Shown piece by piece: positions 1-64,000 of a DNA stretch of 64,000 nucleotides. This DNA comes from Natrarchaeobius oligotrophus. GTDB taxonomy: Archaea; Halobacteriota; Halobacteria; Halobacteriales; Natrialbaceae. Under the pieces are notes generated by a model that saw only the letters and a program-made list of their open reading frames with translations, had not been told where the DNA came from and did not search any database. How positions within the stretch are numbered: position 1 is the first letter of the stretch; every line of letters starts with the position of its first letter. The translations under genes were made by a program, and so were the position numbers. The stretch covers positions 62,001-126,000 of the forward strand of contig NZ_REFZ01000001.1 in assembly GCF_003841465.1 (NCBI RefSeq), read 5' to 3'.

Positions 1-815
1 CCGACGGGGCCGGATTCGAACAGCACCGCGACGTCGACGCCGCGATCGGCCGCCTCGACGAGCGCCGCGGCGACGGCGTCGGACGTGACGGTGTATCCCG
101 CGAGCAGGAGGCGATCGTCCGCGCGCTCGATCGTCTCGAGGGGAATCTCGGGCGAGTCGGGCAGGACGAACGCCGTCGCGTCCCCGACGCCGGATCGGGT
201 CGGCGGAAAGCACGTCCCGTCGCGGGGAACCCACGCGCCTCGGTCGCCCCCCGGTTCGTCGTCGGTTCGGTGCCATCGTTCGGCGACCGGCGCGCGATCG
301 TAGGCGACGGCGTCGACGGTCCGACTGCCGTTTCTGAGCGAGAGTTCGTCTCCGTCGACGGCGAGCCGGACCGTTCCGTCGAGTTCGAGGACGGGATGGT
401 CGGTTAGATCGGCGGCGACGTCGGGATCGGCGCTGACCGCGATGCGGCCGGAGACCGTTTCGTTCGGAAGCGCCGCGGTCGTGTGACCGTCGGTGATCGT
501 CCAGTTCTCGAGGCTCGTCCCGTCCGGAACCGCGACGACGACGTACTCGCCGACGTTTCCGTGCGTCGTGGGGTTCGGATAGAGTTCGACGATTCGGGGC
601 GATTCGCGTTCGTCCCCCGCGTTCCTCCCGTCGTCGGGGACGCAATCGGGTCCCGTAACGACGTCTCGGCTCGAGGATTGGTGATCGCTCGAGAACTGCT
701 GTTCGACGCCGTCCCTCGGGTCGGAGTCGGGTCCGGAGGCCGCGGTGGCCCCCGCTCCGGCGACCAGGAGCGAAACCGCGAGCGCGACGACGAGTGCGAT
801 TCGGCCGGTGGCCAT
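1..815 (-). CDS. Phospholipase D-like domain protein, 3' part missing (window edge)
   Basis: Reading leftward from ATG at 815, an open frame runs off the window edge (about 271 codons seen). It starts with a hydrophobic export signal (MATGRIALVVALAVSLLVAG). A segment with IVELYPNP and EYVVVAVPDGTSLENWTI follows, resembling a lamin-tail-like beta domain of secreted proteins. The last visible part (DRLLLAGYTVTSDAVAAALV, then EAADRGVDVAVLFE) matches the start of phospholipase D-type catalytic domains, where a strand-helix precedes the HKD motif. The HKD residues would lie beyond base 1 and cannot be confirmed. This combination is common in secreted haloarchaeal PLD-like proteins. Substrate unknown. 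It is the last gene on this strand before the DMT transporter, which has the same orientation. Confidence 0.7.
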   Translation of the reverse strand, partial: MATGRIALVVALAVSLLVAGAGATAASGPDSDPRDGVEQQFSSDHQSSSRDVVTGPDCVPDDGRNAGDERESPRIVELYPNPTTHGNVGEYVVVAVPDGTSLENWTITDGHTTAALPNETVSGRIAVSADPDVAADLTDHPVLELDGTVRLAVDGDELSLRNGSRTVDAVAYDRAPVAERWHRTDDEPGGDRGAWVPRDGTCFPPTRSGVGDATAFVLPDSPEIPLETIERADDRLLLAGYTVTSDAVAAALVEAADRGVDVAVLFESGPV

Positions 816-948
816 CGCTCCGTCTGGTCGCCCCACAGTACTTAAACGAACGGACCGCCGGAGCAGGGTCGAGGCCGTGGATCGCACGTCCCCTGCGTCG
901 GCCGTGTTGCTGGCGTCGTCGAGTCGGCCGGGAGTTCGCGACGTCAGG

Positions 949-1854
949 TCAGCCCCTCGACCGCCGTCGATGACGGTCGATCGTCGCGACGTAGATTCCC
1001 GCGAGGACGACCAGACCGCCGACGACGGTGACGGCGTCGGGAACCTCGGCCAGCAGGACGAGCGCGAGGACGGTCGCGCCGACGGGTTCGCCGAGCCAGG
1101 AGACGCTGACGACGACCGACTCGAGGTGTTTCAGGACCCAGTTGACGACGGTGTGACCGAAGACGCCGGGACCGACGGCCATGGCGAGAAAGAGCAGCCA
1201 CTCGCGGGCGGGGTAGGCGACGTACGCGTGGCCCTGCGCGCCGACGAGGACGAACAGCGACGCCGTACACGCGGCGTAGACGACGGTCACGTACGGAAAC
1301 AGCGAAACGCGCTGACGAATCGAGCGGCCGGCGAGGACGTAGCCGGCGACGGTGACGGCTCCGAGCACGGCGAGTGCGTTGCCGTACGTCGTCGCGTCGG
1401 AAATCGGTGCCTGACCGGCGTCGCCCAGCGACATCGCGGCGGCGCCGGCGATCGCGATCGCGATGCCGACGACGGTCGCACGCGAGACGCGCTCCCCGAG
1501 GACGAGCGCGGCGCCGATCGCGACGAAGATCGGCTGGGTCTGGACCAGCGTGACGCTCGCGGCGACGCTCGTGTGATTCAAACTCTCGAACCACGCCGCG
1601 AAGTGGGCGGCCAGCGCGACGCCGGCGACGATCGCGAAGCCGAGATCGGTTCGCGAGAGGTGAGTGAACTCCTCCCGGTAGCGAAATAGAGCGATCGGAG
1701 CGACGATCGCGGTGGTGAACAGCACGCGGTAGAAGGCCGCGACGGAACTGGGAGCGTGGCTAAACCGAACGAGCACGGCGCTGGTGCTCGCGGCGAAGAT
1801 GGCGAAGGCGAGCGCGACGTACGGAGTCGGAACCTCGAGATCCCACGCGTTCAC
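949..1854 (-). CDS. DMT/EamA family transporter
   Basis: A 301-residue very hydrophobic protein with about ten predicted membrane helices in two repeats of five, the usual EamA (drug/metabolite transporter) layout. The first repeat starts near residue 12 (YVALAFAIFAASTSAVLVRF). The second starts around residue 150 (YGNALAVLGAVTVAGYVLAG). The end of each repeat has the typical proline/glycine-rich pattern (LVQTQPIFVAIGAALVLGE; VSVSWLGEPVGATVLALVLL). Family members export amino acids, nucleotides or drugs across the cytoplasmic membrane. The substrate cannot be read from sequence. The C-terminus is a short basic tail. The gene is followed by the PLD-like gene on the same strand with 133 nt between them, so separate transcription is likely. 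Confidence 0.88.
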   Translation of the reverse strand: MNAWDLEVPTPYVALAFAIFAASTSAVLVRFSHAPSSVAAFYRVLFTTAIVAPIALFRYREEFTHLSRTDLGFAIVAGVALAAHFAAWFESLNHTSVAASVTLVQTQPIFVAIGAALVLGERVSRATVVGIAIAIAGAAAMSLGDAGQAPISDATTYGNALAVLGAVTVAGYVLAGRSIRQRVSLFPYVTVVYAACTASLFVLVGAQGHAYVAYPAREWLLFLAMAVGPGVFGHTVVNWVLKHLESVVVSVSWLGEPVGATVLALVLLAEVPDAVTVVGGLVVLAGIYVATIDRHRRRSRG

Positions 1855-1983
1855 GCCGTGGTCAACTCACTCGGGGGAGGAAACGCTTTCCGAACCGGTC
1901 GATCGGACGGACTCCTGTGAGTCGTCGCTGGCGGGACCGCGATCCGTCCGCGATCCCGCCGGTACATCGTCGCAATAGCCGTC

Positions 1984-2610
1984 TCACTCGTCGGGGAGCC
2001 GGTTCCCGCGGTAGATCGCGGCGACCTCGCGGTCGACGTCCTCGAGCGAGACGACGTCCTCTTCGGTTAGCTCCTCGGCTTCCCACTCGTCGAGGTAGGC
2101 GACGGCGTCGTCCCGATCCGCGAACGGACGGGGGTTGAGCCCCATCACCTCGCCGGTGACGGCGTCTTCGTCCGTAACGACCACGAAGTGCGCCTCGAAC
2201 GCGTCGACGAGCGCTTCGGTTTCGAAGTCGGTCACCCAGGCGGCGGCGACCGGCGCATCCGTGGGCGGGACGGCGTAGTACGCGAACAGACAGCCCGGCG
2301 TGTCGAACGCCGCGCCCGTTCCGTCGTCGTGTGCGAGCTGGCACTGCCACTGCGGATAGTCGGCCGGCGTCATGTTACAGACGGGGCAGTGCTGGTCGTC
2401 CGTGAACTCGATCGGCTCGTCGCCGGGGTGTTCGAGCGACGTGGCGTACTGGTGTTCGCCGTCGTTTCCGTCGCCGGCGTGATCGTCGCCGCCGTCTTCA
2501 CTCTCGGCACCCCCGTTTCCGAGACACCCCGCGACACCGACGCCGGTTCCCGCCGCGAGCGCGCCGAGAAACCTCCGCCGCGCGAACGGCTCCCGCTCGA
2601 GCCTGGTCAT
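1984..2610 (-). CDS. NosL-like Tat lipoprotein
   Basis: A 208-residue exported protein. I place the start at ATG 2610, nine codons inside the longest frame, because the Tat signal (ARRRFLGALAAG) and lipobox (GVAGC, lipidated Cys29) then have normal positions. After an Asp/Glu/Gly linker comes HCPVCNM (Cys75, Cys78, Met80), the CxxCxM copper site of the NosL family, with the FDTPGCLFAYY segment typical of NosL further on. NosL proteins are copper-binding accessory factors of nitrous oxide reductase. No nos or other denitrification gene is visible nearby, so the role here may be more general copper or thiol handling at the outer membrane face. Confidence 0.82.
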   Translation of the reverse strand: MTRLEREPFARRRFLGALAAGTGVGVAGCLGNGGAESEDGGDDHAGDGNDGEHQYATSLEHPGDEPIEFTDDQHCPVCNMTPADYPQWQCQLAHDDGTGAAFDTPGCLFAYYAVPPTDAPVAAAWVTDFETEALVDAFEAHFVVVTDEDAVTGEVMGLNPRPFADRDDAVAYLDEWEAEELTEEDVVSLEDVDREVAAIYRGNRLPDE

Positions 2611-2721
2611 ACGGGACGATACCGGTCCGACGACCAAAACGCCCGTGGTTCGGTCGTCGAACGGACCCGAACCCCCAGTCGTGGAACGCCCTCGACGCGG
2701 CGGCTCTCGGCCCGATCCGAA

Positions 2722-3201
2722 TCACTCGAGGGCCGCCTTCGTCGCCCGGTGGCGCTCTCGGAACGTGACCTCGAAGCCGATTCGAGAGAACGGCGCGCTC
2801 GCGGGAGCCAGCGGTCCGAGCGGAAGGTCGTACTCGACGTGGTCGCGCAGAATCGTCCGGTCGCCGTCGGCGTAGAAGAGGTGCGTGTGCACCCAGCGAT
2901 CGAACGGGCCGTGGATCATCTCGTCGCGAAAGTAAGCGCGTCCGTCCTCGCGCACGCGATCGGTGATCTCGGAGGTCCAGTACTGGCGCGGTCCGAGACC
3001 GAACGGTCGGGTCGACAGCGACAGTTCCGATCCGGTTTCGAGGACGTCCGGGTCCGTTCGCCCGTCGGGCCCTATCACCGATTCGACGCGAAGCCCCAGC
3101 CAGTCGGGCGTCAGCGTCTCGAGTCCGGAGACCCGAGAGTGAAACTGCCAGAGCTCCTCGAGCGGCGCGTCGACTGTCGTTCGGCGGTCGTACGACGGCA
3201 T
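2722..3201 (-). CDS. SRPBCC (START-like) family protein
   Basis: A 159-residue protein that matches the polyketide cyclase/dehydrase (SRPBCC) fold. It opens with MPSYDRRTTVDAPLEELWQF, the first strand and helix of the fold. The middle has GSELSLSTRPFG, and YFRDEMIHGPFDRWVHTHLF falls where these proteins line a ligand cavity. The C-terminal long helix follows FSRIGFEVTFRERH. Such proteins bind hydrophobic ligands or act in cell-division inhibition (family described as SRPBCC or cell division inhibitor-like), but no ligand can be assigned. It stands alone, 111 nt from the NosL-like gene and 94 nt from the Lrp regulator gene, all on the minus strand. Confidence 0.8.
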   Translation of the reverse strand: MPSYDRRTTVDAPLEELWQFHSRVSGLETLTPDWLGLRVESVIGPDGRTDPDVLETGSELSLSTRPFGLGPRQYWTSEITDRVREDGRAYFRDEMIHGPFDRWVHTHLFYADGDRTILRDHVEYDLPLGPLAPASAPFSRIGFEVTFRERHRATKAALE

Positions 3202-3295
3202 ACGAGTTCGGACGACGGCCAGCGTGAAAATCCCGGCGTCCGCGTCCGTTTCGGGTCGGACGCCGAGGCGAGCGACGGAAGCGGGCGGACGAAGG

Positions 3296-3724
3296 TTACT
3301 TCAGCCGTTCCTGGAGGAACGACGGGTGTGCTGCGGTGACGCCGTCGATCTCGAGCAGTTCCTCGGAGATGAACTCGCCGAGGGCGTCCCCGTCGACCGC
3401 GCGAGCTTCGGCCATCAGCATGTGGTCGCCGCTGGAGCTGTACAGCGCCTCGATCTCCTCGAGTTCCTTCAACGCCTTCGTCGCTTCGACGTACCGTTCG
3501 CTCGCGACGTCGAGACCGACGAGCGCGATGGTCTGACTCGAGAGCTTCTTCGGATCGACGTCGGCCGAGTAGCCGACGATGACGCCGTCCTCCTCGAGCT
3601 GTTTGATGTACTTTCTGACCGTCGGCTTCGAGACGTTCGCCCGATCCGCGATCTCGGCGTACGAGGCCTGTGCGTCCTCTTCGAGAACCTCGAGAATGCG
3701 ATCTTCCGTCGCCTGGGTACTCAT
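3296..3724 (-). CDS. Lrp/AsnC family transcriptional regulator (LrpA-like)
   Basis: A 142-residue feast/famine regulator. The longest frame extends to 4069, but ATG 3724 is chosen because the protein then begins MSTQATEDRILEVLEEDAQA, the normal start of the family, and a TATA-like element lies about 27 nt upstream. Residues 1-50 form the winged helix-turn-helix (ADRANVSKPTVRKYIKQLEE). Residues 60-140 form the RAM/AsnC ligand-binding dimer domain (IALVGLDVASERYVEATKAL; SGDHMLMAEARAVDG). Members sense amino acids or other small ligands and act as octamers or dimers. The near-palindrome overlapping its promoter suggests autoregulation. A small membrane protein gene is divergently oriented. Confidence 0.9.
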   Translation of the reverse strand: MSTQATEDRILEVLEEDAQASYAEIADRANVSKPTVRKYIKQLEEDGVIVGYSADVDPKKLSSQTIALVGLDVASERYVEATKALKELEEIEALYSSSGDHMLMAEARAVDGDALGEFISEELLEIDGVTAAHPSFLQERLK

Positions 3725-3747
3725 GCGTGTTCGTTTTGCTCCGACGG

Positions 3748-3772
3748 GAAAATATCTTTTGTATACGAAAAG
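3748..3772 (-). promoter_or_regulatory. TATA element and near-palindrome upstream of the lrp-like gene
   Basis: On the minus strand the TATA-like run AGATATTTTC sits about 27 nt before ATG 3724, which fits a leaderless transcript. Directly upstream, CTTTTCGTATACAAAAG (3756-3772) is a near-palindrome centred on GTATAC with one extra base in an arm. It overlaps where TFB would bind, so it is a candidate operator, possibly for the regulator itself. Binding is inferred, not shown. Confidence 0.45.
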
Positions 3773-3844
3773 CTCGGAATCGTCACTCGAAACGACGTCT
3801 CGATCGGCGGACTTATTCGCCGGGTCGTCCCAGTTTCGGTGGAG

Positions 3845-4159
3845 ATGGTCGATCCAAACCACGTCAGCGGCGCGGTCTGGTTTCTCTGTGGCGTTGCGAT
3901 TCTCGGTCTGGGGTACCTGATCGGCGTTCGTGGCCGGGCCGACCTCCACGCGGAGTACGACGAGTCGGTCGACGAGGCGTACGCCTCCCGCTGGATCGGC
4001 GCGACTGCGCTGTTGATGGGCGTTCTGGTGATCGCGTACGCGATTCGCGAGATGGTGTACGGATTTCACCCGTACGCCCTCGGCGCGCTAGTCGTCACCC
4101 TGCTCGTCCTGAGCTACGTGACGAAGCTGTTCGCTCGCGGCGTCGGCTACCGGGGGTAG
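3845..4159 (+). CDS. Small membrane protein with three predicted helices
   Basis: A 104-residue protein, started at ATG 3845 because the upstream frame extension is the antisense of the lrp-like gene. Three hydrophobic helices are visible: residues about 8-27 (VSGAVWFLCGVAILGLGYLI), 50-70 (WIGATALLMGVLVIAYAIRE) and 78-95 (ALGALVVTLLVLSYV). A charged loop (RADLHAEYDESVDEAYASR) lies between the first two. It has the look of conserved haloarchaeal small integral membrane proteins, but I do not recognise a named family. It is divergent from the lrp-like regulator, with 120 nt between the starts, so the regulator could control it. Function unknown. Confidence 0.75.
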   Translation: MVDPNHVSGAVWFLCGVAILGLGYLIGVRGRADLHAEYDESVDEAYASRWIGATALLMGVLVIAYAIREMVYGFHPYALGALVVTLLVLSYVTKLFARGVGYRG

Positions 4160-4277
4160 CACGCAGCCTGCGACCGATCGACGTACGAGCAGTCCGGCGA
4201 TCGCGATCTCGAGCGGTACCGCTGCCCGACGGTCGCGGTCGTCGTCCGGAGTCGGCCGTTCGTTGCCGAACGATTCA

Positions 4278-4290
4278 GTCAAATATATAT
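4278..4290 (+). promoter_or_regulatory. TATA element of the LolA-like lipoprotein gene
   Basis: CAAATATATATCATT sits 26-38 nt before ATG 4316 in otherwise GC-rich DNA, the expected place for a TATA box driving a leaderless transcript. Confidence 0.55.
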
Positions 4291-4315
4291 CATTACTCGG
4301 CCGTTACTCGTCAGT

Positions 4316-5590
4316 ATGCCCCCACGCGCCGCCCGACGGTTCACCCTCCCCCTTCTCGTCGTCGCCATCGCCCTGCTCGTCGCCGGCTGCGTCGCGCTTC
4401 CCGGCGACGACGTCTCGAGCGACGACCTCGAGGATCGGTTCGAAACCGACGCGCCGCCGAGCGAGATTGCGGCGACGCTCGAGGTTCGCGAGGAGATAAA
4501 CGGAGAATCGATCCAGCGCGAGGAGGCCGTCTGGCTCCGCGACGACGGCGCGAGTCGGATCGAGACGTCGGACGGAGCGGTCGTCGTCACCGACGGCGAG
4601 ACCCGGTGGCAGTACGATCCCGAAACCGACGCCGTCCGAACGATCGAACTCGCGTCCGATCGACCGTCGTTTCTCGAGGGGCTGTACGCCCAGCAACGGC
4701 AGTACCTCGCCGACGATCGCTACGCCGTGACGGAACTCGAGGAAACGGCCCTCGACGGGCGGGACGTCTACCGGCTCGCGTTCGATCCGCCGGCAAACGA
4801 GACGGTCGACCGGTCGCTCGACGTCCTCGTCGGAGACACCGAGTACGTCGTTCCGCTCGAGACCACCGACCGAGAGGTCGACGATCGCGGAGTCGATCGC
4901 GTCGAGGTGTGGCTCGACCGGGAGACGCTGTTTCCGATCCGCCACGCCGTCGTCGGCGACGACCTCGAACTGGAGACCACGTACCGAAACCTCTCGGTCG
5001 AACCGGATCTCGACGACGAGCTGTTCGAGATCGATTCGGCCGTCGACGAGCACGCGGGGAACGAAAGCAGTGGCGGCGACGCCGGTGACGGAGGCGTCGG
5101 TGAGGACGCCCAGCAGGAGGGGGAGGGCGACGAAACGGGTACCGACGACGAATCCGGCGGTGAAGACGACCACGAGACCGAAGCGATCGTCCTCCCGACG
5201 ATCGAACGCCACGAGACGGTCGACTCGGCGGCCGAACTCGTTCCGTTCGCGGTCGCAGAACCCGATCCTGACTCGCTCCCCGACGGCGTCGAACCTGACG
5301 GAATCAGCAGTTACGAGTTCCCAGACGAGAACCGGTCGCAGGTCTCGCTGTTCTACCGGAGCGACGAGGGGACGGTGTCGGTGACGACGAGCGACGGTTC
5401 GCGCGAGTTCGCGACCGACGGCGAACCCGTCGACGTCGGGGACGCCACCGGAACGATCGCGGAGACCGACGAGGGAACGGAACTCGAGTGGTCGTGCGAC
5501 GGCCTGTACTACTCGATCTTCGTCGGCGATTCGTTCGCGGACGAAACGGCGATCGAGATCGCAGAGGGGCTCGTCGACGGCTGTCCGTAG
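4316..5590 (+). CDS. LolA-like outer lipoprotein with DUF4367-type C-terminal domain
   Basis: A 424-residue lipoprotein. The signal peptide ends in a lipobox (LLVAGC, Cys25). Residues about 45-235 form a LolA-like half-barrel as in haloarchaeal sigma-factor-regulatory/LolA-type proteins (EEINGESIQREEAVWLRDD; DGETRWQYDPETD; DVYRLAFDPPANE; LDVLVGDTEYVVPLET; FPIRHAVVGDDLELETTYRN). An Asp/Glu/Gly-rich linker (about 240-285) leads to a second beta domain whose end (DGLYYSIFVGD, AIEIAEGLV) fits DUF4367. Such proteins sit on the outer face of the membrane and probably bind lipids or hydrophobic ligands. A shorter paralogue lies at 23318-24169. It has its own TATA element and no obvious operon partner. 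Confidence 0.8.
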   Translation: MPPRAARRFTLPLLVVAIALLVAGCVALPGDDVSSDDLEDRFETDAPPSEIAATLEVREEINGESIQREEAVWLRDDGASRIETSDGAVVVTDGETRWQYDPETDAVRTIELASDRPSFLEGLYAQQRQYLADDRYAVTELEETALDGRDVYRLAFDPPANETVDRSLDVLVGDTEYVVPLETTDREVDDRGVDRVEVWLDRETLFPIRHAVVGDDLELETTYRNLSVEPDLDDELFEIDSAVDEHAGNESSGGDAGDGGVGEDAQQEGEGDETGTDDESGGEDDHETEAIVLPTIERHETVDSAAELVPFAVAEPDPDSLPDGVEPDGISSYEFPDENRSQVSLFYRSDEGTVSVTTSDGSREFATDGEPVDVGDATGTIAETDEGTELEWSCDGLYYSIFVGDSFADETAIEIAEGLVDGCP

Positions 5591-5614
5591 GGCGATGCCG
5601 GCGCGAGAACGCGT

Positions 5615-6328
5615 CTAGTCCCGTTCGCTCTCCGAATCGTCGGACGCCTTCGCATCGTCTCCGGCGTCCGCGCCGGCATCTTCAGCGCCCTCCTCGTCCG
5701 CGTCGGGGCCTTCCGCCCCGTCGCCGTCGCCGGCTCGATCGGACGGCTCCGCGTCGTCGGGTTCGACGCGCAGGTGCGAAGCGTCCTCCGCCGGCTCCTC
5801 TTCCGGCTCGATCGCGTCGGTCTGTGCGGGCTGGGCCTGTTCGGGGTCGGGTCCCGTCGCCTCGCTCGCCTCGTCGGCGGTCGCCGTCTCGGAGACGTCG
5901 ATCGAGACGGCGTCGTCGTCGGTGTTCCGCCGGGGATCCTGTGCGTCGTCGTCCTCCATTCCGGGTTTCGACCGCGGCTCCGACTCCTCCGTCGCCTCGG
6001 TGAACTCGGTTCGCGGCGCGCCCTCCGCGTTTGCTGACTCGTGGCGGTCTGACCGTTGTGCCGACGAGCGACTCGAGCGCCGTCGTCGCCGGCCGTACTC
6101 GATCAGCGCGCCGCCGGCGATGGCGGTTGGAATCGCCCGCCACCGTCCGCGAACCAGCGATCGGATCGCCGACAGGATCAACGCGCCGCCGACCGCGAGC
6201 GCCACCGTTCCGTCCGCCAGTTTCTCCGTCACCGTCTCCGGCGACAGCGACGCGTCGAACTCGTCAGTCGATTCGCTCTCCTCGAACGGAGACGCCGATC
6301 GGTCGTCGTACTCGTAGTGGTCTGTCAT
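5615..6328 (-). CDS. Acidic protein with one membrane segment, unknown function
   Basis: A 237-residue protein starting at ATG 6328. Residues 1-35 are acidic (DDRSASPFEESESTDEFDAS). A single hydrophobic stretch follows at about 40-60 (GTVALAVGGALILSAIRSLV), then a basic patch (YGRRRRRSSRSS). The remaining 140 residues are low-complexity Asp/Glu/Ala/Pro, typical of haloarchaeal surface or cytoplasmic tails. The segment RGRWRAIPTAIAGGALIEYG after the hydrophobic part could be a second weak helix. No enzyme motif is visible. It converges with the LolA-like gene (24 nt between stops), so the pair shares a terminator region. Function unknown. Confidence 0.7.
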   Translation of the reverse strand: MTDHYEYDDRSASPFEESESTDEFDASLSPETVTEKLADGTVALAVGGALILSAIRSLVRGRWRAIPTAIAGGALIEYGRRRRRSSRSSAQRSDRHESANAEGAPRTEFTEATEESEPRSKPGMEDDDAQDPRRNTDDDAVSIDVSETATADEASEATGPDPEQAQPAQTDAIEPEEEPAEDASHLRVEPDDAEPSDRAGDGDGAEGPDADEEGAEDAGADAGDDAKASDDSESERD

Positions 6329-6536
6329 GGGATGTCCTCGAGCGATCGCACTCGGTGTCGATACGGCGGCCGGACTGTTGAAGCTTCGACCGGCACGTGA
6401 ACACCCGGTCGCGTCGTTCGGTGACCGTCCGGTCGCTCGGCGACCATCGAACCCCGTCGGACGAATTGCGCTCCGTCGGATCCGGTGTAGCCGCGACGGT
6501 TCGCGCTGTCCCGATAGATCGGTCCGGCAATCCCCC

Positions 6537-7100
6537 TCAGTAGACCGCGTGCAACAGCAGGTAGACGACGATTCCGAGCGAGAACGAGACCAGCCACAGG
6601 GCGGCCGCGATCCGGCCGAGGCGAGCGTGGTTCGTCCGGGGCAGTTCGTCGACGGAGTAGGCCGCCGCGAGCAACAGCGCGTAGTAGAGCACGGGGATAC
6701 AGACGACCGCGAGGAGAACGTGAACGACGAGCACCGGGATGTAGACGAACTGATACACCGGATCCGGGCCGGGAAACGGCTGCGGGCCGCCGGTCGCGAC
6801 GAGCCGATAGAGGTACAACACGAGAAAGGTGGCGAACAGCCCGAACGACGCGAGCATCGCGATTCGGTGGCGACCGACGGCTCCGCGACGGATCGCCCGC
6901 CAGCCGACCGCGATGGTTCCGATCGCCGTCGCGCTGATGACGACGTTGACGTGCGGGATCAGCGCCAGCACCCACTCCGGGGCGGCCGGCACCGTCGACG
7001 GCGGAATTCGTCCGCCCGCGGCGGCGAACACCACCGCGAGCGAGACGACGCTCAGGACGGCGGCGAGCGGTCGAACGCGCTCTCGGGGAACGAACTCCAT
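6537..7100 (-). CDS. DUF420 family membrane protein
   Basis: A 187-residue protein started at ATG 7100 (MEFVPRERVRPLAA), which gives the usual length of the DUF420 family. Five or six hydrophobic helices are seen, including WVLALIPHVNVVISATAIGT, HRIAMLASFGLFATFLVLYL and FVYIPVLVVHVLLAVVCIPV. The conserved His residues inside the helices (IPHVNV, HRIAML, VVHVLL) are the family's mark and suggest metal or haem contacts. DUF420 proteins are often coded near cytochrome oxidase or CtaG genes and are thought to help respiratory-complex assembly. No such gene is next door here, so the role is inferred from family only. The open frame continues to 7346 but that part is not family-like. Confidence 0.85.
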   Translation of the reverse strand: MEFVPRERVRPLAAVLSVVSLAVVFAAAGGRIPPSTVPAAPEWVLALIPHVNVVISATAIGTIAVGWRAIRRGAVGRHRIAMLASFGLFATFLVLYLYRLVATGGPQPFPGPDPVYQFVYIPVLVVHVLLAVVCIPVLYYALLLAAAYSVDELPRTNHARLGRIAAALWLVSFSLGIVVYLLLHAVY

Positions 7101-7295
7101 GGTACGTGGTTCGCTCGAGGCCGGAAAGCGGTTACTGTCCGCGACGGTGCCGTCGCTAGGGGAACGTGAGTACCGTCGAGAGCGGGAAACAGCGCCGTCG
7201 CTCCGGACTGTGGTTTCCGAAGGATTATGCGTGGGTGATGTCCACGAAGGGAAATCACCTGCATCGTGTGTTCGCGGACGGTGCCGCGTATGCGA

Positions 7296-7380
<85 letters not shown>

Positions 7381-7416
7381 CCGCTCTGGCTTTCTGCACT
7401 CGAACGTACCCAGCGC

Positions 7417-7427
7417 GGTTATAAAAG
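7417..7427 (-). promoter_or_regulatory. TATA element upstream of tRNA-Leu
   Basis: Read on the minus strand this is GCTTTTATAAC, about 40 nt before the first tRNA base. That allows a short 5' leader removed by RNase P. The same bases could also serve the divergent aMBF1 gene, whose ATG is about 90 nt away on the other side. Confidence 0.5.
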
Positions 7428-7514
7428 CCCTTTCCTTTGTGCTTGCGCCTGCGCCGAGGTCACACGCAACCGATCGAGCGGAGATTTGAAATGCGACAGT
7501 TGCCAAAAGATACC

Positions 7515-8033
7515 ATGGCCAAGTATTCGACGGGTTCGTCCACCGGCGGCGGCGGGACGAACTGTGAACTCTGCGGTGCCGAGAGTGATTCGCTCAGACG
7601 CGCCACCGTCGCCGGTGCGGAACTCGAGGTCTGTCCCGACTGTGCGCCCCACGACGACGCACAGAAGCGGAGTCGGGATCGACGCGACTCGTCCGGCACC
7701 TCGACGAGCGACGACGAGCCCAGCCGCAAGAAGAAAGCCGCACAGAACGTGGCGAAGGCGAACCCCGTCTGGGACGGCGACTCCGAACACTGGGAGCGAG
7801 AGGGGACCAACTACGACGACGATCCGCTGCCGTACCTCGTCACAAACTACGGAGAGGCTCTCGTCGAGGCTCGCCAGGAAGCCGGCCTCCAGCGCGAGGA
7901 GCTGGCCGACGAACTCGGCGCTCGGGAGCAGGATCTCCTCGCGATCGAGCAGGGACGGGCGACGCAGGCGGGCGTCGGCGGCGGCCTGATCGACGCGCTC
8001 GAGGAGCGCCTCGACGTCTCGCTCTCGGAGTAG
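7515..8033 (+). CDS. Multiprotein bridging factor aMBF1 (zinc ribbon plus HTH)
   Basis: A 172-residue protein started at ATG 7515 (MAKYSTGSSTGGGGTNC); the longer frame with an upstream ATG gives an extension not seen in the family. A zinc ribbon has CELC (Cys17, Cys20) and CPDC about 25 residues later. A flexible Lys/Ser/Asp linker follows. The C-terminal helix-turn-helix of the XRE/MBF1 type spans about residues 110-170 (YGEALVEARQEAGLQREELA, LLAIEQG). In archaea aMBF1 links to the transcription or translation apparatus and associates with ribosomes. It lies between a divergent tRNA gene and alaX on the same strand, 50 nt apart, and may be co-transcribed with the editing factor. Confidence 0.9.
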   Translation: MAKYSTGSSTGGGGTNCELCGAESDSLRRATVAGAELEVCPDCAPHDDAQKRSRDRRDSSGTSTSDDEPSRKKKAAQNVAKANPVWDGDSEHWEREGTNYDDDPLPYLVTNYGEALVEARQEAGLQREELADELGAREQDLLAIEQGRATQAGVGGGLIDALEERLDVSLSE

Positions 8034-8083
8034 CCGTCCGAACGGCGAGCAGACTTTTAGCACCTGGCGACGGAGTGAGACCG

Positions 8084-9361
8084 ATGAGTGGGCAACTGGC
8101 GGCGGCGGAACCGTACGCCACGCGATTCGAAAGCGAAGTGACGGCGATCGACGGGCGGCGCGTCTGGCTCGAGCGGAGTTACTTCTACGGCGAGAGCGGC
8201 GGCCAGCCCGCCGACCGCGGCACCGTCGGCGACGTCGACGTCGAGGACGTCCAGCTCGTCGACGGCGAGCCGGTTCACGTGCTGGCCGAGGAGCCCTCGT
8301 TCAAAAGCGGTCACCGTGTTCTCTGTTCGGTCGACTGGTCGTTCCGGATGTACTGCATGCGAGCCCACACCGCGAGTCACGTTCTCTACGGAGCGGCCCG
8401 GCGGCTACTCGACGACCTCGGATACGGGGGATTCGACATCGGCGAGTCGAAGGTCCGCGTCGACCTCGAGACGTCGACCGCGGTCGACGACGAGGTGCTG
8501 ATCGAGCTGAACGAGCTGGTGAACCGCTCCGTCTGGGAGTCGCGTCCCGTCTCCTGGGACGACGTTCCGGTCGCCGAAGCGCGCGAGCGCGACGAGATCG
8601 CCTTCAACGACGCCACCGAAGACGCCGCGTTCGAGAGCGGACGGGTCCGGATCGTGACGGTCGGTGCCGAAGACGACGGCGACAGCGCAACGACGATTCG
8701 TCGGTTCGCGGACGGCGGCACCGTGAGTACCCCCTGGGACGTCGCGGCCTGTGGCGGGACGCACGTTCGAAACACCCGGGAGATCGGCCCGGTGACGGTT
8801 CTCGGGCGGTCGAACCCCGGCGAGGGATCGACCCGGATCGAGCTCGCGGTGGGTCCGCAAGCGATCGATCGTCGGACGGCCGAAAAGCGCGCCGTCTTCG
8901 ACGCGAAGCGAACGCTCGGAGCCCCGATCGAAGACGTCCCGGGGGAACTCGAGCGCCTCGCCGCCGACCGCGACGACCTCGAGGATCGACTTCGGGCGAG
9001 CGAGCGCGCGCTCGTCGACGCACAGCTCGCGAGCGCCGATTCGTTCGACAGGGGCGGAACGCGGTGGCTGGTGGCGACGGTCGACGACGTCGATACCGAG
9101 GTGATCGGCGACGCGGTCGGCGGTCGCCTCACCGACGCCGGGGACGATCGAGGTTCGAACTCGTCCGCCGACGTCGTCGTCGCGGTCGGCGGCGACGAGT
9201 CGACGTTCGCAGTCGTGGGCTCGGCGGGCTCGCCGCCGGCGACGGACGTCCTCGACGAACTGACGTCCGCGTTCGGCGGCGGCGGCGGCGGATCGGACCG
9301 GTTGGCTCGAGGCGGTGGCTTCGACGCCGAGCCGGCGGAACTGCGGGCGGCGCTCGAGTGA
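8084..9361 (+). CDS. alaX: Alanyl-tRNA editing protein (AlaX, long type)
   Basis: A 425-residue trans-editing hydrolase that removes Ser or Gly wrongly attached to tRNA-Ala. ATG 8084 is chosen over an upstream GTG at 8075. The zinc site is complete: HTASH (His95, His99) and CGGTH (Cys223, His227). The Gly-rich loop FYGESGGQPAD near residue 30 is the conserved AlaRS-like signature. The C-terminal third (coiled coil LERLAADRDDLEDRLRASER, then a DHHA1-like domain ending in FGGGGGG) makes this the long AlaX form, resembling the AlaRS C-terminus. It follows aMBF1 on the same strand. Confidence 0.93.
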   Translation: MSGQLAAAEPYATRFESEVTAIDGRRVWLERSYFYGESGGQPADRGTVGDVDVEDVQLVDGEPVHVLAEEPSFKSGHRVLCSVDWSFRMYCMRAHTASHVLYGAARRLLDDLGYGGFDIGESKVRVDLETSTAVDDEVLIELNELVNRSVWESRPVSWDDVPVAEARERDEIAFNDATEDAAFESGRVRIVTVGAEDDGDSATTIRRFADGGTVSTPWDVAACGGTHVRNTREIGPVTVLGRSNPGEGSTRIELAVGPQAIDRRTAEKRAVFDAKRTLGAPIEDVPGELERLAADRDDLEDRLRASERALVDAQLASADSFDRGGTRWLVATVDDVDTEVIGDAVGGRLTDAGDDRGSNSSADVVVAVGGDESTFAVVGSAGSPPATDVLDELTSAFGGGGGGSDRLARGGGFDAEPAELRAALE

Positions 9362-9505
9362 GGCCCACTCGGGCGGCGCTCGCCGGCCGCTTCACACGGC
9401 GCTCGTGTCCTCGAGCCTGAAAAATGGAGTCGGGAGTGAAACAGGCATGACCCCGACGACAGTCACCGGTAGCGTTCGGAAATTACTAAGTCTTTCCGTC
9501 GGTCG

Positions 9506-11422
9506 TCACCGATCGTCGACGTCCGACGCGTTCGCCCGTCGGAACAGCGCCTGTACGTTCTCCGGCTGGAAGTCGGCGGAGTCGACGTCCCCTTCGGTCT
9601 CGAGCGTCCGGGTGAGGTAGGTCACGCTGTTTATCAGCCCGAGGTGGGAGAACGCCTGCGGGAAGTTTCCGAGCAGCTGGCCGGTTTCGGGATCGACTTT
9701 CTCCGTGTAGAGGCCGAGCGGGCTCGCGTACTCGAGGACGTTCTCGAAGTACTCGCGGGCTCGCTCGACGCGGTTCGAGAGGACGAGCGCGTCGACCAGC
9801 CAGAACGAACAGAGCAGAAACGCCTTCTGCTCGTCGCGGCGGACGTCGGTGTCGACGAACCGAACGACGAGCCCGTCGTCGGTCGTCAGCCGGTCGATGA
9901 CCGCGTCGATCGTCGACTGCACCCGGTCGTCGTCCGGCGGGAGGAACTCGTAAATCGGGAGCAACAGCGCGGTCGCATCGAGCGCGTCGTCGCCGTCGAA
10001 GTACTGGACGAAGCAGTCGGCGGACTCGCTGTAGCCGCGCGTTTCGATCGCGTCCCGGACCGCCGACCGGCTCTCCTTCCAGCGCGCGAGCGGCGCGCGG
10101 AGGTCGCCGGTTTCCGCGAGTTCGATCCCTCGATCGAGCGCGACCCAGCACAGCAGCTTGGAGTAGAGGAAGTGGCGATGTTCTCCTCGAAACTCCCAGA
10201 TGCCGGCGTCACGTTCGTCCCAGTGATCGCAGACGTAGTCGACGATGGCACAGATCGACTGCCAGGTCTCGTCGTCCACGTCGACGTCCTCGCCGAACCG
10301 GATCGTCTCGTAGATCGCCTGAACGATCGTGCCGTAGACGTCCAGTTGCTTCTGCGTCGCAGCGCCGTTGCCGATTCTGACCGGACCGGTGCCGCGGTAT
10401 CCTTCGAGGTGATCGAGAACGCGCTCGGTGATCTCGTCGCCGGCGTCGCCGTGGAGGCCGTACAGCGGCGTGATCTGCTCGGGATCGGTTTTGGCGACGT
10501 CGACGAACCAGTCGAAGTACTCCCGGCCCTCGCGCTCGTGGCCCGTGCTGTGAAGCGCCTGGACGGTGAACTTCGCATCGCGGATCCAGTTGTACCGGTA
10601 GTCCCAGGTTCGGTCCGAGCCGATCGCCTCGGGCATGGACGTGGTCGCGGCCGCCGGAATCGCCCCGGTGTCGTGGTGGATCAGCAGCTTCAGGACGAGC
10701 TCCGACCGGACGACCATCTCGTGCCAGCGTTCGGGAATCGACTCCGGACACTCCCTGCGACCACCCACCCACTCCCGCCAGTACCGTTTCGTCTCGTCGA
10801 GGACGCGGTCGTGATCGACCGACGGCGGCGTCGGATCGCCGTAGCTCGCGCGAATCCACCGTTGCTCGCCGGCCTCGATCGGAGCCGTCGCGGTGACGGT
10901 GGAGTCGGTTCGGTCGATCGAGAACTCGCAGTCGCCCGAAAGCACCAGCAGGTCGTCGATTCCGTCGGTTCGCTCGTCGTCCCGGCGGGCGAGGATTCCC
11001 TCGTCGGTTCGCTCGAACGTCGGCCGGATCCGGGCGTAATCGAACCGCGGCTCGAACGCGACGTCCAGTTCGACGCGACCCCTGTCGCACTCGAGTTTGC
11101 GATAGATCGCTCGCTGGAAGCGGCCGGCCTCGTCGTCGGGGGTCATCGGCATCAGATCGGTCACCGTCGCCTGGCCGCGAGCGGTCTCGAAGGTGGTCTC
11201 GAGGACGTTCGTGCGATCGACGTACCGGTGGCTCGACTCGTGGTCGGCCGCGGGCGAGACGGCGAAGCGACCGCCGCGGTTTGCGTCGAGGATCGCGGCG
11301 AAAACGCTCGGCGACTCGAGGTGGGGGAAACAACACCAGTCGATCGATCCCTGTCGGCTGACGAGCGCACAGCGGTCGTCGTTGCCGATGATGCCGTAGT
11401 CGCTGAGTGGCGGGTAGTCCAT
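9506..11422 (-). CDS. Glycoside hydrolase family 15 protein (glucoamylase/trehalase-like)
   Basis: A 638-residue cytoplasmic enzyme; no signal peptide is present. ATG 11422 gives the family start MDYPPLSDYGIIGNDDRCAL. The N-terminal beta-sandwich (GSIDWCCFPHLESPSVFAAI) is followed by the (alpha/alpha)6 barrel with GH15 signatures: DRTWDYRYNWIRDAKFTVQA, GYRGTGPVRIGNGA, and IWEFRGEHRHFLYSK. The glutamates of the last two regions are expected catalytic acid/base candidates. The family hydrolyses alpha-1,4/1,6-glucans or trehalose by inversion. Haloarchaea use such enzymes for intracellular glycogen-like or trehalose turnover, but the substrate is not fixed by sequence. It converges with alaX. 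Confidence 0.92.
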   Translation of the reverse strand: MDYPPLSDYGIIGNDDRCALVSRQGSIDWCCFPHLESPSVFAAILDANRGGRFAVSPAADHESSHRYVDRTNVLETTFETARGQATVTDLMPMTPDDEAGRFQRAIYRKLECDRGRVELDVAFEPRFDYARIRPTFERTDEGILARRDDERTDGIDDLLVLSGDCEFSIDRTDSTVTATAPIEAGEQRWIRASYGDPTPPSVDHDRVLDETKRYWREWVGGRRECPESIPERWHEMVVRSELVLKLLIHHDTGAIPAAATTSMPEAIGSDRTWDYRYNWIRDAKFTVQALHSTGHEREGREYFDWFVDVAKTDPEQITPLYGLHGDAGDEITERVLDHLEGYRGTGPVRIGNGAATQKQLDVYGTIVQAIYETIRFGEDVDVDDETWQSICAIVDYVCDHWDERDAGIWEFRGEHRHFLYSKLLCWVALDRGIELAETGDLRAPLARWKESRSAVRDAIETRGYSESADCFVQYFDGDDALDATALLLPIYEFLPPDDDRVQSTIDAVIDRLTTDDGLVVRFVDTDVRRDEQKAFLLCSFWLVDALVLSNRVERAREYFENVLEYASPLGLYTEKVDPETGQLLGNFPQAFSHLGLINSVTYLTRTLETEGDVDSADFQPENVQALFRRANASDVDDR

Positions 11423-11588
11423 GCGTGTGAATCGACGGTCGAGCGATCCGCAACTGTCGATGGACCGGACGGTTCGTGCGGAACGGACAAGAAGCGTCGG
11501 CCGGCAGCGGCCGGGCGTCGCAGAGCGACTCGCGAACGCGACGATAGCACGCGGGTGTTTTATTGTGCTCGTCGGGGTGGGAACCCGC

Positions 11589-12692
11589 ATGTCACCAGGT
11601 CCGAGACGGTTCTCCCGGCGGGAGTTCGCTTCCGTCGGCGTCGGCCTCCTCGCAGGTATCGCGAGCGCGCGACCGTCGACCGCGACCGGCGGGCAACGAA
11701 CGGTCGAGGGCGTCGGCTCGAGCGACCAGGGCGACGCGTTCGAAGACCGCCCGTACGCGGACGTCTACGACGACACCATCGACGACGTGGTGCTCGTCAC
11801 GGTGGGGGGAATCGACGACGCGCCCGGCGGGATCGGATCGGGGTTCGTCGTCGACGACTACGTCGTCACCAACGACCACGTGGTCGGCGACGCGGATCGC
11901 GTGGAGTGTCAGTTCAGGGACGAACAGTGGCGCACCGGGACGGTCGTGGGCACGGACGCCCACAGCGACCTCGCGGCGATCGAAATCGAGGACCTCCCCG
12001 AGATGGCGTCCGGTCTCTCGTTCGCGCGGGCGGAGCCGGAGATCGGCCAGGAGGTGCTCGCGCTCGGTAATCCCCTCGGACTCGACGCCTCGCTCAGCCA
12101 GGGGATCGTCAGCGGCACCGATCGATCGCTGCCGAGCCCGACCGGGTTCTCGATTCCCGCGGCGATTCAGACCGACGCGCCGGTCAATCCGGGAAACAGC
12201 GGCGGACCGCTGGTCACGCTCGAGGGCGAGGTCCTCGGCATCGTCTTCGCCGGGGCCGGTCAGACGATCGGCTTCGCCATCTCCGCGCTGCTCGCCGACC
12301 GCGTCGTTCCGGCGCTGATCGAAGACGGCGAGTACGACCACTCGTACGTCGGGGTGAGCGTCGATCCGGTCGGACCGCTGATCGCGGCGGCGAACGACCT
12401 CGAGGAGGCTCGCGGCGTCCTGATCACCGAGATCGTCCCCGGCTCGCCGGCCGACGGCGTCCTCGAGCCGGCGACGGCGACGACGACGATCGACGGGACG
12501 GACGTCGAGACCGGGGGCGACGTGCTCGTCGCCATCGACGGCCACGACATTCCCAACCAGGATCTGCTCTCGTCGACGCTCGCGCTCGAGACCTCCCCCG
12601 GCGAGACGATCGACGTCGACGTGATCCGCGACGGCGAGCGCGGAACGGTCGAACTGACGCTCGACGAACGGCCGGCCGTCGACGCCCCCTGA
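11589..12692 (+). CDS. HtrA/DegP-type trypsin-like serine protease with PDZ domain, Tat-exported
   Basis: A 367-residue secreted protease, started at ATG 11589. The twin-arginine signal SRREFASVGVGLLAG is at the N-terminus. The chymotrypsin-fold catalytic triad is complete: His97 (TNDHVVG), Asp127 (HSDLAAIE) and Ser204 (PGNSGGPL). A PDZ domain covers about residues 265-360 (YVGVSVDPVGPLIAAANDL; VLITEIVPGSPADGVL; GDVLVAIDGHDIPNQ). HtrA proteins degrade or refold damaged exported proteins. There is no lipobox, so after Tat export it is free or held by interactions. It is divergent from the GH15 gene, 166 nt between starts, and converges with a small acidic gene. Confidence 0.93.
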   Translation: MSPGPRRFSRREFASVGVGLLAGIASARPSTATGGQRTVEGVGSSDQGDAFEDRPYADVYDDTIDDVVLVTVGGIDDAPGGIGSGFVVDDYVVTNDHVVGDADRVECQFRDEQWRTGTVVGTDAHSDLAAIEIEDLPEMASGLSFARAEPEIGQEVLALGNPLGLDASLSQGIVSGTDRSLPSPTGFSIPAAIQTDAPVNPGNSGGPLVTLEGEVLGIVFAGAGQTIGFAISALLADRVVPALIEDGEYDHSYVGVSVDPVGPLIAAANDLEEARGVLITEIVPGSPADGVLEPATATTTIDGTDVETGGDVLVAIDGHDIPNQDLLSSTLALETSPGETIDVDVIRDGERGTVELTLDERPAVDAP

Positions 12693-12754
12693 GCGGCGAC
12701 GCGACCTCCGTCCGTGGATCGAGCGGTTCGAACCGTCCGCCCGCTCGCTTCGTC

Positions 12755-12814
12755 TCACCCCTCGTCAGTTTCCTCGGGCTCGAGTCAGTCCTCGTCGGTC
12801 TCTTCGGGCTCGAG
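12755..12814 (-). repeat. In-frame 30-nt tandem duplication across a stop codon
   Basis: Two adjacent 30-nt units (minus 12814-12785 and 12784-12755) match at 25 of 30 positions. Each codes LEPEETDE plus one residue plus TGA. The first unit ends the small acidic gene; the second is its in-frame continuation after the stop. Confidence 0.8.
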
Positions 12815-12973
12815 GTCCGTCCCGTCCTGCCGGGGTGCGTTCTGGGTGCCGAGATCACCGTCGCCGTCGTCGACCTCGTCCGGATCGCGATCGACCCGCT
12901 CGAGTTCGTCCTCGATCTCGGCTTCACGTTCCGCCTCGCGCTCGTTTTCTCTGTCGCGGTCGTCTTCGGCCAT
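12785..12973 (-). CDS. Small highly charged acidic protein
   Basis: A 62-residue protein (ATG 12973) rich in Asp, Glu and Arg. The first half (DRENEREAEREAEIEDELER) is predicted helical, possibly a short coiled coil, and the second half is disordered (DPDEVDDGDGDLGTQ). Third codon positions are mostly G or C, as in true genes here, and no competing gene covers the interval. Similar tiny acidic proteins are common in haloarchaea and are mostly unnamed. The last 30 nt are tandemly duplicated past the stop codon, so a longer form may have existed. Function unknown. Confidence 0.55.
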   Translation of the reverse strand: MAEDDRDRENEREAEREAEIEDELERVDRDPDEVDDGDGDLGTQNAPRQDGTDLEPEETDED

Positions 12974-13093
12974 AACGGGCGAAGTTCGCGCTCGAGGGGC
13001 TTGGCCGGCGGGCCGTCGAGTGCAACGTCGCGAGCGGCCGAGGGATTACTGGCACGTATGTTTCGTCCGCGCGCCGGCCGGACACGAAAGACA

Positions 13094-13101
13094 GATAAAA
13101 G
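13094..13101 (+). promoter_or_regulatory. TATA element of the secE-spt5 operon
   Basis: GATAAAAG lies 25-32 nt before the secE ATG at 13126, which fits a leaderless or nearly leaderless transcript. Confidence 0.5.
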
Positions 13102-13125
13102 ACGCCGGGCTGTGAATAGACAGAT

Positions 13126-13299
13126 ATGGACGTTCCGTACGACCTCACCTCGTACGTGCGGGTGTTGAAAATGGCAACGACACCCACCACCGAGGAGTTC
13201 CTCCAGGTGTCGAAGATCGCCGGTGCAGGCATCCTGCTCGTCGGGTTCATCGGATTCATCATCGGCGGGATCATGCTGTTACTGACCGGTGGTTTCTGA
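13126..13299 (+). CDS. secE: Protein translocase SecE subunit
   Basis: A 57-residue protein too short for usual ORF cut-offs. It reads [20 protein letters not shown], then [20 protein letters not shown], with one membrane helix at about residues 32-54 and the end MLLLTGGF. This is the normal archaeal SecE: an amphipathic N-terminal helix with the [13 protein letters not shown] motif lying on the membrane, then a single transmembrane helix that clamps SecY in the SecYE channel. Its TGA shares the A with the ATG of spt5, so the two are translationally coupled. The secE-spt5 order is conserved in archaea and, as secE-nusG, in bacteria. Confidence 0.95.
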
Positions 13300-13736
13300 T
13301 GGGTATCTTCGCCGTCAAGACGACCGCCAGCCAGGAACAGACAGTCGCCGACATGATCATCAACCGCGAGGAGCCCGAGATCCACGCCGCGCTCGCGCCC
13401 GACTCGCTGACGTCGTACGTGATGGTCGAAGCCGAGGGGGACGCCGCCATCGAGCGCGTGCTCGAGGACATCCCCCACGCCCGCAGCATCGTTCCCGGCG
13501 AGTCAGACATCTCGGAGGTCGAACACTTCCTCTCGCCGAAGCCGGACGTCGAGGGCATCGCGGAGGGCGACATCGTCGAGCTCATCGCCGGACCGTTCAA
13601 AGGGGAGAAGGCCCAGGTCCAGCGCATCGACGAGGGCAAAGACCAGGTGACCGTCGAACTGTACGAGGCGACGGTTCCGATTCCGGTGACGGTGCGGGGC
13701 GACCAGATTCGCGTGCTTGACAGCGACGAGCGGTAA
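13299..13736 (+). CDS. spt5: Transcription elongation factor Spt5 (NusG family)
   Basis: A 145-residue protein starting at the ATG that overlaps the secE stop. Residues 1-85 are the NGN domain ([39 protein letters not shown]) that with Spt4 closes the RNA polymerase clamp and promotes processive elongation. Residues about 90-140 are the KOW domain ([38 protein letters not shown]), which contacts RNA or the ribosome. The length is normal for archaea. Operon with secE. Confidence 0.96.
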
Positions 13737-13765
13737 TCGCGATCCGCGGACGGGCGCGTCGGCGA

Positions 13766-14053
13766 CTACTTCGTCAACTCGTTTGCGATCAATTCCATGT
13801 CGGCGACCGACTCGATCTCCTCGATCAGTTCTTCGCGCTCGCGGACGTCCTCCGAATCAGCGCCGTAAGCGCGGACGTACTCCGCGCGGCTGTGTTCGTT
13901 GAACGCGTGGCGAATCGCCAGATATCCGTCGGGAACGATCGTCCCGCAGACTTTGCACTCGGGACGTTCGTGCTCGGTCGCCTGATGGATGACGGCCGAT
14001 TCGACGTCTTCGAACACGGAGCCGCAGCCGTCGATTCCACATTCCCAGGCCAT
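13766..14053 (-). CDS. Small C2H2-like zinc-binding protein
   Basis: A 95-residue protein, started at ATG 14053 (MAWECGIDGCGSVFEDVESA). Paired Cys and His residues suggest two zinc sites: CGIDGC...HQATEH, then CKVC...RHAFNEH. The C-terminal 30 residues form an acidic helix (EDVREREELIEEIESVAD). This C2H2-like pattern is seen in small conserved haloarchaeal proteins of unknown role, possibly nucleic-acid binding. The longer frame to 14116 adds a Lys-rich piece that does not look coding. It is divergent from the PHP-domain gene (145 nt between starts) and converges with spt5. Confidence 0.75.
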   Translation of the reverse strand: MAWECGIDGCGSVFEDVESAVIHQATEHERPECKVCGTIVPDGYLAIRHAFNEHSRAEYVRAYGADSEDVREREELIEEIESVADMELIANELTK

Positions 14054-14198
14054 TTGTTGGTGGAATCGACCGGCCGACCTCTTGGTCTTTTCGCAGTACA
14101 GCAGAATTATTGACACGATTCGACCGTCGAGCTCGCGTCCGGTCCGCCCGCTAACTCGAGCCGGACAGTCCGGGAACGGCTCCGACCGACGAATCAGA

Positions 14199-14996
14199 AT
14201 GCATAACTCGACCGTCTCGAAAGACGGTGTCGTGAGCGACGGAGGAGTCTCCCGGGTCGACTGTCACGTGAAGGTCCTCGACGACTCGGTCGTCGACAGG
14301 GCCCGGAGCGCAGGGTTCGACGCGATCGTCTACGCGCCCCACTTCACCCGGCTCCCGGACGTCCGTCGACGGGCCGAAGCCTACTCGAGCGACGAGCTGC
14401 TGGTCGTGCCGGCGCGAGAGGTGTTTACCGGCCCCTGGCACGATCGCAAGCACGTCCTCGCGCTCGGTCTCGAGGAGCCGGTTCCCGATTTCATCACGCT
14501 CGAGGCGGCGATGGCCGAGTTCGAGCGCCAGGACGCGGCCGTGCTCGTCCCCCATCCCGAGTTCGCGAGCGTGAGCCTCTCGGCGGACGACGTCCGGCAG
14601 TACGCCGAGTCGATCGACGCCCTCGAGATCTTCAACCCGAAACACCTCCCGTCGCACAACCGTCGAGCGCGCGAACTCGCGGACGAACTCGAGGTACCGC
14701 CGTTTGCCTCGTCGTACGCCCACCTCCCGCGGACCGTCGGCATCTCCCACACCGAGTTCGACGCCGACGTCGAAACCGAGGCCGACCTCCTCGAGGCGCT
14801 CAAAAACGGCGCTTCGCGGCGAGTCGTCCACCGGAACGGCCTCGAGCGCGCGATGACGACGGCGCTCGAACTGGCTCACCTCGGATACGAAAACACCTGG
14901 AAGAAAGCGGACCGACTCTTTCTGTCGGGTACCGAGCCGACCCACCCCCGACACATCGCCTACGACGGACGATTCGACGACGTCTCCGTCTACTGA
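14199..14996 (+). CDS. PHP-domain protein (RNase P p30-like/polymerase-histidinol phosphatase fold)
   Basis: A 265-residue protein from ATG 14199. Sequence features follow a reduced PHP/TIM-barrel fold: RVDCHVKVLDDSVVDRARSA, FDAIVYAPHF, ELLVVPAREVFTGPW, HVLALGLEEPVPDFI, AAVLVPHPEFASVSL, IDALEIFNPKHLPSHNRRAR and FASSYAHLPRTVGISHTEF. Several His/Asp/Glu positions of active PHP esterases are kept (DCH, PHPEF, SYAH), while the HxH start is only DCHVK. It may be a phosphoesterase with modified metal site or a binding protein; haloarchaea have many such PHP-associated proteins. The C-terminal helix is truncated after YENTWKKADRLFLSG. Stands alone before the convergent Mut7-C gene. Confidence 0.82.
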   Translation: MHNSTVSKDGVVSDGGVSRVDCHVKVLDDSVVDRARSAGFDAIVYAPHFTRLPDVRRRAEAYSSDELLVVPAREVFTGPWHDRKHVLALGLEEPVPDFITLEAAMAEFERQDAAVLVPHPEFASVSLSADDVRQYAESIDALEIFNPKHLPSHNRRARELADELEVPPFASSYAHLPRTVGISHTEFDADVETEADLLEALKNGASRRVVHRNGLERAMTTALELAHLGYENTWKKADRLFLSGTEPTHPRHIAYDGRFDDVSVY

Positions 14997-15024
14997 CGCG
15001 GGTTCTCGCTCCGTCGCCGACCCG

Positions 15025-15516
15025 CTACCGCTGGCCGCCGTCGAGCGGATCGTCGCTGTCCCGATCGAGACGCGAGAGCGTCCGCGACACCCGGTCCCAG
15101 TGAGTTCCGCGCCAGAAGTGCTGTCGGCAGTCCCGGCACCGATACACCTCGGTTTCGGCGGGATCCGGCGCGTACTCGGGCGTCGGTTCCGCGCCGTCGA
15201 CGCCCTCGAGCCGACCGTTGCACCGCCCGCAGAACCGGGGACGGTCGGCGAGCGAGAGGTCGACGCCCGCGTCCGAAAGCTCCGCGAGCTGATCGACGGT
15301 CTCGCGGGACTCGAGCAGGATCGCGTCGGTGGCGCGGGTGGCGCGGGCGGCGAGGGCGACGTCGCGCGTGACGAGCGTTCGGCTTTCCGCGCGGGCGACC
15401 GCCAGCAGGTCGTCGTCGGCCTCGAGTCCACGGTCGCCGGCGTAGGCCGCGTCGTGGTTGCACATTCGCAGGTACGAGACGATCCCACCGCACATGAGGT
15501 CGACGAGCAGTCGCAT
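15025..15516 (-). CDS. Mut7-C RNase domain protein (PIN-like plus zinc ribbon)
   Basis: A 163-residue protein. The N-terminal half is a PIN-like fold (MRLLVDLMCGGIVSYLRMCN; EADDDLLAVARAESRTLVT; RDVALAARA) with the acidic residues expected for metal-dependent RNase activity. The C-terminal half is a zinc ribbon (FCGRC and YRCRDCRQHFWRGTHWDR), which together define the Mut7-C family. The family takes its name from the C-terminal part of the Mut-7 exonuclease; its archaeal target RNA is unknown. It lies 22 nt downstream of polX on the same strand, so co-transcription with DUF5788-polX is likely. Confidence 0.9.
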   Translation of the reverse strand: MRLLVDLMCGGIVSYLRMCNHDAAYAGDRGLEADDDLLAVARAESRTLVTRDVALAARATRATDAILLESRETVDQLAELSDAGVDLSLADRPRFCGRCNGRLEGVDGAEPTPEYAPDPAETEVYRCRDCRQHFWRGTHWDRVSRTLSRLDRDSDDPLDGGQR

Positions 15517-15538
15517 CGATCTCCGTTACCGGCGGCGA

Positions 15539-17314
15539 TCAGTGCAGGAACGCCCGGAGTTCGGTCAGTTCCCAGGTGTTGATCACGTCGTCGGCCTCGG
15601 CCCAGCCGCGGCGGGCCGTGTGAACGCCCCAGCGGACGTACTCGAGCGTCGACGGCTGGTGGGCGTCCGTGTTGACGGCGATCGGCGCGCCTTCCTCGAG
15701 TGCGGCCTGAACGGCGCTCCCCCAGAGGTCGAGTCGTCTCGGGTTGCTGTTTACCTCGAGTGCGGTGTCGTGTTCGGCCGCCGCTCGTCCGAGCGCCGAC
15801 GCGTCGAACTCGAGGCCGGATCGTTCGTTCAGCAGTCGACCGCTCGGGTGGCCGAGGACGTCGACCGCCGGGTTCTCGATCGCACGGATCAGACGATCGG
15901 TGGCGGTTTCGGCGTCCTGATCGAGCGCGCTGTGCGTCGAGGCGACGATCACGTCGAGCGCGTCGATCACCTCGTCTCCCAGGTCGATCTCGCCTTCGGC
16001 GTCGACGTTGGCCTCGATGCCGGCGAACACGTCGATCCCGCTGGCCGCGTCGACCTCGCGGATCGCCTCGACCTGCTCCAGAATCTCGGTGTCCGAAAGT
16101 CCCATCCCGCCGACGATGCCGGGACCCTCGGCGTGGTCGGCGATCCCGAAGTAGTCGTATCCCCGGTCTTCGGCCGCCTCGACCATGGCCTCGATCGACG
16201 CGTTTCCGTCCGACCACTCGGTGTGACTGTGGAGGTCGCCCCGGACGTCCTCGCGCTCGAGCAGGTCGGGTAACTCGCCGGCTTCGGCGGCGGCGATCTC
16301 GCCGCGGTCCTCCCGGAGTTCCGGCGGGATCCACGACAGTCCGAGCGCATCGTACATGCTGGCTTCGGTGTCACCGGCGACTCGCTCGCCGACGCGCCGT
16401 CCGCCGTCGCCTGCGTCCTCGTCGGACCCCGAGGCACGCTGGGTCTCGCTTACGTCGAACGCGCCGTACTCGTTGAGCTTCATGTCGCGGTCGATGGCGT
16501 AGTTCCGCAGGCGGACGTTGTGGTCTTTGCTTCCAGTGAAGTACTGCAGGGCGGAGCCGAACTCGGCCGGTTGGACCACCCGAAGGTCGACGCGAATCTC
16601 GCCGACCCGAACGCTCGCTTTCTCCGGTCCCGACTCGATCTCGCCGTCGACGGAGTCCCACGCGACGAACGAGGAGACGACCGCTTCGGGATCGGCGGCG
16701 GCGACGAGGACGTCGACGTCCCCGATCGTGGCCCGAAAGCGCCGGATCGAACCAGCCACTTCACAGCGGTCGACGGCCTCGAGGGAGGCGAGAAACGCCA
16801 GGACGTCGTCGGCGAGCGGACGGGCTTCTCCGAGCAACTGCCGCTGGCCCACCTGTCGCGCGAACTCGACGTTGTCGAGGATGTTCTCCTCGGTTTTCGG
16901 GCCGAATCCCTTGATCTCCTGGATCTCGCCGGTTTCGGCCGCACGTTCGAGGTCGTCGAGCGTCCGGACGTCGAGTTCGCGGTAGAGCGTGCCGGCCGTC
17001 TTGGGGCCGACGCCTTCGACGCGGGTGATGTCCGCGATGTCGATCGGGAGGTCGGCGCGCAGTTCCGCCAGTTCTTCGATCTCGCCGGTTTCGACGTACT
17101 CGACGATCTTCGAGGAGATGGCGTCCCCGACGCCGTCGATCTCCTCGAGCACCTCGCGGTCGCCCTCGGCGACGCGGTCCGCGATCGGGGACGGGTGCGC
17201 GCGGATGTTGTCGGCCGCCCGGCGGTACGCCCGGGGTTTGTACTCGACGTCGTCGGCCTCGAGCAGGTCCGCGAACTCCTCGAAGCGAGCGGCGATCTCG
17301 GCGTTCGTCGCCAT
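15539..17314 (-). CDS. polX: Family X DNA polymerase with C-terminal PHP domain
   Basis: A 591-residue polymerase/3'-phosphoesterase. Residues 1-80 form the 8-kDa-like HhH region (EEIDGVGDAISSKIVEYVET), followed by a second HhH (TRVEGVGPKTAGTLYRELDV). The nucleotidyltransferase palm carries the metal-binding DVDVLV motif and VRVGEIRVDLRVVQP. The thumb has FTGSKDHNVRLRNYAIDRDM. From about residue 345 the PHP domain shows complete metal motifs: DLHSHTEWSDG, GIADHAEGPG, ASTHSAL, GHPSGRLL and NTDAHQ. PolX fills gaps in base-excision repair; the PHP domain gives 3'-end processing. Its ATG overlaps the stop of the DUF5788 gene (ATGA). Confidence 0.95.
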   Translation of the reverse strand: MATNAEIAARFEEFADLLEADDVEYKPRAYRRAADNIRAHPSPIADRVAEGDREVLEEIDGVGDAISSKIVEYVETGEIEELAELRADLPIDIADITRVEGVGPKTAGTLYRELDVRTLDDLERAAETGEIQEIKGFGPKTEENILDNVEFARQVGQRQLLGEARPLADDVLAFLASLEAVDRCEVAGSIRRFRATIGDVDVLVAAADPEAVVSSFVAWDSVDGEIESGPEKASVRVGEIRVDLRVVQPAEFGSALQYFTGSKDHNVRLRNYAIDRDMKLNEYGAFDVSETQRASGSDEDAGDGGRRVGERVAGDTEASMYDALGLSWIPPELREDRGEIAAAEAGELPDLLEREDVRGDLHSHTEWSDGNASIEAMVEAAEDRGYDYFGIADHAEGPGIVGGMGLSDTEILEQVEAIREVDAASGIDVFAGIEANVDAEGEIDLGDEVIDALDVIVASTHSALDQDAETATDRLIRAIENPAVDVLGHPSGRLLNERSGLEFDASALGRAAAEHDTALEVNSNPRRLDLWGSAVQAALEEGAPIAVNTDAHQPSTLEYVRWGVHTARRGWAEADDVINTWELTELRAFLH

Positions 17315-17754
17315 CAGCGACCCCTCCGCGTACTCGCGTCGTCGGCGCGGCCGAGCGCCTTCTTGAGAAACGACATCCAGCGCTTCGTGTCTGCGGCCTG
17401 CTGGGCCTGCTGTTCGCGCTCGAGGTCGGTCGGTCCGAGACCCTCCAGGGCGTTGAGCGCGCGATCGATCCCGATGATGCTCCGTGCGAGCTCTTCGCCC
17501 TCCTCGCGCGTGATCTCGCCCGTTTCGATTCGCTCGAGGCGATCGGTGCGCTCGCGGCGCAGGTTCCGTTTCGCCCGCTCGACGCGGTCGCGCTCGCCGG
17601 CCGGAACGGTCTCGCGGCGCTTGATCTCGAAGACGAACGTCCGGAGGTCGATCTCCTCGTCCTGGACGGTGATCGTCTCCGGGATGTCCGCGCCGACGGT
17701 GGCCCCCTCGCGTTCGACGCGCTCGAGCAGCTGTTTGCGCTCGTACTCTTGCAC
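17314..17754 (-). CDS. DUF5788 family protein
   Basis: A 146-residue, strongly helical, charged protein. No ATG starts it; GTG at 17754 gives the family start VQEYERKQLLERVEREGATV. The middle carries TFVFEIKRRETVPAGERDRV and a long Arg/Glu helix, and the end ITREEGEELARSIIGIDRAL plus DTKRWMSFLKKALGR is characteristic. I recognise it as a haloarchaeal DUF5788 protein; no biochemical function is known. The TGA overlaps the polX ATG by one base, so translation is coupled, which hints at a role in repair with PolX. Confidence 0.8.
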   Translation of the reverse strand: MQEYERKQLLERVEREGATVGADIPETITVQDEEIDLRTFVFEIKRRETVPAGERDRVERAKRNLRRERTDRLERIETGEITREEGEELARSIIGIDRALNALEGLGPTDLEREQQAQQAADTKRWMSFLKKALGRADDASTRRGR

Positions 17755-17898
17755 GTCTCCCCGTTCGGGACTGTCGGGCAAAAATGTAGTCACGATCGGA
17801 CGATCGTCGATCGGTTCGCCGGACCGAGTTCGAGCGTGTCGCCGATCGGGAGAATCATCGAAACGAGTACTATCAACGCGTCTTCCGGTTCGTTGAAG

Positions 17899-17908
17899 CA
17901 TTATATGG
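17899..17908 (+). promoter_or_regulatory. TATA element that sets the nucleotidyltransferase start
   Basis: CATTATATGG lies 24-33 nt before ATG 17932. An in-frame ATG at 17905 falls inside this element, so transcription would begin downstream of it. The ATG at 17932 is therefore preferred. Confidence 0.6.
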
Positions 17909-17931
17909 ATCGCCATGGCCGATACTGGCAG

Positions 17932-19113
17932 ATGACCGATCCGACCGCCGTCGTCCTCGCCGCCGGGGAGGGAAAACGACTCCGTCCGCTCACTCGCCAT
18001 CGGCCCAAGCCCATGCTCTCGGCCGGCACGTGCCCGATCGTGGAGCACGCACTCGACGCCGTCATCGACGCCGGAATCACGTCGATCGTCGTCGTCGTGG
18101 GCTACAAGCGAACCGACGTTCAGTCGCATCTCGGCCCGACCTACCGCGACGTCCCGCTGACCTACGCCGTCCAGGAGAAACAGTTGGGGACGGGACACGC
18201 CGTGTTGGCCGCGCAGTCCCACGTCGACGGGCCGTTTCTCGTGGTCAACGGCGACCAGGTCATCGACCACCGGATCGTCCGCGACGTCCTCGAGGCGCAC
18301 GCCTCGAGCGACGCCGTCGCGACGCTCGGATTGCTTCGCAGAGCCGACGTGAGCGACTACGGGGGCGTCCTGGTCGACGACGGGACCGTTACCGAGATCG
18401 TCGAGGGGCCCCGGGACGACCGCGACTACCGACTCAACGCCGGCGTGTACGCGTTCGAGACGGACGTTTTCGATGCGATCCGCCGGGCGAGGCCGCGGGC
18501 GGGTGAACAGCTGATCGTCGACGCGATCGAGCTCCTGATCGACGAGCGCGACGGGGTTCGCGGCGTCGAATCCGACGGATTCTGGGCGGATGCGACCTAT
18601 CCCTGGGATCTCCTCGACGTGGCCGAGACGATCGTCGAGAACGGCGGACGAACGGATCGACCGGGAGACGAGCCGTCGATCTCGGTCCACGACTCCGCGG
18701 TGGTCAGGCCGCCGATCGTCGCGGCGACCGACTGCGAGGTCGGTCCGAACGCGGTCGTCGGACCGAACGTCACGCTCGGGACGAACGCGACGATCGGCTC
18801 GAACGCCGTCGTCGAGCGCTGCGTCGTCGATACGGACGTCCGCGTCGGCGCGAACGCGACGTTGATCGACTGCGTGATCGGGCGGGGCGTTCGAATCGGA
18901 GCCGGCACGGTCGTCCCCGGCGGGCCGGGCGACGTTCGGGTCGACGATCGAATCCACGAGGATCGACGGCTCGGCGCGCTCTTCGGCGACCGCGTCGAGG
19001 ACCGCGGCGGAGTGCGGTACGTTCCGGGTGCGATCGTCGACGCGGACGCCGTCGTGCGTGCGGGCTCGGTCGTCAGCGGACGGAACACGTACGTACGGAC
19101 GGTGGGTCGCTGA
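17932..19113 (+). CDS. Sugar-1-phosphate nucleotidyltransferase, GlmU-like (bifunctional type)
   Basis: A 393-residue enzyme. The N-terminal Rossmann-like domain has the pyrophosphorylase signature VVLAAGEGKRLRPLTRHRPK, with KPM, GTGHAVLAA and NGDQVID further on. From about residue 255 the chain forms a left-handed beta-helix of hexapeptide repeats (VVGPNVTLGTNATIGSNAVV; CVIGRGVRIGAGTVVPGG). This is the layout of archaeal GlmU-like enzymes with uridylyltransferase and acetyltransferase activity, and of related glucose-1-phosphate nucleotidyltransferases. Overlap with glmS (TGATG) supports a role in UDP-N-acetylglucosamine synthesis. Exact specificity is inferred from context. The start is set by the TATA element. 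Confidence 0.88.
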   Translation: MTDPTAVVLAAGEGKRLRPLTRHRPKPMLSAGTCPIVEHALDAVIDAGITSIVVVVGYKRTDVQSHLGPTYRDVPLTYAVQEKQLGTGHAVLAAQSHVDGPFLVVNGDQVIDHRIVRDVLEAHASSDAVATLGLLRRADVSDYGGVLVDDGTVTEIVEGPRDDRDYRLNAGVYAFETDVFDAIRRARPRAGEQLIVDAIELLIDERDGVRGVESDGFWADATYPWDLLDVAETIVENGGRTDRPGDEPSISVHDSAVVRPPIVAATDCEVGPNAVVGPNVTLGTNATIGSNAVVERCVVDTDVRVGANATLIDCVIGRGVRIGAGTVVPGGPGDVRVDDRIHEDRRLGALFGDRVEDRGGVRYVPGAIVDADAVVRAGSVVSGRNTYVRTVGR

Positions 19114-20915
19114 TGTGCGGGATCATCGGGTACGCCAGTCCGGACGCCGAACCGGCCGGGGACGTGCTGCTCGACGGTCTCGAGCGCCTCGAGTACCGGG
19201 GCTACGACTCGGCCGGGCTGGCGGTCGCGAACTCGACGATCGAGGTGTACAAACGCGCCGGCGAACTGGCCTCGCTCGAGTCGACCCTCGACGGGACGGA
19301 CCTCGTCGGCTCGGTCGGCATCGGTCACACGCGCTGGAGCACGCACGGGCCGCCGACCGACGAGAACGCACACCCCCACACCGACTGCGAAGGACGGGTG
19401 GCGGTGGTCCACAACGGAATCGTCACGAACGCCGAAGCGCTTCGCGCAGAACTCGTCGAAGCCGGCCACGTCTTCGAGAGCGACACCGACACCGAGGTCG
19501 TTCCCCACCTGCTCGAGGAGTTCCTCGATCGGGACCTGAGTCCGGAGGAAGCGTTCGAATGCACGCTCGAGCGGATCGAGGGCAGTTACGCGATCGCGGC
19601 GGTCGTCGCGGGCGCGGACGCCATCTACGCGACGCGGCGACACTCCCCGCTGGTGCTCGGCCTCGACGGAGAGACGACCTACCTCGCGAGCGACGTCCCC
19701 GCGTTCCTCGAACAGACCGACCGGGTGATCTACCTCGAGGACGAGCAGATCGTCCGGCTCGCACCGTCCGAGCTCGTCGTCAGGGACGGCGAGGGATCGG
19801 TCGTCGAACCGCCCGTCGAGACGATCGACTGGGACCCGGAGGACGTCGGCAAGAGCGGCTACGACCACTTCATGCTGAAGGAGATCTACGAGCAACCCCA
19901 GGCCGTCCGTCAGGCCACCCGAGGACGGGTGTCGGAGTTGGATGGCACGATCGAACTCACCGCGTTCCCGACGGCGATGCGAAACGAACTCGATCGCGTC
20001 CAGTTCGTCGGCTGCGGGACGTCGTACTACGCGACCCGGTACGGCGCGGCGCTGCTTCGCGAGCGCGGCGTTCCGGCGCAGGCGTTCGTCGCGAGCGAGT
20101 ACGGGACGGAGCGGGTGCCGACGGAGGACGGGACCGTCGTCGTCGGGGTCACCCAGAGCGGCGAGACCGCCGACACGCTCGCCGCGCTCAGGGACGCAAA
20201 CGGCGCAGGCGCGACGACGCTCGCGGTGACGAACGTCGTCGGTAGCTCCGCGGCTCGCGAGTGTGACGCCGCCGTCTACGTCCGCGCGGGGCCGGAGATC
20301 AGCGTCGCCGCCACGAAATCGTTCGCCAGCCAGCAGGTGACGCTCGCGACGATCGCGAGCGCGCTCGCGGACGGAACGGACCGGCCGTTTCTCGAGTCGA
20401 TCCGGGATCTCCCCGCGCAGGTCCAGCGCGTGCTCGATCGCTCGAACGCGCGGGACGTCGCCGAGGAGCTCGTCGGCGCGGACGCCTACTTCTTCATCGG
20501 CCGCGGATACCAGCATCCGGTCGCCCTCGAGGGCGCGTTGAAGATGAAAGAGATCACCTACGAGCACGCCGAGGGGTTCCCCGCCGGCGAGTTGAAACAC
20601 GGCCCGCTCGCGCTGGTGACCGATCGAACGCCGGTCGTCGCGCTGGTGACCGGCGGCGACGATCTCGTCGAGAAAACCCTCAGCAACGTCAGGGAGGTCG
20701 AAGCCAGGGGCGCGCCGGTCGTCGCCGTCACCGACGACCCCGACGGCGTCGACGGCGTCGCGGACCACGTCCTCGAGGTGCCGGAAACGCACCGATACCT
20801 GGTACCCGTCCTGACTAACGTCCAGCTCCAGTTGCTCGCGTACTGGACGGCGAACCTGCTCGATCGCCCGATCGACAAACCGCGAAATCTCGCGAAGAGC
20901 GTCACCGTCGAGTGA
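19113..20915 (+). CDS. glmS: Glutamine-fructose-6-phosphate transaminase (isomerizing)
   Basis: A 600-residue enzyme making glucosamine-6-phosphate from fructose-6-phosphate and glutamine, first step of amino-sugar synthesis. The N-terminal Cys2 (MCGIIGYA) is the class II amidotransferase nucleophile, exposed after Met removal. GIGHTRWSTHGPPTDENAHP and HNGIVTNAEALR complete the glutaminase site. Two SIS domains follow from about residue 285: QFVGCGTSYYATRYGAALLR, VTQSGETADTLAAL, AATKSFASQQ, then GYQHPVALEGALKMKEITY and AEGFPAGELKHGPLA. The end KPRNLAKSVTVE is the standard GlmS C-terminus. ATG overlaps the stop of the nucleotidyltransferase, so the two are coupled. Confidence 0.97.
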   Translation: MCGIIGYASPDAEPAGDVLLDGLERLEYRGYDSAGLAVANSTIEVYKRAGELASLESTLDGTDLVGSVGIGHTRWSTHGPPTDENAHPHTDCEGRVAVVHNGIVTNAEALRAELVEAGHVFESDTDTEVVPHLLEEFLDRDLSPEEAFECTLERIEGSYAIAAVVAGADAIYATRRHSPLVLGLDGETTYLASDVPAFLEQTDRVIYLEDEQIVRLAPSELVVRDGEGSVVEPPVETIDWDPEDVGKSGYDHFMLKEIYEQPQAVRQATRGRVSELDGTIELTAFPTAMRNELDRVQFVGCGTSYYATRYGAALLRERGVPAQAFVASEYGTERVPTEDGTVVVGVTQSGETADTLAALRDANGAGATTLAVTNVVGSSAARECDAAVYVRAGPEISVAATKSFASQQVTLATIASALADGTDRPFLESIRDLPAQVQRVLDRSNARDVAEELVGADAYFFIGRGYQHPVALEGALKMKEITYEHAEGFPAGELKHGPLALVTDRTPVVALVTGGDDLVEKTLSNVREVEARGAPVVAVTDDPDGVDGVADHVLEVPETHRYLVPVLTNVQLQLLAYWTANLLDRPIDKPRNLAKSVTVE

Positions 20916-21028
20916 TCGGATTTCGGACTCGAGGAAAACCGAGCGGCGATCGCGCTCTCGGCGGCCGGACGCTCCCCTCGTGGAGAGAACCCCAAACCCC
21001 TTAGCGACGCCGCACATACCCCCGGCCA

Positions 21029-21976
21029 ATGGCCAAGTGCGACGCGTGTGGGAAAGACGAAAGCATGCCGTACAACTGCCGGCACTGCGGCGGGACCTAC
21101 TGTGCCGAGCACCGGCTGCCGGAGAACCACGGCTGCTCGGGACTGAAGGACTGGGACGACCCGAACGGCGTCTTCGACAGCGGTTTCGACGACAGCGTCC
21201 AGACCGGCGGACGGTCCTCTTCCGGCGGATTGCTCGCGAAGCTCCCGATCGACACGGGGCCGGGCGGGCCGCTCGCGTACTTCCGCGGGAATATGACGTA
21301 CACGATTTTGCTCATCATCTGGGTGACGTGGGCCGCCCAGATTCTCGCCTTGCTCGTCGGCGGCGGGGCGCTCCACCGATCGCTGTTCGTCCTGACGCCA
21401 CAGAATCCGGAGTACGTCTGGACGTGGTTCACCTCGATCTTCGCTCACGCGCCGCCGCCGAATCTGTTTCACATCGTCTTCAACAGCATCGTGATATTCT
21501 TCTTCGGCCCGCTCGTCGAGCGCTACGTCGGGTCGAAGAAGTTCGCGATCCTCTTCGTCGTCAGCGGCGTGCTCGCCGGGCTCAGTCAGATCGGGATCCA
21601 GATCGCCCAGGGGTACGCGGCGATTCCCGGCATCGGTGGCGTCCTCGGCGCCAGCGGGGCCGCGCTCGCGATCATGGGCGTCATCACCGTGTTGAACCCG
21701 AGCCTCAAGGTCTACCTCTATTTCATCCTCCCCGTCCCGATCTGGCTGCTCACCGCGGGGACGGCCGTCATCAGCATCTTCTTCGTCGGCACCGGCGGCG
21801 GCGGAAACATCGCACACATGGCCCACCTCGTCGGTCTGGTGATCGGACTGGCCTACGGCGAGTACGTCAAACGGACGCAGAACGTGCGCGCCCCGAATCA
21901 GTTCCAGCTCGGCGGCGGTCCAGGCGGTCCCGGTGGCCCAGGCGGTCCGGGCGGTCCCGGCCGTCGTCGGTTCTAG
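21029..21976 (+). CDS. AN1 zinc finger-rhomboid family intramembrane serine protease
   Basis: A 315-residue protein. Residues 1-45 form an AN1-type zinc finger (CDACGKDESMPYNCRHCGG, then YCAEHRLPENHGC). The rhomboid domain has six predicted helices from about residue 85. The catalytic dyad is visible as Ser in GASGAALAIMG and His in GGNIAHMAHLVGLV, and the L1/oxyanion region is NLFHIVFNSIVIFFFG. The C-terminal tail is Gly/Pro repeat (GGPGGPGGPGGPG). Rhomboids cut within transmembrane segments. The AN1 fusion is known from haloarchaea and may bind ubiquitin-like SAMP proteins or another cytosolic partner, but that is speculative. Confidence 0.92.
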   Translation: MAKCDACGKDESMPYNCRHCGGTYCAEHRLPENHGCSGLKDWDDPNGVFDSGFDDSVQTGGRSSSGGLLAKLPIDTGPGGPLAYFRGNMTYTILLIIWVTWAAQILALLVGGGALHRSLFVLTPQNPEYVWTWFTSIFAHAPPPNLFHIVFNSIVIFFFGPLVERYVGSKKFAILFVVSGVLAGLSQIGIQIAQGYAAIPGIGGVLGASGAALAIMGVITVLNPSLKVYLYFILPVPIWLLTAGTAVISIFFVGTGGGGNIAHMAHLVGLVIGLAYGEYVKRTQNVRAPNQFQLGGGPGGPGGPGGPGGPGRRRF

Positions 21977-22394
21977 GCCCCCTCGAGCGTCCATCGGTGC
22001 GACGGTCGGTCGATTCGCGTTTCTGCGCAACTCGAGCGCGCTCGGCGATGAACTGACCCGGGAGCGGACGGACTCGTTCGATTTTTCGGTGGAAGCGCTC
22101 TCGAGGAGCGCCGACGCGATCCGTCGACGGTTTCGAGGAGCGGTGACGCGAACTCCGAAGGGGTTTCTCGAGGCGATGCGGATGACTTCCACCTATACTT
22201 CTACTCTCGAAGTAATTTACTTCGATGTTCGAAGTAATGGGGAATCGGGCTCCCCGACCGTTCACGGAGACGCGACGGCTCAGTCGGATCGACCGCACTC
22301 GAGGTCGCCGCCGTCGAACGACCGTCGATTCCGGGCTCGACCGCCTCGACACCACACGACTGATTTTCGTCGCCCACCAATCGGCGCACGACCG
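21977..22394. other. Gap between rhomboid and endonuclease V genes
   Basis: 418 nt without a convincing gene. A minus-strand frame beginning at GTG 22192 has moderate G/C at third positions but no stop before it runs antisense through the rhomboid gene, so it is not called. The clear content is the 8-nt repeat array at 22207-22236 in a locally AT-rich stretch. Confidence 0.5.
22207..22236. promoter_or_regulatory. Triple half-site operator-like array
   Basis: Three copies of one 8-nt element alternate in direction with exact 11-bp spacing: TCGAAGTA (22207), TACTTCGA (22218), TCGAAGTA (22229). Neighbouring pairs form two overlapping palindromes with 3-nt spacers. This looks like a tandem operator for a dimeric DNA-binding protein. 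The nearest downstream gene is endonuclease V, 159 nt away. Confidence 0.6.
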
Positions 22395-23189
22395 ATGACC
22401 CCGCCCCCACCGCCCCGCCCCGACCTCGCGCCCGACGCCGATCTCGAGCGCGAGGAGATGGAGACGATGCAGCGCGAGATCGCCGCCGCCGCGACGTTCG
22501 AAGACGACTTCTCGTTCGATCCCGACTCGCTCTCGAATCCGCTCGAGGCGTCCACGAGCGGAGCCGAACCGCCGGTCGTCGCGGGCGTCGACCAGTCGTT
22601 TCTCGTCGACGCCGAACCGGAGCGCGCACTGAGCGCCGTCGTCGCGATGCGGGCCGGCGAAGTCGTCGAGCGCGTCCACGCCGTGACGCCGCTGGAGATT
22701 CCCTACGTTCCCGGATTGCTCGCCTTCCGCGAGGGCGGGCCGATCCTCGCGGCGCTCGCCGAGCTGTCGGTCGAGCCCGACCTGCTGTTGTTCGACGGCA
22801 GCGGGCGCATCCACTTTCGTCAGGCGGGCATCGCCACGCACGTGGGGGTCGTCCGCGACGTCCCCTCGATCGGCGTCGCGAAGAGCCTGCTCTGTGGCCG
22901 GCCGCTCGAGGACACGGAGAATCTGCCGGTCGGAACTCGCGTTCCGATCGAGGCGAACGGCCGGGTCGACGCGCCCGCGGGGACGCTACTCGGCTACGCG
23001 GTCCAGACGCGTCAGTACGACTCGCCGGATCGCTCGATCAACCCGCTGTACGTCAGCCCCGGCCACCGCGTCGGTCCGGAGACGGCCGCCGACGCGGCCC
23101 TCTCGCTCGCGGCCGCCTACAAGCTGCCGGAGCCGGTTCGGCTGGCGGACGCCTACGCCGACGAGGCGAAGCGAGAGGTCGACTCGTGA
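22395..23189 (+). CDS. nfi: Endonuclease V
   Basis: A 264-residue deoxyinosine 3'-endonuclease that starts alternative excision repair of deaminated adenine. ATG 22395 follows a gap and gives a Pro-rich short N-terminus (MTPPPPPRPDLAPDADLERE). Family motifs are present: VAGVDQSFL with the first metal Asp, EIPYVPGLLAFREGGPILAA, LLFDGSGRIHFRQAGIATHV with the second Asp, and VPSIGVAKSLLCG. The usual DGxGxxHPR is DGSGRIHFR here, a Pro to Phe change near the active site. GYAVQTRQ and NPLYVSPGHRV complete the fold. The upstream repeat array may control it. Confidence 0.92.
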   Translation: MTPPPPPRPDLAPDADLEREEMETMQREIAAAATFEDDFSFDPDSLSNPLEASTSGAEPPVVAGVDQSFLVDAEPERALSAVVAMRAGEVVERVHAVTPLEIPYVPGLLAFREGGPILAALAELSVEPDLLLFDGSGRIHFRQAGIATHVGVVRDVPSIGVAKSLLCGRPLEDTENLPVGTRVPIEANGRVDAPAGTLLGYAVQTRQYDSPDRSINPLYVSPGHRVGPETAADAALSLAAAYKLPEPVRLADAYADEAKREVDS

Positions 23190-23317
23190 CAGGCGGCTCC
23201 CGATCCGTCCGCGAGATGGTCGCCGGCGTCTCCCTCGGTTCGACGAAACCGCCACGATCGTGACGCCGGTCGACAGGATGGAAACACTTAGGACGCTTCT
23301 TCAGATGATTGCAGGTG

Positions 23318-24169
23318 ATGACCGCCCGAAAGATCGTTCTCGTCTGGTGTCTGCTCGCGGTCGTCGTCCTCCTCGCAGGCTGTAGCCTCGTCGGACCACC
23401 CTCCGCCGACGAGCCCCGCGAGAGTACCCAGCCGGGGGCGGAGGTCGATACCGATCCCGACCCGAACGACCCGGAGCCCGATCCGGCGGCGCTGTTCGAG
23501 GCGGCGTTCGTCCACGGCGACGACCTGATCGACGTCAGCGGCGTCAGGACGACGGAGATCTCGGACGGGGACGAAACGGCGACGGAGGTCGTCTCGGTCG
23601 CAGAGCGTCCGTACGTCGAGTACCGGAGCGAGATCCTCGAGTCGACGCGCACGGACCGCGACGGAGACGTCTACGTTTCGAACGCGACGTCGTCGTGGTG
23701 GTACGATCCGTCCGCGAACGCGGCTCGCTACTACCAGAGCGACGAGCCGTTCGAGAGCGACGACGTCCGGGCGGCGCGGGCCGAGCAGGCCGAACGCCAG
23801 CTCGCGCTCTACGACCTCGAGTACCGCGGCACGGAGACGGTCGCGGACCGCGAGACGCACGTCCTCGCCGTCGAGGCGAAAGACGAGGCGGTCGAGGACG
23901 GCATCTCGATCCTCGTCGGCGACACGGAGTTCGTCTACGCGCTCGAGACCGTCGATCCGACGGAGGAAGTCGTCGTCCTCGAACAGCGGCTGTGGATCGA
24001 CGCGGAGTACGACTACCCCCTCAAGGAGGAGCTGCGATTCGAAGGGGAGGACGGCGAGCGCCACACGATGGTCGAGCGCTTCGACGAGGTGACGTTCAAC
24101 GACGACCTCCCGGACGACGAGTTCGACTACGAGCCGCCGGAGAACGCGACGATCTCGGAGATCGAGTGA
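23318..24169 (+). CDS. LolA-like lipoprotein, short paralogue
   Basis: A 283-residue exported lipoprotein. ATG 23318 is used, with AGGTG just upstream; a TTG at 23309 would add three residues. The signal ends in LLAGC (Cys22). An acidic linker (DTDPDPNDPEPDP) leads to a LolA-type beta domain: DGDVYVSNATSSWWYDPSAN, YDLEYRGTETVADRETHVLA, ISILVGDTEFVYALETVD and LWIDAEYDYPLKEELRF. These segments parallel the protein at 4316-5590 (EYRGTETVADRETHVL versus ETALDGRDVYRL; LVGDTEF versus LVGDTEY), so the two are paralogues, but this one lacks the second C-terminal domain. A role in binding membrane lipids is inferred from fold only. Confidence 0.82.
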   Translation: MTARKIVLVWCLLAVVVLLAGCSLVGPPSADEPRESTQPGAEVDTDPDPNDPEPDPAALFEAAFVHGDDLIDVSGVRTTEISDGDETATEVVSVAERPYVEYRSEILESTRTDRDGDVYVSNATSSWWYDPSANAARYYQSDEPFESDDVRAARAEQAERQLALYDLEYRGTETVADRETHVLAVEAKDEAVEDGISILVGDTEFVYALETVDPTEEVVVLEQRLWIDAEYDYPLKEELRFEGEDGERHTMVERFDEVTFNDDLPDDEFDYEPPENATISEIE

Positions 24170-24193
24170 ACGGTGACGGCGGTTCGTCTCCCG

Positions 24194-25114
24194 TTAGCTG
24201 GTCGGAACGGGTGAGTCCCGATCGGCCTCGAGTGCCAGCCCGCTCTCGAGCGTCCGGACGGGGTAGGGAATGTCGATTCCCTCCTCGTCGAAGCGCTCTT
24301 TGACGGCGGTGACGTACTCGCCTTTGATCCGGACGAAGTCGGCTCGCGAGGGATCTTCGATCCAGAACCGCGACTGGAGGCCGACGTCCGAGTCGCCGAG
24401 TTCGGTGAGCCGGACCGACGGCTCGGGATCGTCCGCGATGTCGGGGTGGCGCTCGGCCTCCTCGGCGATGATCTCGGTCGCCCGGTCGATGTCGTCGCCG
24501 TAGCCGATGCCGAAGACGAACTTCAGTCGGAGCCGGTCTGCGTCGACGGGGTTTTTGAGGACGTTCTCGGTTAGCTGCGAGTTCGGAACGGTCAGCAACT
24601 CGTTGTCGAACGTCCGAACGCGGGTCACCCGGAGGCTGATGTCCTCGACGACGCCCGCGTGGTCGTCCCACTCGATCCAGTCGCCGATCTTGAACGGGCC
24701 GTCGATGTAGATGAACACGCCGGCGACGAAGTTTCGGATGACGTTCTGCATCGCCAGCCCGACCGCGAGCGCCCCCGCGGCGGCGATGCCGGCCATCGAG
24801 ACGAGGAAGTTGCCGAAGTCGGCGGCCCCGAACGCCACCGCGACGGCGACGAAGATCACGCCGAACTTCGCGACCTTCAACAGCGGCCTGCGGGCGTGGC
24901 GATCGAGGTCGCGGTGGTCGAACGCTCGGGTCAACAGCGGGATGACGAGCAGCCGGCCGATCAGGTAGACCACCGCGAACGCGACGACGAACAGGATCGC
25001 CCGCTCGAGCGCCGCGGCGGCGGCCGCGCTCCCCACGACTCCCTCGGCGAGGTCGGCGACGACGCCGCCGGTTTCCGGATCGGCGGCCTGCGCGATCGCA
25101 GGGCCGGCAGTCAT
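24194..25114 (-). CDS. Small-conductance mechanosensitive channel (MscS family)
   Basis: A 306-residue channel that opens under membrane tension to release solutes after hypo-osmotic shock. Hydrophobic helices lie at about residues 38-60, 80-100 and 105-130. The pore helix TM3 is AGIAAAGALAVGLAMQNVIR with the family's Gly/Ala packing. The beta domain has FKIGDWIEWDDHAGVVEDIS and LLTVPNSQLTENVLKNP, the MscS signature; the C-terminal alpha/beta domain ends at ERFDEEGIDIPYPVRTLE. Its ATG overlaps the stop of the yhbY gene (ATGA), making a three-gene unit rnp4-yhbY-mscS. Confidence 0.93.
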   Translation of the reverse strand: MTAGPAIAQAADPETGGVVADLAEGVVGSAAAAAALERAILFVVAFAVVYLIGRLLVIPLLTRAFDHRDLDRHARRPLLKVAKFGVIFVAVAVAFGAADFGNFLVSMAGIAAAGALAVGLAMQNVIRNFVAGVFIYIDGPFKIGDWIEWDDHAGVVEDISLRVTRVRTFDNELLTVPNSQLTENVLKNPVDADRLRLKFVFGIGYGDDIDRATEIIAEEAERHPDIADDPEPSVRLTELGDSDVGLQSRFWIEDPSRADFVRIKGEYVTAVKERFDEEGIDIPYPVRTLESGLALEADRDSPVPTS

Positions 25115-25359
25115 CGATACAGGACGGCCGTGTGTCCGCGCGTATCCACGAGGTCGGCGTTCACTCGCTCGGCGAGATCGGCCGCCTTCTCCTCGGTCGG
25201 ATCGCCCGCGCGGGCGGCGCGCAGGAACTTCACTTTCACGAGGTCCCTGTCCGAGAGCTGATCGTCGAGTTCGTCGACGACCGATTCGATGCCGCTCTTG
25301 CCGACCCAGACGGTGACGTCGAGGTCGTGTGCGCGTCGCTTGCGTTCCTGTCGGTCCAT
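25111..25359 (-). CDS. YhbY/CRM-family RNA-binding protein
   Basis: An 82-residue protein started at ATG 25359 (MDRQERKRRAHDLDVTVWVG). The fold's signature KRRAHDLDVTVWVGKSGIES corresponds to the GxxG RNA-binding loop region (KSG), followed by VVDELDDQLSDRDLVKVKFL and VDTRGHTAVLYR at the end. YhbY proteins bind pre-ribosomal large-subunit RNA. The short length and the pairing with RNase P component 4 upstream fit archaeal gene order. Its stop overlaps the mscS start. Confidence 0.93.
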   Translation of the reverse strand: MDRQERKRRAHDLDVTVWVGKSGIESVVDELDDQLSDRDLVKVKFLRAARAGDPTEEKAADLAERVNADLVDTRGHTAVLYR

Positions 25360-25448
25360 AGCCGCGAGTAAGGAAGCCTGGTGGTTTGAATCTTCGCGAA
25401 ACGGAACGCGCGACCCTCGCGCGGACAGTGTCGAAGGCGACGGCCGAG

Positions 25449-25727
25449 TCACTCCTCGTACGGATACCTCGCGTGTGCGCCGCAGTCGCAGGTCACGACG
25501 ACGTGACCGTCCTGGAGCCTGACGCGGGCGTTTGCGCCCGGTCGGAGGTACGCGTCACAGGAGTCGCAGGTGAAGCGCCGGAACGATCGCGGCAGGGACA
25601 GCCGATTTCGTTCGGCGATGCGACGCGCCAGGCGAACGTAGTACCGCGCGCGCTCGTCGTCGCCGTCCGCCGCCGCCGCTCGAGCCAGTTCCTCGAGGCG
25701 ATCGATCCGTTCGGCGGCGACGTCCAT
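25449..25727 (-). CDS. rnp4: Ribonuclease P protein component 4 (Rpp21)
   Basis: A 92-residue subunit of the RNase P ribozyme, which trims tRNA 5' ends. The helical N-terminus (ERIDRLEELARAAAADGDDE) is followed by RYYVRLARRIAERNRLSLPR and the zinc ribbon CDSCDAYLRPGANARVRL with CDCGAHARYPY. The four cysteines (CDSC and CDC) bind zinc. Rpp21 pairs with Rpp29 on the specificity domain of the RNA. It heads the rnp4-yhbY-mscS unit. Two other RNase P subunits are at 48763-49248 and 49864-50568. Confidence 0.95.
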   Translation of the reverse strand: MDVAAERIDRLEELARAAAADGDDERARYYVRLARRIAERNRLSLPRSFRRFTCDSCDAYLRPGANARVRLQDGHVVVTCDCGAHARYPYEE

Positions 25728-25815
25728 ACCAGGGATTTCGCCGGTCGACGTATTGATGTTGCGTTCTCTCCGGAACCGGTGCGTACATCCGTCTCACTCG
25801 CGACCCACGACGTGC

Positions 25816-26226
25816 ATGAGCGAGGAGTTCACCGTCGAGGTTCCCGTCCAGTTTCGCGACCTCGACCCGCTGAATCACGTCAACCACGCCACGTACGCGA
25901 GCTACCTCGAGACGGCCCGCCTCGAGTACACCGAGTCGGTGCTCGAGGTTCCGCTCGACGAGCTTTCGTTCGTCGTCGCGAACCTCGAGATCGACTACCG
26001 ACGGCCGCTCACCCTCGACGACGAGCCGGCCGTCGCGCTTTGGGTGTCGGAACTCGGGGAGTCGAGCTGTACGATGAGCTACGAGATTCGAGCCGACGGC
26101 GACGTCGCCGCGACGGCGGAGACAACCATGGTTCACCTGGATCGGGAGGCGAATCGTCCGACGCCGATACCCGAGGCCGTCCGCGAGCGGATTCGCGAGT
26201 ACGAAGGACTCGATTCGCCGGAGTAG
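25816..26226 (+). CDS. Acyl-CoA thioesterase, hotdog fold (4HBT type)
   Basis: A 136-residue single hotdog-domain protein (ATG 25816). The 4-hydroxybenzoyl-CoA thioesterase signature is clear: VPVQFRDLDPLNHVNHATYA with the Asp that activates water, then SYLETARLEY. The second half (ALWVSELGESSCTMSYEIRA) forms the beta-sheet end. Hydrolyses acyl-CoA esters; the acyl chain is not defined. A close paralogue is at 41029-41424. It stands alone between rnp4 (divergent) and the methyltransferase (convergent). Confidence 0.88.
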   Translation: MSEEFTVEVPVQFRDLDPLNHVNHATYASYLETARLEYTESVLEVPLDELSFVVANLEIDYRRPLTLDDEPAVALWVSELGESSCTMSYEIRADGDVAATAETTMVHLDREANRPTPIPEAVRERIREYEGLDSPE

Positions 26227-26378
26227 CGCAGGCGCGTCTCGAGGCGACGGAGTGGCAGGGTTTCGCCTCGAGGGCGGTCGAGACGACAGCGTACAGTTCC
26301 CGGGACGACAGCGTGTGGCTCGCGGAAGAACGCGTGCGGTTCGCGGGACAACGGGATCGGACGTCTTTCCTCGATTCG

Positions 26379-27179
26379 TCACTCGCCGCGGCGGTCGCCT
26401 TCCGCACCGCCGGGGAGTCGGCTGCCGGTCAGCCGAACGACGCCGAAGACGTGCGTCTCGTCGGCGACCGCCGCCGACCGCTCCCGGAGCCGTCGGTGGG
26501 CGGCGTCGATCTTCGCGTCGAGACGCAGGTGAGGCGCGTTCTCGTATCGGAGTTTCGTCGTGGGCGGCGTCGAGAGGACCACGATCGCCCGAAAGACGGC
26601 GTTGACCGGCGGCGCGTACCACGCGTCGCTTCGCGCGGCGTTCGCGAGCACGACGTGGCCGCCGGGACCGACCGCGTCGCACCAGTCGTCGACCGCGCCC
26701 GCCGGATCCTCGAGCATACCGACGACGAACGTCGCGAGGATCGCGTCGATCCCGTCCGTCGCGTCCGGGACTGCCACCCCGTTTTCGTCCGCCGCTCCGT
26801 CGCCGTCCGCCGACGCTCCGTCGAGCCCGATCGGCGGCCGCGTCGCGTCGCCGCGGACGACGTGGACGTTGTCGTAGGCGGCGGTCGCCTCGCGCGCCCG
26901 CTCGAGCACCGGCCCCGTGAAGTCGACCCCGACGACGGTTCCGTCGGAGCCGACGCGCTCGCGGAGATACGGGAGGTTCGCCCCGGTTCCACAGCCCATC
27001 TCGACGACGGTGTCGCCGGGCTCGAGCCGGCAGGCGGCCGCCGCCCGCCGCCGCAGGCGCGCAACGCCGGGGGTTCGACGAGCGATCACGTCGTAGAGGC
27101 CCGCCCAGCGGCCGTAGAACTCCCGGGCGTCCTCCGTCGACATCGACCGCAGCGTCTCGAGTTTCGACGTTCGATCCAT
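26379..27179 (-). CDS. Class I SAM-dependent methyltransferase
   Basis: A 266-residue enzyme with a Rossmann-like SAM domain. Motif I is VVEMGCGTGANLPYLRERV, motif II TVVGVDFTGPVLERAREAT, motif III VVRGDATRPP and the acceptor-side ILATFVVGMLEDPAGAVDDW. The N-terminal helix EFYGRWAGLYDVIARRTPGV matches UbiE/phospholipid-type methyltransferases. A family-specific insert (DGASADGDGAADENGV) is acidic and low complexity. Substrate unknown; a lipid or small molecule is likely. The start ATG 27179 lies 7 nt after the thiR stop, so the two genes probably form an operon. Confidence 0.87.
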   Translation of the reverse strand: MDRTSKLETLRSMSTEDAREFYGRWAGLYDVIARRTPGVARLRRRAAAACRLEPGDTVVEMGCGTGANLPYLRERVGSDGTVVGVDFTGPVLERAREATAAYDNVHVVRGDATRPPIGLDGASADGDGAADENGVAVPDATDGIDAILATFVVGMLEDPAGAVDDWCDAVGPGGHVVLANAARSDAWYAPPVNAVFRAIVVLSTPPTTKLRYENAPHLRLDAKIDAAHRRLRERSAAVADETHVFGVVRLTGSRLPGGAEGDRRGE

Positions 27180-27186
27180 CGTCGTC

Positions 27187-28086
27187 TCAGAGCAGCGTCC
27201 TGACGTCGTCCGCGACCGATTCCGCGTCCGTGCCGAGGACGTAGATCAGCGGTTCGATCCCCATCCCGCCGGTCTGGTAGAGCACCGTCGCCTCGGGCAC
27301 CTCGTCGACGGCCGCGCCGACGCTCGAGACGACGTCGTCCGACTCGTCGAACTCGGCGGTCGTGTGTCCCATCTCGGTGAGTCGATCCAGTAACGTGGGA
27401 CTGTAGGCGATGTTGACCGCCGCCGAGACGTCCGCGTCGTGTCGTCGCGCCGCGAGCAGGATCGTCGCGACGTGCTCCGAGACGCCGAACTCCGGATCGG
27501 CCGGCACCGTCGCTTTCCCCTTGACGTCGAAGATCCGACCCGGAACGCCGGCGACGTCGTCGACGTCCTCGGCGTCGGGCGTGCAGGCCACCAGGTTCGA
27601 GCCCACCGCCGGGATCAGCGCCGTGAAGCCGCTTGCGTTCTCGAGGATTCGCAGTCCGCGCCGGAGCGACGAGAGCACGCGCTCGCTCGTTCGAAGGTCG
27701 CTTTCGGGATCGTGTACGCGAAAGCTCGAGCCGTGATCCGCGAGTTCGGGGACCCCCTCCTCGTGGAGCTGTGCGAGCAGGTCGCCGCCGGTCTCGAGTT
27801 CGCGGATCAAGATCTCGATTTCGATCAGTGCGCGAACGGGCGTGACGTCGCCTGCGGCCAGTCCGTCCGCGAGCTCTGCGACCAACGTCTCGATGCGTTC
27901 GTCGCCCGCGATGCGATCGTTGACGGTCACGTCGCCGTGTGCGTACTTCGAGACGGCGCTCTGGCTGATTCCGAGGACGTCGGCGACTTCGCTCTGCGTG
28001 AGACCTCGCTCGCGAAGCTCCGCTGCGAGCATCGATCTGACGGTCGGCAGGAACTCATCGACGACGATCTCTTCGACGAATTGCAT
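27187..28086 (-). CDS. thiR: ThiR: HTH and ThiN-domain regulator of thiamine genes
   Basis: A 299-residue protein. Residues about 20-60 form an XRE-type helix-turn-helix (RGLTQSEVADVLGISQSAVS). From about residue 130 the chain matches the ThiN domain (thiamine-phosphate synthase-like): GLRILENASGFTALIPAVGS, GRIFDVKGKATVPADPEFGV, EHVATILLAARRHDADVSAA. The HTH-ThiN fusion is the archaeal thiamine regulator ThiR, which senses a thiamine phosphate and controls thiamine synthesis and transport genes. A ThiN active role in making thiamine phosphate is uncertain here. A strong dyad precedes the gene and thi4 lies 3.3 kb away. It is followed by a methyltransferase gene 7 nt downstream. Confidence 0.9.
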   Translation of the reverse strand: MQFVEEIVVDEFLPTVRSMLAAELRERGLTQSEVADVLGISQSAVSKYAHGDVTVNDRIAGDERIETLVAELADGLAAGDVTPVRALIEIEILIRELETGGDLLAQLHEEGVPELADHGSSFRVHDPESDLRTSERVLSSLRRGLRILENASGFTALIPAVGSNLVACTPDAEDVDDVAGVPGRIFDVKGKATVPADPEFGVSEHVATILLAARRHDADVSAAVNIAYSPTLLDRLTEMGHTTAEFDESDDVVSSVGAAVDEVPEATVLYQTGGMGIEPLIYVLGTDAESVADDVRTLL

Positions 28087-28089
28087 TCG

Positions 28090-28142
28090 TTATCCGGACG
28101 TACGGACTCGCGCCGGATAACTGTGCGCCCCCGGCCGGATAC
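28090..28142. promoter_or_regulatory. Candidate ThiR operator: TTATCCGG dyad plus third half-site
   Basis: TTATCCGG (28090-28097) and its inverse CCGGATAA (28113-28120) are separated by 15 nt, and a degenerate third copy CCGGATAC is at 28135-28142. The dyad begins four bases upstream of the thiR ATG, so a bound protein would block a leaderless start. Autoregulation is inferred. Confidence 0.55.
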
Positions 28143-28326
28143 AGTGGTGACGTCGACCGTCTCATCCCGACTGCCGTCGGTCGGTTCCGGAGCGACCGCG
28201 AGCCGTCCAGCGGTCGATCGGAATAACGGCACGCCAGACCGTCTCGTACGGATTACTGTCCCGATGTACCGGTGCACCCGCCGCCCGGGTCGCAGGTGCG
28301 CCGGAACTGACGTACGGTAAACCGTC

Positions 28327-29712
28327 TCAGGCCGCCGGCTCGAGGTCGGCTCGCTCGGCTTCGGCCTGGACCAGGTACGCGCGGTCGTCGGCGTAGTCGG
28401 CGACGATCTCGAGGGCATCCCGGGTCCCGATCTGGTTGAGCGCCCAGGCGGCGCTGGCGCGGACTCGATCCTCGTCGTCGGTCTCGAGCAGGTCGGCGAG
28501 GGGGTCGATGGCGCGGGTGTCCCCGATCAGCCCGAGCGCTCGAGCGGCCCAGCTTCGGACGTCGGGATTGTTCTCGGCGAGCTGGTTGGCGATCGGCTGG
28601 ACGGCCTCCTCCGCGCCGAGTTCTCCGAGCGCCCTGAACGCCGGCTTCTGGAGGTCGGGATTGGAATCGACGTAATCGAGCAGCGTGTCGACGACCTCCT
28701 CGTCGGCGATCCCGATCTTGCCCAGGACGGCCATCGCGTCGGTGTCCCGGCGGCCGGCCTGCTGGAGCATCGGATCGATCGCCTCCTCGGGCCCCATCCG
28801 CGTGAGCGCCTCGAGGCAGTGTTCCTCCATGAAGTCAGAATCGAGGCTCTCGTAGGCCAGCAGGATCATCTCGACGTTGCCGCGCTTTTCGTGGACCTTG
28901 AGCGCGTGCCACTCGGGCGGGAAGTCCTTGACGTGGTCGAGAACGTCGTAGAACCCCTCGCGTCGGAGCTGCTCGCGCACCTCGAGGTCGGTCCAGGCGG
29001 TCGCGTCGTCGACGTCTCCCTCGAGGTCGTCACAGCGCTCGAGCAGCGCCGCGATCGTCTCCGCGTCGTCGTCGGGATCGAGGGCTGCGTCCTCGACCGT
29101 CGCGGTGACCGCCTCGAGGGCCTCGGAGAGTCGTTCGGGGACGTTGCCCTCCTCGTCCGCCTTCTCGCCGAGTTCCGCGCCGCTTGCGGGCTCGAGGTCG
29201 TCGGCGGTCGAGACGTCGCTTCCGAGCAGGTCGTTTACGTCCGCGAGGAAGGAGTCGACCGCGTCGATCAGCTCCTCGTCGCCCTCGACGGTCCAGCGCG
29301 TTCCCGTGATCGTGCCCTCGACGCCGTCGATCTCTCCGACGACGTCCTCGGCGTACGGACCCCGTTGGTCTTCGAGGTCCGACTCGAGGTCCGAGAGGTC
29401 GTCCTCGAGTTCGTCGTAGGTCTCCTGAAGCTGCTCTTCCGGCGTCGGCTCGTCGTCTTCGTCCTCGTCGTCGTCCGTCTCCGGCGGATCCGGGATTTCG
29501 ATGTCCTCGAGGTCCGCGCGGACGTCTTCGAGGTCGGCCTCGACGACGTCGAGGTCGTCCTCGGTTTCGGCCGCCTCGAGGTCGTCGGACCGGGACTCGA
29601 CGTCGCCACGCACCGACTCGAGCCGGTCGCGGATCGACTCGAGATCGACCGACGCCGACCCCTCGGCATCGTCGCCGTCCGGCTCGTCACCGTTTGCGCC
29701 GTCTTCGCTCAT
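28327..29712 (-). CDS. HEAT-repeat protein with acidic coiled-coil N-terminus
   Basis: A 461-residue protein. Residues 1-140 are Asp/Glu-rich and predicted coiled coil (VDLESIRDRLESVRGDVESR; TYDELEDDLSDLESDLEDQR). From about residue 290 there are five or six HEAT/PBS-lyase-type repeats, each ending in an Ala/Leu-Gly-Gly-Ala or similar turn: EHCLEALTRMGPEEAIDPML, DAMAVLGKIG, AFRALGELGAEEAVQPIANQ, ARALGLIGDTRAIDPLADLL and ASAAWALNQIGTRDALEIVA. Such solenoids are scaffolds; some modify or bind phycobilin-like ligands in other lineages, which does not apply here. Partner unknown. The stop is followed by the TGAGACGG context noted elsewhere. Confidence 0.85.
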   Translation of the reverse strand: MSEDGANGDEPDGDDAEGSASVDLESIRDRLESVRGDVESRSDDLEAAETEDDLDVVEADLEDVRADLEDIEIPDPPETDDDEDEDDEPTPEEQLQETYDELEDDLSDLESDLEDQRGPYAEDVVGEIDGVEGTITGTRWTVEGDEELIDAVDSFLADVNDLLGSDVSTADDLEPASGAELGEKADEEGNVPERLSEALEAVTATVEDAALDPDDDAETIAALLERCDDLEGDVDDATAWTDLEVREQLRREGFYDVLDHVKDFPPEWHALKVHEKRGNVEMILLAYESLDSDFMEEHCLEALTRMGPEEAIDPMLQQAGRRDTDAMAVLGKIGIADEEVVDTLLDYVDSNPDLQKPAFRALGELGAEEAVQPIANQLAENNPDVRSWAARALGLIGDTRAIDPLADLLETDDEDRVRASAAWALNQIGTRDALEIVADYADDRAYLVQAEAERADLEPAA

Positions 29713-29784
29713 GCTCTCACCCTCGCTGTGCGACGATGGCGACGCGTGACAGTGTCCATACGCTACGGTCGTGTCAGGATCGCC

Positions 29785-30510
29785 CTAAGCGTTTCCATGC
29801 ACGTCCGTTTGCGCCGGCGCCGGCTCCTCGCGCCAGTAGAACCAGGGGCTGAGCGTCATGTAGGCCATTCCGAGTATCAGGAGTGCGAAGGGAAACGAGC
29901 GGTTGGCGAACTCGGGGACGAGCACCGCGAGGACGTGGACGACGCCCATGATCCCGGCGTCGCGGGCGAGCAGATCGGGGTACTCGATCCGCGAGACCAT
30001 CAGGTAACAGAACGCGCCCGTGATCGCGAGCACGAGCCACGGGCCGGCGACGTCCGCGAGGATCGCCGCGCCGAGGATCGTCGCCGCGAGCGTCGTCTGG
30101 ACGCCCTCGGTGTAGCTGCCGGTGACGTCGTAGGCCGTGTACATCCCGAGTCGCGTGACGGCCGTAGCGACGAACAGCGCACAGACCGCGACGACGAGGA
30201 GCAACTCGCTCGTCATCGCCTCGAAGCCGATTCCCAGACCGTCGGTGACGACGACGAACGCGAGGACGGCGGGGGCAACGGCGAACGAGGAGACGTCGGC
30301 GAGCGAGTCGAGGTAGGGACCGGCGTCGGTGCCGCCGTACCGGCGGGCGAGGATGCCGTCCAGCCCGTCGGCGACGGCGGCGAGCAGGATGAGTCGAGCC
30401 GCGAGGTCGATGTCGACGAACGCGACGACGCACGCGACGAACCCCAGGGCGGCGTTGGCGATCGTCACCGCGTCGGCGACCCCGAGCCGGCCGACGAACC
30501 GCGGGAGCAT
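29785..30510 (-). CDS. pssA: CDP-alcohol phosphatidyltransferase, likely archaetidylserine synthase
   Basis: A 241-residue membrane enzyme started at ATG 30510; the longer frame adds a short basic stretch. The family motif DG..AR..G...D...D is clear in [20 protein letters not shown] followed by [14 protein letters not shown]. Six to eight hydrophobic helices follow to [20 protein letters not shown]. The subclass with [17 protein letters not shown] is the one used for archaetidylserine and related archaeal phospholipids, which also tie to the PGF-CTERM/archaeosortase lipid anchoring route. Specificity is inferred. It converges with thi4's neighbour halocyanin only loosely, being divergent from it (129 nt). 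Confidence 0.82.
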
Positions 30511-30608
30511 GTTCGCGGATTCGGCGGGCGGGTACCTTACGTGTTTTCGTTTCGCCACGACTCGGCGATCCCCCGGCCGTTTCCGAGCGATCGAGAACGA
30601 ACCGGGGG

Positions 30609-30619
30609 GGTTATATTTC
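30609..30619 (+). promoter_or_regulatory. TATA element of the halocyanin gene
   Basis: GGTTATATTTC lies about 20-30 nt before ATG 30639 in GC-rich surroundings, the normal position for a leaderless haloarchaeal transcript. Confidence 0.55.
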
Positions 30620-30638
30620 GACTACCCCAACTCGGCCC

Positions 30639-31076
30639 ATGCACCGGCGCGTCTACCTCGCGGCCGTCGCCACCGCCGCCTCGAGCGGTCTGGCGGGGTG
30701 TACGTCCCTCCTCAGCGTCCTCGACGGCGAACCGTGTGGCGGCGACGACTGCGACATCGGCATGACGCGCACCGAGTTCGCCCCCGTCGAGTACGAGGCC
30801 AGCGTCGGCGACACCGTCGTCTGGAAGAACACGAGCGACGCGGACCACACCGTGACGGCTCTCGACGACGGCATCCCCGAGGAAGCCGAGTACTTCGCCA
30901 CCGGCGACTACGAGGATCAGGCGACCGCCGTCGACGCCTGGCACGAGTACCGCGGCGGTCGCCTCGGCACCCGCGAGACGTTCGAACACACCTTCGAGGT
31001 CGCGGGGACCTACGACTACATCTGCGAACCCCACATTCGAGCCGGCATGGTCGGTACCGTCATCGTCACCGAGTGA
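30639..31076 (+). CDS. Halocyanin-like blue copper lipoprotein
   Basis: A 145-residue exported cupredoxin. The signal ends with a lipobox (SSGLAGC, Cys21), so the protein is lipid-anchored on the outside of the membrane. The plastocyanin-fold core has the type I copper ligands in order: His in [14 protein letters not shown], Cys and His in [13 protein letters not shown], and Met in AGMVGTV. Halocyanins move electrons to or between respiratory complexes. A Cys pair (CGGDDC) near residue 33 may form a disulfide. It is divergent from pssA and followed by a 308-nt gap before thi4. Confidence 0.92.
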
Positions 31077-31384
31077 CGGCCGGCGTCGCCACCGAGCTAC
31101 CCGGTACGCGTTTTCGGTTGATACATCGTATTCGACGGACTGAATTCTCGTTTTTCTCGACTGACGGTCCCTCGAGTGTACCACACCTCGACGTCGGATC
31201 GGCGTCGAGATCACGCGGTCGGCGCGTCCGTTCCGTCGCCAACCGGGATATCCGTGATTACCGACCGATGTCAGTTCGCGAGTGCTGCGTGTGGCTCACC
31301 CGTCTTTTCACGGCTGCTGGGCCGAAATATTCGGCCGAGACGGACAGACAGACTTTTCACCACCGGATGCTACCACCTAGTTGT
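31077..31384 (+). other. Upstream region of thi4
   Basis: 308 nt with no gene. A near-palindrome GCCGAAATATTCGGC is at 31321-31335 and a TATA-like ACTTTTCA about 30 nt before ATG 31385. No TPP riboswitch consensus (CTGAGA and related blocks) was found, so control, if any, is more likely by a protein such as ThiR. Confidence 0.5.
31321..31335. promoter_or_regulatory. Near-palindrome upstream of thi4
   Basis: GCCGAA-ATA-TTCGGC, 50 nt before the thi4 start, with 6-nt perfect arms and a 3-nt spacer. It lies just upstream of the TATA-like element and is a candidate operator. It does not match the TTATCCGG dyad at thiR. Confidence 0.4.
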
Positions 31385-32314
31385 ATGAGCGACTTCGAGC
31401 AGTTCAGCCAGGTCGGTGAGGCCGACGTGACCCGCGCGATCGGACAGGAGTGGACCGAGGAGTTCATGGACTTCTCGGACTCGGACGTGATCGTCGTCGG
31501 CGGCGGCCCCTCGGGGCTGACGGCCGCGAAAGAACTCGCCGAACGCGGCGTGAAGGTGATGGTCGTCGAGAAGAACAACTACCTCGGCGGCGGCTTCTGG
31601 CTCGGTGGCTTCCTGATGAACAAGGTCACCGTGCGCGACCCGGCACAGCAGGTCCTCGAGGAACTGGACGTCTCCTACAAGCAGTCCCAGGACAGCGAAG
31701 GGCTGTACGTGGCCAACGGCCCGGAGGCCTGTTCCGGGCTCATCAAGGCCGCCTGCGACGCCGGCGCGAAGATGCAGAACATGACCGAGTTCACCGACAT
31801 CGTCATCCGCGAGGACCACAGGGTCTCGGGGATCGTCATGAACTGGACGCCGGTCCACGCGCTCCCGCGTGAGATCACCTGCGTCGACCCGATCGCCGTC
31901 GAGGCCGACCTCGTCATCGACGCCACCGGCCACGACGCGATGGCGATCACCAAACTCGACGAGCGCGGCGTCCTCGACGCACCGGGCATTCAGGACGCAA
32001 AAGAGCGCGGGAAGGTCATGGACCAGACAGACGACGACACCTACGGCGCACCCGGTCACGACTCGCCCGGCCACGACTCCATGTGGGTCGGCAAGAGCGA
32101 GGACGCCGTCGTCGAGCACACCGGCCTCGTCCACGACGGCCTGATCGCCACCGGAATGGCGACCGCCACGACCTACGGCCTGCCGCGGATGGGCCCGACC
32201 TTCGGTGCCATGCTCGTCTCGGGCAAACGCGCCGCCCAGGTCGCCCTCGACGAACTCGAGGTCGACGCCGAGCCGGTCGAACTCACCTCCCGGGCCGCCC
32301 CGGCCGACGACTGA
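31385..32314 (+). CDS. thi4: Thiamine thiazole synthase Thi4 (Cys type)
   Basis: A 309-residue enzyme forming the adenylated thiazole moiety of thiamine from NAD and glycine. ATG 31385 gives the family N-terminus [20 protein letters not shown]. The FAD/NAD-type Rossmann motif is [20 protein letters not shown] and the loop [15 protein letters not shown] is conserved. A Cys at about residue 166 ([13 protein letters not shown]) sits where Haloferax and yeast Thi4 carry the sulfur-donating cysteine, unlike the His form of methanogens. [17 protein letters not shown] ends the domain. A 21-bp repeat flanks the next gene. Confidence 0.94.
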
Positions 32315-32326
32315 GACGGTCTGTTG
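32306..32326 (+). repeat. 21-bp direct repeat, left copy (thi4 stop region)
   Basis: GACGACTGAGACGGTCTGTTG covers the end of thi4 and its TGA. The partner at 35060-35080 matches at 19 of 21 positions and covers the stop of the AAA gene. The pair frames the AAA gene. Confidence 0.6.
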
Positions 32327-32545
32327 TACCGGTTTGCCGGCGGGACCCCAGACGGACGCGGCCGCAACGGCATCGGCCGACGACGGTCCGTCCGACGCCG
32401 GCTCGAGCGAGTTCTCGCCATCCGAACCAGGGGGTCGAAATAGACCGATAGTGACATTTCGGTTCGACGGTAACGAGCGGTCGATGCAGACACATCGGAC
32501 GAACGACCGATTCCGCTCGCCGTTTGTGGAGGTGAGCGGGATCGA

Positions 32546-35068
32546 ATGATCCCCGCCGAGATCGACGTCGACAGAACCCTTCCCTCCGGTGGGGCGGTCA
32601 AACACGCCCTCGAGTCGTACGCCGAAGCCGCCGTCGGAACGGACGCCGAGATCACGCGCTTTCACCGGGTGTTCTACCCCGTCTTCCGCCTCGAGTACGA
32701 GTACGAGCGATCGGGACGACTCCCGTGGGGCGACGGAACCGCCCGCAGCGTGACCCTGCTCGACGGCCTGTGGGCCGACAACCACGCGGCGCTCCAGCAG
32801 TATCGAGCGGGGGCGGACGACCTCGAGACGGTGTCGCTCCGGGCGTACGACTTCGGTCGCGATCGGTCCGGGCCCGGTCGGTCCGTCCTGTTCGACTTCC
32901 AGGTGCCGACCCAGCGCGCGAAGCGGCTGCTTCCCGAGCGACTGGGCGAGATCGCGGAGTCCCGAGCGTTCGACGATCCGCCGTCGATCGCGTCGTCGTT
33001 TTCCGAGCGACTGGCCGAGACGTTCGACCTCCCGGCGGACCTCGAGCCGGACTCGTTCGGCGGCGTCGTCGACGTGACGCGGCTCTATCTTCCGTTTTGG
33101 GTCTGTGAGGTGTACCGGCCGGACGACCGCGACCTCATCGGCGTCGTTCGAGACGTCGAAGACGCACGCGGCGACGGCGAATCAGCCCACGACTGGCTCT
33201 CGGCGTTCCTGCGCGAGGACAAGGGTCGACTCTCGCGGTTCGCCCACACGGCGACCGGACGAGCCGCCCCCTCCGAACCGGTCCGGGACGGGGCCGGATC
33301 GAGCGACGGGAATGACGCGAGCGGCGACGGATCGACGGACTCGCCGGACGGTTCCGCGGACGGTCCGGCTGATTCGTCCGACCGCGTCGGGGACGGCCGG
33401 TCCGTTCCGAACCCGGACCAGGGGTCCCGATCCAGCGAGCCGGTTCAGCCCGACGGTGCCGAGCTCGAGGCGCGGACGCTCGTCGATCCGAGCCCGGACC
33501 GGTGTTTCGGCGACGTCGGCGGCATGGTCGAACTCGAGCGGACCCTCCGGCGGACGATCGTCGATCCCGTCCGCCGGCCGGAGGCGTTCCGGGAGTACGG
33601 ACTCAATCCGGTCTCCGGCGTCCTCCTGTACGGCCCGCCGGGGTGTGGAAAGACCTACGTCGCGGGGGCGCTCGCCGGCGAACTCGACCGTTCCTTTCTC
33701 GAGGTGACGCCCGCGGACCTCTCGAGTAAGTACATGGGCAAACCCGCCGAGAACGTCCGGGACGTCTTCTCGATCGCGGAGGCGAACGCTCCCTGTCTGC
33801 TCTTTCTGGACGAGATCGACGCGATCGCGAGCGCCAGGGAGGACCGGTCGAGCACGAGCGAACGCGGCATGGTCAACCAGTTGCTGACCGAACTCGAGGA
33901 CGTCTCCGAGGAGGTGCTCGTCCTCGCGGCGACGAACTTGCTCGAGGACGTCGACGACGCGATCGTTCGGACGGGCCGGTTCGACGAACGGATCGAGGTG
34001 CCGCCGCCGGATCCGCCCGCGCGCCGGGAGATCCTCGAGATCCACCTCCAGGGGCGGCCGGTGTGTGCGGACGTCGACCTCGAGCGCGTCGTCGAGCGGA
34101 CGGCCGGCTACGCCGCCAGCGACCTCGAGTACGTCGCGACCGACGCGGCCCGTCGAGCGCTCGGCGACGGCGCGGAGATCGATACCGAGCACCTGCTGGC
34201 TTCGGTCTCCGAGACGGACTCGAGCGTGCCGGACTGGGCCGGCTCGGCCCTCGGAACCGCCAAGACGATCACCCAGCCCGACGGCGTCGAGTTGAGCGCG
34301 CGGTCGCTGATGACGCCGTCCGTCGACCGCGGGTTCGACGACGTCGGCGGGATGGACGGGCTGAAAGATCGGCTCCGGGAGAGGGTGATCGATCCGCTCG
34401 AGAACGCACAGCGGTACGCCGAGTACGGACTCGGCGTGACGACCGGCGTCGTGCTGTACGGTCCACCGGGGTGTGGAAAGACCTACGTCGCGGGGGCGCT
34501 CACCGGCGAACTCGACTGTTCCTTTCTCGAGGTGACGCCCGCGGATCTGACCAGCAAGTGGATGGGAAAGCCGGCTCAGAACGTCTCGGACCTGTTCGAG
34601 ATCGCACGAGCGAACGCGCCGTGTCTGGTCTTCCTGGACGAGATCGACGGGATCGCGGGCTCGCGCGGCGAAAGAGAAGGGGCCAGCCAGCGCCAGATGG
34701 TCAACCAGCTGTTGACCGAACTCGACGGGCTGACGGACGAGGACGTCGTCGTGGTCGCGGCGACCAACCTGCTCGAGGACGTCGACGACGCGATCCTCCG
34801 ATCCGGCCGATTCGACGAGCGAATCGAGGTGCCGCCGCCCGACGCCGCCGCACGACGCGAGATACTCGAGGTTCACCTTCGAGACCGGCCGGTCGCCGAC
34901 GGGCTCCCGTGGGAGGCGGTCGTCGAGTACACCGACGGCTACGCGGCGAGCGACCTCGCGTTGCTCGCGGACAACGCCGCCCGCGCGGCGATGCGAGCCG
35001 GCGACCGCGTTCGCGAGCGCCACCTCCTCGAGGCGGTCTCCGAGACGGGGTCGAGCATCGACGGCTGA
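32546..35068 (+). CDS. Tandem AAA+ ATPase of the CDC48/VCP class with non-CDC48 N-terminal domain
   Basis: An 840-residue protein. Residues 1-230 are an unrecognised domain (FHRVFYPVFRLEYEYERSGR; TRLYLPFWVCEVYRPDDRD), and 245-305 is a low-complexity Asp/Ser/Gly linker. D1 has Walker A GPPGCGKT (from residue 363), Walker B LLFLDEIDAIA, sensor-1 ATNLLEDVDDA and arginine finger RTGRFDERIEV. D2 has GPPGCGKT (from residue 639), LVFLDEIDGIAG, and RSGRFDERIEV, so both rings should hydrolyse ATP. CDC48-type proteins unfold substrates, but the usual double-psi barrel N-domain is absent, so targets differ. The two modules share an 82-nt near-identical DNA block. Confidence 0.87.
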   Translation: MIPAEIDVDRTLPSGGAVKHALESYAEAAVGTDAEITRFHRVFYPVFRLEYEYERSGRLPWGDGTARSVTLLDGLWADNHAALQQYRAGADDLETVSLRAYDFGRDRSGPGRSVLFDFQVPTQRAKRLLPERLGEIAESRAFDDPPSIASSFSERLAETFDLPADLEPDSFGGVVDVTRLYLPFWVCEVYRPDDRDLIGVVRDVEDARGDGESAHDWLSAFLREDKGRLSRFAHTATGRAAPSEPVRDGAGSSDGNDASGDGSTDSPDGSADGPADSSDRVGDGRSVPNPDQGSRSSEPVQPDGAELEARTLVDPSPDRCFGDVGGMVELERTLRRTIVDPVRRPEAFREYGLNPVSGVLLYGPPGCGKTYVAGALAGELDRSFLEVTPADLSSKYMGKPAENVRDVFSIAEANAPCLLFLDEIDAIASAREDRSSTSERGMVNQLLTELEDVSEEVLVLAATNLLEDVDDAIVRTGRFDERIEVPPPDPPARREILEIHLQGRPVCADVDLERVVERTAGYAASDLEYVATDAARRALGDGAEIDTEHLLASVSETDSSVPDWAGSALGTAKTITQPDGVELSARSLMTPSVDRGFDDVGGMDGLKDRLRERVIDPLENAQRYAEYGLGVTTGVVLYGPPGCGKTYVAGALTGELDCSFLEVTPADLTSKWMGKPAQNVSDLFEIARANAPCLVFLDEIDGIAGSRGEREGASQRQMVNQLLTELDGLTDEDVVVVAATNLLEDVDDAILRSGRFDERIEVPPPDAAARREILEVHLRDRPVADGLPWEAVVEYTDGYAASDLALLADNAARAAMRAGDRVRERHLLEAVSETGSSIDG
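33638..33719 (+). repeat. AAA module D1 conversion-like block
   Basis: 82 nt around the D1 Walker A match the D2 block at 34466-34547 with only three mismatches, including silent third positions, while flanking sequence of the two modules diverges. Confidence 0.75.
34466..34547 (+). repeat. AAA module D2 conversion-like block
   Basis: Partner of the D1 block at 33638-33719. The first 36 nt are identical in both. The block codes CGKTYVAGAL...SFLEVTPADL. Confidence 0.75.
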
Positions 35069-35080
35069 GACGGTCTGCTG
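35060..35080 (+). repeat. 21-bp direct repeat, right copy (AAA gene stop region)
   Basis: GACGGCTGAGACGGTCTGCTG covers the AAA gene stop codon and matches the left copy at 32306-32326 at 19 of 21 positions. Confidence 0.6.
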
Positions 35081-35240
35081 GAACGATCCCTGCCGGTCCG
35101 TCTGAGGGCGCGGAAGACGCCGATTCGCGACGGGCTCGAGCATCGGTGGCCGCGACGCCAGGCGGGCGCACCGACCGAACGCCCGTCCGGACCGCCGGCC
35201 AACCGCAAAGGTTTCACCCGGTGGTACGACTAGGGAATAC

Positions 35241-36038
35241 ATGGTCGATCGAGTCGTTCTCTATCGGGCCCCCTCGGCCGTCGCCGACGTCGGCGAACTC
35301 GCGGACTGGCTGAGGCGGCGAATCGACGCAGACGTCGTCGTCCGCGACCGATTTCTCGAGGTCCACCGGAGCGACGACCTCCCCGAACGGTTCGCGCAGG
35401 CGCGCGTGACGTCGCCGTACGACCGCGACACGGGAAATACGATGCTCGGAACGATCCGCTACGAGGAGCGCGCGCTCGAGGATCCCGCGCGGGAGGGCGG
35501 CGTCCTCTACGACGGCGTGGTCGTCCAGCGGGCGCTCAACGCCGCGTTGCCGGCGGACGAACGCGGTCTCGAGACGCTGCACGTCGCCGTCCTGGACCGG
35601 GCGATCGGAACGTGGGGGGACCACGACGGCCGCTGGCACAAGCGGGTGAACGTTCTGGGCCAGCCGGCAATCGTCTCGGTTCCCGGCCTCTACGAGGCGC
35701 CCGCGAAACCCGAGTCGTACTACGAAGAAAAGCAACGCCACGCGCTGCTCTCGGGGGATACGCCGCCGCGGGAAGTCCTCGAGAACCAGGTCGAAGGCGA
35801 GTTCCTCGTCGAGGACGATCCGCGGACCACCGACGCGCTGAAGGGGTACGCGCTCCAGCCCTACCACTACCTCGAGACGGGCGAGGGGTTCTGCGATCGG
35901 GAGGGGTGTCGGCTGTTCAACGCGCACTACCACGAAGCGCTGATCGAAGCGCAGCTTCGCGATCCCTCCTTCTGCGAGCGACACGCCCGACTGTACGAGC
36001 CGTCGGCCGAATCAGGAGCGGCGAATGACGCGGAGTGA
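35241..36038 (+). CDS. Metzincin-like DUF6775-type protein
   Basis: A 265-residue conserved haloarchaeal protein that I place, with moderate confidence, in the DUF6775 putative metallopeptidase group. Conserved blocks are SPYDRDTGNTMLGTIRYEER, DGVVVQRALNAALPADERG, DRAIGTWGDHDGRWHKRVNV and VLGQPAIVSVPGLYEAPAKP. The C-terminus has a zinc-like set Cys218, Cys223, Cys245 and His248 (CDREGC...FCERH). This recalls the second zinc site of archaemetzincins (CX4CXMX17CXXC). The catalytic HExxHxxG of those enzymes is not found; the matching region reads ALQPYHYLETGEGFC. It may be a non-catalytic relative. The gene sits alone after the AAA gene. Confidence 0.65.
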   Translation: MVDRVVLYRAPSAVADVGELADWLRRRIDADVVVRDRFLEVHRSDDLPERFAQARVTSPYDRDTGNTMLGTIRYEERALEDPAREGGVLYDGVVVQRALNAALPADERGLETLHVAVLDRAIGTWGDHDGRWHKRVNVLGQPAIVSVPGLYEAPAKPESYYEEKQRHALLSGDTPPREVLENQVEGEFLVEDDPRTTDALKGYALQPYHYLETGEGFCDREGCRLFNAHYHEALIEAQLRDPSFCERHARLYEPSAESGAANDAE

Positions 36039-36107
36039 CCGCGTTTTCGTTCGTGCGTACAACGCAATACTGTTATCCGAAAGCGGCGAACAGTCGATCG
36101 AACCTCG

Positions 36108-37874
36108 ATGACTGGCTCCGTTTCGGACGGCTGCGATAGACCCCTCGTCGGTCGCAGAGCGGTGCTCGCGGCGACGACAGGGCTGACGGTCGGGACGAGC
36201 GGGTGCGTCCGTCGCGTCCGCAGCATCGTCAACCGGGACGGGATCGATCAGCTCTCGCTGACGATCACCACCGTTCCGGCCGACGGCGACAGGGAGAGCA
36301 TTTTGCTCGCACGAGCCGTCCGAGCCGCGTTCGAAGACGCCGGAATGGACGTACGCATCGAGATGCGTTCTCAGGAGGAGTTCTTCCGATCGGTCCTCAT
36401 CAACCACGACTTCGACGTCTACGTCGGCCAGCATCCCGGCGGCGTCGATCCGGACTACCTCTACGAGGCGCTCCACTCGCGCTACGTCGACGAGGCGGGC
36501 TGGCAGAACCCGTTCGGCTTCTCGAACCTGGCGTTCGACGACGTTCTCGAGGCCCAACGTGCGGCCGACGGGGACGACCGCGAGGAGGCGGTTGCAGACA
36601 CTCTCGAGGCGCTGGCGGCCGAACAACCGTTCGTTCCGATCTGCGTCCCCGACGAGTACCGCCTCGCCAGGACCGACCGGTTCGACGGCTGGGACGACGC
36701 CTCGCTCGCGACCCGGACGGCTCTCCTCGGGCTCGAGCCGGTCGGAGACGACGCCGACGATCGGACGCTTCGCGTCGTCCACACCGACGCCCGCCCGGCC
36801 GAGAACCTCAATCCGCTGATGGTCGAGTACCGCGACCAGGGCGGGATCGCCGACCTCGTCTACGACTCGCTTGCGACGGAGACCGACGACGGTGACGTGA
36901 CGCCCTGGCTCGCGACCGACTGGGAGTGGGACGACGGAACGATGACGGTCGATCTTCGCGAGGACTGTCAGTTCCACGACGGCGAGACGCTCACGGCCGA
37001 GGACGCGGCGTTCACCTATCGGTTTCTCGCGGACACGACGCTCGGCGGCGACGTCGCGGCGCCGTCGCCGCGCTATCGCGGCCGCGTCGCGTCGGTCGAG
37101 TCGGTCGACGACCTCGACGAGCACCGTCTCGAGCTGTCGTTCGAAACGGGAGCGCCGGCGGCGGAGCGAGCGCTGACGGTGCCGGTGTTACCGAAACACG
37201 TCTGGGAGGAGCGATCGGAGGTTCCGTCCGTTCCGGGCGTCCGCGTGGCCGGCGGAACGACGGAGGCGCTGGTGACCGACAACGTTCCGCCGATCGGGAG
37301 CGGCCCCTTCCGGTTTACCGAGTGGCAAGAACGCGACTACGTCGCATTCGAGCGCTTCGACGACCACTTCACGCTCGAGGACGGCGTCGACCGTCCCGAG
37401 CCGACCGTCGCCGCGCTTCGGGTGAGCATCGATCCGCGAAGCACGTCGGCCATCGAGCGCGTCGCCGACAACGACGCCGACGTTACGACGCTCCCACTCG
37501 AGAGCTACGTGGTCGACGACGTACTCGAGTCCTCGAGAGAGGACGTTCGGGTGCTCGAGACGCCGTCGTGGTCGTTCTATCACCTGGGATTCAACGCCCG
37601 GAAAGCGCCGTTCGGCAATCCGCGATTTCGGCGCGTCGTCGGCCGCCTCCTCGACAAGGAGTGGCTGGTCGAGGACGTCTTCGACGGACACGCCCGCCCC
37701 GTCGCGACGCCGGTGACGCCGGAGTGGGTCCCCGACGCGCTCGAGTGGAACGGCGAGGACCCCGCGGTGCCGTTTCTCGGCGAAGGCGGTCGACTGAACG
37801 AAACTGCCGTGAGAGATGCGTTCGAAGACGCGGGCTTTCGACACGACGGCGATCGACTCCGGGTGAGTCGCTGA
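36108..37874 (+). CDS. Oligopeptide-type ABC substrate-binding protein, apparently circularly permuted
   Basis: A 588-residue exported protein with a Tat-like start (GRRAVLAATTGLTVGTSGC; lipobox-like Cys34). Residues about 48-185 look like the last third of an SBP_bac_5 protein: SLTITTVPADGDRESILLA, DFDVYVGQHPGGVDPDYLY and FVPICVPDEYRLARTDRFDG. From about residue 200 the sequence resembles the start of the family: LRVVHTDARPAENLNPLM, PWLATDWEWDDG, FHDGETLTAEDAAFTYRFL, GSGPFRFTEWQERDYVAFE and FNARKAPFGNPRFRRVV. It ends at LRVSR, just where lobe II would begin. No permease or ATPase gene is adjacent. Overlaps the PAP2 gene (TGATG). Confidence 0.78.
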   Translation: MTGSVSDGCDRPLVGRRAVLAATTGLTVGTSGCVRRVRSIVNRDGIDQLSLTITTVPADGDRESILLARAVRAAFEDAGMDVRIEMRSQEEFFRSVLINHDFDVYVGQHPGGVDPDYLYEALHSRYVDEAGWQNPFGFSNLAFDDVLEAQRAADGDDREEAVADTLEALAAEQPFVPICVPDEYRLARTDRFDGWDDASLATRTALLGLEPVGDDADDRTLRVVHTDARPAENLNPLMVEYRDQGGIADLVYDSLATETDDGDVTPWLATDWEWDDGTMTVDLREDCQFHDGETLTAEDAAFTYRFLADTTLGGDVAAPSPRYRGRVASVESVDDLDEHRLELSFETGAPAAERALTVPVLPKHVWEERSEVPSVPGVRVAGGTTEALVTDNVPPIGSGPFRFTEWQERDYVAFERFDDHFTLEDGVDRPEPTVAALRVSIDPRSTSAIERVADNDADVTTLPLESYVVDDVLESSREDVRVLETPSWSFYHLGFNARKAPFGNPRFRRVVGRLLDKEWLVEDVFDGHARPVATPVTPEWVPDALEWNGEDPAVPFLGEGGRLNETAVRDAFEDAGFRHDGDRLRVSR

Positions 37875-38710
37875 TGCTGGTCCGCGTGCTCACCCAGTTG
37901 CTCGTCGTCATCACGCTGTTGACGATCGTTTCGACCGCGGCGTTCGTCGGCCGGTACCGGCTGCGCGATACCCGCCTCGAGTGGCGGCGACGACTCCGGG
38001 CTGTGGCTCCGATAACCGTCCTGCTGGCGGTCGTCCTCCTGTTCAACAGCGTCGCCAGACAGGTCGTCCCGGAGCTTTCGTGGATACTCGACTGGAACCT
38101 CACCTGGGCGATCTACGATCTCGAGGGCCAGTTCATCGTCTGGCTGCAGTCACAGGCGACGCCGACGCTGACGGCGTACTTCTCGTTCATTTACATCTAC
38201 GGCTACATCTTCTTGCTCGTCTTTCCCGTCGTCGCTTACTTCGCGCTCTCGAACACGAGACCGCTCAGGGAGCTGCTGGCGGCGTACACGCTGAACTACG
38301 CGCTCGGACTGGTGCTGTACGTCTTCATCGTCGCGTACGGCCCGCGAAACGTGATGCCCGAACTGGTCGAGGCGCTGCTGTACGATACGTATCCGCAGTA
38401 TCAACACCTCACCCGGCAGGTCAACCGCAACACGAACGTCCTGCCGTCGCTTCACACCTCGCTCGCGGCGACCGTCACGTTCATGGCCTACCGGACGCGG
38501 GGCGTCTACCCCGGCTGGTTCCTGCTCGCTACCGTCCTCGGGATTTCGGTCGCCATCTCGACGATGTATCTCGGGATCCACTGGGCGATCGACGTACTCG
38601 CCGGGATCGCCCTCGCGTACGTCAGCGTCACGGCCGCGGCACGACTCGTCGGCCGGTGGTCGGCGTCGACGTGGCTCCGAAATCGCGTCTCGTCGATCCG
38701 AAAACGGTGA
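37874..38710 (+). CDS. PAP2 superfamily membrane phosphatase (Aur1-like)
   Basis: A 278-residue protein with about six hydrophobic helices. The PAP2 active-site motifs are PSLHTSLAATVTFMAYRT and STMYLGIHWAIDVLAGIALA, giving the two catalytic histidines and the Asp that stabilises the second. The loop before them (GPRNVMPELVEALLYDTYPQ) matches the PAP2_3/inositolphosphotransferase-like subgroup. Members remove phosphate from lipid or isoprenyl phosphates or transfer head groups. The ATG shares a base with the TGA of the substrate-binding protein, so the two are translationally coupled, suggesting a lipid- or peptide-linked task at the membrane. Confidence 0.88.
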   Translation: MLVRVLTQLLVVITLLTIVSTAAFVGRYRLRDTRLEWRRRLRAVAPITVLLAVVLLFNSVARQVVPELSWILDWNLTWAIYDLEGQFIVWLQSQATPTLTAYFSFIYIYGYIFLLVFPVVAYFALSNTRPLRELLAAYTLNYALGLVLYVFIVAYGPRNVMPELVEALLYDTYPQYQHLTRQVNRNTNVLPSLHTSLAATVTFMAYRTRGVYPGWFLLATVLGISVAISTMYLGIHWAIDVLAGIALAYVSVTAAARLVGRWSASTWLRNRVSSIRKR

Positions 38711-39083
38711 GCCGGGACGGGGGCGATGAGTACACGTTGAGAGCGCGATCACGTGGTGTCCCCATACGCAACCGCTCGCTCTCCAACCCGTTACAGTCCA
38801 GCTCTCTCACGGTCTCCTCGTCCCGTCTCGGTGGCGGCTCTCGAGCGGATCGACTCGACTGCCGTGAGCGACGCCGAGAACGCTCGTCGCATTCCACAAC
38901 GCGACCAGAAGGGTACGAGGGCAGGAGCGCCCCTTCACCAGCGGACGATCGGAATGGTGGGTGACGAGGAAGTCGTCTCGTCCGGGCGGTCGCGCTGGCA
39001 ACGACGATGTGCCCACTTCCCCGTCGTTCGTACGTTCACGTCCACTAACATAAATTTGTTGGATAGTTAAAATGATCGGTCGC

Positions 39084-39104
39084 GGTCGCCACTCGAGGGC
39101 GACC
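39084..39104 (+). ncRNA. Candidate small RNA start: hairpin after a TATA-like element
   Basis: GGTCGCC-ACTCGAG-GGCGACC forms a 7-bp hairpin. CATAAATTTG (39045-39055) is about 30 nt upstream, so a transcript could begin at the hairpin. The 3' end is unknown and expression is unproven. Confidence 0.25.
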
Positions 39105-39267
39105 GAGAGAGACGCGATGAGTTGACGACACCGACCGACGACGGTCCTCGGCCAGCGAACTGTCGCCCGCGGCTGTCGAATCCGTTCCGTCCACGGAGGG
39201 ATGGTACATCGTGTCGGCGGTGAGAACACAACGCGTCGACTCACTTTTTCGAAGGGTTCTGGCCGCA

Positions 39268-39280
39268 ATATTTATTTTAT
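39268..39280 (+). promoter_or_regulatory. TATA element of the DUF7504-like gene
   Basis: ATATTTATTTTAT lies 23-35 nt before ATG 39303 and supports that start as a leaderless one. Confidence 0.55.
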
Positions 39281-39302
39281 TCTTTCTCGTTTGTTGGGTC
39301 GA

Positions 39303-39956
39303 ATGGAAAGTAAATCGGGGAATATGGGGGTCGAACGAGCGACGTTCGCACAAACGCTGGACACGCTCAAGCGTGAGGGGAGTAATCTCTTGCTCGTCGG
39401 GAGCGGGACTGCGGACGCCCACACCGCGGCCTGTCACCGCCTGTGTGGCGAGTCCGCCGGCGCGTCACGATACAGGGTCGTCGTCACCGAGGACGCGAGT
39501 CAACGCGCCCACAACGACTGTCCAGCGAGCGAACCGACGGTGACGATCGAGTTTCCGGTCGACGACCGAACGACCGAAGGGGAGACGTCGGGCGACGAAC
39601 GGACGTCGCTCGGTCGACTCGGACTCGAGATCATCGAGACGATCGACGAGTTCGACACGGACGCGGGCGGCCTCGAGCCGTCCGAACTGCGCGTGTGCGT
39701 CGATTCACTCGTGTCGCTGCTGCAGAACTACGACACCGAGGAGGTGTTCCGACTGTTACACGTCACGACCTCGCGGATCGATCAGAGCCGCGGGATGGGC
39801 CACTACCACCTGGCGGTGTCGCGCGACCACGAGGCCGTCTCGCTGCTCGAGCCGATGTTCGATGCGGTCGTCGAACTCCGGACCCGCGACGGCGTCCACG
39901 AACAGCAGTGGCACCTCCGGGATCGCGACGCGAAGACCGACTGGGTTCACCTGTAG
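39303..39956 (+). CDS. DUF7504-like protein (degenerate RecA/KaiC-type fold)
   Basis: A 217-residue protein from ATG 39303, supported by the TATA element; an internal Met at residue 8 is possible. It begins ATFAQTLDTLKREGSNLLLV and GSGTADAHTAACHRLCGES, like a Walker A strand and loop but without the Lys-Thr/Ser pair. LGRLGLEIIETIDEF, LRVCVDSLVSLLQNYDTEEV and RLLHVTTSRIDQSRGMGHYH match the Walker B and later strands of KaiC-like ATPases. The tail ends VVELRTRDGVHEQQWHLRD. I recall this as a haloarchaeal DUF7504 family with likely regulatory role. ATP binding is doubtful. Confidence 0.72.
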   Translation: MESKSGNMGVERATFAQTLDTLKREGSNLLLVGSGTADAHTAACHRLCGESAGASRYRVVVTEDASQRAHNDCPASEPTVTIEFPVDDRTTEGETSGDERTSLGRLGLEIIETIDEFDTDAGGLEPSELRVCVDSLVSLLQNYDTEEVFRLLHVTTSRIDQSRGMGHYHLAVSRDHEAVSLLEPMFDAVVELRTRDGVHEQQWHLRDRDAKTDWVHL

Positions 39957-40156
39957 CCGGCGCTGTCGGCGGGGAGCGAGCGTTTCCCTCGAAACGTCGA
40001 GCCCGAACCGAGGGCGTGAATCGATCGCGGTCGGCCGCCCGAGTCCCGGTCGACTCGACGCCGGGTTGTGCGAACGGCACCCGACGTTCTCCCCCGACGC
40101 GGGCGTCGTGACTGGCCATCCAAGCGCTTTTATCGCTTCCCTTCCCTCTGGACGGT

Positions 40157-40909
40157 GTGCGAATCGAGAACAGCTTCATCCCCGTTCGCGGCGTCGGAGA
40201 GGCCACCGAACGGCGGCTCTGGACGGAGGGTATCACTCACTGGGACGAGTTCGACGGGAGCGTCGTCGGCGACACCCTGGCCGATCGGATCGAGCGGTTC
40301 ATCGAGGAGGGCAGAACCCACCTCGAGCGCGGCGACGTCTCCGTCTTCGCGGAACGACTGCCCGCCGCCAGTCGGTGGCGACTGTACGAGAACGTTCGCG
40401 ACGACGCGTGTTTCCTCGACATCGAGACGACCGGCCTCGACGCGACGCGAAACGACGTCACGACGGTCACGCTCCACCGCGGCGGCGAGACGAAGACGTT
40501 CGTCAACGGCGACGACCTCACGGTCGAGCGCCTCGAGACGGAACTCGAGCGATCGGCGCTTCTGGTCACGTTCAACGGCCGACGGTTCGACGTTCCCTTC
40601 CTCGAGACCTGCTACGACCTCGACGTGACGGTTCCGCACCTCGACCTCATGTATCCCTGCAAGAAACTCGGTCTCGGCGGCGGGCTGAAGGCGATCGAAC
40701 GCGAGCTGGGAATCGATCGCGGACTGCCCGATCTGAGCGGTCGGGACGCCGTCCGCCTCTGGCACCAGTACGAACGCGGCGACGACGATGCACTGGAGAC
40801 GCTGATCGAGTACAATCGGGCGGACACGACGAACATGGAGCCGCTTCTCGAAACCGTAACTGAGCAGTTGCACGAGCAGGTGTTCGAGGCCGCCTGTCCC
40901 GATCGCTGA
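40157..40909 (+). CDS. RNase H-like (YprB-type) exonuclease domain protein
   Basis: A 250-residue protein beginning with GTG at 40157 (RIENSFIPVRGVGEATERRL). The N-terminal 50 residues resemble a helix-hairpin-helix. The DEDD exonuclease motifs are ACFLDIETTGLDATRNDVTT (motif I), LVTFNGRRFDVPFLETCY (motif II) and LIEYNRADTTNMEPL (motif III). The segment VPHLDLMYPCKKLGLGGGLK lies between II and III as in YprB-like domains. It should be a single-strand DNA or RNA 3'-5' exonuclease or a binding relative. No operon partner; the next gene is 119 nt downstream. Confidence 0.85.
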   Translation: MRIENSFIPVRGVGEATERRLWTEGITHWDEFDGSVVGDTLADRIERFIEEGRTHLERGDVSVFAERLPAASRWRLYENVRDDACFLDIETTGLDATRNDVTTVTLHRGGETKTFVNGDDLTVERLETELERSALLVTFNGRRFDVPFLETCYDLDVTVPHLDLMYPCKKLGLGGGLKAIERELGIDRGLPDLSGRDAVRLWHQYERGDDDALETLIEYNRADTTNMEPLLETVTEQLHEQVFEAACPDR

Positions 40910-41028
40910 ACGTCCCGGTCTGGAATCAGTGAACTCGACTGACGTTCGACAGCGACCGGCGATCGAAGGTCGGTACGGCCGTCGACCCGAACGGCAATCA
41001 TACGGTGGTGCATCACACTCTCTTCGAC

Positions 41029-41424
41029 ATGAGCGACTACGACTACGAGGTACGCATCGACGTGCGACTTCGCGACGTCGACTTCATGGGTCACGTGAAC
41101 AACGCCGTCTACGCGACGTATCTCGAGCAGGCGCGAGAAGCGTACTTCACCGACGTTCTCGACGTTTCGCTCGTCGACGTCGGAACCGTCCTCGTCAACC
41201 TCGAGATCGAGTACGCCAGACCGATCGAATCGGACGCGACCGTCACGGTCGCACTCGGCGTTGCGGAACTCGGAACCTCGAGCGTGCCGATCGAGTACGA
41301 GATCCGTGCGGACGGCGAACGGGCGGCCACCGCCCGGACGGTACAGGTGGTCGTCGACGACGAAACTGGAGAGTCGCGTCCGCTGCCGTCGGAGTGGCAC
41401 TCTCGAATCGAAACACGGCGGTGA
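41029..41424 (+). CDS. Acyl-CoA thioesterase, hotdog fold (second copy)
   Basis: A 131-residue single hotdog-fold protein (ATG 41029). It carries the same core as the one at 25816: IDVRLRDVDFMGHVNNAVYA, TYLEQAREAYFTDVLDV, and IEYARPIESDATVTVALGVA. The catalytic Asp is in RLRDVDFMGH. About half of positions agree with the other copy, so the two are paralogues rather than a recent duplicate. Hydrolyses acyl-CoA; chain specificity unknown. It ends 24 nt before the convergent HalOD1 gene. Confidence 0.85.
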   Translation: MSDYDYEVRIDVRLRDVDFMGHVNNAVYATYLEQAREAYFTDVLDVSLVDVGTVLVNLEIEYARPIESDATVTVALGVAELGTSSVPIEYEIRADGERAATARTVQVVVDDETGESRPLPSEWHSRIETRR

Positions 41425-41448
41425 TCGGTCCGCCGGTTCGACGAGCGG

Positions 41449-41739
41449 TCAGCCGTGATCCGGTAACTCTCGGATCTCGACGTCGCCGTCGCTCGAGACG
41501 ACGACCAGATACCCACAGTAGGGAAACTCGACGTGACCGGTCGTTCGCGCCGTCCCGTTCGCTCGGGGCGCAAACAGCGAATCCAGTGCCTCGGGATTGA
41601 TCGTTTCGTAGAGTGCGTCGTACTTCGGCGGTTCGATGTCGATCGGATCGACGCCTTCCCGTTCTGCGATCGCAGCGATGATCTCGAAGCTGAGTGACTG
41701 GTCCGAATCCGCCTGCGAACGATCGACTGAGAGTAGCAT
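41449..41739 (-). CDS. HalOD1 output-domain protein
   Basis: A 96-residue protein consisting of one HalOD1 domain, an output module found mainly in haloarchaea alongside receiver or PAS domains and also alone. Conserved parts are LSFEIIAAIAEREGVDPIDI, PLYDALYETIN-like (KYDALYETINPEALDSLF), and VEFPYCGYLVVVSSDGDVEI at the end. The start is ATG 41739, supported by the TATA element GGATTTATATCC 27 nt upstream; the longer frame includes the dyad region. Probably binds a partner in signalling; no partner gene is adjacent. Confidence 0.87.
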   Translation of the reverse strand: MLLSVDRSQADSDQSLSFEIIAAIAEREGVDPIDIEPPKYDALYETINPEALDSLFAPRANGTARTTGHVEFPYCGYLVVVSSDGDVEIRELPDHG

Positions 41740-41760
41740 TAGCCGGACTCTTTCCGTTCC

Positions 41761-41772
41761 AGGATATAAATC
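41761..41772 (-). promoter_or_regulatory. TATA element of the HalOD1 gene
   Basis: On the minus strand GGATTTATATCC, itself nearly palindromic, is centred about 27 nt before ATG 41739. Confidence 0.6.
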
Positions 41773-41796
41773 CTCTGGCCTCAATCTGTGCTTGTA

Positions 41797-41830
41797 GTAC
41801 AGGTGTGGCCCCCAGGCCACACAACTGTAC
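41797..41830. repeat. 34-nt inverted repeat upstream of the HalOD1 promoter
   Basis: GTACAG-GTGTGGCC, loop CCCA, GGCCACAC-AA-CTGTAC: arms of 14 nt with one 2-nt bulge. It lies about 25 nt upstream of the TATA element, so it is more likely an operator than part of the transcript. Confidence 0.7.
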
Positions 41831-42068
41831 ATTAGTAGAATAGTTATGCTTCCAGAACGGTTTAATATTAGTACAGTCCCGCCATCCGAAACGGTTTTGA
41901 AAGAAACGTTCACTCGAGGGTACCTAAATTTGGACCGCCACAGCGATTTCACGCGAGTCACGCCGTCGGTTCGGAGCGATCGAACCCCGCGAGCCGGCCG
42001 CAAGCGAAGACCGGCGTCCGCACCGATTCGATCGGCTCGTTTTTCATGCGGGCCGCCGTAGTGACGAT

Positions 42069-42770
42069 ATGGCCGACACCGACGAGGAACTCGCCGAAGC
42101 CATTCGGGAGCTCGCACGAACGATCGACGAGCTCTCCCACGAACTCGAGTCGCCCCGGCGTCGTCCACCGCTTCGTCCGCCGACGCCGCGCGAACTGCTT
42201 TCGTTCACCGACGAGGTGGCGATTCCCGCGCTACTCGCCATGCTGAACTCGAGCGTGCGCGCGCTCGAGGCGTTTCAACGCGGTATCGAGATCGTCAGAA
42301 CCGAGCGGGAGGTGAGAGATCGAACGTCCGACGCCGTCACCGTCTCGAGCGATCGGGCGAACGAACTCCGCCGGACGACGCTCTCGCGTCTGGACACCGT
42401 CCTGTCAGAACTGCAGCGCGCGACGTCCGAGGGGACGCTCCCCGCGGACGATCGGGCGCGATCGTTGCTCACCGACGCCCGCGAGCTTCGCGACGAGGTC
42501 GACGAACGGCTCACAGACGCGACCGACGAACTCGAAACGCGGGAGTCGTCGACGGGTGCAGTCGAGATCGACGTCGAGAGCGGACGCCCGGACGACGACG
42601 GCTCGAACGTCGACGTCGACGCCGAACTCGAGACGCTGAAGGATCGGTACGGACCCGACGATCCGGACGTCGCGGCCGACGAGTCCGACGGCGGCGACGC
42701 CGACGAAACCGCTACCGACGACGGAACCGGAGACGACGGCGGCGACGGAACCGGGACCGAGGAACCGTAG
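42069..42770 (+). CDS. DUF7547-like conserved haloarchaeal protein
   Basis: A 233-residue protein. Residues 1-110 are helical with MADTDEELAEAIRELARTID, LSHELESPRRRPPLRPPTPR and ELLSFTDEVAIPALLAMLNS, a hydrophobic helix that might touch the membrane. The second part has coiled-coil potential (LSRLDTVLSELQRAT; LLTDARELRDEVDERLTDAT) and ends in a long acidic tail. I recall related proteins as DUF7547 in haloarchaea; function unknown. It converges with the OB-fold thiolase subunit gene, with 7 nt between stops. Confidence 0.7.
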   Translation: MADTDEELAEAIRELARTIDELSHELESPRRRPPLRPPTPRELLSFTDEVAIPALLAMLNSSVRALEAFQRGIEIVRTEREVRDRTSDAVTVSSDRANELRRTTLSRLDTVLSELQRATSEGTLPADDRARSLLTDARELRDEVDERLTDATDELETRESSTGAVEIDVESGRPDDDGSNVDVDAELETLKDRYGPDDPDVAADESDGGDADETATDDGTGDDGGDGTGTEEP

Positions 42771-42777
42771 GCCGGCG

Positions 42778-43158
42778 CTAGATCGGCTCGAATCGGTACC
42801 CGTCCCAGTCCTGGCTCTCGGGCTCGCGGATGCCGGCACCGGGCTCGCGGAGCTCGTCGACGTGAACCGGCCGCACGGCCTCACCGGTTTCGATCTCGTC
42901 GGTGGTGACCTGCCCGATCGCACGAACCGTCTCGTCGCCGTCGCTCGAGCCGGCCTCACCGAGGTCGAACTCGACGATCGCGAGGGTGTTCGGCTCGCGG
43001 ACTCCTGGCGGCGTTGCGGTGCTCTCCGTCCAGGTGATGACTTCGGCGGTGTGCTCGCTCAGGTCGATCGTCTCGACGGGTTCGGTTCCGCCCGGACCGC
43101 GCGGGTGTCCGGGGTAGCTGATCGATCCGTCCTCGTACCGGTAGGCTTCCATCGTCAT
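42778..43158 (-). CDS. OB-fold (DUF35) beta subunit of haloarchaeal ketothiolase
   Basis: A 126-residue protein with the DUF35/OB-fold pattern (RYEDGSISYPGHPRGPGGTE; AEVITWTESTATPPGVREPN; TLAIVEFDLGEAG; RAIGQVTTDEIETGEAVRPV). Most archaeal DUF35 partners have an N-terminal zinc ribbon; here the expected cysteines are missing, so only the OB fold remains. Published haloarchaeal beta-ketothiolases (PhaA/BktB of Haloferax mediterranei) need a catalytic alpha subunit plus a small OB-fold beta subunit. The ATG overlaps the thiolase stop (ATGA), so the two are made together. Confidence 0.85.
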   Translation of the reverse strand: MTMEAYRYEDGSISYPGHPRGPGGTEPVETIDLSEHTAEVITWTESTATPPGVREPNTLAIVEFDLGEAGSSDGDETVRAIGQVTTDEIETGEAVRPVHVDELREPGAGIREPESQDWDGYRFEPI

Positions 43159-44309
43159 CGTGCTGCCTCCATGATGGTCGTAATGACGCAGTTTCCGAAG
43201 CCGCCGACGTTACAGCAGAGCCCGACCTCCGCATCGACCTGTCGCGGCCCCGCTTCGCCGACGAGCTGTTCGTAGATCTCGACGCCCTGTGCGACGCCGC
43301 TGGCTCCGAGCGGATGTCCCTTCGATTTGAGCCCGCCGGAGGTGTTGATTGGGAACTCGCCGTCCCTGTCGGTCTTCCCGTCCTCGACGAGTTCCCAGGC
43401 CTCGCCCTGCTCGGCGAAGCCCAGTCCCTCCATCTGGAGGAACTCGAGAATCGTGAACATGTCGTGCAGTTCCGCGACGTCGACGTCCGAGGGCCCGTAA
43501 CCGCTCATCTCGTAGGCCCCCTCGCCGCTCTCGACGACGCCACCCATGATCGTCGGATCGTCGCGCTCGTGGACGACGTGGGTGTCCGTCGCCCCGTCGA
43601 TGCCCGCGATTACGACGTACTCGTCGGCGTACTCCCGCGCGACCGATTCCGGACAGAACAGAAGCGCCGCCGAACCGTCCGTGATCGGACAGAAGTCGTA
43701 CAGTCGCAACGGATCGGCGACGATCGGCGACTCGAGGACCGTCTCGAGGTCGACTTCCTTCCGGAACTGGGCGTTGGGATTGTCGACGCCGTTTCTGTGG
43801 TTTTTGACGGCGACCTTGGCGAGACTCTCCCGGGGCGCGTCGAAGCGCTCGAGGTAGTGTCGCGCCGTCAGCCCGGCGAACGACGGCAACGTCACGCCGT
43901 GTTTGTACTCGGCGGGATGAGTCAGCGACGCGATGACGTCGGTCGCTTCGCCGGTCGTCCGGTGGGTCATCTTCTCGCCGCCGACCAGCAGCGTCAGCTC
44001 GCTCGCCCCGCTGGCGATCGACTGCCAGGCGGCGTAGATTCCCGCGCCGCCGCTGGAACTCGTCTGGTCGACGCGCTGTGTGTAGGCGGGCATCGCGTCG
44101 AGGTCGTGGACCAGCGCGTTCACGACGCCGGTTTGCCCTTCGAACTCGCCGCTCGCCATGTTCGAGACGTACAGGTGGTCGAGCTCGTCCGCATCGACGC
44201 CCGCATCCTCGAGACACGCGATTCCGGCCTCCGCGAGGAGCTCCCGGATCCAGCCCTCGCGTTGCCCGAACTGGGTCATCGACGCACCGATGATTGCAAC
44301 ACGTTCCAT
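43155..44309 (-). CDS. Haloarchaeal beta-ketothiolase catalytic subunit (thiolase fold)
   Basis: A 384-residue thiolase-fold enzyme that joins or cleaves acyl-CoA units (acetoacetyl-CoA or beta-ketovaleryl-CoA). It starts MERVAIIGASMTQFGQREGW. The usual nucleophile motif is replaced: QTSSSGGAG with Ser84 where bacterial enzymes have Cys, as reported for haloarchaeal ketothiolases. The second half keeps DVDVAELHDMFTILEF, INTSGGLKSKGHPLGASGVA and CCNVGGFGNCV. Made with the OB-fold beta subunit (overlapping genes). It may feed polyhydroxyalkanoate or fatty-acid/isoprenoid routes. Divergent from an HTH_10 regulator that may control it. Confidence 0.9.
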   Translation of the reverse strand: MERVAIIGASMTQFGQREGWIRELLAEAGIACLEDAGVDADELDHLYVSNMASGEFEGQTGVVNALVHDLDAMPAYTQRVDQTSSSGGAGIYAAWQSIASGASELTLLVGGEKMTHRTTGEATDVIASLTHPAEYKHGVTLPSFAGLTARHYLERFDAPRESLAKVAVKNHRNGVDNPNAQFRKEVDLETVLESPIVADPLRLYDFCPITDGSAALLFCPESVAREYADEYVVIAGIDGATDTHVVHERDDPTIMGGVVESGEGAYEMSGYGPSDVDVAELHDMFTILEFLQMEGLGFAEQGEAWELVEDGKTDRDGEFPINTSGGLKSKGHPLGASGVAQGVEIYEQLVGEAGPRQVDAEVGLCCNVGGFGNCVITTIMEAAR

Positions 44310-44332
44310 ATCCTACGGGACTCGAGTCTACG

Positions 44333-44342
44333 ATTTATATGG
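44333..44342 (-). promoter_or_regulatory. TATA element of the ketothiolase operon
   Basis: On the minus strand the run CATATAAATCG lies about 27 nt before ATG 44309, consistent with a leaderless operon transcript. Confidence 0.55.
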
Positions 44343-44396
44343 TTGGGTCTCAGCGGTGCGAGTCGACGTCCCATCGTTCGGGCTCCGCCGAACGAT

Positions 44397-44406
44397 CTAT
44401 ATATCT
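44397..44406 (+). promoter_or_regulatory. TATA element of the HTH_10 regulator
   Basis: CTATATATCT lies about 20-28 nt before ATG 44425. It is 55 nt from the oppositely facing ketothiolase TATA. Confidence 0.55.
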
Positions 44407-44424
44407 GTCCACTATGTGAAAACT

Positions 44425-45099
44425 ATGGGGGTAATTGCACAACTCGTTCTCTCGGAGAATCCGATCCTGTTCGAACGGACGTTCGAGCTCGAACCGGAGG
44501 TCGAGTTCCTCCTCGAGGACTACCACTACGTTGGAACGGAATCCGGCACCGTTTACTACGTCTTCTTCTGGTGGATGACGGGGGTATCAGAGACCGACTG
44601 TCAGGCTGCCCTGTCGGTGGATCCGACGATCGAGACTGCCCGATCGGTGACGTCGATCGACGACCGTCACCTGTATCGAATCGTCACGAAACCGTTCCCG
44701 CCGGAACAGCCGCTCGTCTTCCCGACCTGTCGGGAACTCGACGTCACGATCCTCGAAGCGAGACGGACCGCAGACGGACTCTACCTCGAGGCACGGTTTC
44801 CGTCGCGCGCCGTACTCCGAGAGTTCGAGACCGTCGGCCAGGAGATCACCCGAACCGTCGACGTCAACAGGATCTACGCGGAGGGCCATTCGCCAGCGGT
44901 TCGGTCCGATCCGCTGACCGAGAAACAGCGAGACGCGCTGTCGCTTGCGGTCTCGGAAGGCTACTTCGACGTACCCAGGCGAACGAACCTCACCGAACTA
45001 GCGGAGACCGTCGGCATCTCCCGACAGGCGTTCACGCGACGGCTCAACCGAGGCCTGCGGAACCTCCTCGAGGTGACGCTGGTGACGACGGAGTCCTAA
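44425..45099 (+). CDS. HTH_10 (bacterio-opsin activator-type) regulator
   Basis: A 224-residue regulator (ATG 44425). The first 150 residues are the BAT-type sensor part without PAS or GAF signatures I can name (AQLVLSENPILFERTFELEP; VEFLLEDYHYVGTESG; DDRHLYRIVTKPFPPEQ). Residues about 165-220 form the HTH_10 DNA-binding domain: LTEKQRDALSLAVSEGYFDV, PRRTNLTELAETVGISRQAF and TRRLNRGLRNLL, the haloarchaeal signature. It faces away from the ketothiolase operon with 115 nt between starts and may regulate it. Ligand unknown. Confidence 0.9.
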   Translation: MGVIAQLVLSENPILFERTFELEPEVEFLLEDYHYVGTESGTVYYVFFWWMTGVSETDCQAALSVDPTIETARSVTSIDDRHLYRIVTKPFPPEQPLVFPTCRELDVTILEARRTADGLYLEARFPSRAVLREFETVGQEITRTVDVNRIYAEGHSPAVRSDPLTEKQRDALSLAVSEGYFDVPRRTNLTELAETVGISRQAFTRRLNRGLRNLLEVTLVTTES

Positions 45100-45145
45100 G
45101 GCCCCGACAACGACGCCGGGATGGCCATCGAAAAAACGACGGGGG

Positions 45146-45167
45146 CTGTGCATATGCACCTGCACAG
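45146..45167. promoter_or_regulatory. Overlapping palindromes upstream of the DUF7344 gene
   Basis: CTGTGCATATGCACCTGCACAG contains the perfect 12-bp palindrome GTGCATATGCAC (45148-45159) and a second pairing CTGTGCA/TGCACAG. It lies 45-66 nt before GTG 45212 and could be an operator or a TATA-containing dyad. Confidence 0.45.
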
Positions 45168-45211
45168 TTCACGGGCGTCTAGCTGGTACCCGTATTCAAC
45201 AGGGACAGACA

Positions 45212-45568
45212 GTGGCGAATCCGTTCGACCTAGACGACCTTCTGATCGTACTGGCCGACGAACATCGACGCGAACTCCTGGCGCGTCTGGACGAACGGGA
45301 GACGTGGACCGTCGACGAACTGGCGCGAGCGCTCGCCGCGGCCGACGACGAAACGGGCCCGGTCTCGGATCACTCGGAATCGAGCGAGCGGGTCGAAATT
45401 CAGCTTCGCCACCAGCACCTTCCGAAGTTGCACGCCGCCGGACTTCTCGAGTACGACCGGCGAAGCGATACCGTCGTGAGACGGGAGCCGAGCGCGGAGC
45501 TTCGGCGGGTCATCGACGTCGTGGCGGACCTCCACGGATCGTTCGGCGACGAGACCGAAGAAGACTGA
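45212..45568 (+). CDS. DUF7344-type winged-helix protein
   Basis: A 118-residue protein starting with GTG 45212 (ANPFDLDDLLIVLADEHRRE). It has a winged-helix-like core (LARLDERETWTVDELARALA; EIQLRHQHLPKLHAAGLLEY) and the tail DRRSDTVVRREPSAELRRVI. I recognise the pattern of haloarchaeal DUF7344 proteins, thought to be transcription regulators. The region before it has a strong palindrome. It converges with hflX (4 nt between stops), so its regulator function is inferred from fold and family alone. Confidence 0.75.
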   Translation: MANPFDLDDLLIVLADEHRRELLARLDERETWTVDELARALAAADDETGPVSDHSESSERVEIQLRHQHLPKLHAAGLLEYDRRSDTVVRREPSAELRRVIDVVADLHGSFGDETEED

Positions 45569-45572
45569 TTCA

Positions 45573-46877
45573 CTACGCGGAGTCTGCCGTCGTCGCCTCG
45601 GGAAGTTCGCTCGCGCGCGAGCGCGCCTGCGAGATGACGGCCGGTCGAGCTTCGAAGGAGACGAGAACGTCCTCGTCGCCGTAGGTCACGTCGTCGACGT
45701 TGGCGTTGTCGTGGATCCACGACACCAGGCTCATCGTTTCGTCGGTCATCGGGAGCATCAACCGTTCTCGCTCCCACTCCGGGAGCTCGCGGTCGATCCG
45801 CTCGAGCAACGCGTCGACGTTCGTTCCCTCTCGCGCGCTGACCGTGACCGGATCCGGTGCGAGCGACGAGAGGGCTTCGCGCTTTTCGGCGAGCTCGTCG
45901 TCGTCGACGCTGTCGATTTTGTTCAACACCGTGACGATCGGCGCTTCGTTGCGCTCGTAGAGGGTGTCGTGACAGGTGACCAGTTTCTCGTGGATCTCGT
46001 CGACGTCTTCGCTGACGTCGACGACGAGCAAGACGAGGTCTGCCCGGTAGACCGAATCCAGCGTCGATTTGAACGACTCGACGAGCCAGTGTGGGAGGTC
46101 GCTGATGAACCCGACGGTGTCTGTCACCAGCACGTCCCGCGGTTCGATGTTCGCACGCCTGGTCGTCGTCCCCAGCGTCGTAAACAGCCTGTCTTCGGAC
46201 TCGGCGGTGGCCTCGAGATCTGGGTGGCGGTCGTCGTTCTCGTCGACGTCCAGATCGTCCGCGAGCCGCCGAAGCAGGGTCGACTTGCCCGCGTTCGTGT
46301 ATCCCGCGAGCGCGACCAGATCGAACCCCGAGTCGCGCCGGCGCTCGCGGCGGTGTTCTTCCGTCTGCTCGATCTGCTCGAGTTCGTCCGTGATCCGGCT
46401 GATCTGGGCTTTGATGTCCCGTTCGCGACTCTCGTCGTACTCGCCAAGCCCCATGAATCCCGGGTGTTCGTCGCGTTTCGCGAGGCTCGTTTTCGCCTCC
46501 GCTCGCGGCAGTTCGTACCTGAGTTCGGCGAGTTCGACCTGTAACTGTGCCTTCCTGGTCTGGGCGCGCTGACCGAAGATCTCGAGGATCAGGGTAAACC
46601 GGTCGATCACCTCGACGCCCTCGGGAAGAAGCTGTCCGAGGTTGTACGTCTGGTAGGGGCCGAGTCGGTTGTCGAAGACGACGGTCGTCGCGTCGGTTTC
46701 CTCGACGAGCCCCGCGAGTTCCTCGGCTTTCCCCTCGCCGAACTGGAGCGCGGGATCGGCTCGTCGCGATTGCGTTACCTCGCCGACGACGGTGTACCCC
46801 GCCGCGGCGGCGAGGTCGCAAATTTCGCTCGTATCGGGCGTTCCGGAGTCGACGCGCTTTGCGATGATCGCTTTCAT
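45573..46877 (-). CDS. hflX: GTPase HflX
   Basis: A 434-residue ribosome-associated GTPase that rescues or splits stalled ribosomes. The N-terminal domain is MKAIIAKRVDSGTPDTSEIC with QTYNLGQLLPEGVEVIDRF and the conserved GQRAQTRKAQLQVELAELRY. The G domain has G1 GYTNAGKST, G3 DTVGFISDLPHWLVESFKST and G4 NKID. The substrate-side helical linker and Asp/Glu-rich C-terminus are typical of archaeal HflX. Acts on the large subunit; found in most archaea. It lies alone between DUF7344 (convergent) and sbds. Confidence 0.94.
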   Translation of the reverse strand: MKAIIAKRVDSGTPDTSEICDLAAAAGYTVVGEVTQSRRADPALQFGEGKAEELAGLVEETDATTVVFDNRLGPYQTYNLGQLLPEGVEVIDRFTLILEIFGQRAQTRKAQLQVELAELRYELPRAEAKTSLAKRDEHPGFMGLGEYDESRERDIKAQISRITDELEQIEQTEEHRRERRRDSGFDLVALAGYTNAGKSTLLRRLADDLDVDENDDRHPDLEATAESEDRLFTTLGTTTRRANIEPRDVLVTDTVGFISDLPHWLVESFKSTLDSVYRADLVLLVVDVSEDVDEIHEKLVTCHDTLYERNEAPIVTVLNKIDSVDDDELAEKREALSSLAPDPVTVSAREGTNVDALLERIDRELPEWERERLMLPMTDETMSLVSWIHDNANVDDVTYGDEDVLVSFEARPAVISQARSRASELPEATTADSA

Positions 46878-47145
46878 AGTGGTATCTGAACGTGACTCGA
46901 GCGCGTACGACCGCGACGCGTCGGCGAGCGACGGCGTCCATCGGCACGCGGCGGCGCGGCTGCTCGTCGCAGGTGTCCTCGATGGCGTTCTTCGAAGGCC
47001 AGCGCCCGGCGCCCCCGGGGCGAACCGTACCCGAACACGCTAGTGATGCCGGTCGAACACCTCCATTGTTTGGCCCGAAGTCATAGCCAACGGTACGCGT
47101 CGAATCGTCTTGAATCCCGTGCTCGGCACGACCGCTCCCCGCGGG

Positions 47146-47871
47146 TTACCGGGTTCGCAGGTCGTCTTTGTCCTTGACGATCTGCGTCTCCGCCTCCCCG
47201 CTCGAGTGTTCGTTGACGACCTCGTAGAAGTCATTTTGCATCCCCGCGGGAAACGTGACGGCGCCGATCCACGAGCCGTCGGGCTGCCACTCCTCGCGCT
47301 CTAGATCGCCGAACTGACGGATTTTCGCCTGCGCGCTTCCCGCGTACTCGGCGGGGACCTGGACGGCGATGGTCACCTCCTCGAATCGAATCGGGATGAC
47401 GGGACGGAGCGCGTCGAGCGCGTCGTCGACCTGCGTCTGGACCGGCTCCATCGGGTCGACCGTGAAACCGGCCTCCTCGAGCGCGTTGTCGATTCGCTCG
47501 GGCGGGTGCGGGGCGTTGTCCATCTGCGGGTTGACGGCGTTGCGCGCGATCGTATCGATCAGCTGTTTGCGCTTTTGGGCTTGCATTTCGCGGCGCTGCT
47601 CGGCCGTGATCTGGATCTCTCCCTCTTTGATCACCGCCGGAATGATCTCGAGCGGATCGGTCGTCTCGAAGACCTTCTCGAGATCGTTCTCCGCCGGTCG
47701 ATCGCCGCGCGAGGCGTCCTCGAAGACGTCCTCCGCGGCGATAACCTCCTCGAGGTCGCCGTCGAACTCGTCACGTTTGATCGAGAGCGCCGCGTCCGGG
47801 TCGACCAACACTTCGAAACGCGCCCCGTGTGACTCGAGCCGCGCCGTCACCGCCTCGTCGAGCGAGATCAT
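47146..47871 (-). CDS. sbds: Ribosome maturation protein SBDS
   Basis: A 241-residue factor that with aEF-2-like GTPases releases anti-association factors from 50S subunits. N-terminal FYSH domain: MISLDEAVTARLESHGARFE, VLVDPDAALSIKRDEFDGDL and EVIAAEDVFEDASRG. The middle helical domain has AEQRREMQAQKRKQLIDTIA and HPPERIDNALEEAGF. The ferredoxin-like end has VPAEYAGSAQAKIRQFG and GSWIGAVTFPAG. Conserved in archaea and eukaryotes. It is 129 nt downstream of the proteasome gene on the same strand, the usual haloarchaeal order. Confidence 0.96.
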   Translation of the reverse strand: MISLDEAVTARLESHGARFEVLVDPDAALSIKRDEFDGDLEEVIAAEDVFEDASRGDRPAENDLEKVFETTDPLEIIPAVIKEGEIQITAEQRREMQAQKRKQLIDTIARNAVNPQMDNAPHPPERIDNALEEAGFTVDPMEPVQTQVDDALDALRPVIPIRFEEVTIAVQVPAEYAGSAQAKIRQFGDLEREEWQPDGSWIGAVTFPAGMQNDFYEVVNEHSSGEAETQIVKDKDDLRTR

Positions 47872-47999
47872 ACCCGGGAGTACCTGCGGCCGGGTAAAAG
47901 AGCTTTTGCCGTTGGTGCCCGACGGCGAGCGGCCGCGTTCGACCGCGGTGCCACCGCCGAAATCACGTGGCCTCGACGGGCCCGGACTCGATTACGTTG

Positions 48000-48758
48000 C
48001 TACTCGTCTTCGGCGGCTTCCTCGCCGTCGTCGAGGAGGTCATTTTCCTCGAGGTGACCGGCGATGCGATCCTGGTCGAACTGTTCGAACGACTCCGTCT
48101 CGGCGTCGACGGTCGCGAGTCCGACCTCGCTCGGGAGCAACGAACCGTCGTTGACCGACGCGAGCGCGTCGAGCGCGAGCGCGATGCCGCCGTCGAGGTC
48201 GGCTTCCGGCTCGTAGTTCTCTTCGAGGTAGTCCTGTAACTCACCTCTGTCGGCGCCGACGGCGAGGGCTTTCCACTCGTAGGGCGTCCCCGACGGGTCG
48301 GTTTCGAACAGCCGCGGCTCGCCGTTGTCGATGCCGCCGACGATGAGCGCGACGCCGAACGGTCGCGCACCGCCGACCTGGGTGTACTGCTGGATGTGGT
48401 CGGTGACGTTCTTGGTCAGCGTCTCGACGCCGATCGGCTCGCCGTAGCGCAGCTGGTTCACCTGCGACTGTCGGCGCGCGAAGTCGATCAGCTGGCGGGC
48501 GTCGGCGACGTGGCCGGCGCTGGCGATGCCGATGTGGTCGTCGGCCTTGTGAATCTTCTCGACGCTCGAGTCCTCGAGCAGCGGCGAGGGAACGCGTTTG
48601 TCGACGGCGAGAACGACGCCGTCGGCCGTTCGAACTCCGATACTTGCCGTGCCGCGTTTGACCGCCTCGCGGGCGTACTCGACCTGGTACAGTCGGCCGT
48701 CCGGCGAGAAGATCGTGATGCCTCGGTCGTACGCCTGCTGTTGGGCTTGTCCCTGCAT
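48000..48758 (-). CDS. psmA: Proteasome subunit alpha
   Basis: A 252-residue subunit that forms the outer rings of the 20S proteasome. N-terminal alpha-type signature YDRGITIFSPDGRLYQVEYA (with REAVKRGTASIGV) closes the gate and contacts regulators. Other conserved blocks are DHIGIASAGHVADARQLIDF, GARPFGVALIVGGIDNGEPR and LFETDPSGTPYEWKALAVGA. The C-terminal tail is acidic (EENDLLDDGEEAAEDE). The gene lies four nucleotides downstream of rnp2 on the same strand, giving the haloarchaeal order rnp3-methyltransferase-rnp2-psmA-sbds. Confidence 0.97.
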   Translation of the reverse strand: MQGQAQQQAYDRGITIFSPDGRLYQVEYAREAVKRGTASIGVRTADGVVLAVDKRVPSPLLEDSSVEKIHKADDHIGIASAGHVADARQLIDFARRQSQVNQLRYGEPIGVETLTKNVTDHIQQYTQVGGARPFGVALIVGGIDNGEPRLFETDPSGTPYEWKALAVGADRGELQDYLEENYEPEADLDGGIALALDALASVNDGSLLPSEVGLATVDAETESFEQFDQDRIAGHLEENDLLDDGEEAAEDE

Positions 48759-48762
48759 AGTA

Positions 48763-49248
48763 TCACGCTAAATCGTAATCGAGGTCTGTCGCACCCGCGA
48801 ACGCCTCCTCGAGTCGCACGTCTGCAGATCCATCGCGTACGACGGCGACTCGCTCTTCGTTCCCGAACACGACGTTTCTCTCTTCCGTGACTTGCCCACG
48901 GCGTCCTAAATAGTTTTCTTCAGCGGCACGGATCGTGCCACTGATACCGCGGACCCAAATTCCCACGGAAGCGCCGTCGATCTCGTCGATACAGGCGATC
49001 GCTGCGCGTGCGCGATCCGTTTCTCCGTGGCGGACCCGGACGATCGCCTCGCCGGTCCCGTCGTCGAACGCGAACCTCACGACCGACAGGTCGGCGCGGG
49101 CGCTTCCCGGATCGCCCAGCAGATTCTGGCCGGCGTACCAGCACTCCCGTTGGAACGATCGCCTGTCGATCGAGCCGTCACCCCACGTCTCGAGTTCGAC
49201 TGCGAGATAGCGCCACCGCGGTCGGAGGTGTTTCGGGAGGTGTTTCAT
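48763..49248 (-). CDS. rnp2: Ribonuclease P protein component 2 (Pop5)
   Basis: A 161-residue subunit of RNase P (Pop5/Rpp14 family) that stabilises the catalytic RNA core with Rpp30. MKHLPKHLRPRWRYLAVELE starts the RNP-like fold; RRSFQRECWYAGQNLLGDPG and VRFAFDDGTGEAIVRVRHGE follow, and IWVRGISGTIRAAEENYLGR ends the core. A C-terminal extension of about 35 residues is haloarchaeal. It overlaps the methyltransferase upstream by 4 nt and precedes psmA. Confidence 0.95.
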   Translation of the reverse strand: MKHLPKHLRPRWRYLAVELETWGDGSIDRRSFQRECWYAGQNLLGDPGSARADLSVVRFAFDDGTGEAIVRVRHGETDRARAAIACIDEIDGASVGIWVRGISGTIRAAEENYLGRRGQVTEERNVVFGNEERVAVVRDGSADVRLEEAFAGATDLDYDLA

Positions 49249-49880
49249 TCGTCGGACGCGTCCTCGACGTCGGCGGTCGGCGTCCGCTCTGCGACGAGGA
49301 CGCCGACCTGATCGTGGATTCGCTCGACCGCAGTCAGCGAGAAGCCGGCGTCGGTGAACGCGTCCGCCAGCAGACCGACGGTCGCCGGATCGTCGACGTC
49401 GGGCGAGTAGAAGGGCGCGTCCGGATCGGGCTCGTCGAAGAACATCACGTCACCGAGGACGAACGTTCGCGGCCCGAGGTCCGCGATGACGGCGATCGCC
49501 TCGCGTTTCGCCTCGTCGGAGAGGTGGTGCATCGCGAAGTTCGAGGTGACGACGTCCACGTCGCCGTCGTACTCGGGCTCCCGGAACGTCCCGTAGCCGA
49601 ACTCCACGTTCTCGAGTCCCGCGTCGGCCGCCTTCGATCGGGCTTCGTCCATCATCCCCTCGCTGATGTCCCGGCCGATCACGCGTCCGGCGTCGGGTGC
49701 GAGCGCGAGCGCGATCGCTCCGGTTCCGGTTCCGATGTCGACGACGACGTCGTCGGGTTCGGGCGAGGCGTGTTCGACGACCAGCTCCGCGCTGCGGTGG
49801 TGCTCTTCGGTCTTTTCGTCGTCGTAGTCGGGGGCGTGATCGTCGAACCGATCCGCGTGTTCGTCAACGGTTTTCTTCAT
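49245..49880 (-). CDS. Class I SAM-dependent methyltransferase (UbiE/YcgJ-like)
   Basis: A 211-residue enzyme (ATG 49880), placed between rnp3 and rnp2 and overlapping both. SAM motifs are DVVVDIGTGTGAIALALAPD (I), RVIGRDISEGMMDEARSKAA (II) and VDVVTSNFAMHHLSDEAKRE (acceptor side), with RTFVLGDVMFFDEPD further on. The shape is a typical class I fold with a C-terminal helix pair. Its insertion between two RNase P genes suggests RNA as substrate, but this is inference. Homologues in this position are conserved in several haloarchaea. Confidence 0.88.
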   Translation of the reverse strand: MKKTVDEHADRFDDHAPDYDDEKTEEHHRSAELVVEHASPEPDDVVVDIGTGTGAIALALAPDAGRVIGRDISEGMMDEARSKAADAGLENVEFGYGTFREPEYDGDVDVVTSNFAMHHLSDEAKREAIAVIADLGPRTFVLGDVMFFDEPDPDAPFYSPDVDDPATVGLLADAFTDAGFSLTAVERIHDQVGVLVAERTPTADVEDASDE

Positions 49881-50568
49881 ACCTGCCACGTTCGACCCCC
49901 GGCTCAATGAACGAATCGGACTGGACGCACCGGTTACGCTCCGCCAACATTCCCCACTCTTCCAGCCCCGCCTCGACGAACGACGCCGAGAGACCGATCG
50001 TCTCGCCGAGCGCGACGAGCTCCCGCGGCGCTCGCAACTCGAGGTGCGAACGCGGCGTTGCACTCACCACGTAGGGCGCGTCGTAGTAGTCGACGATCTC
50101 CTCGAGTTTGCCGAGGTCCTGGATGGCTCTGACCCGACGGCCGCCGTGATCGCGCAGGACCGACCCGAGGTCGAACTCGAGGCGGACGCCGTTGTCGATG
50201 GCGGCCTTCGCGACGACGTGGTTGACGTCGCCCTCGCGAGCCATCGGGCCCGCGAGCACGTCCACCTTGTCGTTCTCGACGGCGAACCGGTTGAGCGCGG
50301 TCGTTCCGCCCTCGACGGCGACGATCGTCTCGTCGGTCCGAAAGTTCCCGACGGCTCCGCTCGCCTGCTGGGGGTTTTCCGCGCGAATCTCCACGCCCGA
50401 AACCACGTCGATGCCGTACTCCTCGCCGATCCGATCGGCGTCGTACGACGCCCGCGCGCTCGAGTGGTTCCGGACGACCACGCCCTCGTAGCCGTAGTCG
50501 GCCGCCGTCTTCGCGAACCTGGCGACCGTGCTCTCTCCGTCGGGGTGGGCGTGGACGGCCTCGTACAT
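49864..50568 (-). CDS. rnp3: Ribonuclease P protein component 3 (Rpp30)
   Basis: A 234-residue TIM-barrel subunit of RNase P, started at ATG 50568 (MYEAVHAHPDGESTVARFAK). Key blocks are GYEGVVVRNHSSARASYDAD, DVVSGVEIRAENPQQASGAV, LAGPMAREGDVNHVVAKAAI, LEFDLGSVLRDHGGRRVRAI and PYVVSATPRSHLELRAPREL. Rpp30 pairs with Pop5. The C-terminal helix SFVEAGLEEWGMLAERNR ends the barrel. It overlaps the methyltransferase start by 17 nt. Confidence 0.94.
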   Translation of the reverse strand: MYEAVHAHPDGESTVARFAKTAADYGYEGVVVRNHSSARASYDADRIGEEYGIDVVSGVEIRAENPQQASGAVGNFRTDETIVAVEGGTTALNRFAVENDKVDVLAGPMAREGDVNHVVAKAAIDNGVRLEFDLGSVLRDHGGRRVRAIQDLGKLEEIVDYYDAPYVVSATPRSHLELRAPRELVALGETIGLSASFVEAGLEEWGMLAERNRCVQSDSFIEPGVERGRYEENR

Positions 50569-50965
50569 ACTCGAGTCCTCTCGCGGCGGTAACTTGGGGT
50601 TTGCGTCACGCGACGAAACGACGCCGAGTATCGCTACGGATCGACGGCGGTGCAGCCGGGAGTGCGTCTCGAGCGTTGCGATCGACTCGGGAAAGGCAGT
50701 CATTTCGAACCCAACTGCGATCGAACCCGGCGGGTGGGCGAGCGGGCCGATGACTGGACGGTCCGGCGTACCGATGTGTCGGGCGATCGCAGTGACCGTT
50801 CGGAGTGTACCGTAACTGACGGACACCGACCCGCTCGACGTGGAGTGACGCGAAACCCCACGGAACGAATGGAAGGCGTTCGACGACATTTTGCCGACGA
50901 ACACCGAGACGGACGGCACGACGCCGTCGTCGCGGTCGACTGCAGCGCAAAAGGGTGTGGGGTCG
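50569..50965. other. Gap between rnp3 and tbsP genes
   Basis: 397 nt. Frames here are rich in Arg/Pro and lack family likeness, so none is called. It should contain the promoter of the rnp3 operon, but no clear TATA element is seen right of 50568. Nothing RNase P RNA-like or SRP RNA-like was recognised. Confidence 0.5.
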
Positions 50966-51784
50966 TTAGTTCAGGATGGACTGTGCGACCGTCGCGAGCT
51001 GGCCGTTGTCGGCCTCGCGGAGGCGATCGTCGCCGATTTTCAGACGCAGGCGCGGACGGCCGACGTCGATCGGGACCTTCTCGGTGTCGATCAGGCCCAT
51101 GTCCTCGAGCTTGGTCTTCGTCCGCGAGAACGTCGCCTTCGAGGCGATTCCGACGTCTTCGCCCCACTTGCTGATGTCGTACAGCAGCGCCTCGTTTTTC
51201 GCCGCGACCAGCAGCGAGATCGTGACTTCGTCGAGGCCGTCGCCGTCGCCGCGGGCGGTCTCGAGCGAGTTGAGAATCGCCGTGAAGTCGTCTTCCGCAC
51301 CGGGACTGATCTCCTCCGAGAGGGTCTCACGAACGTCCGTGATCGGCGGCGTCCGGAGGTTGTACGAGCTGGCGTCCTCCCACCGTCCGGTGTAGGCGGC
51401 GTAGGTGTCCTCGACGAAACTTTCGTCGTCGGTGACGAGCCCGCCGACGCGATCGCCGGCGTGAACGACGGCGATGACGCGATCGTCGGTGATCAAAAGC
51501 GAGTTTTCGGGAGCCTCGTCGATCGTCCGGAGCGAGAGCGCGCCGTCCGAGATGAGGTCCGCGGCGTTCGAGGCGACGATGAAGTCGTCCATCACGTCTT
51601 TCAGCGTTCGCTCGTCGGCGAGCATGTTGACCGTCGGCAGCGAGCCGTCGAAGCCGATCGCGACGGAGACGAACTCCTCGATCGCGTCCCGCGACGGGTT
51701 GATCATGTAGACGTCACCGCTGGTTTCCTCGAGAACCGACTCGAGGATATCGTCAATCTGATGATTGAGTAAATTCGAGGTCAT
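50966..51784 (-). CDS. tbsP: Transcriptional regulator TbsP (DUF5821)
   Basis: A 272-residue regulator, started at ATG 51784 (MTSNLLNHQIDDILESVLEE). The N-terminal 200 residues are a DUF5821 sensor region (GDVYMINPSRDAIEEFVSVA; VAIGFDGSLPTVNMLADERT; DDRVIAVVHAGDRVGG). The C-terminal winged helix has KWGEDVGIASKATFSRTKTK and LEDMGLIDTEKVPIDVGRPR. TbsP acts with TrmB in haloarchaeal sugar and glyceraldehyde-3-phosphate gene control. The upstream region is AT-rich. It faces away from the CHAT patch. Confidence 0.88.
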   Translation of the reverse strand: MTSNLLNHQIDDILESVLEETSGDVYMINPSRDAIEEFVSVAIGFDGSLPTVNMLADERTLKDVMDDFIVASNAADLISDGALSLRTIDEAPENSLLITDDRVIAVVHAGDRVGGLVTDDESFVEDTYAAYTGRWEDASSYNLRTPPITDVRETLSEEISPGAEDDFTAILNSLETARGDGDGLDEVTISLLVAAKNEALLYDISKWGEDVGIASKATFSRTKTKLEDMGLIDTEKVPIDVGRPRLRLKIGDDRLREADNGQLATVAQSILN

Positions 51785-51989
51785 GCCTATACACAAGTAA
51801 ACGAACCCATCTCACTTAATTTTGCTGGCCGTTTTCACAGCAGAACTTCTCGTCCGACGAGTAAGCGGTAATTTTTGTCCCAAAAGCTGTTGTTTCGTCG
51901 AAATTTATCCCACGCGATAGATGTGTTCGCCGGGTGTGCATCTTCACCACACATAAGTACAGTGCGATGACAGACAGACGATTGACAAT

Positions 51990-52002
51990 AATTATATATT
52001 CG
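51990..52002. promoter_or_regulatory. AT-rich bidirectional promoter-like element
   Basis: AATTATATATTCG, symmetric at its centre, lies 23-35 nt before ATG 52025 on the plus strand. On the minus strand an ATG lies 33-45 nt away at 51957. It is the strongest TATA-like run in this region. Confidence 0.45.
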
Positions 52003-52024
52003 TGTTATTGTATTACAGTATCGT

Positions 52025-52165
52025 ATGGGTGTCAGTTCCGATCGATTGCAGTGGGAGGTACTCGAACCTTCGTATGACCGTTGGGAATCGCCATCGGACA
52101 TCGACCGCTGGGTTGGACGACGAACGATGCGCGCGAAACGAGTGAGTACGTACGGCGGTCCGTAG
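52025..52165 (+). CDS. Small ORF (46 aa) between promoter element and CHAT gene
   Basis: ATG 52025 to TAG 52165 reads MGVSSDRLQWEVLEPSYDRW and ends STYGGP; four Trp residues stand out. The TATA-like element is at the leaderless distance. It is immediately downstream (2 nt) of the CHAT gene stop on the other strand. No family is recognised, and G/C at third positions is only intermediate, so it could be decayed DNA. If real, it would be a small partner or inhibitor of the CHAT protein, which is speculation. Confidence 0.35.
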   Translation: MGVSSDRLQWEVLEPSYDRWESPSDIDRWVGRRTMRAKRVSTYGGP

Positions 52166-52167
52166 GC

Positions 52168-54297
52168 TCAGCCGTCGAACGCAGTGCTGAGATCTTTCGA
52201 CCAGTAGACGTCGCCGTTGTAGATGACGGACGCCTCCGTTTCCTCGAGCAGCCACGCGAGTTCCGGACGCGAGAGGATGAAGTTCGATTCCCGCCCACAG
52301 AGGTACGCGAACTCGTTACGATCGGTGTGTGGGAAGTAGTACGAACCGGTAACTCGCGTCGAGTAACAGTCGAACGTGACGAGATACCGGTCGGCGGGAC
52401 GGGTGGACGGATCGTCGTCCTCGAGTCGGTCGATCGTGATCGTCGTCGGCAGTCGGTGTTCGCCCTGCGTTAGCGAGTGAGTGCCGTCGCCGACGACGGC
52501 GTAGTCTTTGCCCATCATAATTCGTCTGCGCGCGAGACGCATCGCCCGCTCGATGCTGAATCCGTGTACGAGGAGCTTTGCGAACGTCGAGCCGACTTTG
52601 ATCGCGTGGTCGTTCAACACTTTGGTGAACGTCACCGCGCCGGCGACGCTGCCCTTTTCGACGAGGGTCTGGCCCTCGTAGAACGAGCCGCAGGCGTTGA
52701 GAAAGAACGTCTGTACGTTGCACCGATCGAGAGACGACGCGGAGAGGAACCCGTCGGAACAGCGGAGTCCGTCGGTTTCGCAGTGGCCGATGTAGTGGAC
52801 GAAGTCGTGTTCGGCTTCGAAGACGCGCGCGAGGTCGGCCGTTCCGAGCGACTCCTCGACGGTGACCCGTATCGGGAGTTCCTCCGAACGCTGGCGATAA
52901 ATCTCGGCGACGCTGTCGTGTTCGCCGCTCATTTCGGGATCGTTCAACACTACGTAGATCGACGTCGCGTCGTTGACCCGTCCGACGTAATCGAGTCGAT
53001 TGCGGTACGCTTCGGGAGCGGACTTGAAAACGTCGATCGGCACGCCCTCCGCGAGCCAGCCGTGAACGCGACCGTGTCTGAGTTCGGGTTTGACGATGTC
53101 GACCGACGCGACCTGGCCCGTACTCGATCGCCGGCTGTCGGCTACGCGGTTGCGGTCGCCCCGGTAGAAGTCGGCCAGCGAGCGTTCGACCAGTTCCCTG
53201 CCGTCGAGTGCGGACGTCCGGGGCGTGTAGATCAGGCTCAACCGATCGAGCAGGAACGGAAGCGTCTCGATGCAGTCGTACTCCGGCGTAACGTACGTCG
53301 AGAGGTGCCACTCCGGCAGTCGGTGTTCGATCGCCGCGTACGGCACGTCGAGGTAGGTCTCGAGTCGTCGCTGCGGATTTGTCTCGTACAGCGCCTCGGC
53401 GTCGAGGTCGAGCGCCTCGAGCAGGTGGGTCGACGAGAGGGTCGTTCCGTGCGGGCCCGCGTTGCGGACCAGACAGTCCAGAAAGAACGTCTTTCTGAGC
53501 AGCCGTTCGACGTCGGACTCGAGTCCCGGCATCGGATCGAACGTCGTTTGTACGCCCCGATCCGGCAAGACGAGTCTGGCTCGGTTCGGGTCGCGGTCGA
53601 CGCCGGCCTCCTCGAGCGTTCGAACGGTGGCTTGGAGGTAGTACGCGAGCGGCGCGGTCACGTACAGCGTCTCGAGATTTCCCGGGACGAGCAGTTCGAT
53701 CCCGGAATCGGATGCGTCGGCTCGAACCTGGTCGGGAATCTCGAGGTCGTCGCCCGACTCGAGCAGCGGCGGGTGGCCACGGAGAGTCGGGTACGTCCTG
53801 TCCGAACTCGACGTCTTGTGCGACGACGACAGGTGCGTGATCGCGGCCGCGACGTCCGCGGACGAGTCGGGGACGGTGATCACGCCGGCCGGCAGCTCGT
53901 GGCGGCTCCGAAACCCGACGACGACGCGGATCCGCTCGGGAAAGGAGACGACGACCGACTCGTAGCCTTCGGATCGTTCGATGGTCGCCGTTCCGGAAAA
54001 CCGCAGATAGGTCTTGATGTCGGTGTCGACGTCGACGACGTACGTCCCCGGTGCGAGCGAGAGGGTTCCTCGGCGCGGGTCGAGTTCGTACTGTTCGTCG
54101 GACTCGAGCGAAAACGCGTAGACGACGGCGTGTGGAAATCGCAGTTCGCTCGCGGAGAGGGTGATCGTCTCGTCGACCGGACGAGGGAAGTCGGAGCCGG
54201 TTCCGACGACGCCGACGTCGTCACCGCGAACGACCAGTTCCACGTTGTCTCCGTCAGCGACGCGGAGTCCGTGCGCCCCTACCTCCCACTCTATCAT
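52168..54297 (-). CDS. CHAT-domain (caspase-like) protein
   Basis: A 709-residue cytoplasmic protein. Residues 1-140 are beta-rich (MIEWEVGAHGLRVADGDNVE; LSLAPGTYVVDVDTDIKTYL). Residues 200-440 are mixed with helices of unknown fold (LYVTAPLAYYLQATVRTLEE; ERLLRKTFFLDCLVRNAGPH). From about 470 the CHAT domain has both catalytic residues: His505 in DFVHYIGHCETDG and Cys536 in TFFLNACGSFYEGQTLVE. CHAT proteases act in regulated proteolysis, and in bacteria some are defence effectors. Here no gasdermin, TIR or CRISPR gene is near. AT-rich flanks and a palindrome over the start suggest special control. Confidence 0.85.
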   Translation of the reverse strand: MIEWEVGAHGLRVADGDNVELVVRGDDVGVVGTGSDFPRPVDETITLSASELRFPHAVVYAFSLESDEQYELDPRRGTLSLAPGTYVVDVDTDIKTYLRFSGTATIERSEGYESVVVSFPERIRVVVGFRSRHELPAGVITVPDSSADVAAAITHLSSSHKTSSSDRTYPTLRGHPPLLESGDDLEIPDQVRADASDSGIELLVPGNLETLYVTAPLAYYLQATVRTLEEAGVDRDPNRARLVLPDRGVQTTFDPMPGLESDVERLLRKTFFLDCLVRNAGPHGTTLSSTHLLEALDLDAEALYETNPQRRLETYLDVPYAAIEHRLPEWHLSTYVTPEYDCIETLPFLLDRLSLIYTPRTSALDGRELVERSLADFYRGDRNRVADSRRSSTGQVASVDIVKPELRHGRVHGWLAEGVPIDVFKSAPEAYRNRLDYVGRVNDATSIYVVLNDPEMSGEHDSVAEIYRQRSEELPIRVTVEESLGTADLARVFEAEHDFVHYIGHCETDGLRCSDGFLSASSLDRCNVQTFFLNACGSFYEGQTLVEKGSVAGAVTFTKVLNDHAIKVGSTFAKLLVHGFSIERAMRLARRRIMMGKDYAVVGDGTHSLTQGEHRLPTTITIDRLEDDDPSTRPADRYLVTFDCYSTRVTGSYYFPHTDRNEFAYLCGRESNFILSRPELAWLLEETEASVIYNGDVYWSKDLSTAFDG

Positions 54298-54311
54298 TCG
54301 GTATACCGAAT
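54296..54311. promoter_or_regulatory. 16-bp perfect palindrome over the CHAT start codon
   Basis: ATTCGGTATACCGAAT (54296-54311) is a perfect palindrome. Its first two bases belong to the start codon CAT/ATG at 54295-54297. A leaderless transcript would begin inside it, so a bound repressor would block both initiation steps. Confidence 0.6.
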
Positions 54312-54719
54312 GTCTCCCGGAGCAGTTAGTTGTATCGGAATGTCACCTTCGGTCCGAGGCTGTATCGAATCGACCCGAACGCTAAAAATAATGGGCACTG
54401 GCTGTTACGATTGCTTTTTCGACTGAATATTCCACACTGAATGACTCTCAGCCAGATCTGTGATTGTTTCGGACCAGTTCTTAACCCGGTATATTTATAT
54501 ACGTTCTTCGGCTGGATCAACCGCTATTCAACGATCGTAGAAATTCATCGACTTCTGATATATCTCCATTTTATAATCTCATTATCGGTAAATTTATCGG
54601 CTCAATTGCCGGTATATGGTGGCCATCGAACGATTCGCTTGGTGATACTTATTCGATGAGTCTCGTCGAGCACACAGCTCGGCGATTCGCCCATCCCTTC
54701 GACCGCCGTGCGTCCGTCG
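54298..54719. other. AT-rich region upstream of the CHAT gene
   Basis: About 420 nt with unusually low G/C for the window, especially 54400-54660. The plus frame 54441-54659 (MTLSQICDCFGPVLNPVYLY) and the minus frame 54326-54520 lack G/C bias at third positions and are not called. No terminal repeats or integrase were seen, so it may be a scar of earlier insertion or a regulatory region. Confidence 0.5.
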
Positions 54720-55166
54720 TCATCGGCACCCGGTCGCACCCTCGAGCGCCTCGTCTCGAAGCCTGGTCCCTTCCTCGCTGTTGACGGTTAGCTCCGGCAC
54801 CGACGTCGGATCGTTGTTCTCGTCGATGGCGACGTAGACGAAGTACGATTCGGTCGTCTTCTCGCGCTCTCTCGTCCGCAGATCCTCGCGCTCGGTGACC
54901 AGCCGAACGCGGACGCTCGAGGTGCCGGCGTCGTAGACGTACGCCGTGATGTAGGCGGTGTCGCCGACGGGTATCGGTCGCTCGAAGTTCATGCGGTCGA
55001 CGCGGACGGTCACGCAGGTTTCCCCCGCGAATCGCATCGCCGACATCGCACCGACTTCGTCCATCCACTTCATGACGTTTCCGCCGTGGGCCACCTCCAG
55101 CATGTTCGCGTGATTGGGCTGGACCATCTCGCGGTTCTCGACTAGCGTCTCGATGAGCGCCGTCAT
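54720..55166 (-). CDS. Acyl-CoA thioesterase (BACH/YciA type hotdog)
   Basis: A 148-residue hotdog protein when started at ATG 55166 (MTALIETLVENREMVQPNHA); a start at 55223 would add 19 residues. YciA/BACH motifs: VQPNHANMLEVAHGGNVMKW with the catalytic Asp in MDEVGAMSAMRF, then VTVRVDRMNFERPIPVGDTA and the helical tail. Such enzymes hydrolyse medium- and long-chain acyl-CoA. Promoter-like DNA is upstream. It diverges from the TraB gene (134 nt). Confidence 0.85.
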   Translation of the reverse strand: MTALIETLVENREMVQPNHANMLEVAHGGNVMKWMDEVGAMSAMRFAGETCVTVRVDRMNFERPIPVGDTAYITAYVYDAGTSSVRVRLVTEREDLRTREREKTTESYFVYVAIDENNDPTSVPELTVNSEEGTRLRDEALEGATGCR

Positions 55167-55300
55167 CGGTCGTTCTTTCGGAACGAGCGTGATGAGTGTA
55201 TCGCCGCTCGTCTCGGCCGTCACCTGGCTCGGACCGGAAGACGACGGCGGTCACCGGCGAGTTCGATACTGGTAAAAGTCGCGGCCGACTGTTTCCTCCA

Positions 55301-57073
55301 ATGAGCGATGCAGGCGACGCCGACGTGCCGACACCACCGGAGACGCCGGAGCGCGAACAGGGGTCGGTTCAGGTCCTCGGGACGGCACACGTCTCCCAGG
55401 CCAGCGTCGACGACGTCCACGAAGCCGTCGACCGGGAACAGCCCGACGTCGTCGCCGTCGAGCTCGACGAGGGACGCTACCGCCAGATGCAGGGCGGGGC
55501 TCCCGACGACGTCGAGGCCGAGGACCTCCTCTCGGGTAACACCGTCTTCCAGTTTCTGGCCTACTGGATGCTCTCGTACGTCCAGTCGCGCCTCGGCGAA
55601 AAGTTCGACATCGAACCGGGTGCCGACATGCGGGCCGGAATCGAGGCTGCCGAACGAAACGGCAGCGGCGTCGCGCTCGTCGACCGCGACATTCAGGTGA
55701 CGATCCAGCGATTCTGGCGTCGGCTATCGTTTTCGGAGAAGGTGAAGATGGTCGGCGGTCTCGCGCTCGGAATCACCGATCCTCGCACGATCGGACTCGC
55801 GATCGGCCTCGTCGTGACGACGCTCGTCGCGACCGTATTCTCCCTCTTTCTCGCACCCGTGTTCGGACTCGGTGGGACGTTCCAGCTCGGAATCACCGCG
55901 GCGGCGACCTATCAGTACGTCGGCGCGGTCGGAATCGGCGTCCTCGTCGGCGCCTTCCTCGGGTTGCTCTTTCTCCCCTCGCTCGAGTCCGCCGAGAGCT
56001 ACACCGGCGGGTTGTTCAACGGATTCACGATACGCGTGCTTGCGGGCGTTGGGATCGGCGTCGCGGGCTGTCTCGCCCTCGTTGCGACCGGAACGTTCGC
56101 CGGCCCGCTCTCGGCGGGACGGTTCGAGACCGCCGGCGTCTACACGACCCGGGGAACCGTCGGCCTCCTGGTCGGATTGGGCGTCGGCGCGGTCGTCGGC
56201 GTCGTCCTCGGCGTCGTGCTCGACGCGCTGAGCGGCGACGTCGACGAGGTCGAAGAGATCGACATCGAAGAGATGACCGACGGCGACGTCGTCGCGGCCA
56301 TGATGGAGGAGTTCCGCCAGTTCAGTCCGCGGGGTGCGAACGCCCTGATCGACGAACGGGACGCGTACATCGCCCACAACCTCCACGAACTGCGCGAGCA
56401 GGGGTACGACGTACTCGCGGTCGTCGGCGCGGGACACAAAGCCGGCATCGAACGGTACCTCGAGAATCCGGGCGAGCTTCCGGCGATGGAGTCGCTGACC
56501 GGCACCGCCTCGAGTCGGCGCTTCTCGCCGTTGAAGATCTTCGGCTACCTGGTTATGCTCGGCTTCCTCGGCTTTTTCTTCCTGTTGATCATGGCGGGCG
56601 TTCGAAACACCTTCCTGTTACAGCTCTTTGCGGCCTGGTTTCTGTTCAACGGCGTCTTCGCGTTCACGCTCGCCCGGCTGGCGGGCGCGCGCTGGTCGAG
56701 TGCGGGCGTCGGCGGCGCGGTAGCCTGGCTCACCAGCATCAACCCGCTGCTCGCTCCCGGTTGGTTCGTCGGCTACGTCGAACTCAAGTACCGGCCGGTG
56801 AACGTCCGGGATATCCAGACGCTCAACGAGATCGTCGGCGACACGACGCGGCCGGTCGAGGAGGCGATCGGGGACATGTTCGACGTGCCGCTGTTTCGGC
56901 TCATCATGATCGTCGCCCTCACGAACGTCGGCAGCATGATCGGAACGTTCCTCTTTCCGTTCGTCGTTCTGCCGTGGCTGGCACCGGAAATCGGCGGTGT
57001 CGACGCCCTGATGGGTGAACTCCTCCAGGGTGCCGAAAACAGCCTCGAGCTGATCCGCGAGGTGATCTCGTGA
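55301..57073 (+). CDS. TraB/PrgY family membrane protein
   Basis: A 590-residue protein (ATG 55301). The N-terminal TraB domain has VQVLGTAHVSQASVDDVHEA, VVAVELDEGRYRQMQG, FDIEPGADMRAGIEAAERNG and VALVDRDIQVTIQRFWRRL. About seven membrane helices follow (residues about 210-270, 290-380 and 430-560), with ALIDERDAYIAHNLHELREQ and VLAVVGAGHKAGIERYLENP in between. The Asp/Glu/His set is like metal-dependent peptidases of the TIKI/TraB clan. PrgY/TraB proteins limit pheromone peptides in Enterococcus; the archaeal role is unknown. Translation is coupled to the S2P-like gene. Confidence 0.9.
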   Translation: MSDAGDADVPTPPETPEREQGSVQVLGTAHVSQASVDDVHEAVDREQPDVVAVELDEGRYRQMQGGAPDDVEAEDLLSGNTVFQFLAYWMLSYVQSRLGEKFDIEPGADMRAGIEAAERNGSGVALVDRDIQVTIQRFWRRLSFSEKVKMVGGLALGITDPRTIGLAIGLVVTTLVATVFSLFLAPVFGLGGTFQLGITAAATYQYVGAVGIGVLVGAFLGLLFLPSLESAESYTGGLFNGFTIRVLAGVGIGVAGCLALVATGTFAGPLSAGRFETAGVYTTRGTVGLLVGLGVGAVVGVVLGVVLDALSGDVDEVEEIDIEEMTDGDVVAAMMEEFRQFSPRGANALIDERDAYIAHNLHELREQGYDVLAVVGAGHKAGIERYLENPGELPAMESLTGTASSRRFSPLKIFGYLVMLGFLGFFFLLIMAGVRNTFLLQLFAAWFLFNGVFAFTLARLAGARWSSAGVGGAVAWLTSINPLLAPGWFVGYVELKYRPVNVRDIQTLNEIVGDTTRPVEEAIGDMFDVPLFRLIMIVALTNVGSMIGTFLFPFVVLPWLAPEIGGVDALMGELLQGAENSLELIREVIS

Positions 57074-57726
57074 GCGTTCGCACCGGCCGTCGGTCGGAGC
57101 CGGAACTGCGCTTCAGCGACGTGGAACTGCGCGATCTCGCGATCGCCTGGATCGTCCTGAGCGTCGCGTTCGCGCTGTTGCTCGCCCCGATCCACCGCGG
57201 ACTGGCGGACGTCGGAACGTTCGTCACGATGATCGCCCTGAGCTTCGTGACCGTCGGCGTCGCCTTCCTGTTGCACGAACTGGCCCACAAGGTTGTCGCC
57301 ATCGAGTACGGACAGATCGCCGAGTTCCGCGCGGACTACCAGATGCTCTTTCTGGCGATCATGAGCGCGCTCGTCGGCTTTCTCTTTGCCGCGCCGGGAG
57401 CCGTCTACCACCGCGGCCGAATTACGGTGCGCGAGAACGGACATATCGCGCTCGCGGGCCCACTGACGAACCTCCTGCTCGCGCTGTTGTTTTTCCCGCT
57501 GTTGCTCTTCAGCGGGCAGTCCGGACTGGTTGGTTTCCTCGGCACGATCGGTCACATGGGCGTGTTGATTAACCTCTTTCTGGCCGCGTTCAACATGATC
57601 CCGTTCGGACCGCTCGACGGACGGACGGTCCTCGAGTGGAGCAAACCCGTATTCGGGGCCGCCTTCGGACTGAGCATCCTCCTGCTCGGTGGCTTTATCT
57701 GGGCGTTCGGTATCTGGCCCTGGTGA
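57070..57726 (+). CDS. Site-2 protease-like M50 peptidase
   Basis: A 218-residue intramembrane zinc metalloprotease. It starts with GTG 57070, which overlaps the TraB stop (GTGA). The active site is HELAH in FLLHELAHKVVAIEYGQ and the third metal ligand is in FNMIPFGPLDGRTVLEWSK (the NPDG-like motif is GPLDG). Six hydrophobic segments are seen. M50 proteases cleave transmembrane regulators. The TraB partner may present or share substrates; the two genes are co-made. Confidence 0.9.
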   Translation: MSVRTGRRSEPELRFSDVELRDLAIAWIVLSVAFALLLAPIHRGLADVGTFVTMIALSFVTVGVAFLLHELAHKVVAIEYGQIAEFRADYQMLFLAIMSALVGFLFAAPGAVYHRGRITVRENGHIALAGPLTNLLLALLFFPLLLFSGQSGLVGFLGTIGHMGVLINLFLAAFNMIPFGPLDGRTVLEWSKPVFGAAFGLSILLLGGFIWAFGIWPW

Positions 57727-57781
57727 CGGCTCTCGCCGGCGGACCGGTGGCCTTTTGCTCACCCCACGCGGTCGTTCGCAC

Positions 57782-58780
57782 ATGAGCGACTCACCGGACG
57801 ACGCGACGGACGGGGCCGATCGGCTCACCTACGCCGACACCGGCGTCGACATCGAGGCCAGCGAGGACGCGACCGCCGCCTTACTCGAGGCGTTCGGCAG
57901 CGATCTCCGGACGGAGTACGCCGGTTTGCTCGACGTCGGCGACCGGTATCTCGCGCTCGCGACGGACGGCGTCGGAACCAAGCTGCTCGTCGCCGAAGCC
58001 GTCGACGACTTCTCGACGATCGGCATCGACTGCATCGCGATGAACGCGAACGATCTCGTCGCTGCGGGCGTCGACCCCATCGGCTTCGTCGACTACCTCG
58101 CGATCGACGAACCCGACGAGCGGCTGACGAACGAGATCGGCGAAGGACTCGCGATCGGGCTCGAGCAGGCCGACCTGACGATGCTCGGGGGCGAGACGGC
58201 GGTGATGCCCGAGGTCGTAAACGGGTTCGATCTGGCAGGAACCTGCGTCGGACTCGCCGGGAAAGACGAGATCTTCGCGGGCACAGCCCGGGTAGGCGAC
58301 GCACTCGTCGGCTTTCCCTCCAACGGCATCCACTCGAACGGGTTGACGCTCGCCCGCGAGGCGGCCACGCGCGAACACGAGTACGACGACGAGTTCCCGC
58401 TCGATCCCGAGCGAACGATCGGCGAGGAACTGCTCCGGCCGACGCGGATCTACGCGGATCTGCTCGAGCCGATGCGCGACCACGGCGTCCGGGCGGCGGC
58501 ACACGTCACCGGCGGCGGCTGGACGAACCTGCTCCGGATGGGCGAGTTCGAGTACGTCGTCGAGAATCCGCTGCCGGCCCAGCCGATCTTCGAATTCGTC
58601 CAGCAAACGGGCAACGTCACCGACGAAGAGATGCACCGGACGTTCAACATGGGCACCGGCTTCGTCGTCGCGCTCTCCGAGGAGCGGGCGGCCGGCCTCG
58701 TCGCCGAAACCGACGGCCAGATCATCGGTCGCGTCGAGGAGGGATCCTCGGTCGAGATACGCGGCCTCTCGATCCGGTGA
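57782..58780 (+). CDS. purM: Phosphoribosylformylglycinamidine cyclo-ligase
   Basis: A 332-residue AIR synthase in purine biosynthesis, converting FGAM to AIR with ATP. ATG 57782 gives MSDSPDDATDGADRLTYADT. AIRS signatures are GVDIEASEDATAALLEAFG, LALATDGVGTKLLVAEAVDD, DCIAMNANDLVAAGVDPIGF, MLGGETAVMPEVV and GFPSNGIHSNGLTLAREAA. The C-terminal half has AAAHVTGGGWTNLLRM and FNMGTGFVVALSE. No other pur gene is adjacent. Confidence 0.96.
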   Translation: MSDSPDDATDGADRLTYADTGVDIEASEDATAALLEAFGSDLRTEYAGLLDVGDRYLALATDGVGTKLLVAEAVDDFSTIGIDCIAMNANDLVAAGVDPIGFVDYLAIDEPDERLTNEIGEGLAIGLEQADLTMLGGETAVMPEVVNGFDLAGTCVGLAGKDEIFAGTARVGDALVGFPSNGIHSNGLTLAREAATREHEYDDEFPLDPERTIGEELLRPTRIYADLLEPMRDHGVRAAAHVTGGGWTNLLRMGEFEYVVENPLPAQPIFEFVQQTGNVTDEEMHRTFNMGTGFVVALSEERAAGLVAETDGQIIGRVEEGSSVEIRGLSIR

Positions 58781-58822
58781 ACCGGTGCGACCGGATGGAC
58801 CGTCGATCGCTCGTATCCGGGC

Positions 58823-59350
58823 TCACCGGTCGGATTCGCCCTCGTTCGTCGTCTCCGGCTCCGCGGCTGCACGGATCGCGTCGTACTCGTCGTCGCTGTA
58901 GGCGATGAACCGTACCTCCTCGAGCGACTCCGGCTCGTAACGATCGATCTCCTCGCCGATGATCGCGGCCCCCTCGGCGAGGTCGAACCCGGCGACGCCG
59001 CAGCCGAGCGCCGGAATTACGAGTGACGAACAGCCGCGGTCGTCGGCCGCCTCGAGGGCGTTGCGGGTCGCGTCTCGGATGCTCTCGGCCGTAGCGTTCC
59101 CGTCGCCGTAGTGTGGCATCGCTGCGGCGTGGACGACGTAGTCGGCGTCGAGGTCGTAGGCGTCGGTCACTGCGGCCTCGCCCAGCTCGATCGGTCCGCC
59201 CTCGGTGGCCTCCTCGTTGATCGCTTCACCCGCTTCCCGTCGGAGCGCACCGGCGACGCCCGATCCCATCCGAAGGCTCGTGCCGGCGGCGTTGACGAGC
59301 GCGTCGGCGGACTGTGCGGCGATGTCGCCCTGAACGACGTCGAACTCCAT
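58823..59350 (-). CDS. Macro domain protein (ADP-ribose binding)
   Basis: A 175-residue protein of one macro domain: MEFDVVQGDIAAQSADALVN, AAGTSLRMGSGVAGALRREA, ELGEAAVTDAYDLDADYVVH and CSSLVIPALGCGVAGFDLAE. The Asn in VNAAG and the GSGVAGAL loop bind ADP-ribose and phosphate. Macro proteins may remove ADP-ribose from targets or hydrolyse O-acetyl-ADP-ribose. It converges with purM and its upstream region faces the small DtxR-box gene. Confidence 0.94.
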   Translation of the reverse strand: MEFDVVQGDIAAQSADALVNAAGTSLRMGSGVAGALRREAGEAINEEATEGGPIELGEAAVTDAYDLDADYVVHAAAMPHYGDGNATAESIRDATRNALEAADDRGCSSLVIPALGCGVAGFDLAEGAAIIGEEIDRYEPESLEEVRFIAYSDDEYDAIRAAAEPETTNEGESDR

Positions 59351-59439
59351 GAGTTACGGTACGATGGCCGCCGGTTTGAAAGTAACCTCGCCGGTGCACC
59401 GTCGTCGGATTTTGCCGGGACTTGCCGATTCGTAGAAAC

Positions 59440-59479
59440 TTAGGCCCACCAAAACCTTTTTAGATTTAGGCCCGCCTAA
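59440..59479 (+). promoter_or_regulatory. DtxR/SirR-like operator pair around a TATA element
   Basis: TTAGGCCCGCCTAA (59466-59479) is a 6+2+6 palindrome, and TTAGGCCCACC (59440-59450) is a single arm 26 nt upstream. CCTTTTTAGA between them is a TATA-like element about 30 nt before ATG 59489. Metal-dependent DtxR-family repressors recognise TTAGG-type palindromes, so iron or manganese control is inferred. Confidence 0.6.
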
Positions 59480-59488
59480 CACCTCGTA

Positions 59489-59656
59489 ATGGACGCACCC
59501 GTTCGCAGGCAAGAATCGGACACCGACGAAGAACGCGAGGAGCCGGCATCGATCGTGACCAGCCACGAGACGAGCCCCGGAAAGCTCGTGTTCACCGAAC
59601 GCGACAACACCGACGGCTGGATCGCGACCGACGTCGCGGTCGACCTCGAGCCCTGA
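59489..59656 (+). CDS. Small acidic protein (DUF7331-like)
   Basis: A 55-residue protein too short for many gene callers. It reads MDAPVRRQESDTDEEREEPA, then SIVTSHETSPGKLVFTERDN and ends TDVAVDLEP. Strong G/C preference at third positions and a well-placed TATA element support it. I recall such sequences as haloarchaeal DUF7331 small proteins; role unknown. The operator suggests metal-responsive expression. It ends 169 nt before the next gene. Confidence 0.75.
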   Translation: MDAPVRRQESDTDEEREEPASIVTSHETSPGKLVFTERDNTDGWIATDVAVDLEP

Positions 59657-59825
59657 GCCGGACCGTCACACCGAGGTACCGGTCCGACCGCGATACGTTC
59701 GGGTTGCGTCGGCACTGACAGCGGACCGGACGAGTCCGTCGAGTCGAAATCGCCCGGTTTCGATCCGGACGACTCGCCGACTCCGATCCCGAATCCGTTT
59801 TGATGCTCGAGTCCGCGTCTCGACC

Positions 59826-60224
59826 ATGGATCGATCGCGACCCGCGCTGGCGAAGGGATGTCTCGTGGCGGCGGGGTTCTTCCTCGGCACCGGCGTCGTC
59901 ACCGGTCTGGTTCCGACGCCGCTGTTCGACCGGATGGTGTCTCGTTCCCTCCTCGATTACGCGTTCCTCTCGCTCACGTCGGTGCTCGCGGGCGTCTACG
60001 TCGTCCAGCGCTCGTCGCTCGCCGAGTGTTCGGGCGATCGCTGCGCGTACGGCGGCGGCGTCGCCGGATTTTTCGCCGTCGCCTGTCCCCACTGTAACGC
60101 GATTCTGGTGTCGCTGTTCAGCGCGACGTGGCTCGCGACGTACGTCGATCCGATCCGACCGGTAGTCGGTCTCGTCGCCGTCGCGCTGTTCGTCGGCGTA
60201 ATTGCCAGTCGCCGGTCATCGTAA
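59826..60224 (+). CDS. Small membrane protein with CPHC motif
   Basis: A 132-residue protein (ATG 59826) with four hydrophobic helices at about residues 9-28, 42-60, 72-100 and 108-128. A Cys-rich part in the middle has ECSGDRCAYGG, and the third helix begins VACPHCNAILVSLFSATWL, a CxxC motif seen in metal or thiol proteins. Similar sequences occur in other haloarchaea without a name. With the metal-type operator upstream and dpsA downstream, a metal-transport or thiol-reducing role is possible but unproven. Confidence 0.65.
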   Translation: MDRSRPALAKGCLVAAGFFLGTGVVTGLVPTPLFDRMVSRSLLDYAFLSLTSVLAGVYVVQRSSLAECSGDRCAYGGGVAGFFAVACPHCNAILVSLFSATWLATYVDPIRPVVGLVAVALFVGVIASRRSS

Positions 60225-60362
60225 TCGTCCACAGTCAGCGCGCCGCCGTCTTCAGCCAGCGCTTGCTGAGCCGTCTCCGGTCACGTCTGCGCGCTCGTTC
60301 ACGATATCCGACGATCGAGCGCCGGTCAAAAAAGCGGTGTCCGTCGCGGCGTCGCAGTCGGG

Positions 60363-60908
60363 TTACTTCGTGGCCTTTTCGAGCACGAGCGTGTCGTCCT
60401 CGAGGTAGTGTTCGAAGTGGTGTGCGTCCTCCTCGAGGGTGACGAGAATCTCCCGAAGGATCTCGGCGGTCGCGTAGTCACCGAGGTTGTCGGCGAGTTC
60501 GATGCTGTCGCGCATCGACTCGATGATGTCGCCGTACATCTCGAGGTCGTGTTCGAACATCGTCCGGACGTCGTAGACGTCCTCTCCCTCGAACTCGACG
60601 GTTGCGCGTCGCTCCTGGTTCGTCGGTCCCGACACCGGAACGCCGCCGAGGGCCTGCGCGCGCTCTGCGATGACGTCTGCACCCTCCTCGACGTGTTCGT
60701 ACGCCTCCTCGAGGAACTCGTGCAGGGGGAGGAACTCGGCACCTTCGACGACCCAGTGGTGCTTTTTGAGCTGGTGGTACAGCACGTACGAGTTCGCGAG
60801 CTCCGTGTTCAGCGCGTCGACGATCTGTTCTGCCTTCTCCTGGTCGAGTCGAAGTTCGTTCTCCTCGACGACGTCGGCCGATTGACGGACGGTCTTCTGG
60901 GTGCTCAT
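60363..60908 (-). CDS. dpsA: DpsA ferritin-like iron-storage protein
   Basis: A 181-residue Dps subunit; ATG 60908 is preferred to an upstream start at 60932. The intersubunit ferroxidase set is visible: HHWVVEGAEFLPLHEFLEEA (His51, His63) and YEHVEEGADVIAERAQALGG (Asp78, Glu82). A 12-subunit shell takes up Fe2+ with H2O2 and protects DNA. Halobacterium DpsA is iron-regulated, and the promoter region here has TGTAGGCC, a partial DtxR-type arm. TATA-like CTTTAAGTGG is about 25 nt upstream. Confidence 0.94.
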   Translation of the reverse strand: MSTQKTVRQSADVVEENELRLDQEKAEQIVDALNTELANSYVLYHQLKKHHWVVEGAEFLPLHEFLEEAYEHVEEGADVIAERAQALGGVPVSGPTNQERRATVEFEGEDVYDVRTMFEHDLEMYGDIIESMRDSIELADNLGDYATAEILREILVTLEEDAHHFEHYLEDDTLVLEKATK

Positions 60909-61129
60909 CGTACGACAACAGTACAGTCGCATTCCACTTAAAGCTTCGGCCTACACAAAAGGATGTTTGCGGATTAGAAACTATTATTGCTGGTAAGCGA
61001 ACTTCCAACGATCGGTCGGCGACGACCGCCCGGGGGCTCGCCACGAACGATCGGACGGATCCGAGAACCGCACTCGTCTCTCGCTACCGGCTTGCGCGGG
61101 TGTCAGGTGCCGTCCGTAGAGTGCGTCCA

Positions 61130-62275
61130 TCAGAACTCGAACGAGTCGGACGCGACCACCGTCCTCGTCTCGCCGGCGACCGCGATCACCTGAACTCGAC
61201 CGGACGCGCCGGCGTCGTACTCGAGAGTGGCCATCTCTCCGACGCTCGAGAGTTCGGCGTTCCGATCGTTGTCGTGGTCGTACACCTCGACGCGATCCGC
61301 GTTGCCCATCGCCGTCACCATCACGGCCACCTCGCGGGCCTCGGGATCGACGTCGATCGAGACGCCGGCCTGCGCTTCCTGACCGGGCTCGTCACGATCG
61401 CCGAAGAGGTTCTCGTACTCGAACTCGTCGATCGGGACGGCGGCGGTCGCCACCACTGCGTCGCCTTCGGGCACGCGGGAGACGTCGTCGAGTTCGTCGC
61501 CGAACTCCGTCTCGAAGTACTCCTCGACGTTCTCGACTTCGTCCGCCTCGGCGACCGCCGCGAGCGACGCGGCGTCTCCCTCGAGTGACCACGAGAGGCC
61601 GGCGACCTCGTCCCGCTCGGCGCGTTCCATCCACGAGAACGTGGCGTCGCCGAGGTGCTCGAACAGCAGCTCGAGTCGGTCGTCGGTCGCGGTCCGGCGA
61701 TCGACTCCGTCCAGACCCGCGTCCAGAACGTCGCCGAGCGTCGGGCCGCCGCCCGTCGCCACGATCACCGTCTCGGACGAAACCGCGATCGACGGTTCCT
61801 CGCCCGCGTACACGTCGTAACCGTCGACGACGTCGTCCGGCTCCCGGTCCGCGAGTCGGTCGGGATCGCACTCGCCGGCGATCACCTGCGCGCCCTCGGC
61901 CGGTTCGGGACCGAACGCGAGGACGGACTCGAGCGCTGGATCGCCGTCGGTGAGTTCGTCGATCACGCTCGCCGCCGGCTCGCGCGGCCTCAACGGAATC
62001 TCCTCGAGGGTGTCCGCCCGGAGAGCGGACTCGTGCTGGCGGACGTCCGCCAGATCGGCGTACTCGACGAACAGCGGCGTCGCCGTCGCGGCGGGAGTCC
62101 ACACCTCGAGCGGCGAGGTGGAGGGCTCCGCCGGCGACCCGTCCGACCCGCCGCCGGACTCGTCGTCGGAGCCGCCGTCGGTCGGTTCGGCGCCGTCGCC
62201 GAGACAGCCGGCGATCGACGCGCCGAGTGCCGCCCCCGCCCCGGCGAGGAGTCGTCGTCGTAAAAGACCAGTCAT
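61130..62275 (-). CDS. Tat-type lipoprotein, unknown function
   Basis: A 381-residue exported protein started at ATG 62275. The signal (LLRRRLLAGAGAALGASIAG) ends with a lipobox (GASIAGC) and a Gly/Ser/Asp linker. The main part, about residues 60-300, has SPLEVWTPAATATPLFVEYA, DLADVRQHESALRADTLEEI, VYAGEEPSIAVSSETVIVA and LFEHLGDATFSWMERAERDE. It ends in a beta-sandwich-like domain (MVTAMGNADRVEVYDHDNDR; GRVQVIAVAGETRTVVASDS) as in pilin-like secreted domains. No enzyme site is seen. Divergent from the YihY gene. Confidence 0.75.
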   Translation of the reverse strand: MTGLLRRRLLAGAGAALGASIAGCLGDGAEPTDGGSDDESGGGSDGSPAEPSTSPLEVWTPAATATPLFVEYADLADVRQHESALRADTLEEIPLRPREPAASVIDELTDGDPALESVLAFGPEPAEGAQVIAGECDPDRLADREPDDVVDGYDVYAGEEPSIAVSSETVIVATGGGPTLGDVLDAGLDGVDRRTATDDRLELLFEHLGDATFSWMERAERDEVAGLSWSLEGDAASLAAVAEADEVENVEEYFETEFGDELDDVSRVPEGDAVVATAAVPIDEFEYENLFGDRDEPGQEAQAGVSIDVDPEAREVAVMVTAMGNADRVEVYDHDNDRNAELSSVGEMATLEYDAGASGRVQVIAVAGETRTVVASDSFEF

Positions 62276-62295
62276 GATTCCGATGATTCGCCGGT

Positions 62296-62304
62296 TGTTA
62301 TATA
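62296..62304 (-). promoter_or_regulatory. TATA element of the Tat lipoprotein gene
   Basis: On the minus strand CTATATAAC lies about 21-29 nt before ATG 62275. The same bases read plus could serve the YihY gene. Confidence 0.45.
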
Positions 62305-62375
62305 GCGGTGTCGGTACGGACGGATCCTGGCGGCGAGCGTGCAAGCCCACCGTCTACGGTCCGTCGCCGCGTTCG

Positions 62376-63506
62376 ATGCGTATGACCCCCGACGTCGGAG
62401 CCGCCGTCTCGTCAGGGAAGACGGTCGTGGCCGGCATTCAGGAGAAGAACGTCCCGTTCATGGCCGCGAGCATCGCGTACCAGGCGTTCATCTCGCTCAT
62501 TCCCCTGCTGGTGCTCGTGTTCTTTTTCGTCACGATCGTAGGCGACGAACAGTTCGCCGCGGAGGTCACCGCCGCGACCGAGGGGTTCCTCCCCCAGAGC
62601 GGACAGGTGATGGTCGAGAACGCGATCGAGGATTCGCCCGCGACGGCCGGCTCGACGCTCATCGGGCTCGTCGTCGTCGCGTGGGGTGCGCTGAAGCTGT
62701 TCCGAGGGCTCGACACCGCGTTCTCGGAGATCTACGACTCGAGCGGTGAGAACTCGTTTCTCGAGCAGCTTCGCGACGCCGCGATCGTCCTCGGCGGGAT
62801 CGCCTTCGCGCTGGCGGCCGCCGGACTCGCGAGCGTCGCGTTCGCCCTGTTTCCCGACGTCCCGCTGATCGGCCTGGTGAACCCGATCGTCCTCGTCGTC
62901 GGCCTCACGCTCGCGTTCTACCCGATGTACTACTTCTTTCCCGACGTCGACGTCACCGCTCGGGAGGTCCTGCCGGGCGTCGTCGTCGCGGCGGTCGGCT
63001 GGACGGTCCTCCAGTCGCTCTTTCAGGTCTACGTCGCTGTCGCCGCCGGCTCGGAGGCGGCCGGTCCCGTCGGAGCGATCCTGCTGTTGTTGACGTGGCT
63101 GTACTTCGGCGGATTGATCCTGCTGGTGGGCGCGGTCGTCAACGCGACGAGGTCGGATCGACTCGCGGTCTCGGACGCGTCCCGACAATCGAAAGCCGGC
63201 GGCGACCGGTCGCCGTACGTCGACGGGGACCGCCTCGATCGAGAACGACTCGTGGATCGAATTTCGACCCTCGAGCGCGAGCGCGATCAGCTTCGAAACG
63301 ACCGCGAGGCCCAGCGCCAGCGGCGATACCGGCTCGAGGACCGCGTCGACGCGCTCGAGGAGACGGTTCGGGAACTCGAAGCGACCAACGAGGGGCTTCG
63401 ACGGACCGTGGAGGCTCGGCGGCGACCTCGCTGGAAGCGGACGGTCGACGCCACGCTGTCGCGCGTTCAGCGACTCCGAATCGGGCGGATCACGCGCGAG
63501 CAGTGA
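62376..63506 (+). CDS. YihY/virulence factor BrkB family membrane protein
   Basis: A 376-residue protein, start ATG 62376 (an ATG two codons on is possible). The YihY core has six helices (MAASIAYQAFISLIPLLVLV; AWGALKLFRGLDTAFSEIY; FALFPDVPLIGLVNPIVLVV; FPDVDVTAREVLPGVVVAAV; GPVGAILLLLTWLYFGGLIL). From about residue 270 a soluble coiled coil (LVDRISTLERERDQLRNDRE; EETVRELEATNEGLRRTVEA) is added, not usual in bacterial members. BrkB/YihY members are membrane factors of unknown function (once wrongly called RNase BN). Confidence 0.88.
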   Translation: MRMTPDVGAAVSSGKTVVAGIQEKNVPFMAASIAYQAFISLIPLLVLVFFFVTIVGDEQFAAEVTAATEGFLPQSGQVMVENAIEDSPATAGSTLIGLVVVAWGALKLFRGLDTAFSEIYDSSGENSFLEQLRDAAIVLGGIAFALAAAGLASVAFALFPDVPLIGLVNPIVLVVGLTLAFYPMYYFFPDVDVTAREVLPGVVVAAVGWTVLQSLFQVYVAVAAGSEAAGPVGAILLLLTWLYFGGLILLVGAVVNATRSDRLAVSDASRQSKAGGDRSPYVDGDRLDRERLVDRISTLERERDQLRNDREAQRQRRYRLEDRVDALEETVRELEATNEGLRRTVEARRRPRWKRTVDATLSRVQRLRIGRITREQ

Positions 63507-63579
63507 CGGAGTGTGATCGGACGGCGGGGGTCCAGCCGAGAGCGGGAGTTCTTTGTCGATCGCTCGTCCACCACCGCTC

Positions 63580-64000
63580 GTGTCCCACCCCGTCCGAGCG
63601 GTCCGACGACGAGTTCGCGACCGGCACGGAGCGGTCGTCGACGGAGTCGGCGCCTGTGCGGACCGCGTGGCTGCCACCTGGACCGGCGACCGAACCGCAG
63701 ACGGCGTCGCCGTCTCCGACCCGCTTCGCGAAAGCCTCGAGCGGGACGGACTGCTCGAGCGATTTCCGGACGTGCTCGCGGATCTCGTCGAGGCCGCCGG
63801 GTGTCGTCTTCGGGCGCGTCCCGTCCCCGCGCCGCCGTACGTCGTCGTGACCAGCCGCGGTCCGATGCTGCGAGCGACGATCGATCCCGGCCGGCTCGTG
63901 GTTCGATTCGATGTCTTCGAGGTCGCCCGCGGCGACGGGACGGTTCCGACTGCCACCTACCGACGGCGGAACGACGTTCGGGTCGTGGTCTCGCTCGAGT
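63580..64000 (+). CDS. Conserved haloarchaeal protein (DUF7988-like), 3' end missing
   Basis: From GTG 63580 the frame runs to the window edge (140 codons). It reads SHPVRAVRRRVRDRHGAVVD, LRESLERDGLLERFPDVLAD, LVEAAGCRLRARPVPAPPYV, then VVTSRGPMLRATIDPGRLVV and RFDVFEVARG. Third positions are G/C rich. I recall similar proteins as haloarchaeal DUF7988, no function known. It is 73 nt after YihY on the same strand. Confidence 0.65.
   Translation, partial: MSHPVRAVRRRVRDRHGAVVDGVGACADRVAATWTGDRTADGVAVSDPLRESLERDGLLERFPDVLADLVEAAGCRLRARPVPAPPYVVVTSRGPMLRATIDPGRLVVRFDVFEVARGDGTVPTATYRRRNDVRVVVSLE

Follow-up and report, generated by a model that had tools for sequence, protein, structure and literature searches.

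Our analyses centered on a 64,000-nucleotide stretch of DNA from Natrarchaeobius oligotrophus (contig NZ_REFZ01000001.1, positions 62,001 to 126,000 of the forward strand), hereafter called the window, and on a gene that occupies positions 36108 to 37874 of its + strand. This open reading frame starts with an ATG at 36108, stops with a TGA at 37872–37874 and comprises 588 codons. The ORF, PF00496, a canonical hidden Markov model (HMM) and an AlphaFold2 (AF2) model identify its 588-aa product as a circularly permuted substrate-binding lipoprotein (SBP) of the SBP_bac_5 family (cluster C). The protein opens with a twin-arginine lipoprotein signal, GRRAVLAATTGLTVGTSGC (36108–36206, + strand), recognized from sequence and conservation, in which the twin-arginine motif, GRRAVLAATTGLTVG, is followed by the lipobox cysteine, C33, at 36204–36206. 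Among 30 relatives of the window SBP, this cysteine is invariant and the twin arginines are at least 90% conserved. Tat export and lipidation are assigned from these motifs, and the window SBP is predicted, by motif, to be exported and tethered to the membrane.

Two blocks joined by a linker follow on the same (+) strand. Block 1 (residues 47 to 195; 36246–36692) corresponds to DppA 370–519, the canonical C-terminal part, and holds the latter half of lobe II with the return into lobe I; it was delimited by the canonical HMM (60 bits) and by alignment with AppA. The linker (residues 196 to 217; 36693–36758), placed by alignment and in the model, lies between the former C and N termini; it differs in length among relatives and has pLDDT values of ∼70 to 90. 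Block 2 (residues 218 to 588; 36759–37871) corresponds to the canonical N-terminal part, with DppA 28–341 aligned, as seen with the canonical HMM (167 bits, to residue 539) and with PF00496 (profile positions 2–278, to residue 577). It contains lobe I together with the initial half of lobe II, ending past a helix and the first hairpin strand, at about DppA 370.

The SBP stop codon overlaps the start codon of the next gene (TGATG), which spans 37874–38710 on the + strand and encodes a 278-aa PAP2_3-family membrane phosphatase/phosphotransferase (PF14378, E = 2e-16, 60.6 bits against a cutoff of 27; PF01569, E = 2e-10). Its motifs GPRN, NVLPSLHTS and STMYLGIHWAID are largely invariant in relatives, and an IHWAID motif is present; the GPRN, PSLH and IHWAID motifs are consistent with an active enzyme of the PAP2_3 family. 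The upstream neighbor of the SBP gene (35241–36038) encodes a probable metallopeptidase of the DUF6775/DUF7001 type. This gene was not detected next to the SBP in the related loci L040–L065 and therefore lies outside the SBP–PAP2 module. Positions 32546–35068 of the window encode a double AAA ATPase resembling CDC48, in which the N-terminal region is long and the spacer is acidic and rich in Ser, Asp and Gly.

A preliminary description of this DNA had proposed that the reversed order of the blocks reflects a circular permutation. PF00496 matches the window SBP with 158 bits (cutoff 32.4) in two stretches, the better of which places residues 264–577 on profile positions 2–278 of 368 (E = 4e-46). 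An HMM built from 55 canonical proteins, in E. coli DppA numbering, aligned residues 47–195 with DppA 370–519 and residues 218–539 with DppA 28–341, and alignment with AppA (1xoc) placed query residues 40–195 on 352–502 and 247–547 on 48–317. A profile of 30 sequences likewise aligned with the best solved chains in two pieces of reversed order; among these Protein Data Bank matches (best 60 of 102), no best stretch ran across the new junction and no permuted cluster C protein of solved structure was present. The canonical N-to-C block order thus fails in the window SBP, and since its blocks are reversed, the protein is a permuted variant of SBP_bac_5 and not a canonical member.

When canonical sequences were doubled, the window SBP scored higher and its alignment wrapped from the canonical end to the canonical start with all six of six references. 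For example, the score against DppA rose from 146 to 170 upon doubling, with the alignment covering t367–814 of the 510-residue unit. Seven other permuted proteins each gave one wrapped alignment on doubled canonicals, with a higher score in most pairs, while six canonical control proteins gained 0 to 8 points, mostly 0, and the maximum over 100 shuffles was 84. The same block order, which the preliminary description had suggested looking for in other haloarchaea, was found there at full-length identities of 35 to 72%. Conservation of the reversed order at this level in many haloarchaea rules out a frameshift and an assembly artefact; an artefact of a single genome is likewise excluded, as the order holds across many genera.

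AlphaFold2 modeling of the mature chain with 30 homologues produced one fold (mean pLDDT of 87.9, pTM of 0.87) in which both blocks are confident. In Foldseek searches of the Protein Data Bank, the model matched cluster C proteins (NikZ, AppA, DppA, OppA and AccA) with E values down to 3e-17. Only ∼390 of 556 residues were aligned, with TM-scores near 0.45, a partial coverage that is expected when a sequence-order aligner is applied to a permuted chain. The window SBP is accordingly predicted to adopt the bilobal cluster C fold, and its sequence and the confident prediction together suggest that it is structurally equivalent to a canonical receptor.

These data also bear on a fusion between an unrelated N-terminal domain and a truncated canonical SBP. 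The preliminary description had named, as the outcome that would refute the permutation, a single end-to-end PF00496 match in normal order beside an unrelated N terminus, and this proved false. Although a fusion would accommodate a main PF00496 stretch that spans profile positions 2–278 only, the N-terminal block scores 60 bits against the canonical C-terminal region in the canonical HMM; it also wraps when canonical sequences are doubled, and it folds with the remainder of the chain (pTM of 0.87). As the N-terminal block is recognizably canonical C-terminal sequence, we dismiss such a fusion as scarcely credible. Block order in the HMMs, the doubled-sequence test, conservation and the confident structure prediction all bear out the permutation, and the window SBP is almost certainly a natural circular permutation of a DppA/OppA-type SBP_bac_5 receptor, belonging to the peptide/opine/nickel type of cluster C.

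The position of the cut differs from that first described. The protein had been thought to end where lobe II should begin; with lobe limits that we take from general knowledge of DppA, the cut is instead a helix-to-strand hairpin turn inside lobe II, not the boundary between lobes I and II, and the first half of lobe II stays at the C terminus of the window SBP. In the lineages examined, the cut always falls within this one hairpin, at residues ∼370 to 373 of the DppA precursor: permuted chains end just past the helix that corresponds to DppA AKALLKEAGLEKG and start at the FSIDLW-equivalent strand. Based on the alignment and strand assignment, RHDGDRLRVSR at the C terminus of the window SBP and DQLSLTITT at its N terminus look like the two halves of the hairpin. 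By sequence and prediction, the chain starts at the helix-to-strand hairpin of lobe II, completes the latter half of this lobe and returns to lobe I; a short linker joins the old ends, after which the chain passes through lobe I and then the opening half of lobe II, stopping one strand ahead of its starting point. Following Tat export, the lipid anchor at C33 would sit beside lobe II rather than lobe I, and the permuted receptor may still close on its ligand in a Venus flytrap manner.

The permutation is not peculiar to the window gene. A two-HMM classifier for permuted versus canonical order assigned 122 ORFs as permuted, 67 as canonical and none as mixed (99, 55 and 0, respectively, among unique proteins). 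For the wider distribution, a profile built from 23 permuted proteins was searched and matches across the junction were counted. Among the sampled Halobacteriales, 90 of 146 genomes and 44 of 57 genera have such matches, as do ∼10 of 149 genomes of a Bacillota sample, 4 of 148 of a Desulfobacterota sample and 2 of 198 of an Actinomycetota sample, the phylum labels of the latter three being those of their center loci. Full-length permuted proteins are also encoded on alphaproteobacterial plasmids (Nitratireductor, Roseomonas, Ketogulonicigenium, Maritalea, Microvirga and Neorhizobium). These plasmid-borne members and those from the Desulfobacterota, Bacillota and Actinomycetota samples exclude a trait restricted to haloarchaea. 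The rest of the archaeal phylum yielded canonical matches, save one permuted gene in genome G239. This gene (L138, 1330–3072), from the same phylum and outside the order, encodes an SBP with a Sec-like signal that is devoid of a lipobox and with a PGF-CTERM-like tail (TPGFGVIAVIAGVMAATYLLRRRR), which would place the anchor at the new C terminus. Seven SBP_bac_5 genes of the N. oligotrophus genome are permuted and at least four are canonical. In a Deltaproteobacteria MAG of 5.5 Mb (G294, the record of L066), ∼40 SBP_bac_5-type matches were observed, among them at least four near-full-length permuted paralogues. In the annotated records examined, permuted proteins are labeled merely "ABC transporter substrate-binding protein."

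Coupling to a PAP2 gene instead of permease genes, also remarked on in the preliminary description, turned out to be conserved in the window subfamily. Among its unique copies with readable flanks, a PAP2 gene lies directly 3′ of the SBP in 54 of 56 and an ABC permease in 0 of 56; at the window locus itself, cognate permease/ATPase genes are not encoded with the SBP and the PAP2 gene is found downstream instead. The sole copies with readable flanks that lack a downstream PAP2 gene are L056 5902–7680 and L026 1492–3270. Tandem SBP–PAP2–SBP–PAP2 duplications of the pair are present at L042, L043, L045, L046 and L047. The other permuted members are mostly permease-coupled: among unique members with a readable downstream side, an ABC permease/ATPase gene lies directly 3′ in 30 of 41 and a PAP2 gene in 0 of 41, and annotated ABC operons surround permuted SBPs in Nitratireductor, Roseomonas, Ketogulonicigenium, Halalkalicoccus and Maritalea. 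Since most of these members precede DppBCDF-type genes, the permutation is compatible with ABC-receptor function, and their retention of the permease excludes the permutation as the cause of permease loss.

How these arrangements might translate into function can be framed as follows. Permuted relatives in intact DppBCDF operons presumably hand ligand to the importer, whereas the window subfamily would have lost its permease partner and formed a two-gene module with the PAP2 membrane enzyme. That the window SBP is a permuted receptor of the flytrap type and part of a PAP2-linked module we consider very probable. Gene order suggests a functional link between the two proteins, in which a Venus flytrap receptor that is lipid-anchored on lobe II may serve the PAP2 enzyme. 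The working model that we favor, in which a phosphorylated or lipid-linked ligand would be captured at the outer membrane face for PAP2, or a PAP2 product retained there, is put forward tentatively in these specifics. In the HMM alignment, which is uncertain in this loop, the window SBP has no Asp at the position of D408 of mature DppA, the Asp that contacts the peptide N terminus. As an equivalent of D408 is apparently not conserved, given this loop alignment, a classical peptide ligand is doubtful, and the ligand is probably of another kind. Alternatively, the window SBP could be permuted but otherwise an ordinary ABC receptor that uses a DppBCDF-type permease encoded elsewhere, the PAP2 gene being merely cotranscribed. 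Its closest permuted cousins are indeed receptors of ABC operons, and the genome holds several DppBCDF sets. However, a permease supplied in trans fits poorly with a PAP2 gene beside 54 of the 56 unique subfamily copies and a directly downstream permease beside none, and with the joint duplication of the SBP–PAP2 pair; we regard it as unlikely.

The phylogeny raises the question of one origin or several. On the best tree of 57 representatives, a large permuted clade includes the window SBP; outside it, among canonical proteins, lie L006 (from the N. oligotrophus genome), L138 (G239) and L182–186 (Bacillota sample). This tree needs five changes of order, at least three of which are forced by well-supported branches. 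FastTrees of the N-terminal and C-terminal parts alone also leave L006, L138 and L182–186 outside the main clade. Constraining the permuted proteins to a single clade was 96 lnL units worse (p-AU of 0.0025), for a grouping that was named after first sight of the tree. Two canonical-order proteins of the Desulfobacterota sample, L166 and L172, branch inside the main permuted clade at a fork that lacks resolution, possibly as a reversion or an unresolved sister group. A permuted SBP encoded in a DppBCDF operon of the N. oligotrophus genome (L098 9568–11217, C7) groups on the tree next to a canonical SBP from that genome and is a candidate for a second permutation within one genome. A single ancient permutation, with the scatter put down to long branches, to halophile composition or to gene conversion involving canonical paralogues, would account for the identical cut in all lineages, and the tree does have long branches and composition bias. 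The cost of the single-clade tree, the well-supported changes and the partial-sequence trees argue against it, and we give this single origin a substantial but minor share of belief. Judging from these trees, permutation has likely recurred at one hot spot, but this falls short of proof because of the long branches, the halophile composition, possible gene conversion, the post hoc group and the nesting of L166 and L172. The full scenario, whose chances we put just short of even, is that cluster C SBPs were permuted at least three separate times at the same lobe II hairpin, that the products are working ABC receptors with their ends and anchor on the other lobe, and that one lineage gave rise to a haloarchaeal permease-free module of receptor and PAP2 enzyme.

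Natural circular permutation is rare among large binding proteins. The proteins described here form a subclass in which topology was swapped while function was apparently kept, possibly several times at one site, and this possible recurrence is the most surprising part. With them, the extent to which chain order matters for the fold can be examined on natural proteins, as can the questions of why the lobe II hairpin tolerates new ends and of whether permease docking changes once the lipid anchor sits on the opposite lobe. They also serve as a warning about domain tools that depend on sequence order and about profile boundaries, both of which split permuted SBPs. The PAP2-linked branch in turn points to an unexplored role for a binding lipoprotein that works with no transporter. 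The partner protein matches PAP2_3 (PF14378) and retains PSLH and H-x3-D type motifs; we know of no description of a PAP2 protein paired with a solute-binding lipoprotein. Our search of the open literature, with subscription papers outside its scope, found no report of permuted SBP_bac_5/cluster C proteins.

Comparison with the canonical cluster C proteins of SBP_bac_5 (PF00496), including DppA, OppA, AppA and NikA, reveals homology to the window SBP across both blocks, a predicted bilobal fold in common and DppBCDF operons that are shared with the wider permuted family. The canonical termini, however, lie on lobe I, whereas the permuted termini lie on the lobe II hairpin and the block order is reversed. 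All matches of the window SBP were to cluster C (best 60 of 102 sequence matches and Foldseek), with no homology to MglB or cluster B among them. The only natural precedent that we found among binding proteins belongs to that other SBP cluster: Treponema pallidum Tp0684 (TpMglB-2) is a naturally permuted glucose-binding lipoprotein of the ABC type that has retained ligand binding and a conformational change (closure), and its authors proposed the label "cluster Bc" (PMC4990184). TpMglB-2 and the window SBP are alike in being naturally permuted, lipid-tethered ABC-type binding proteins, but TpMglB-2 is of the MglB type (cluster B) and is permuted in its N lobe with a different cut, and the two permutations are not homologous. 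By the naming logic applied to Tp0684, the permuted cluster C proteins would be "cluster Cc."
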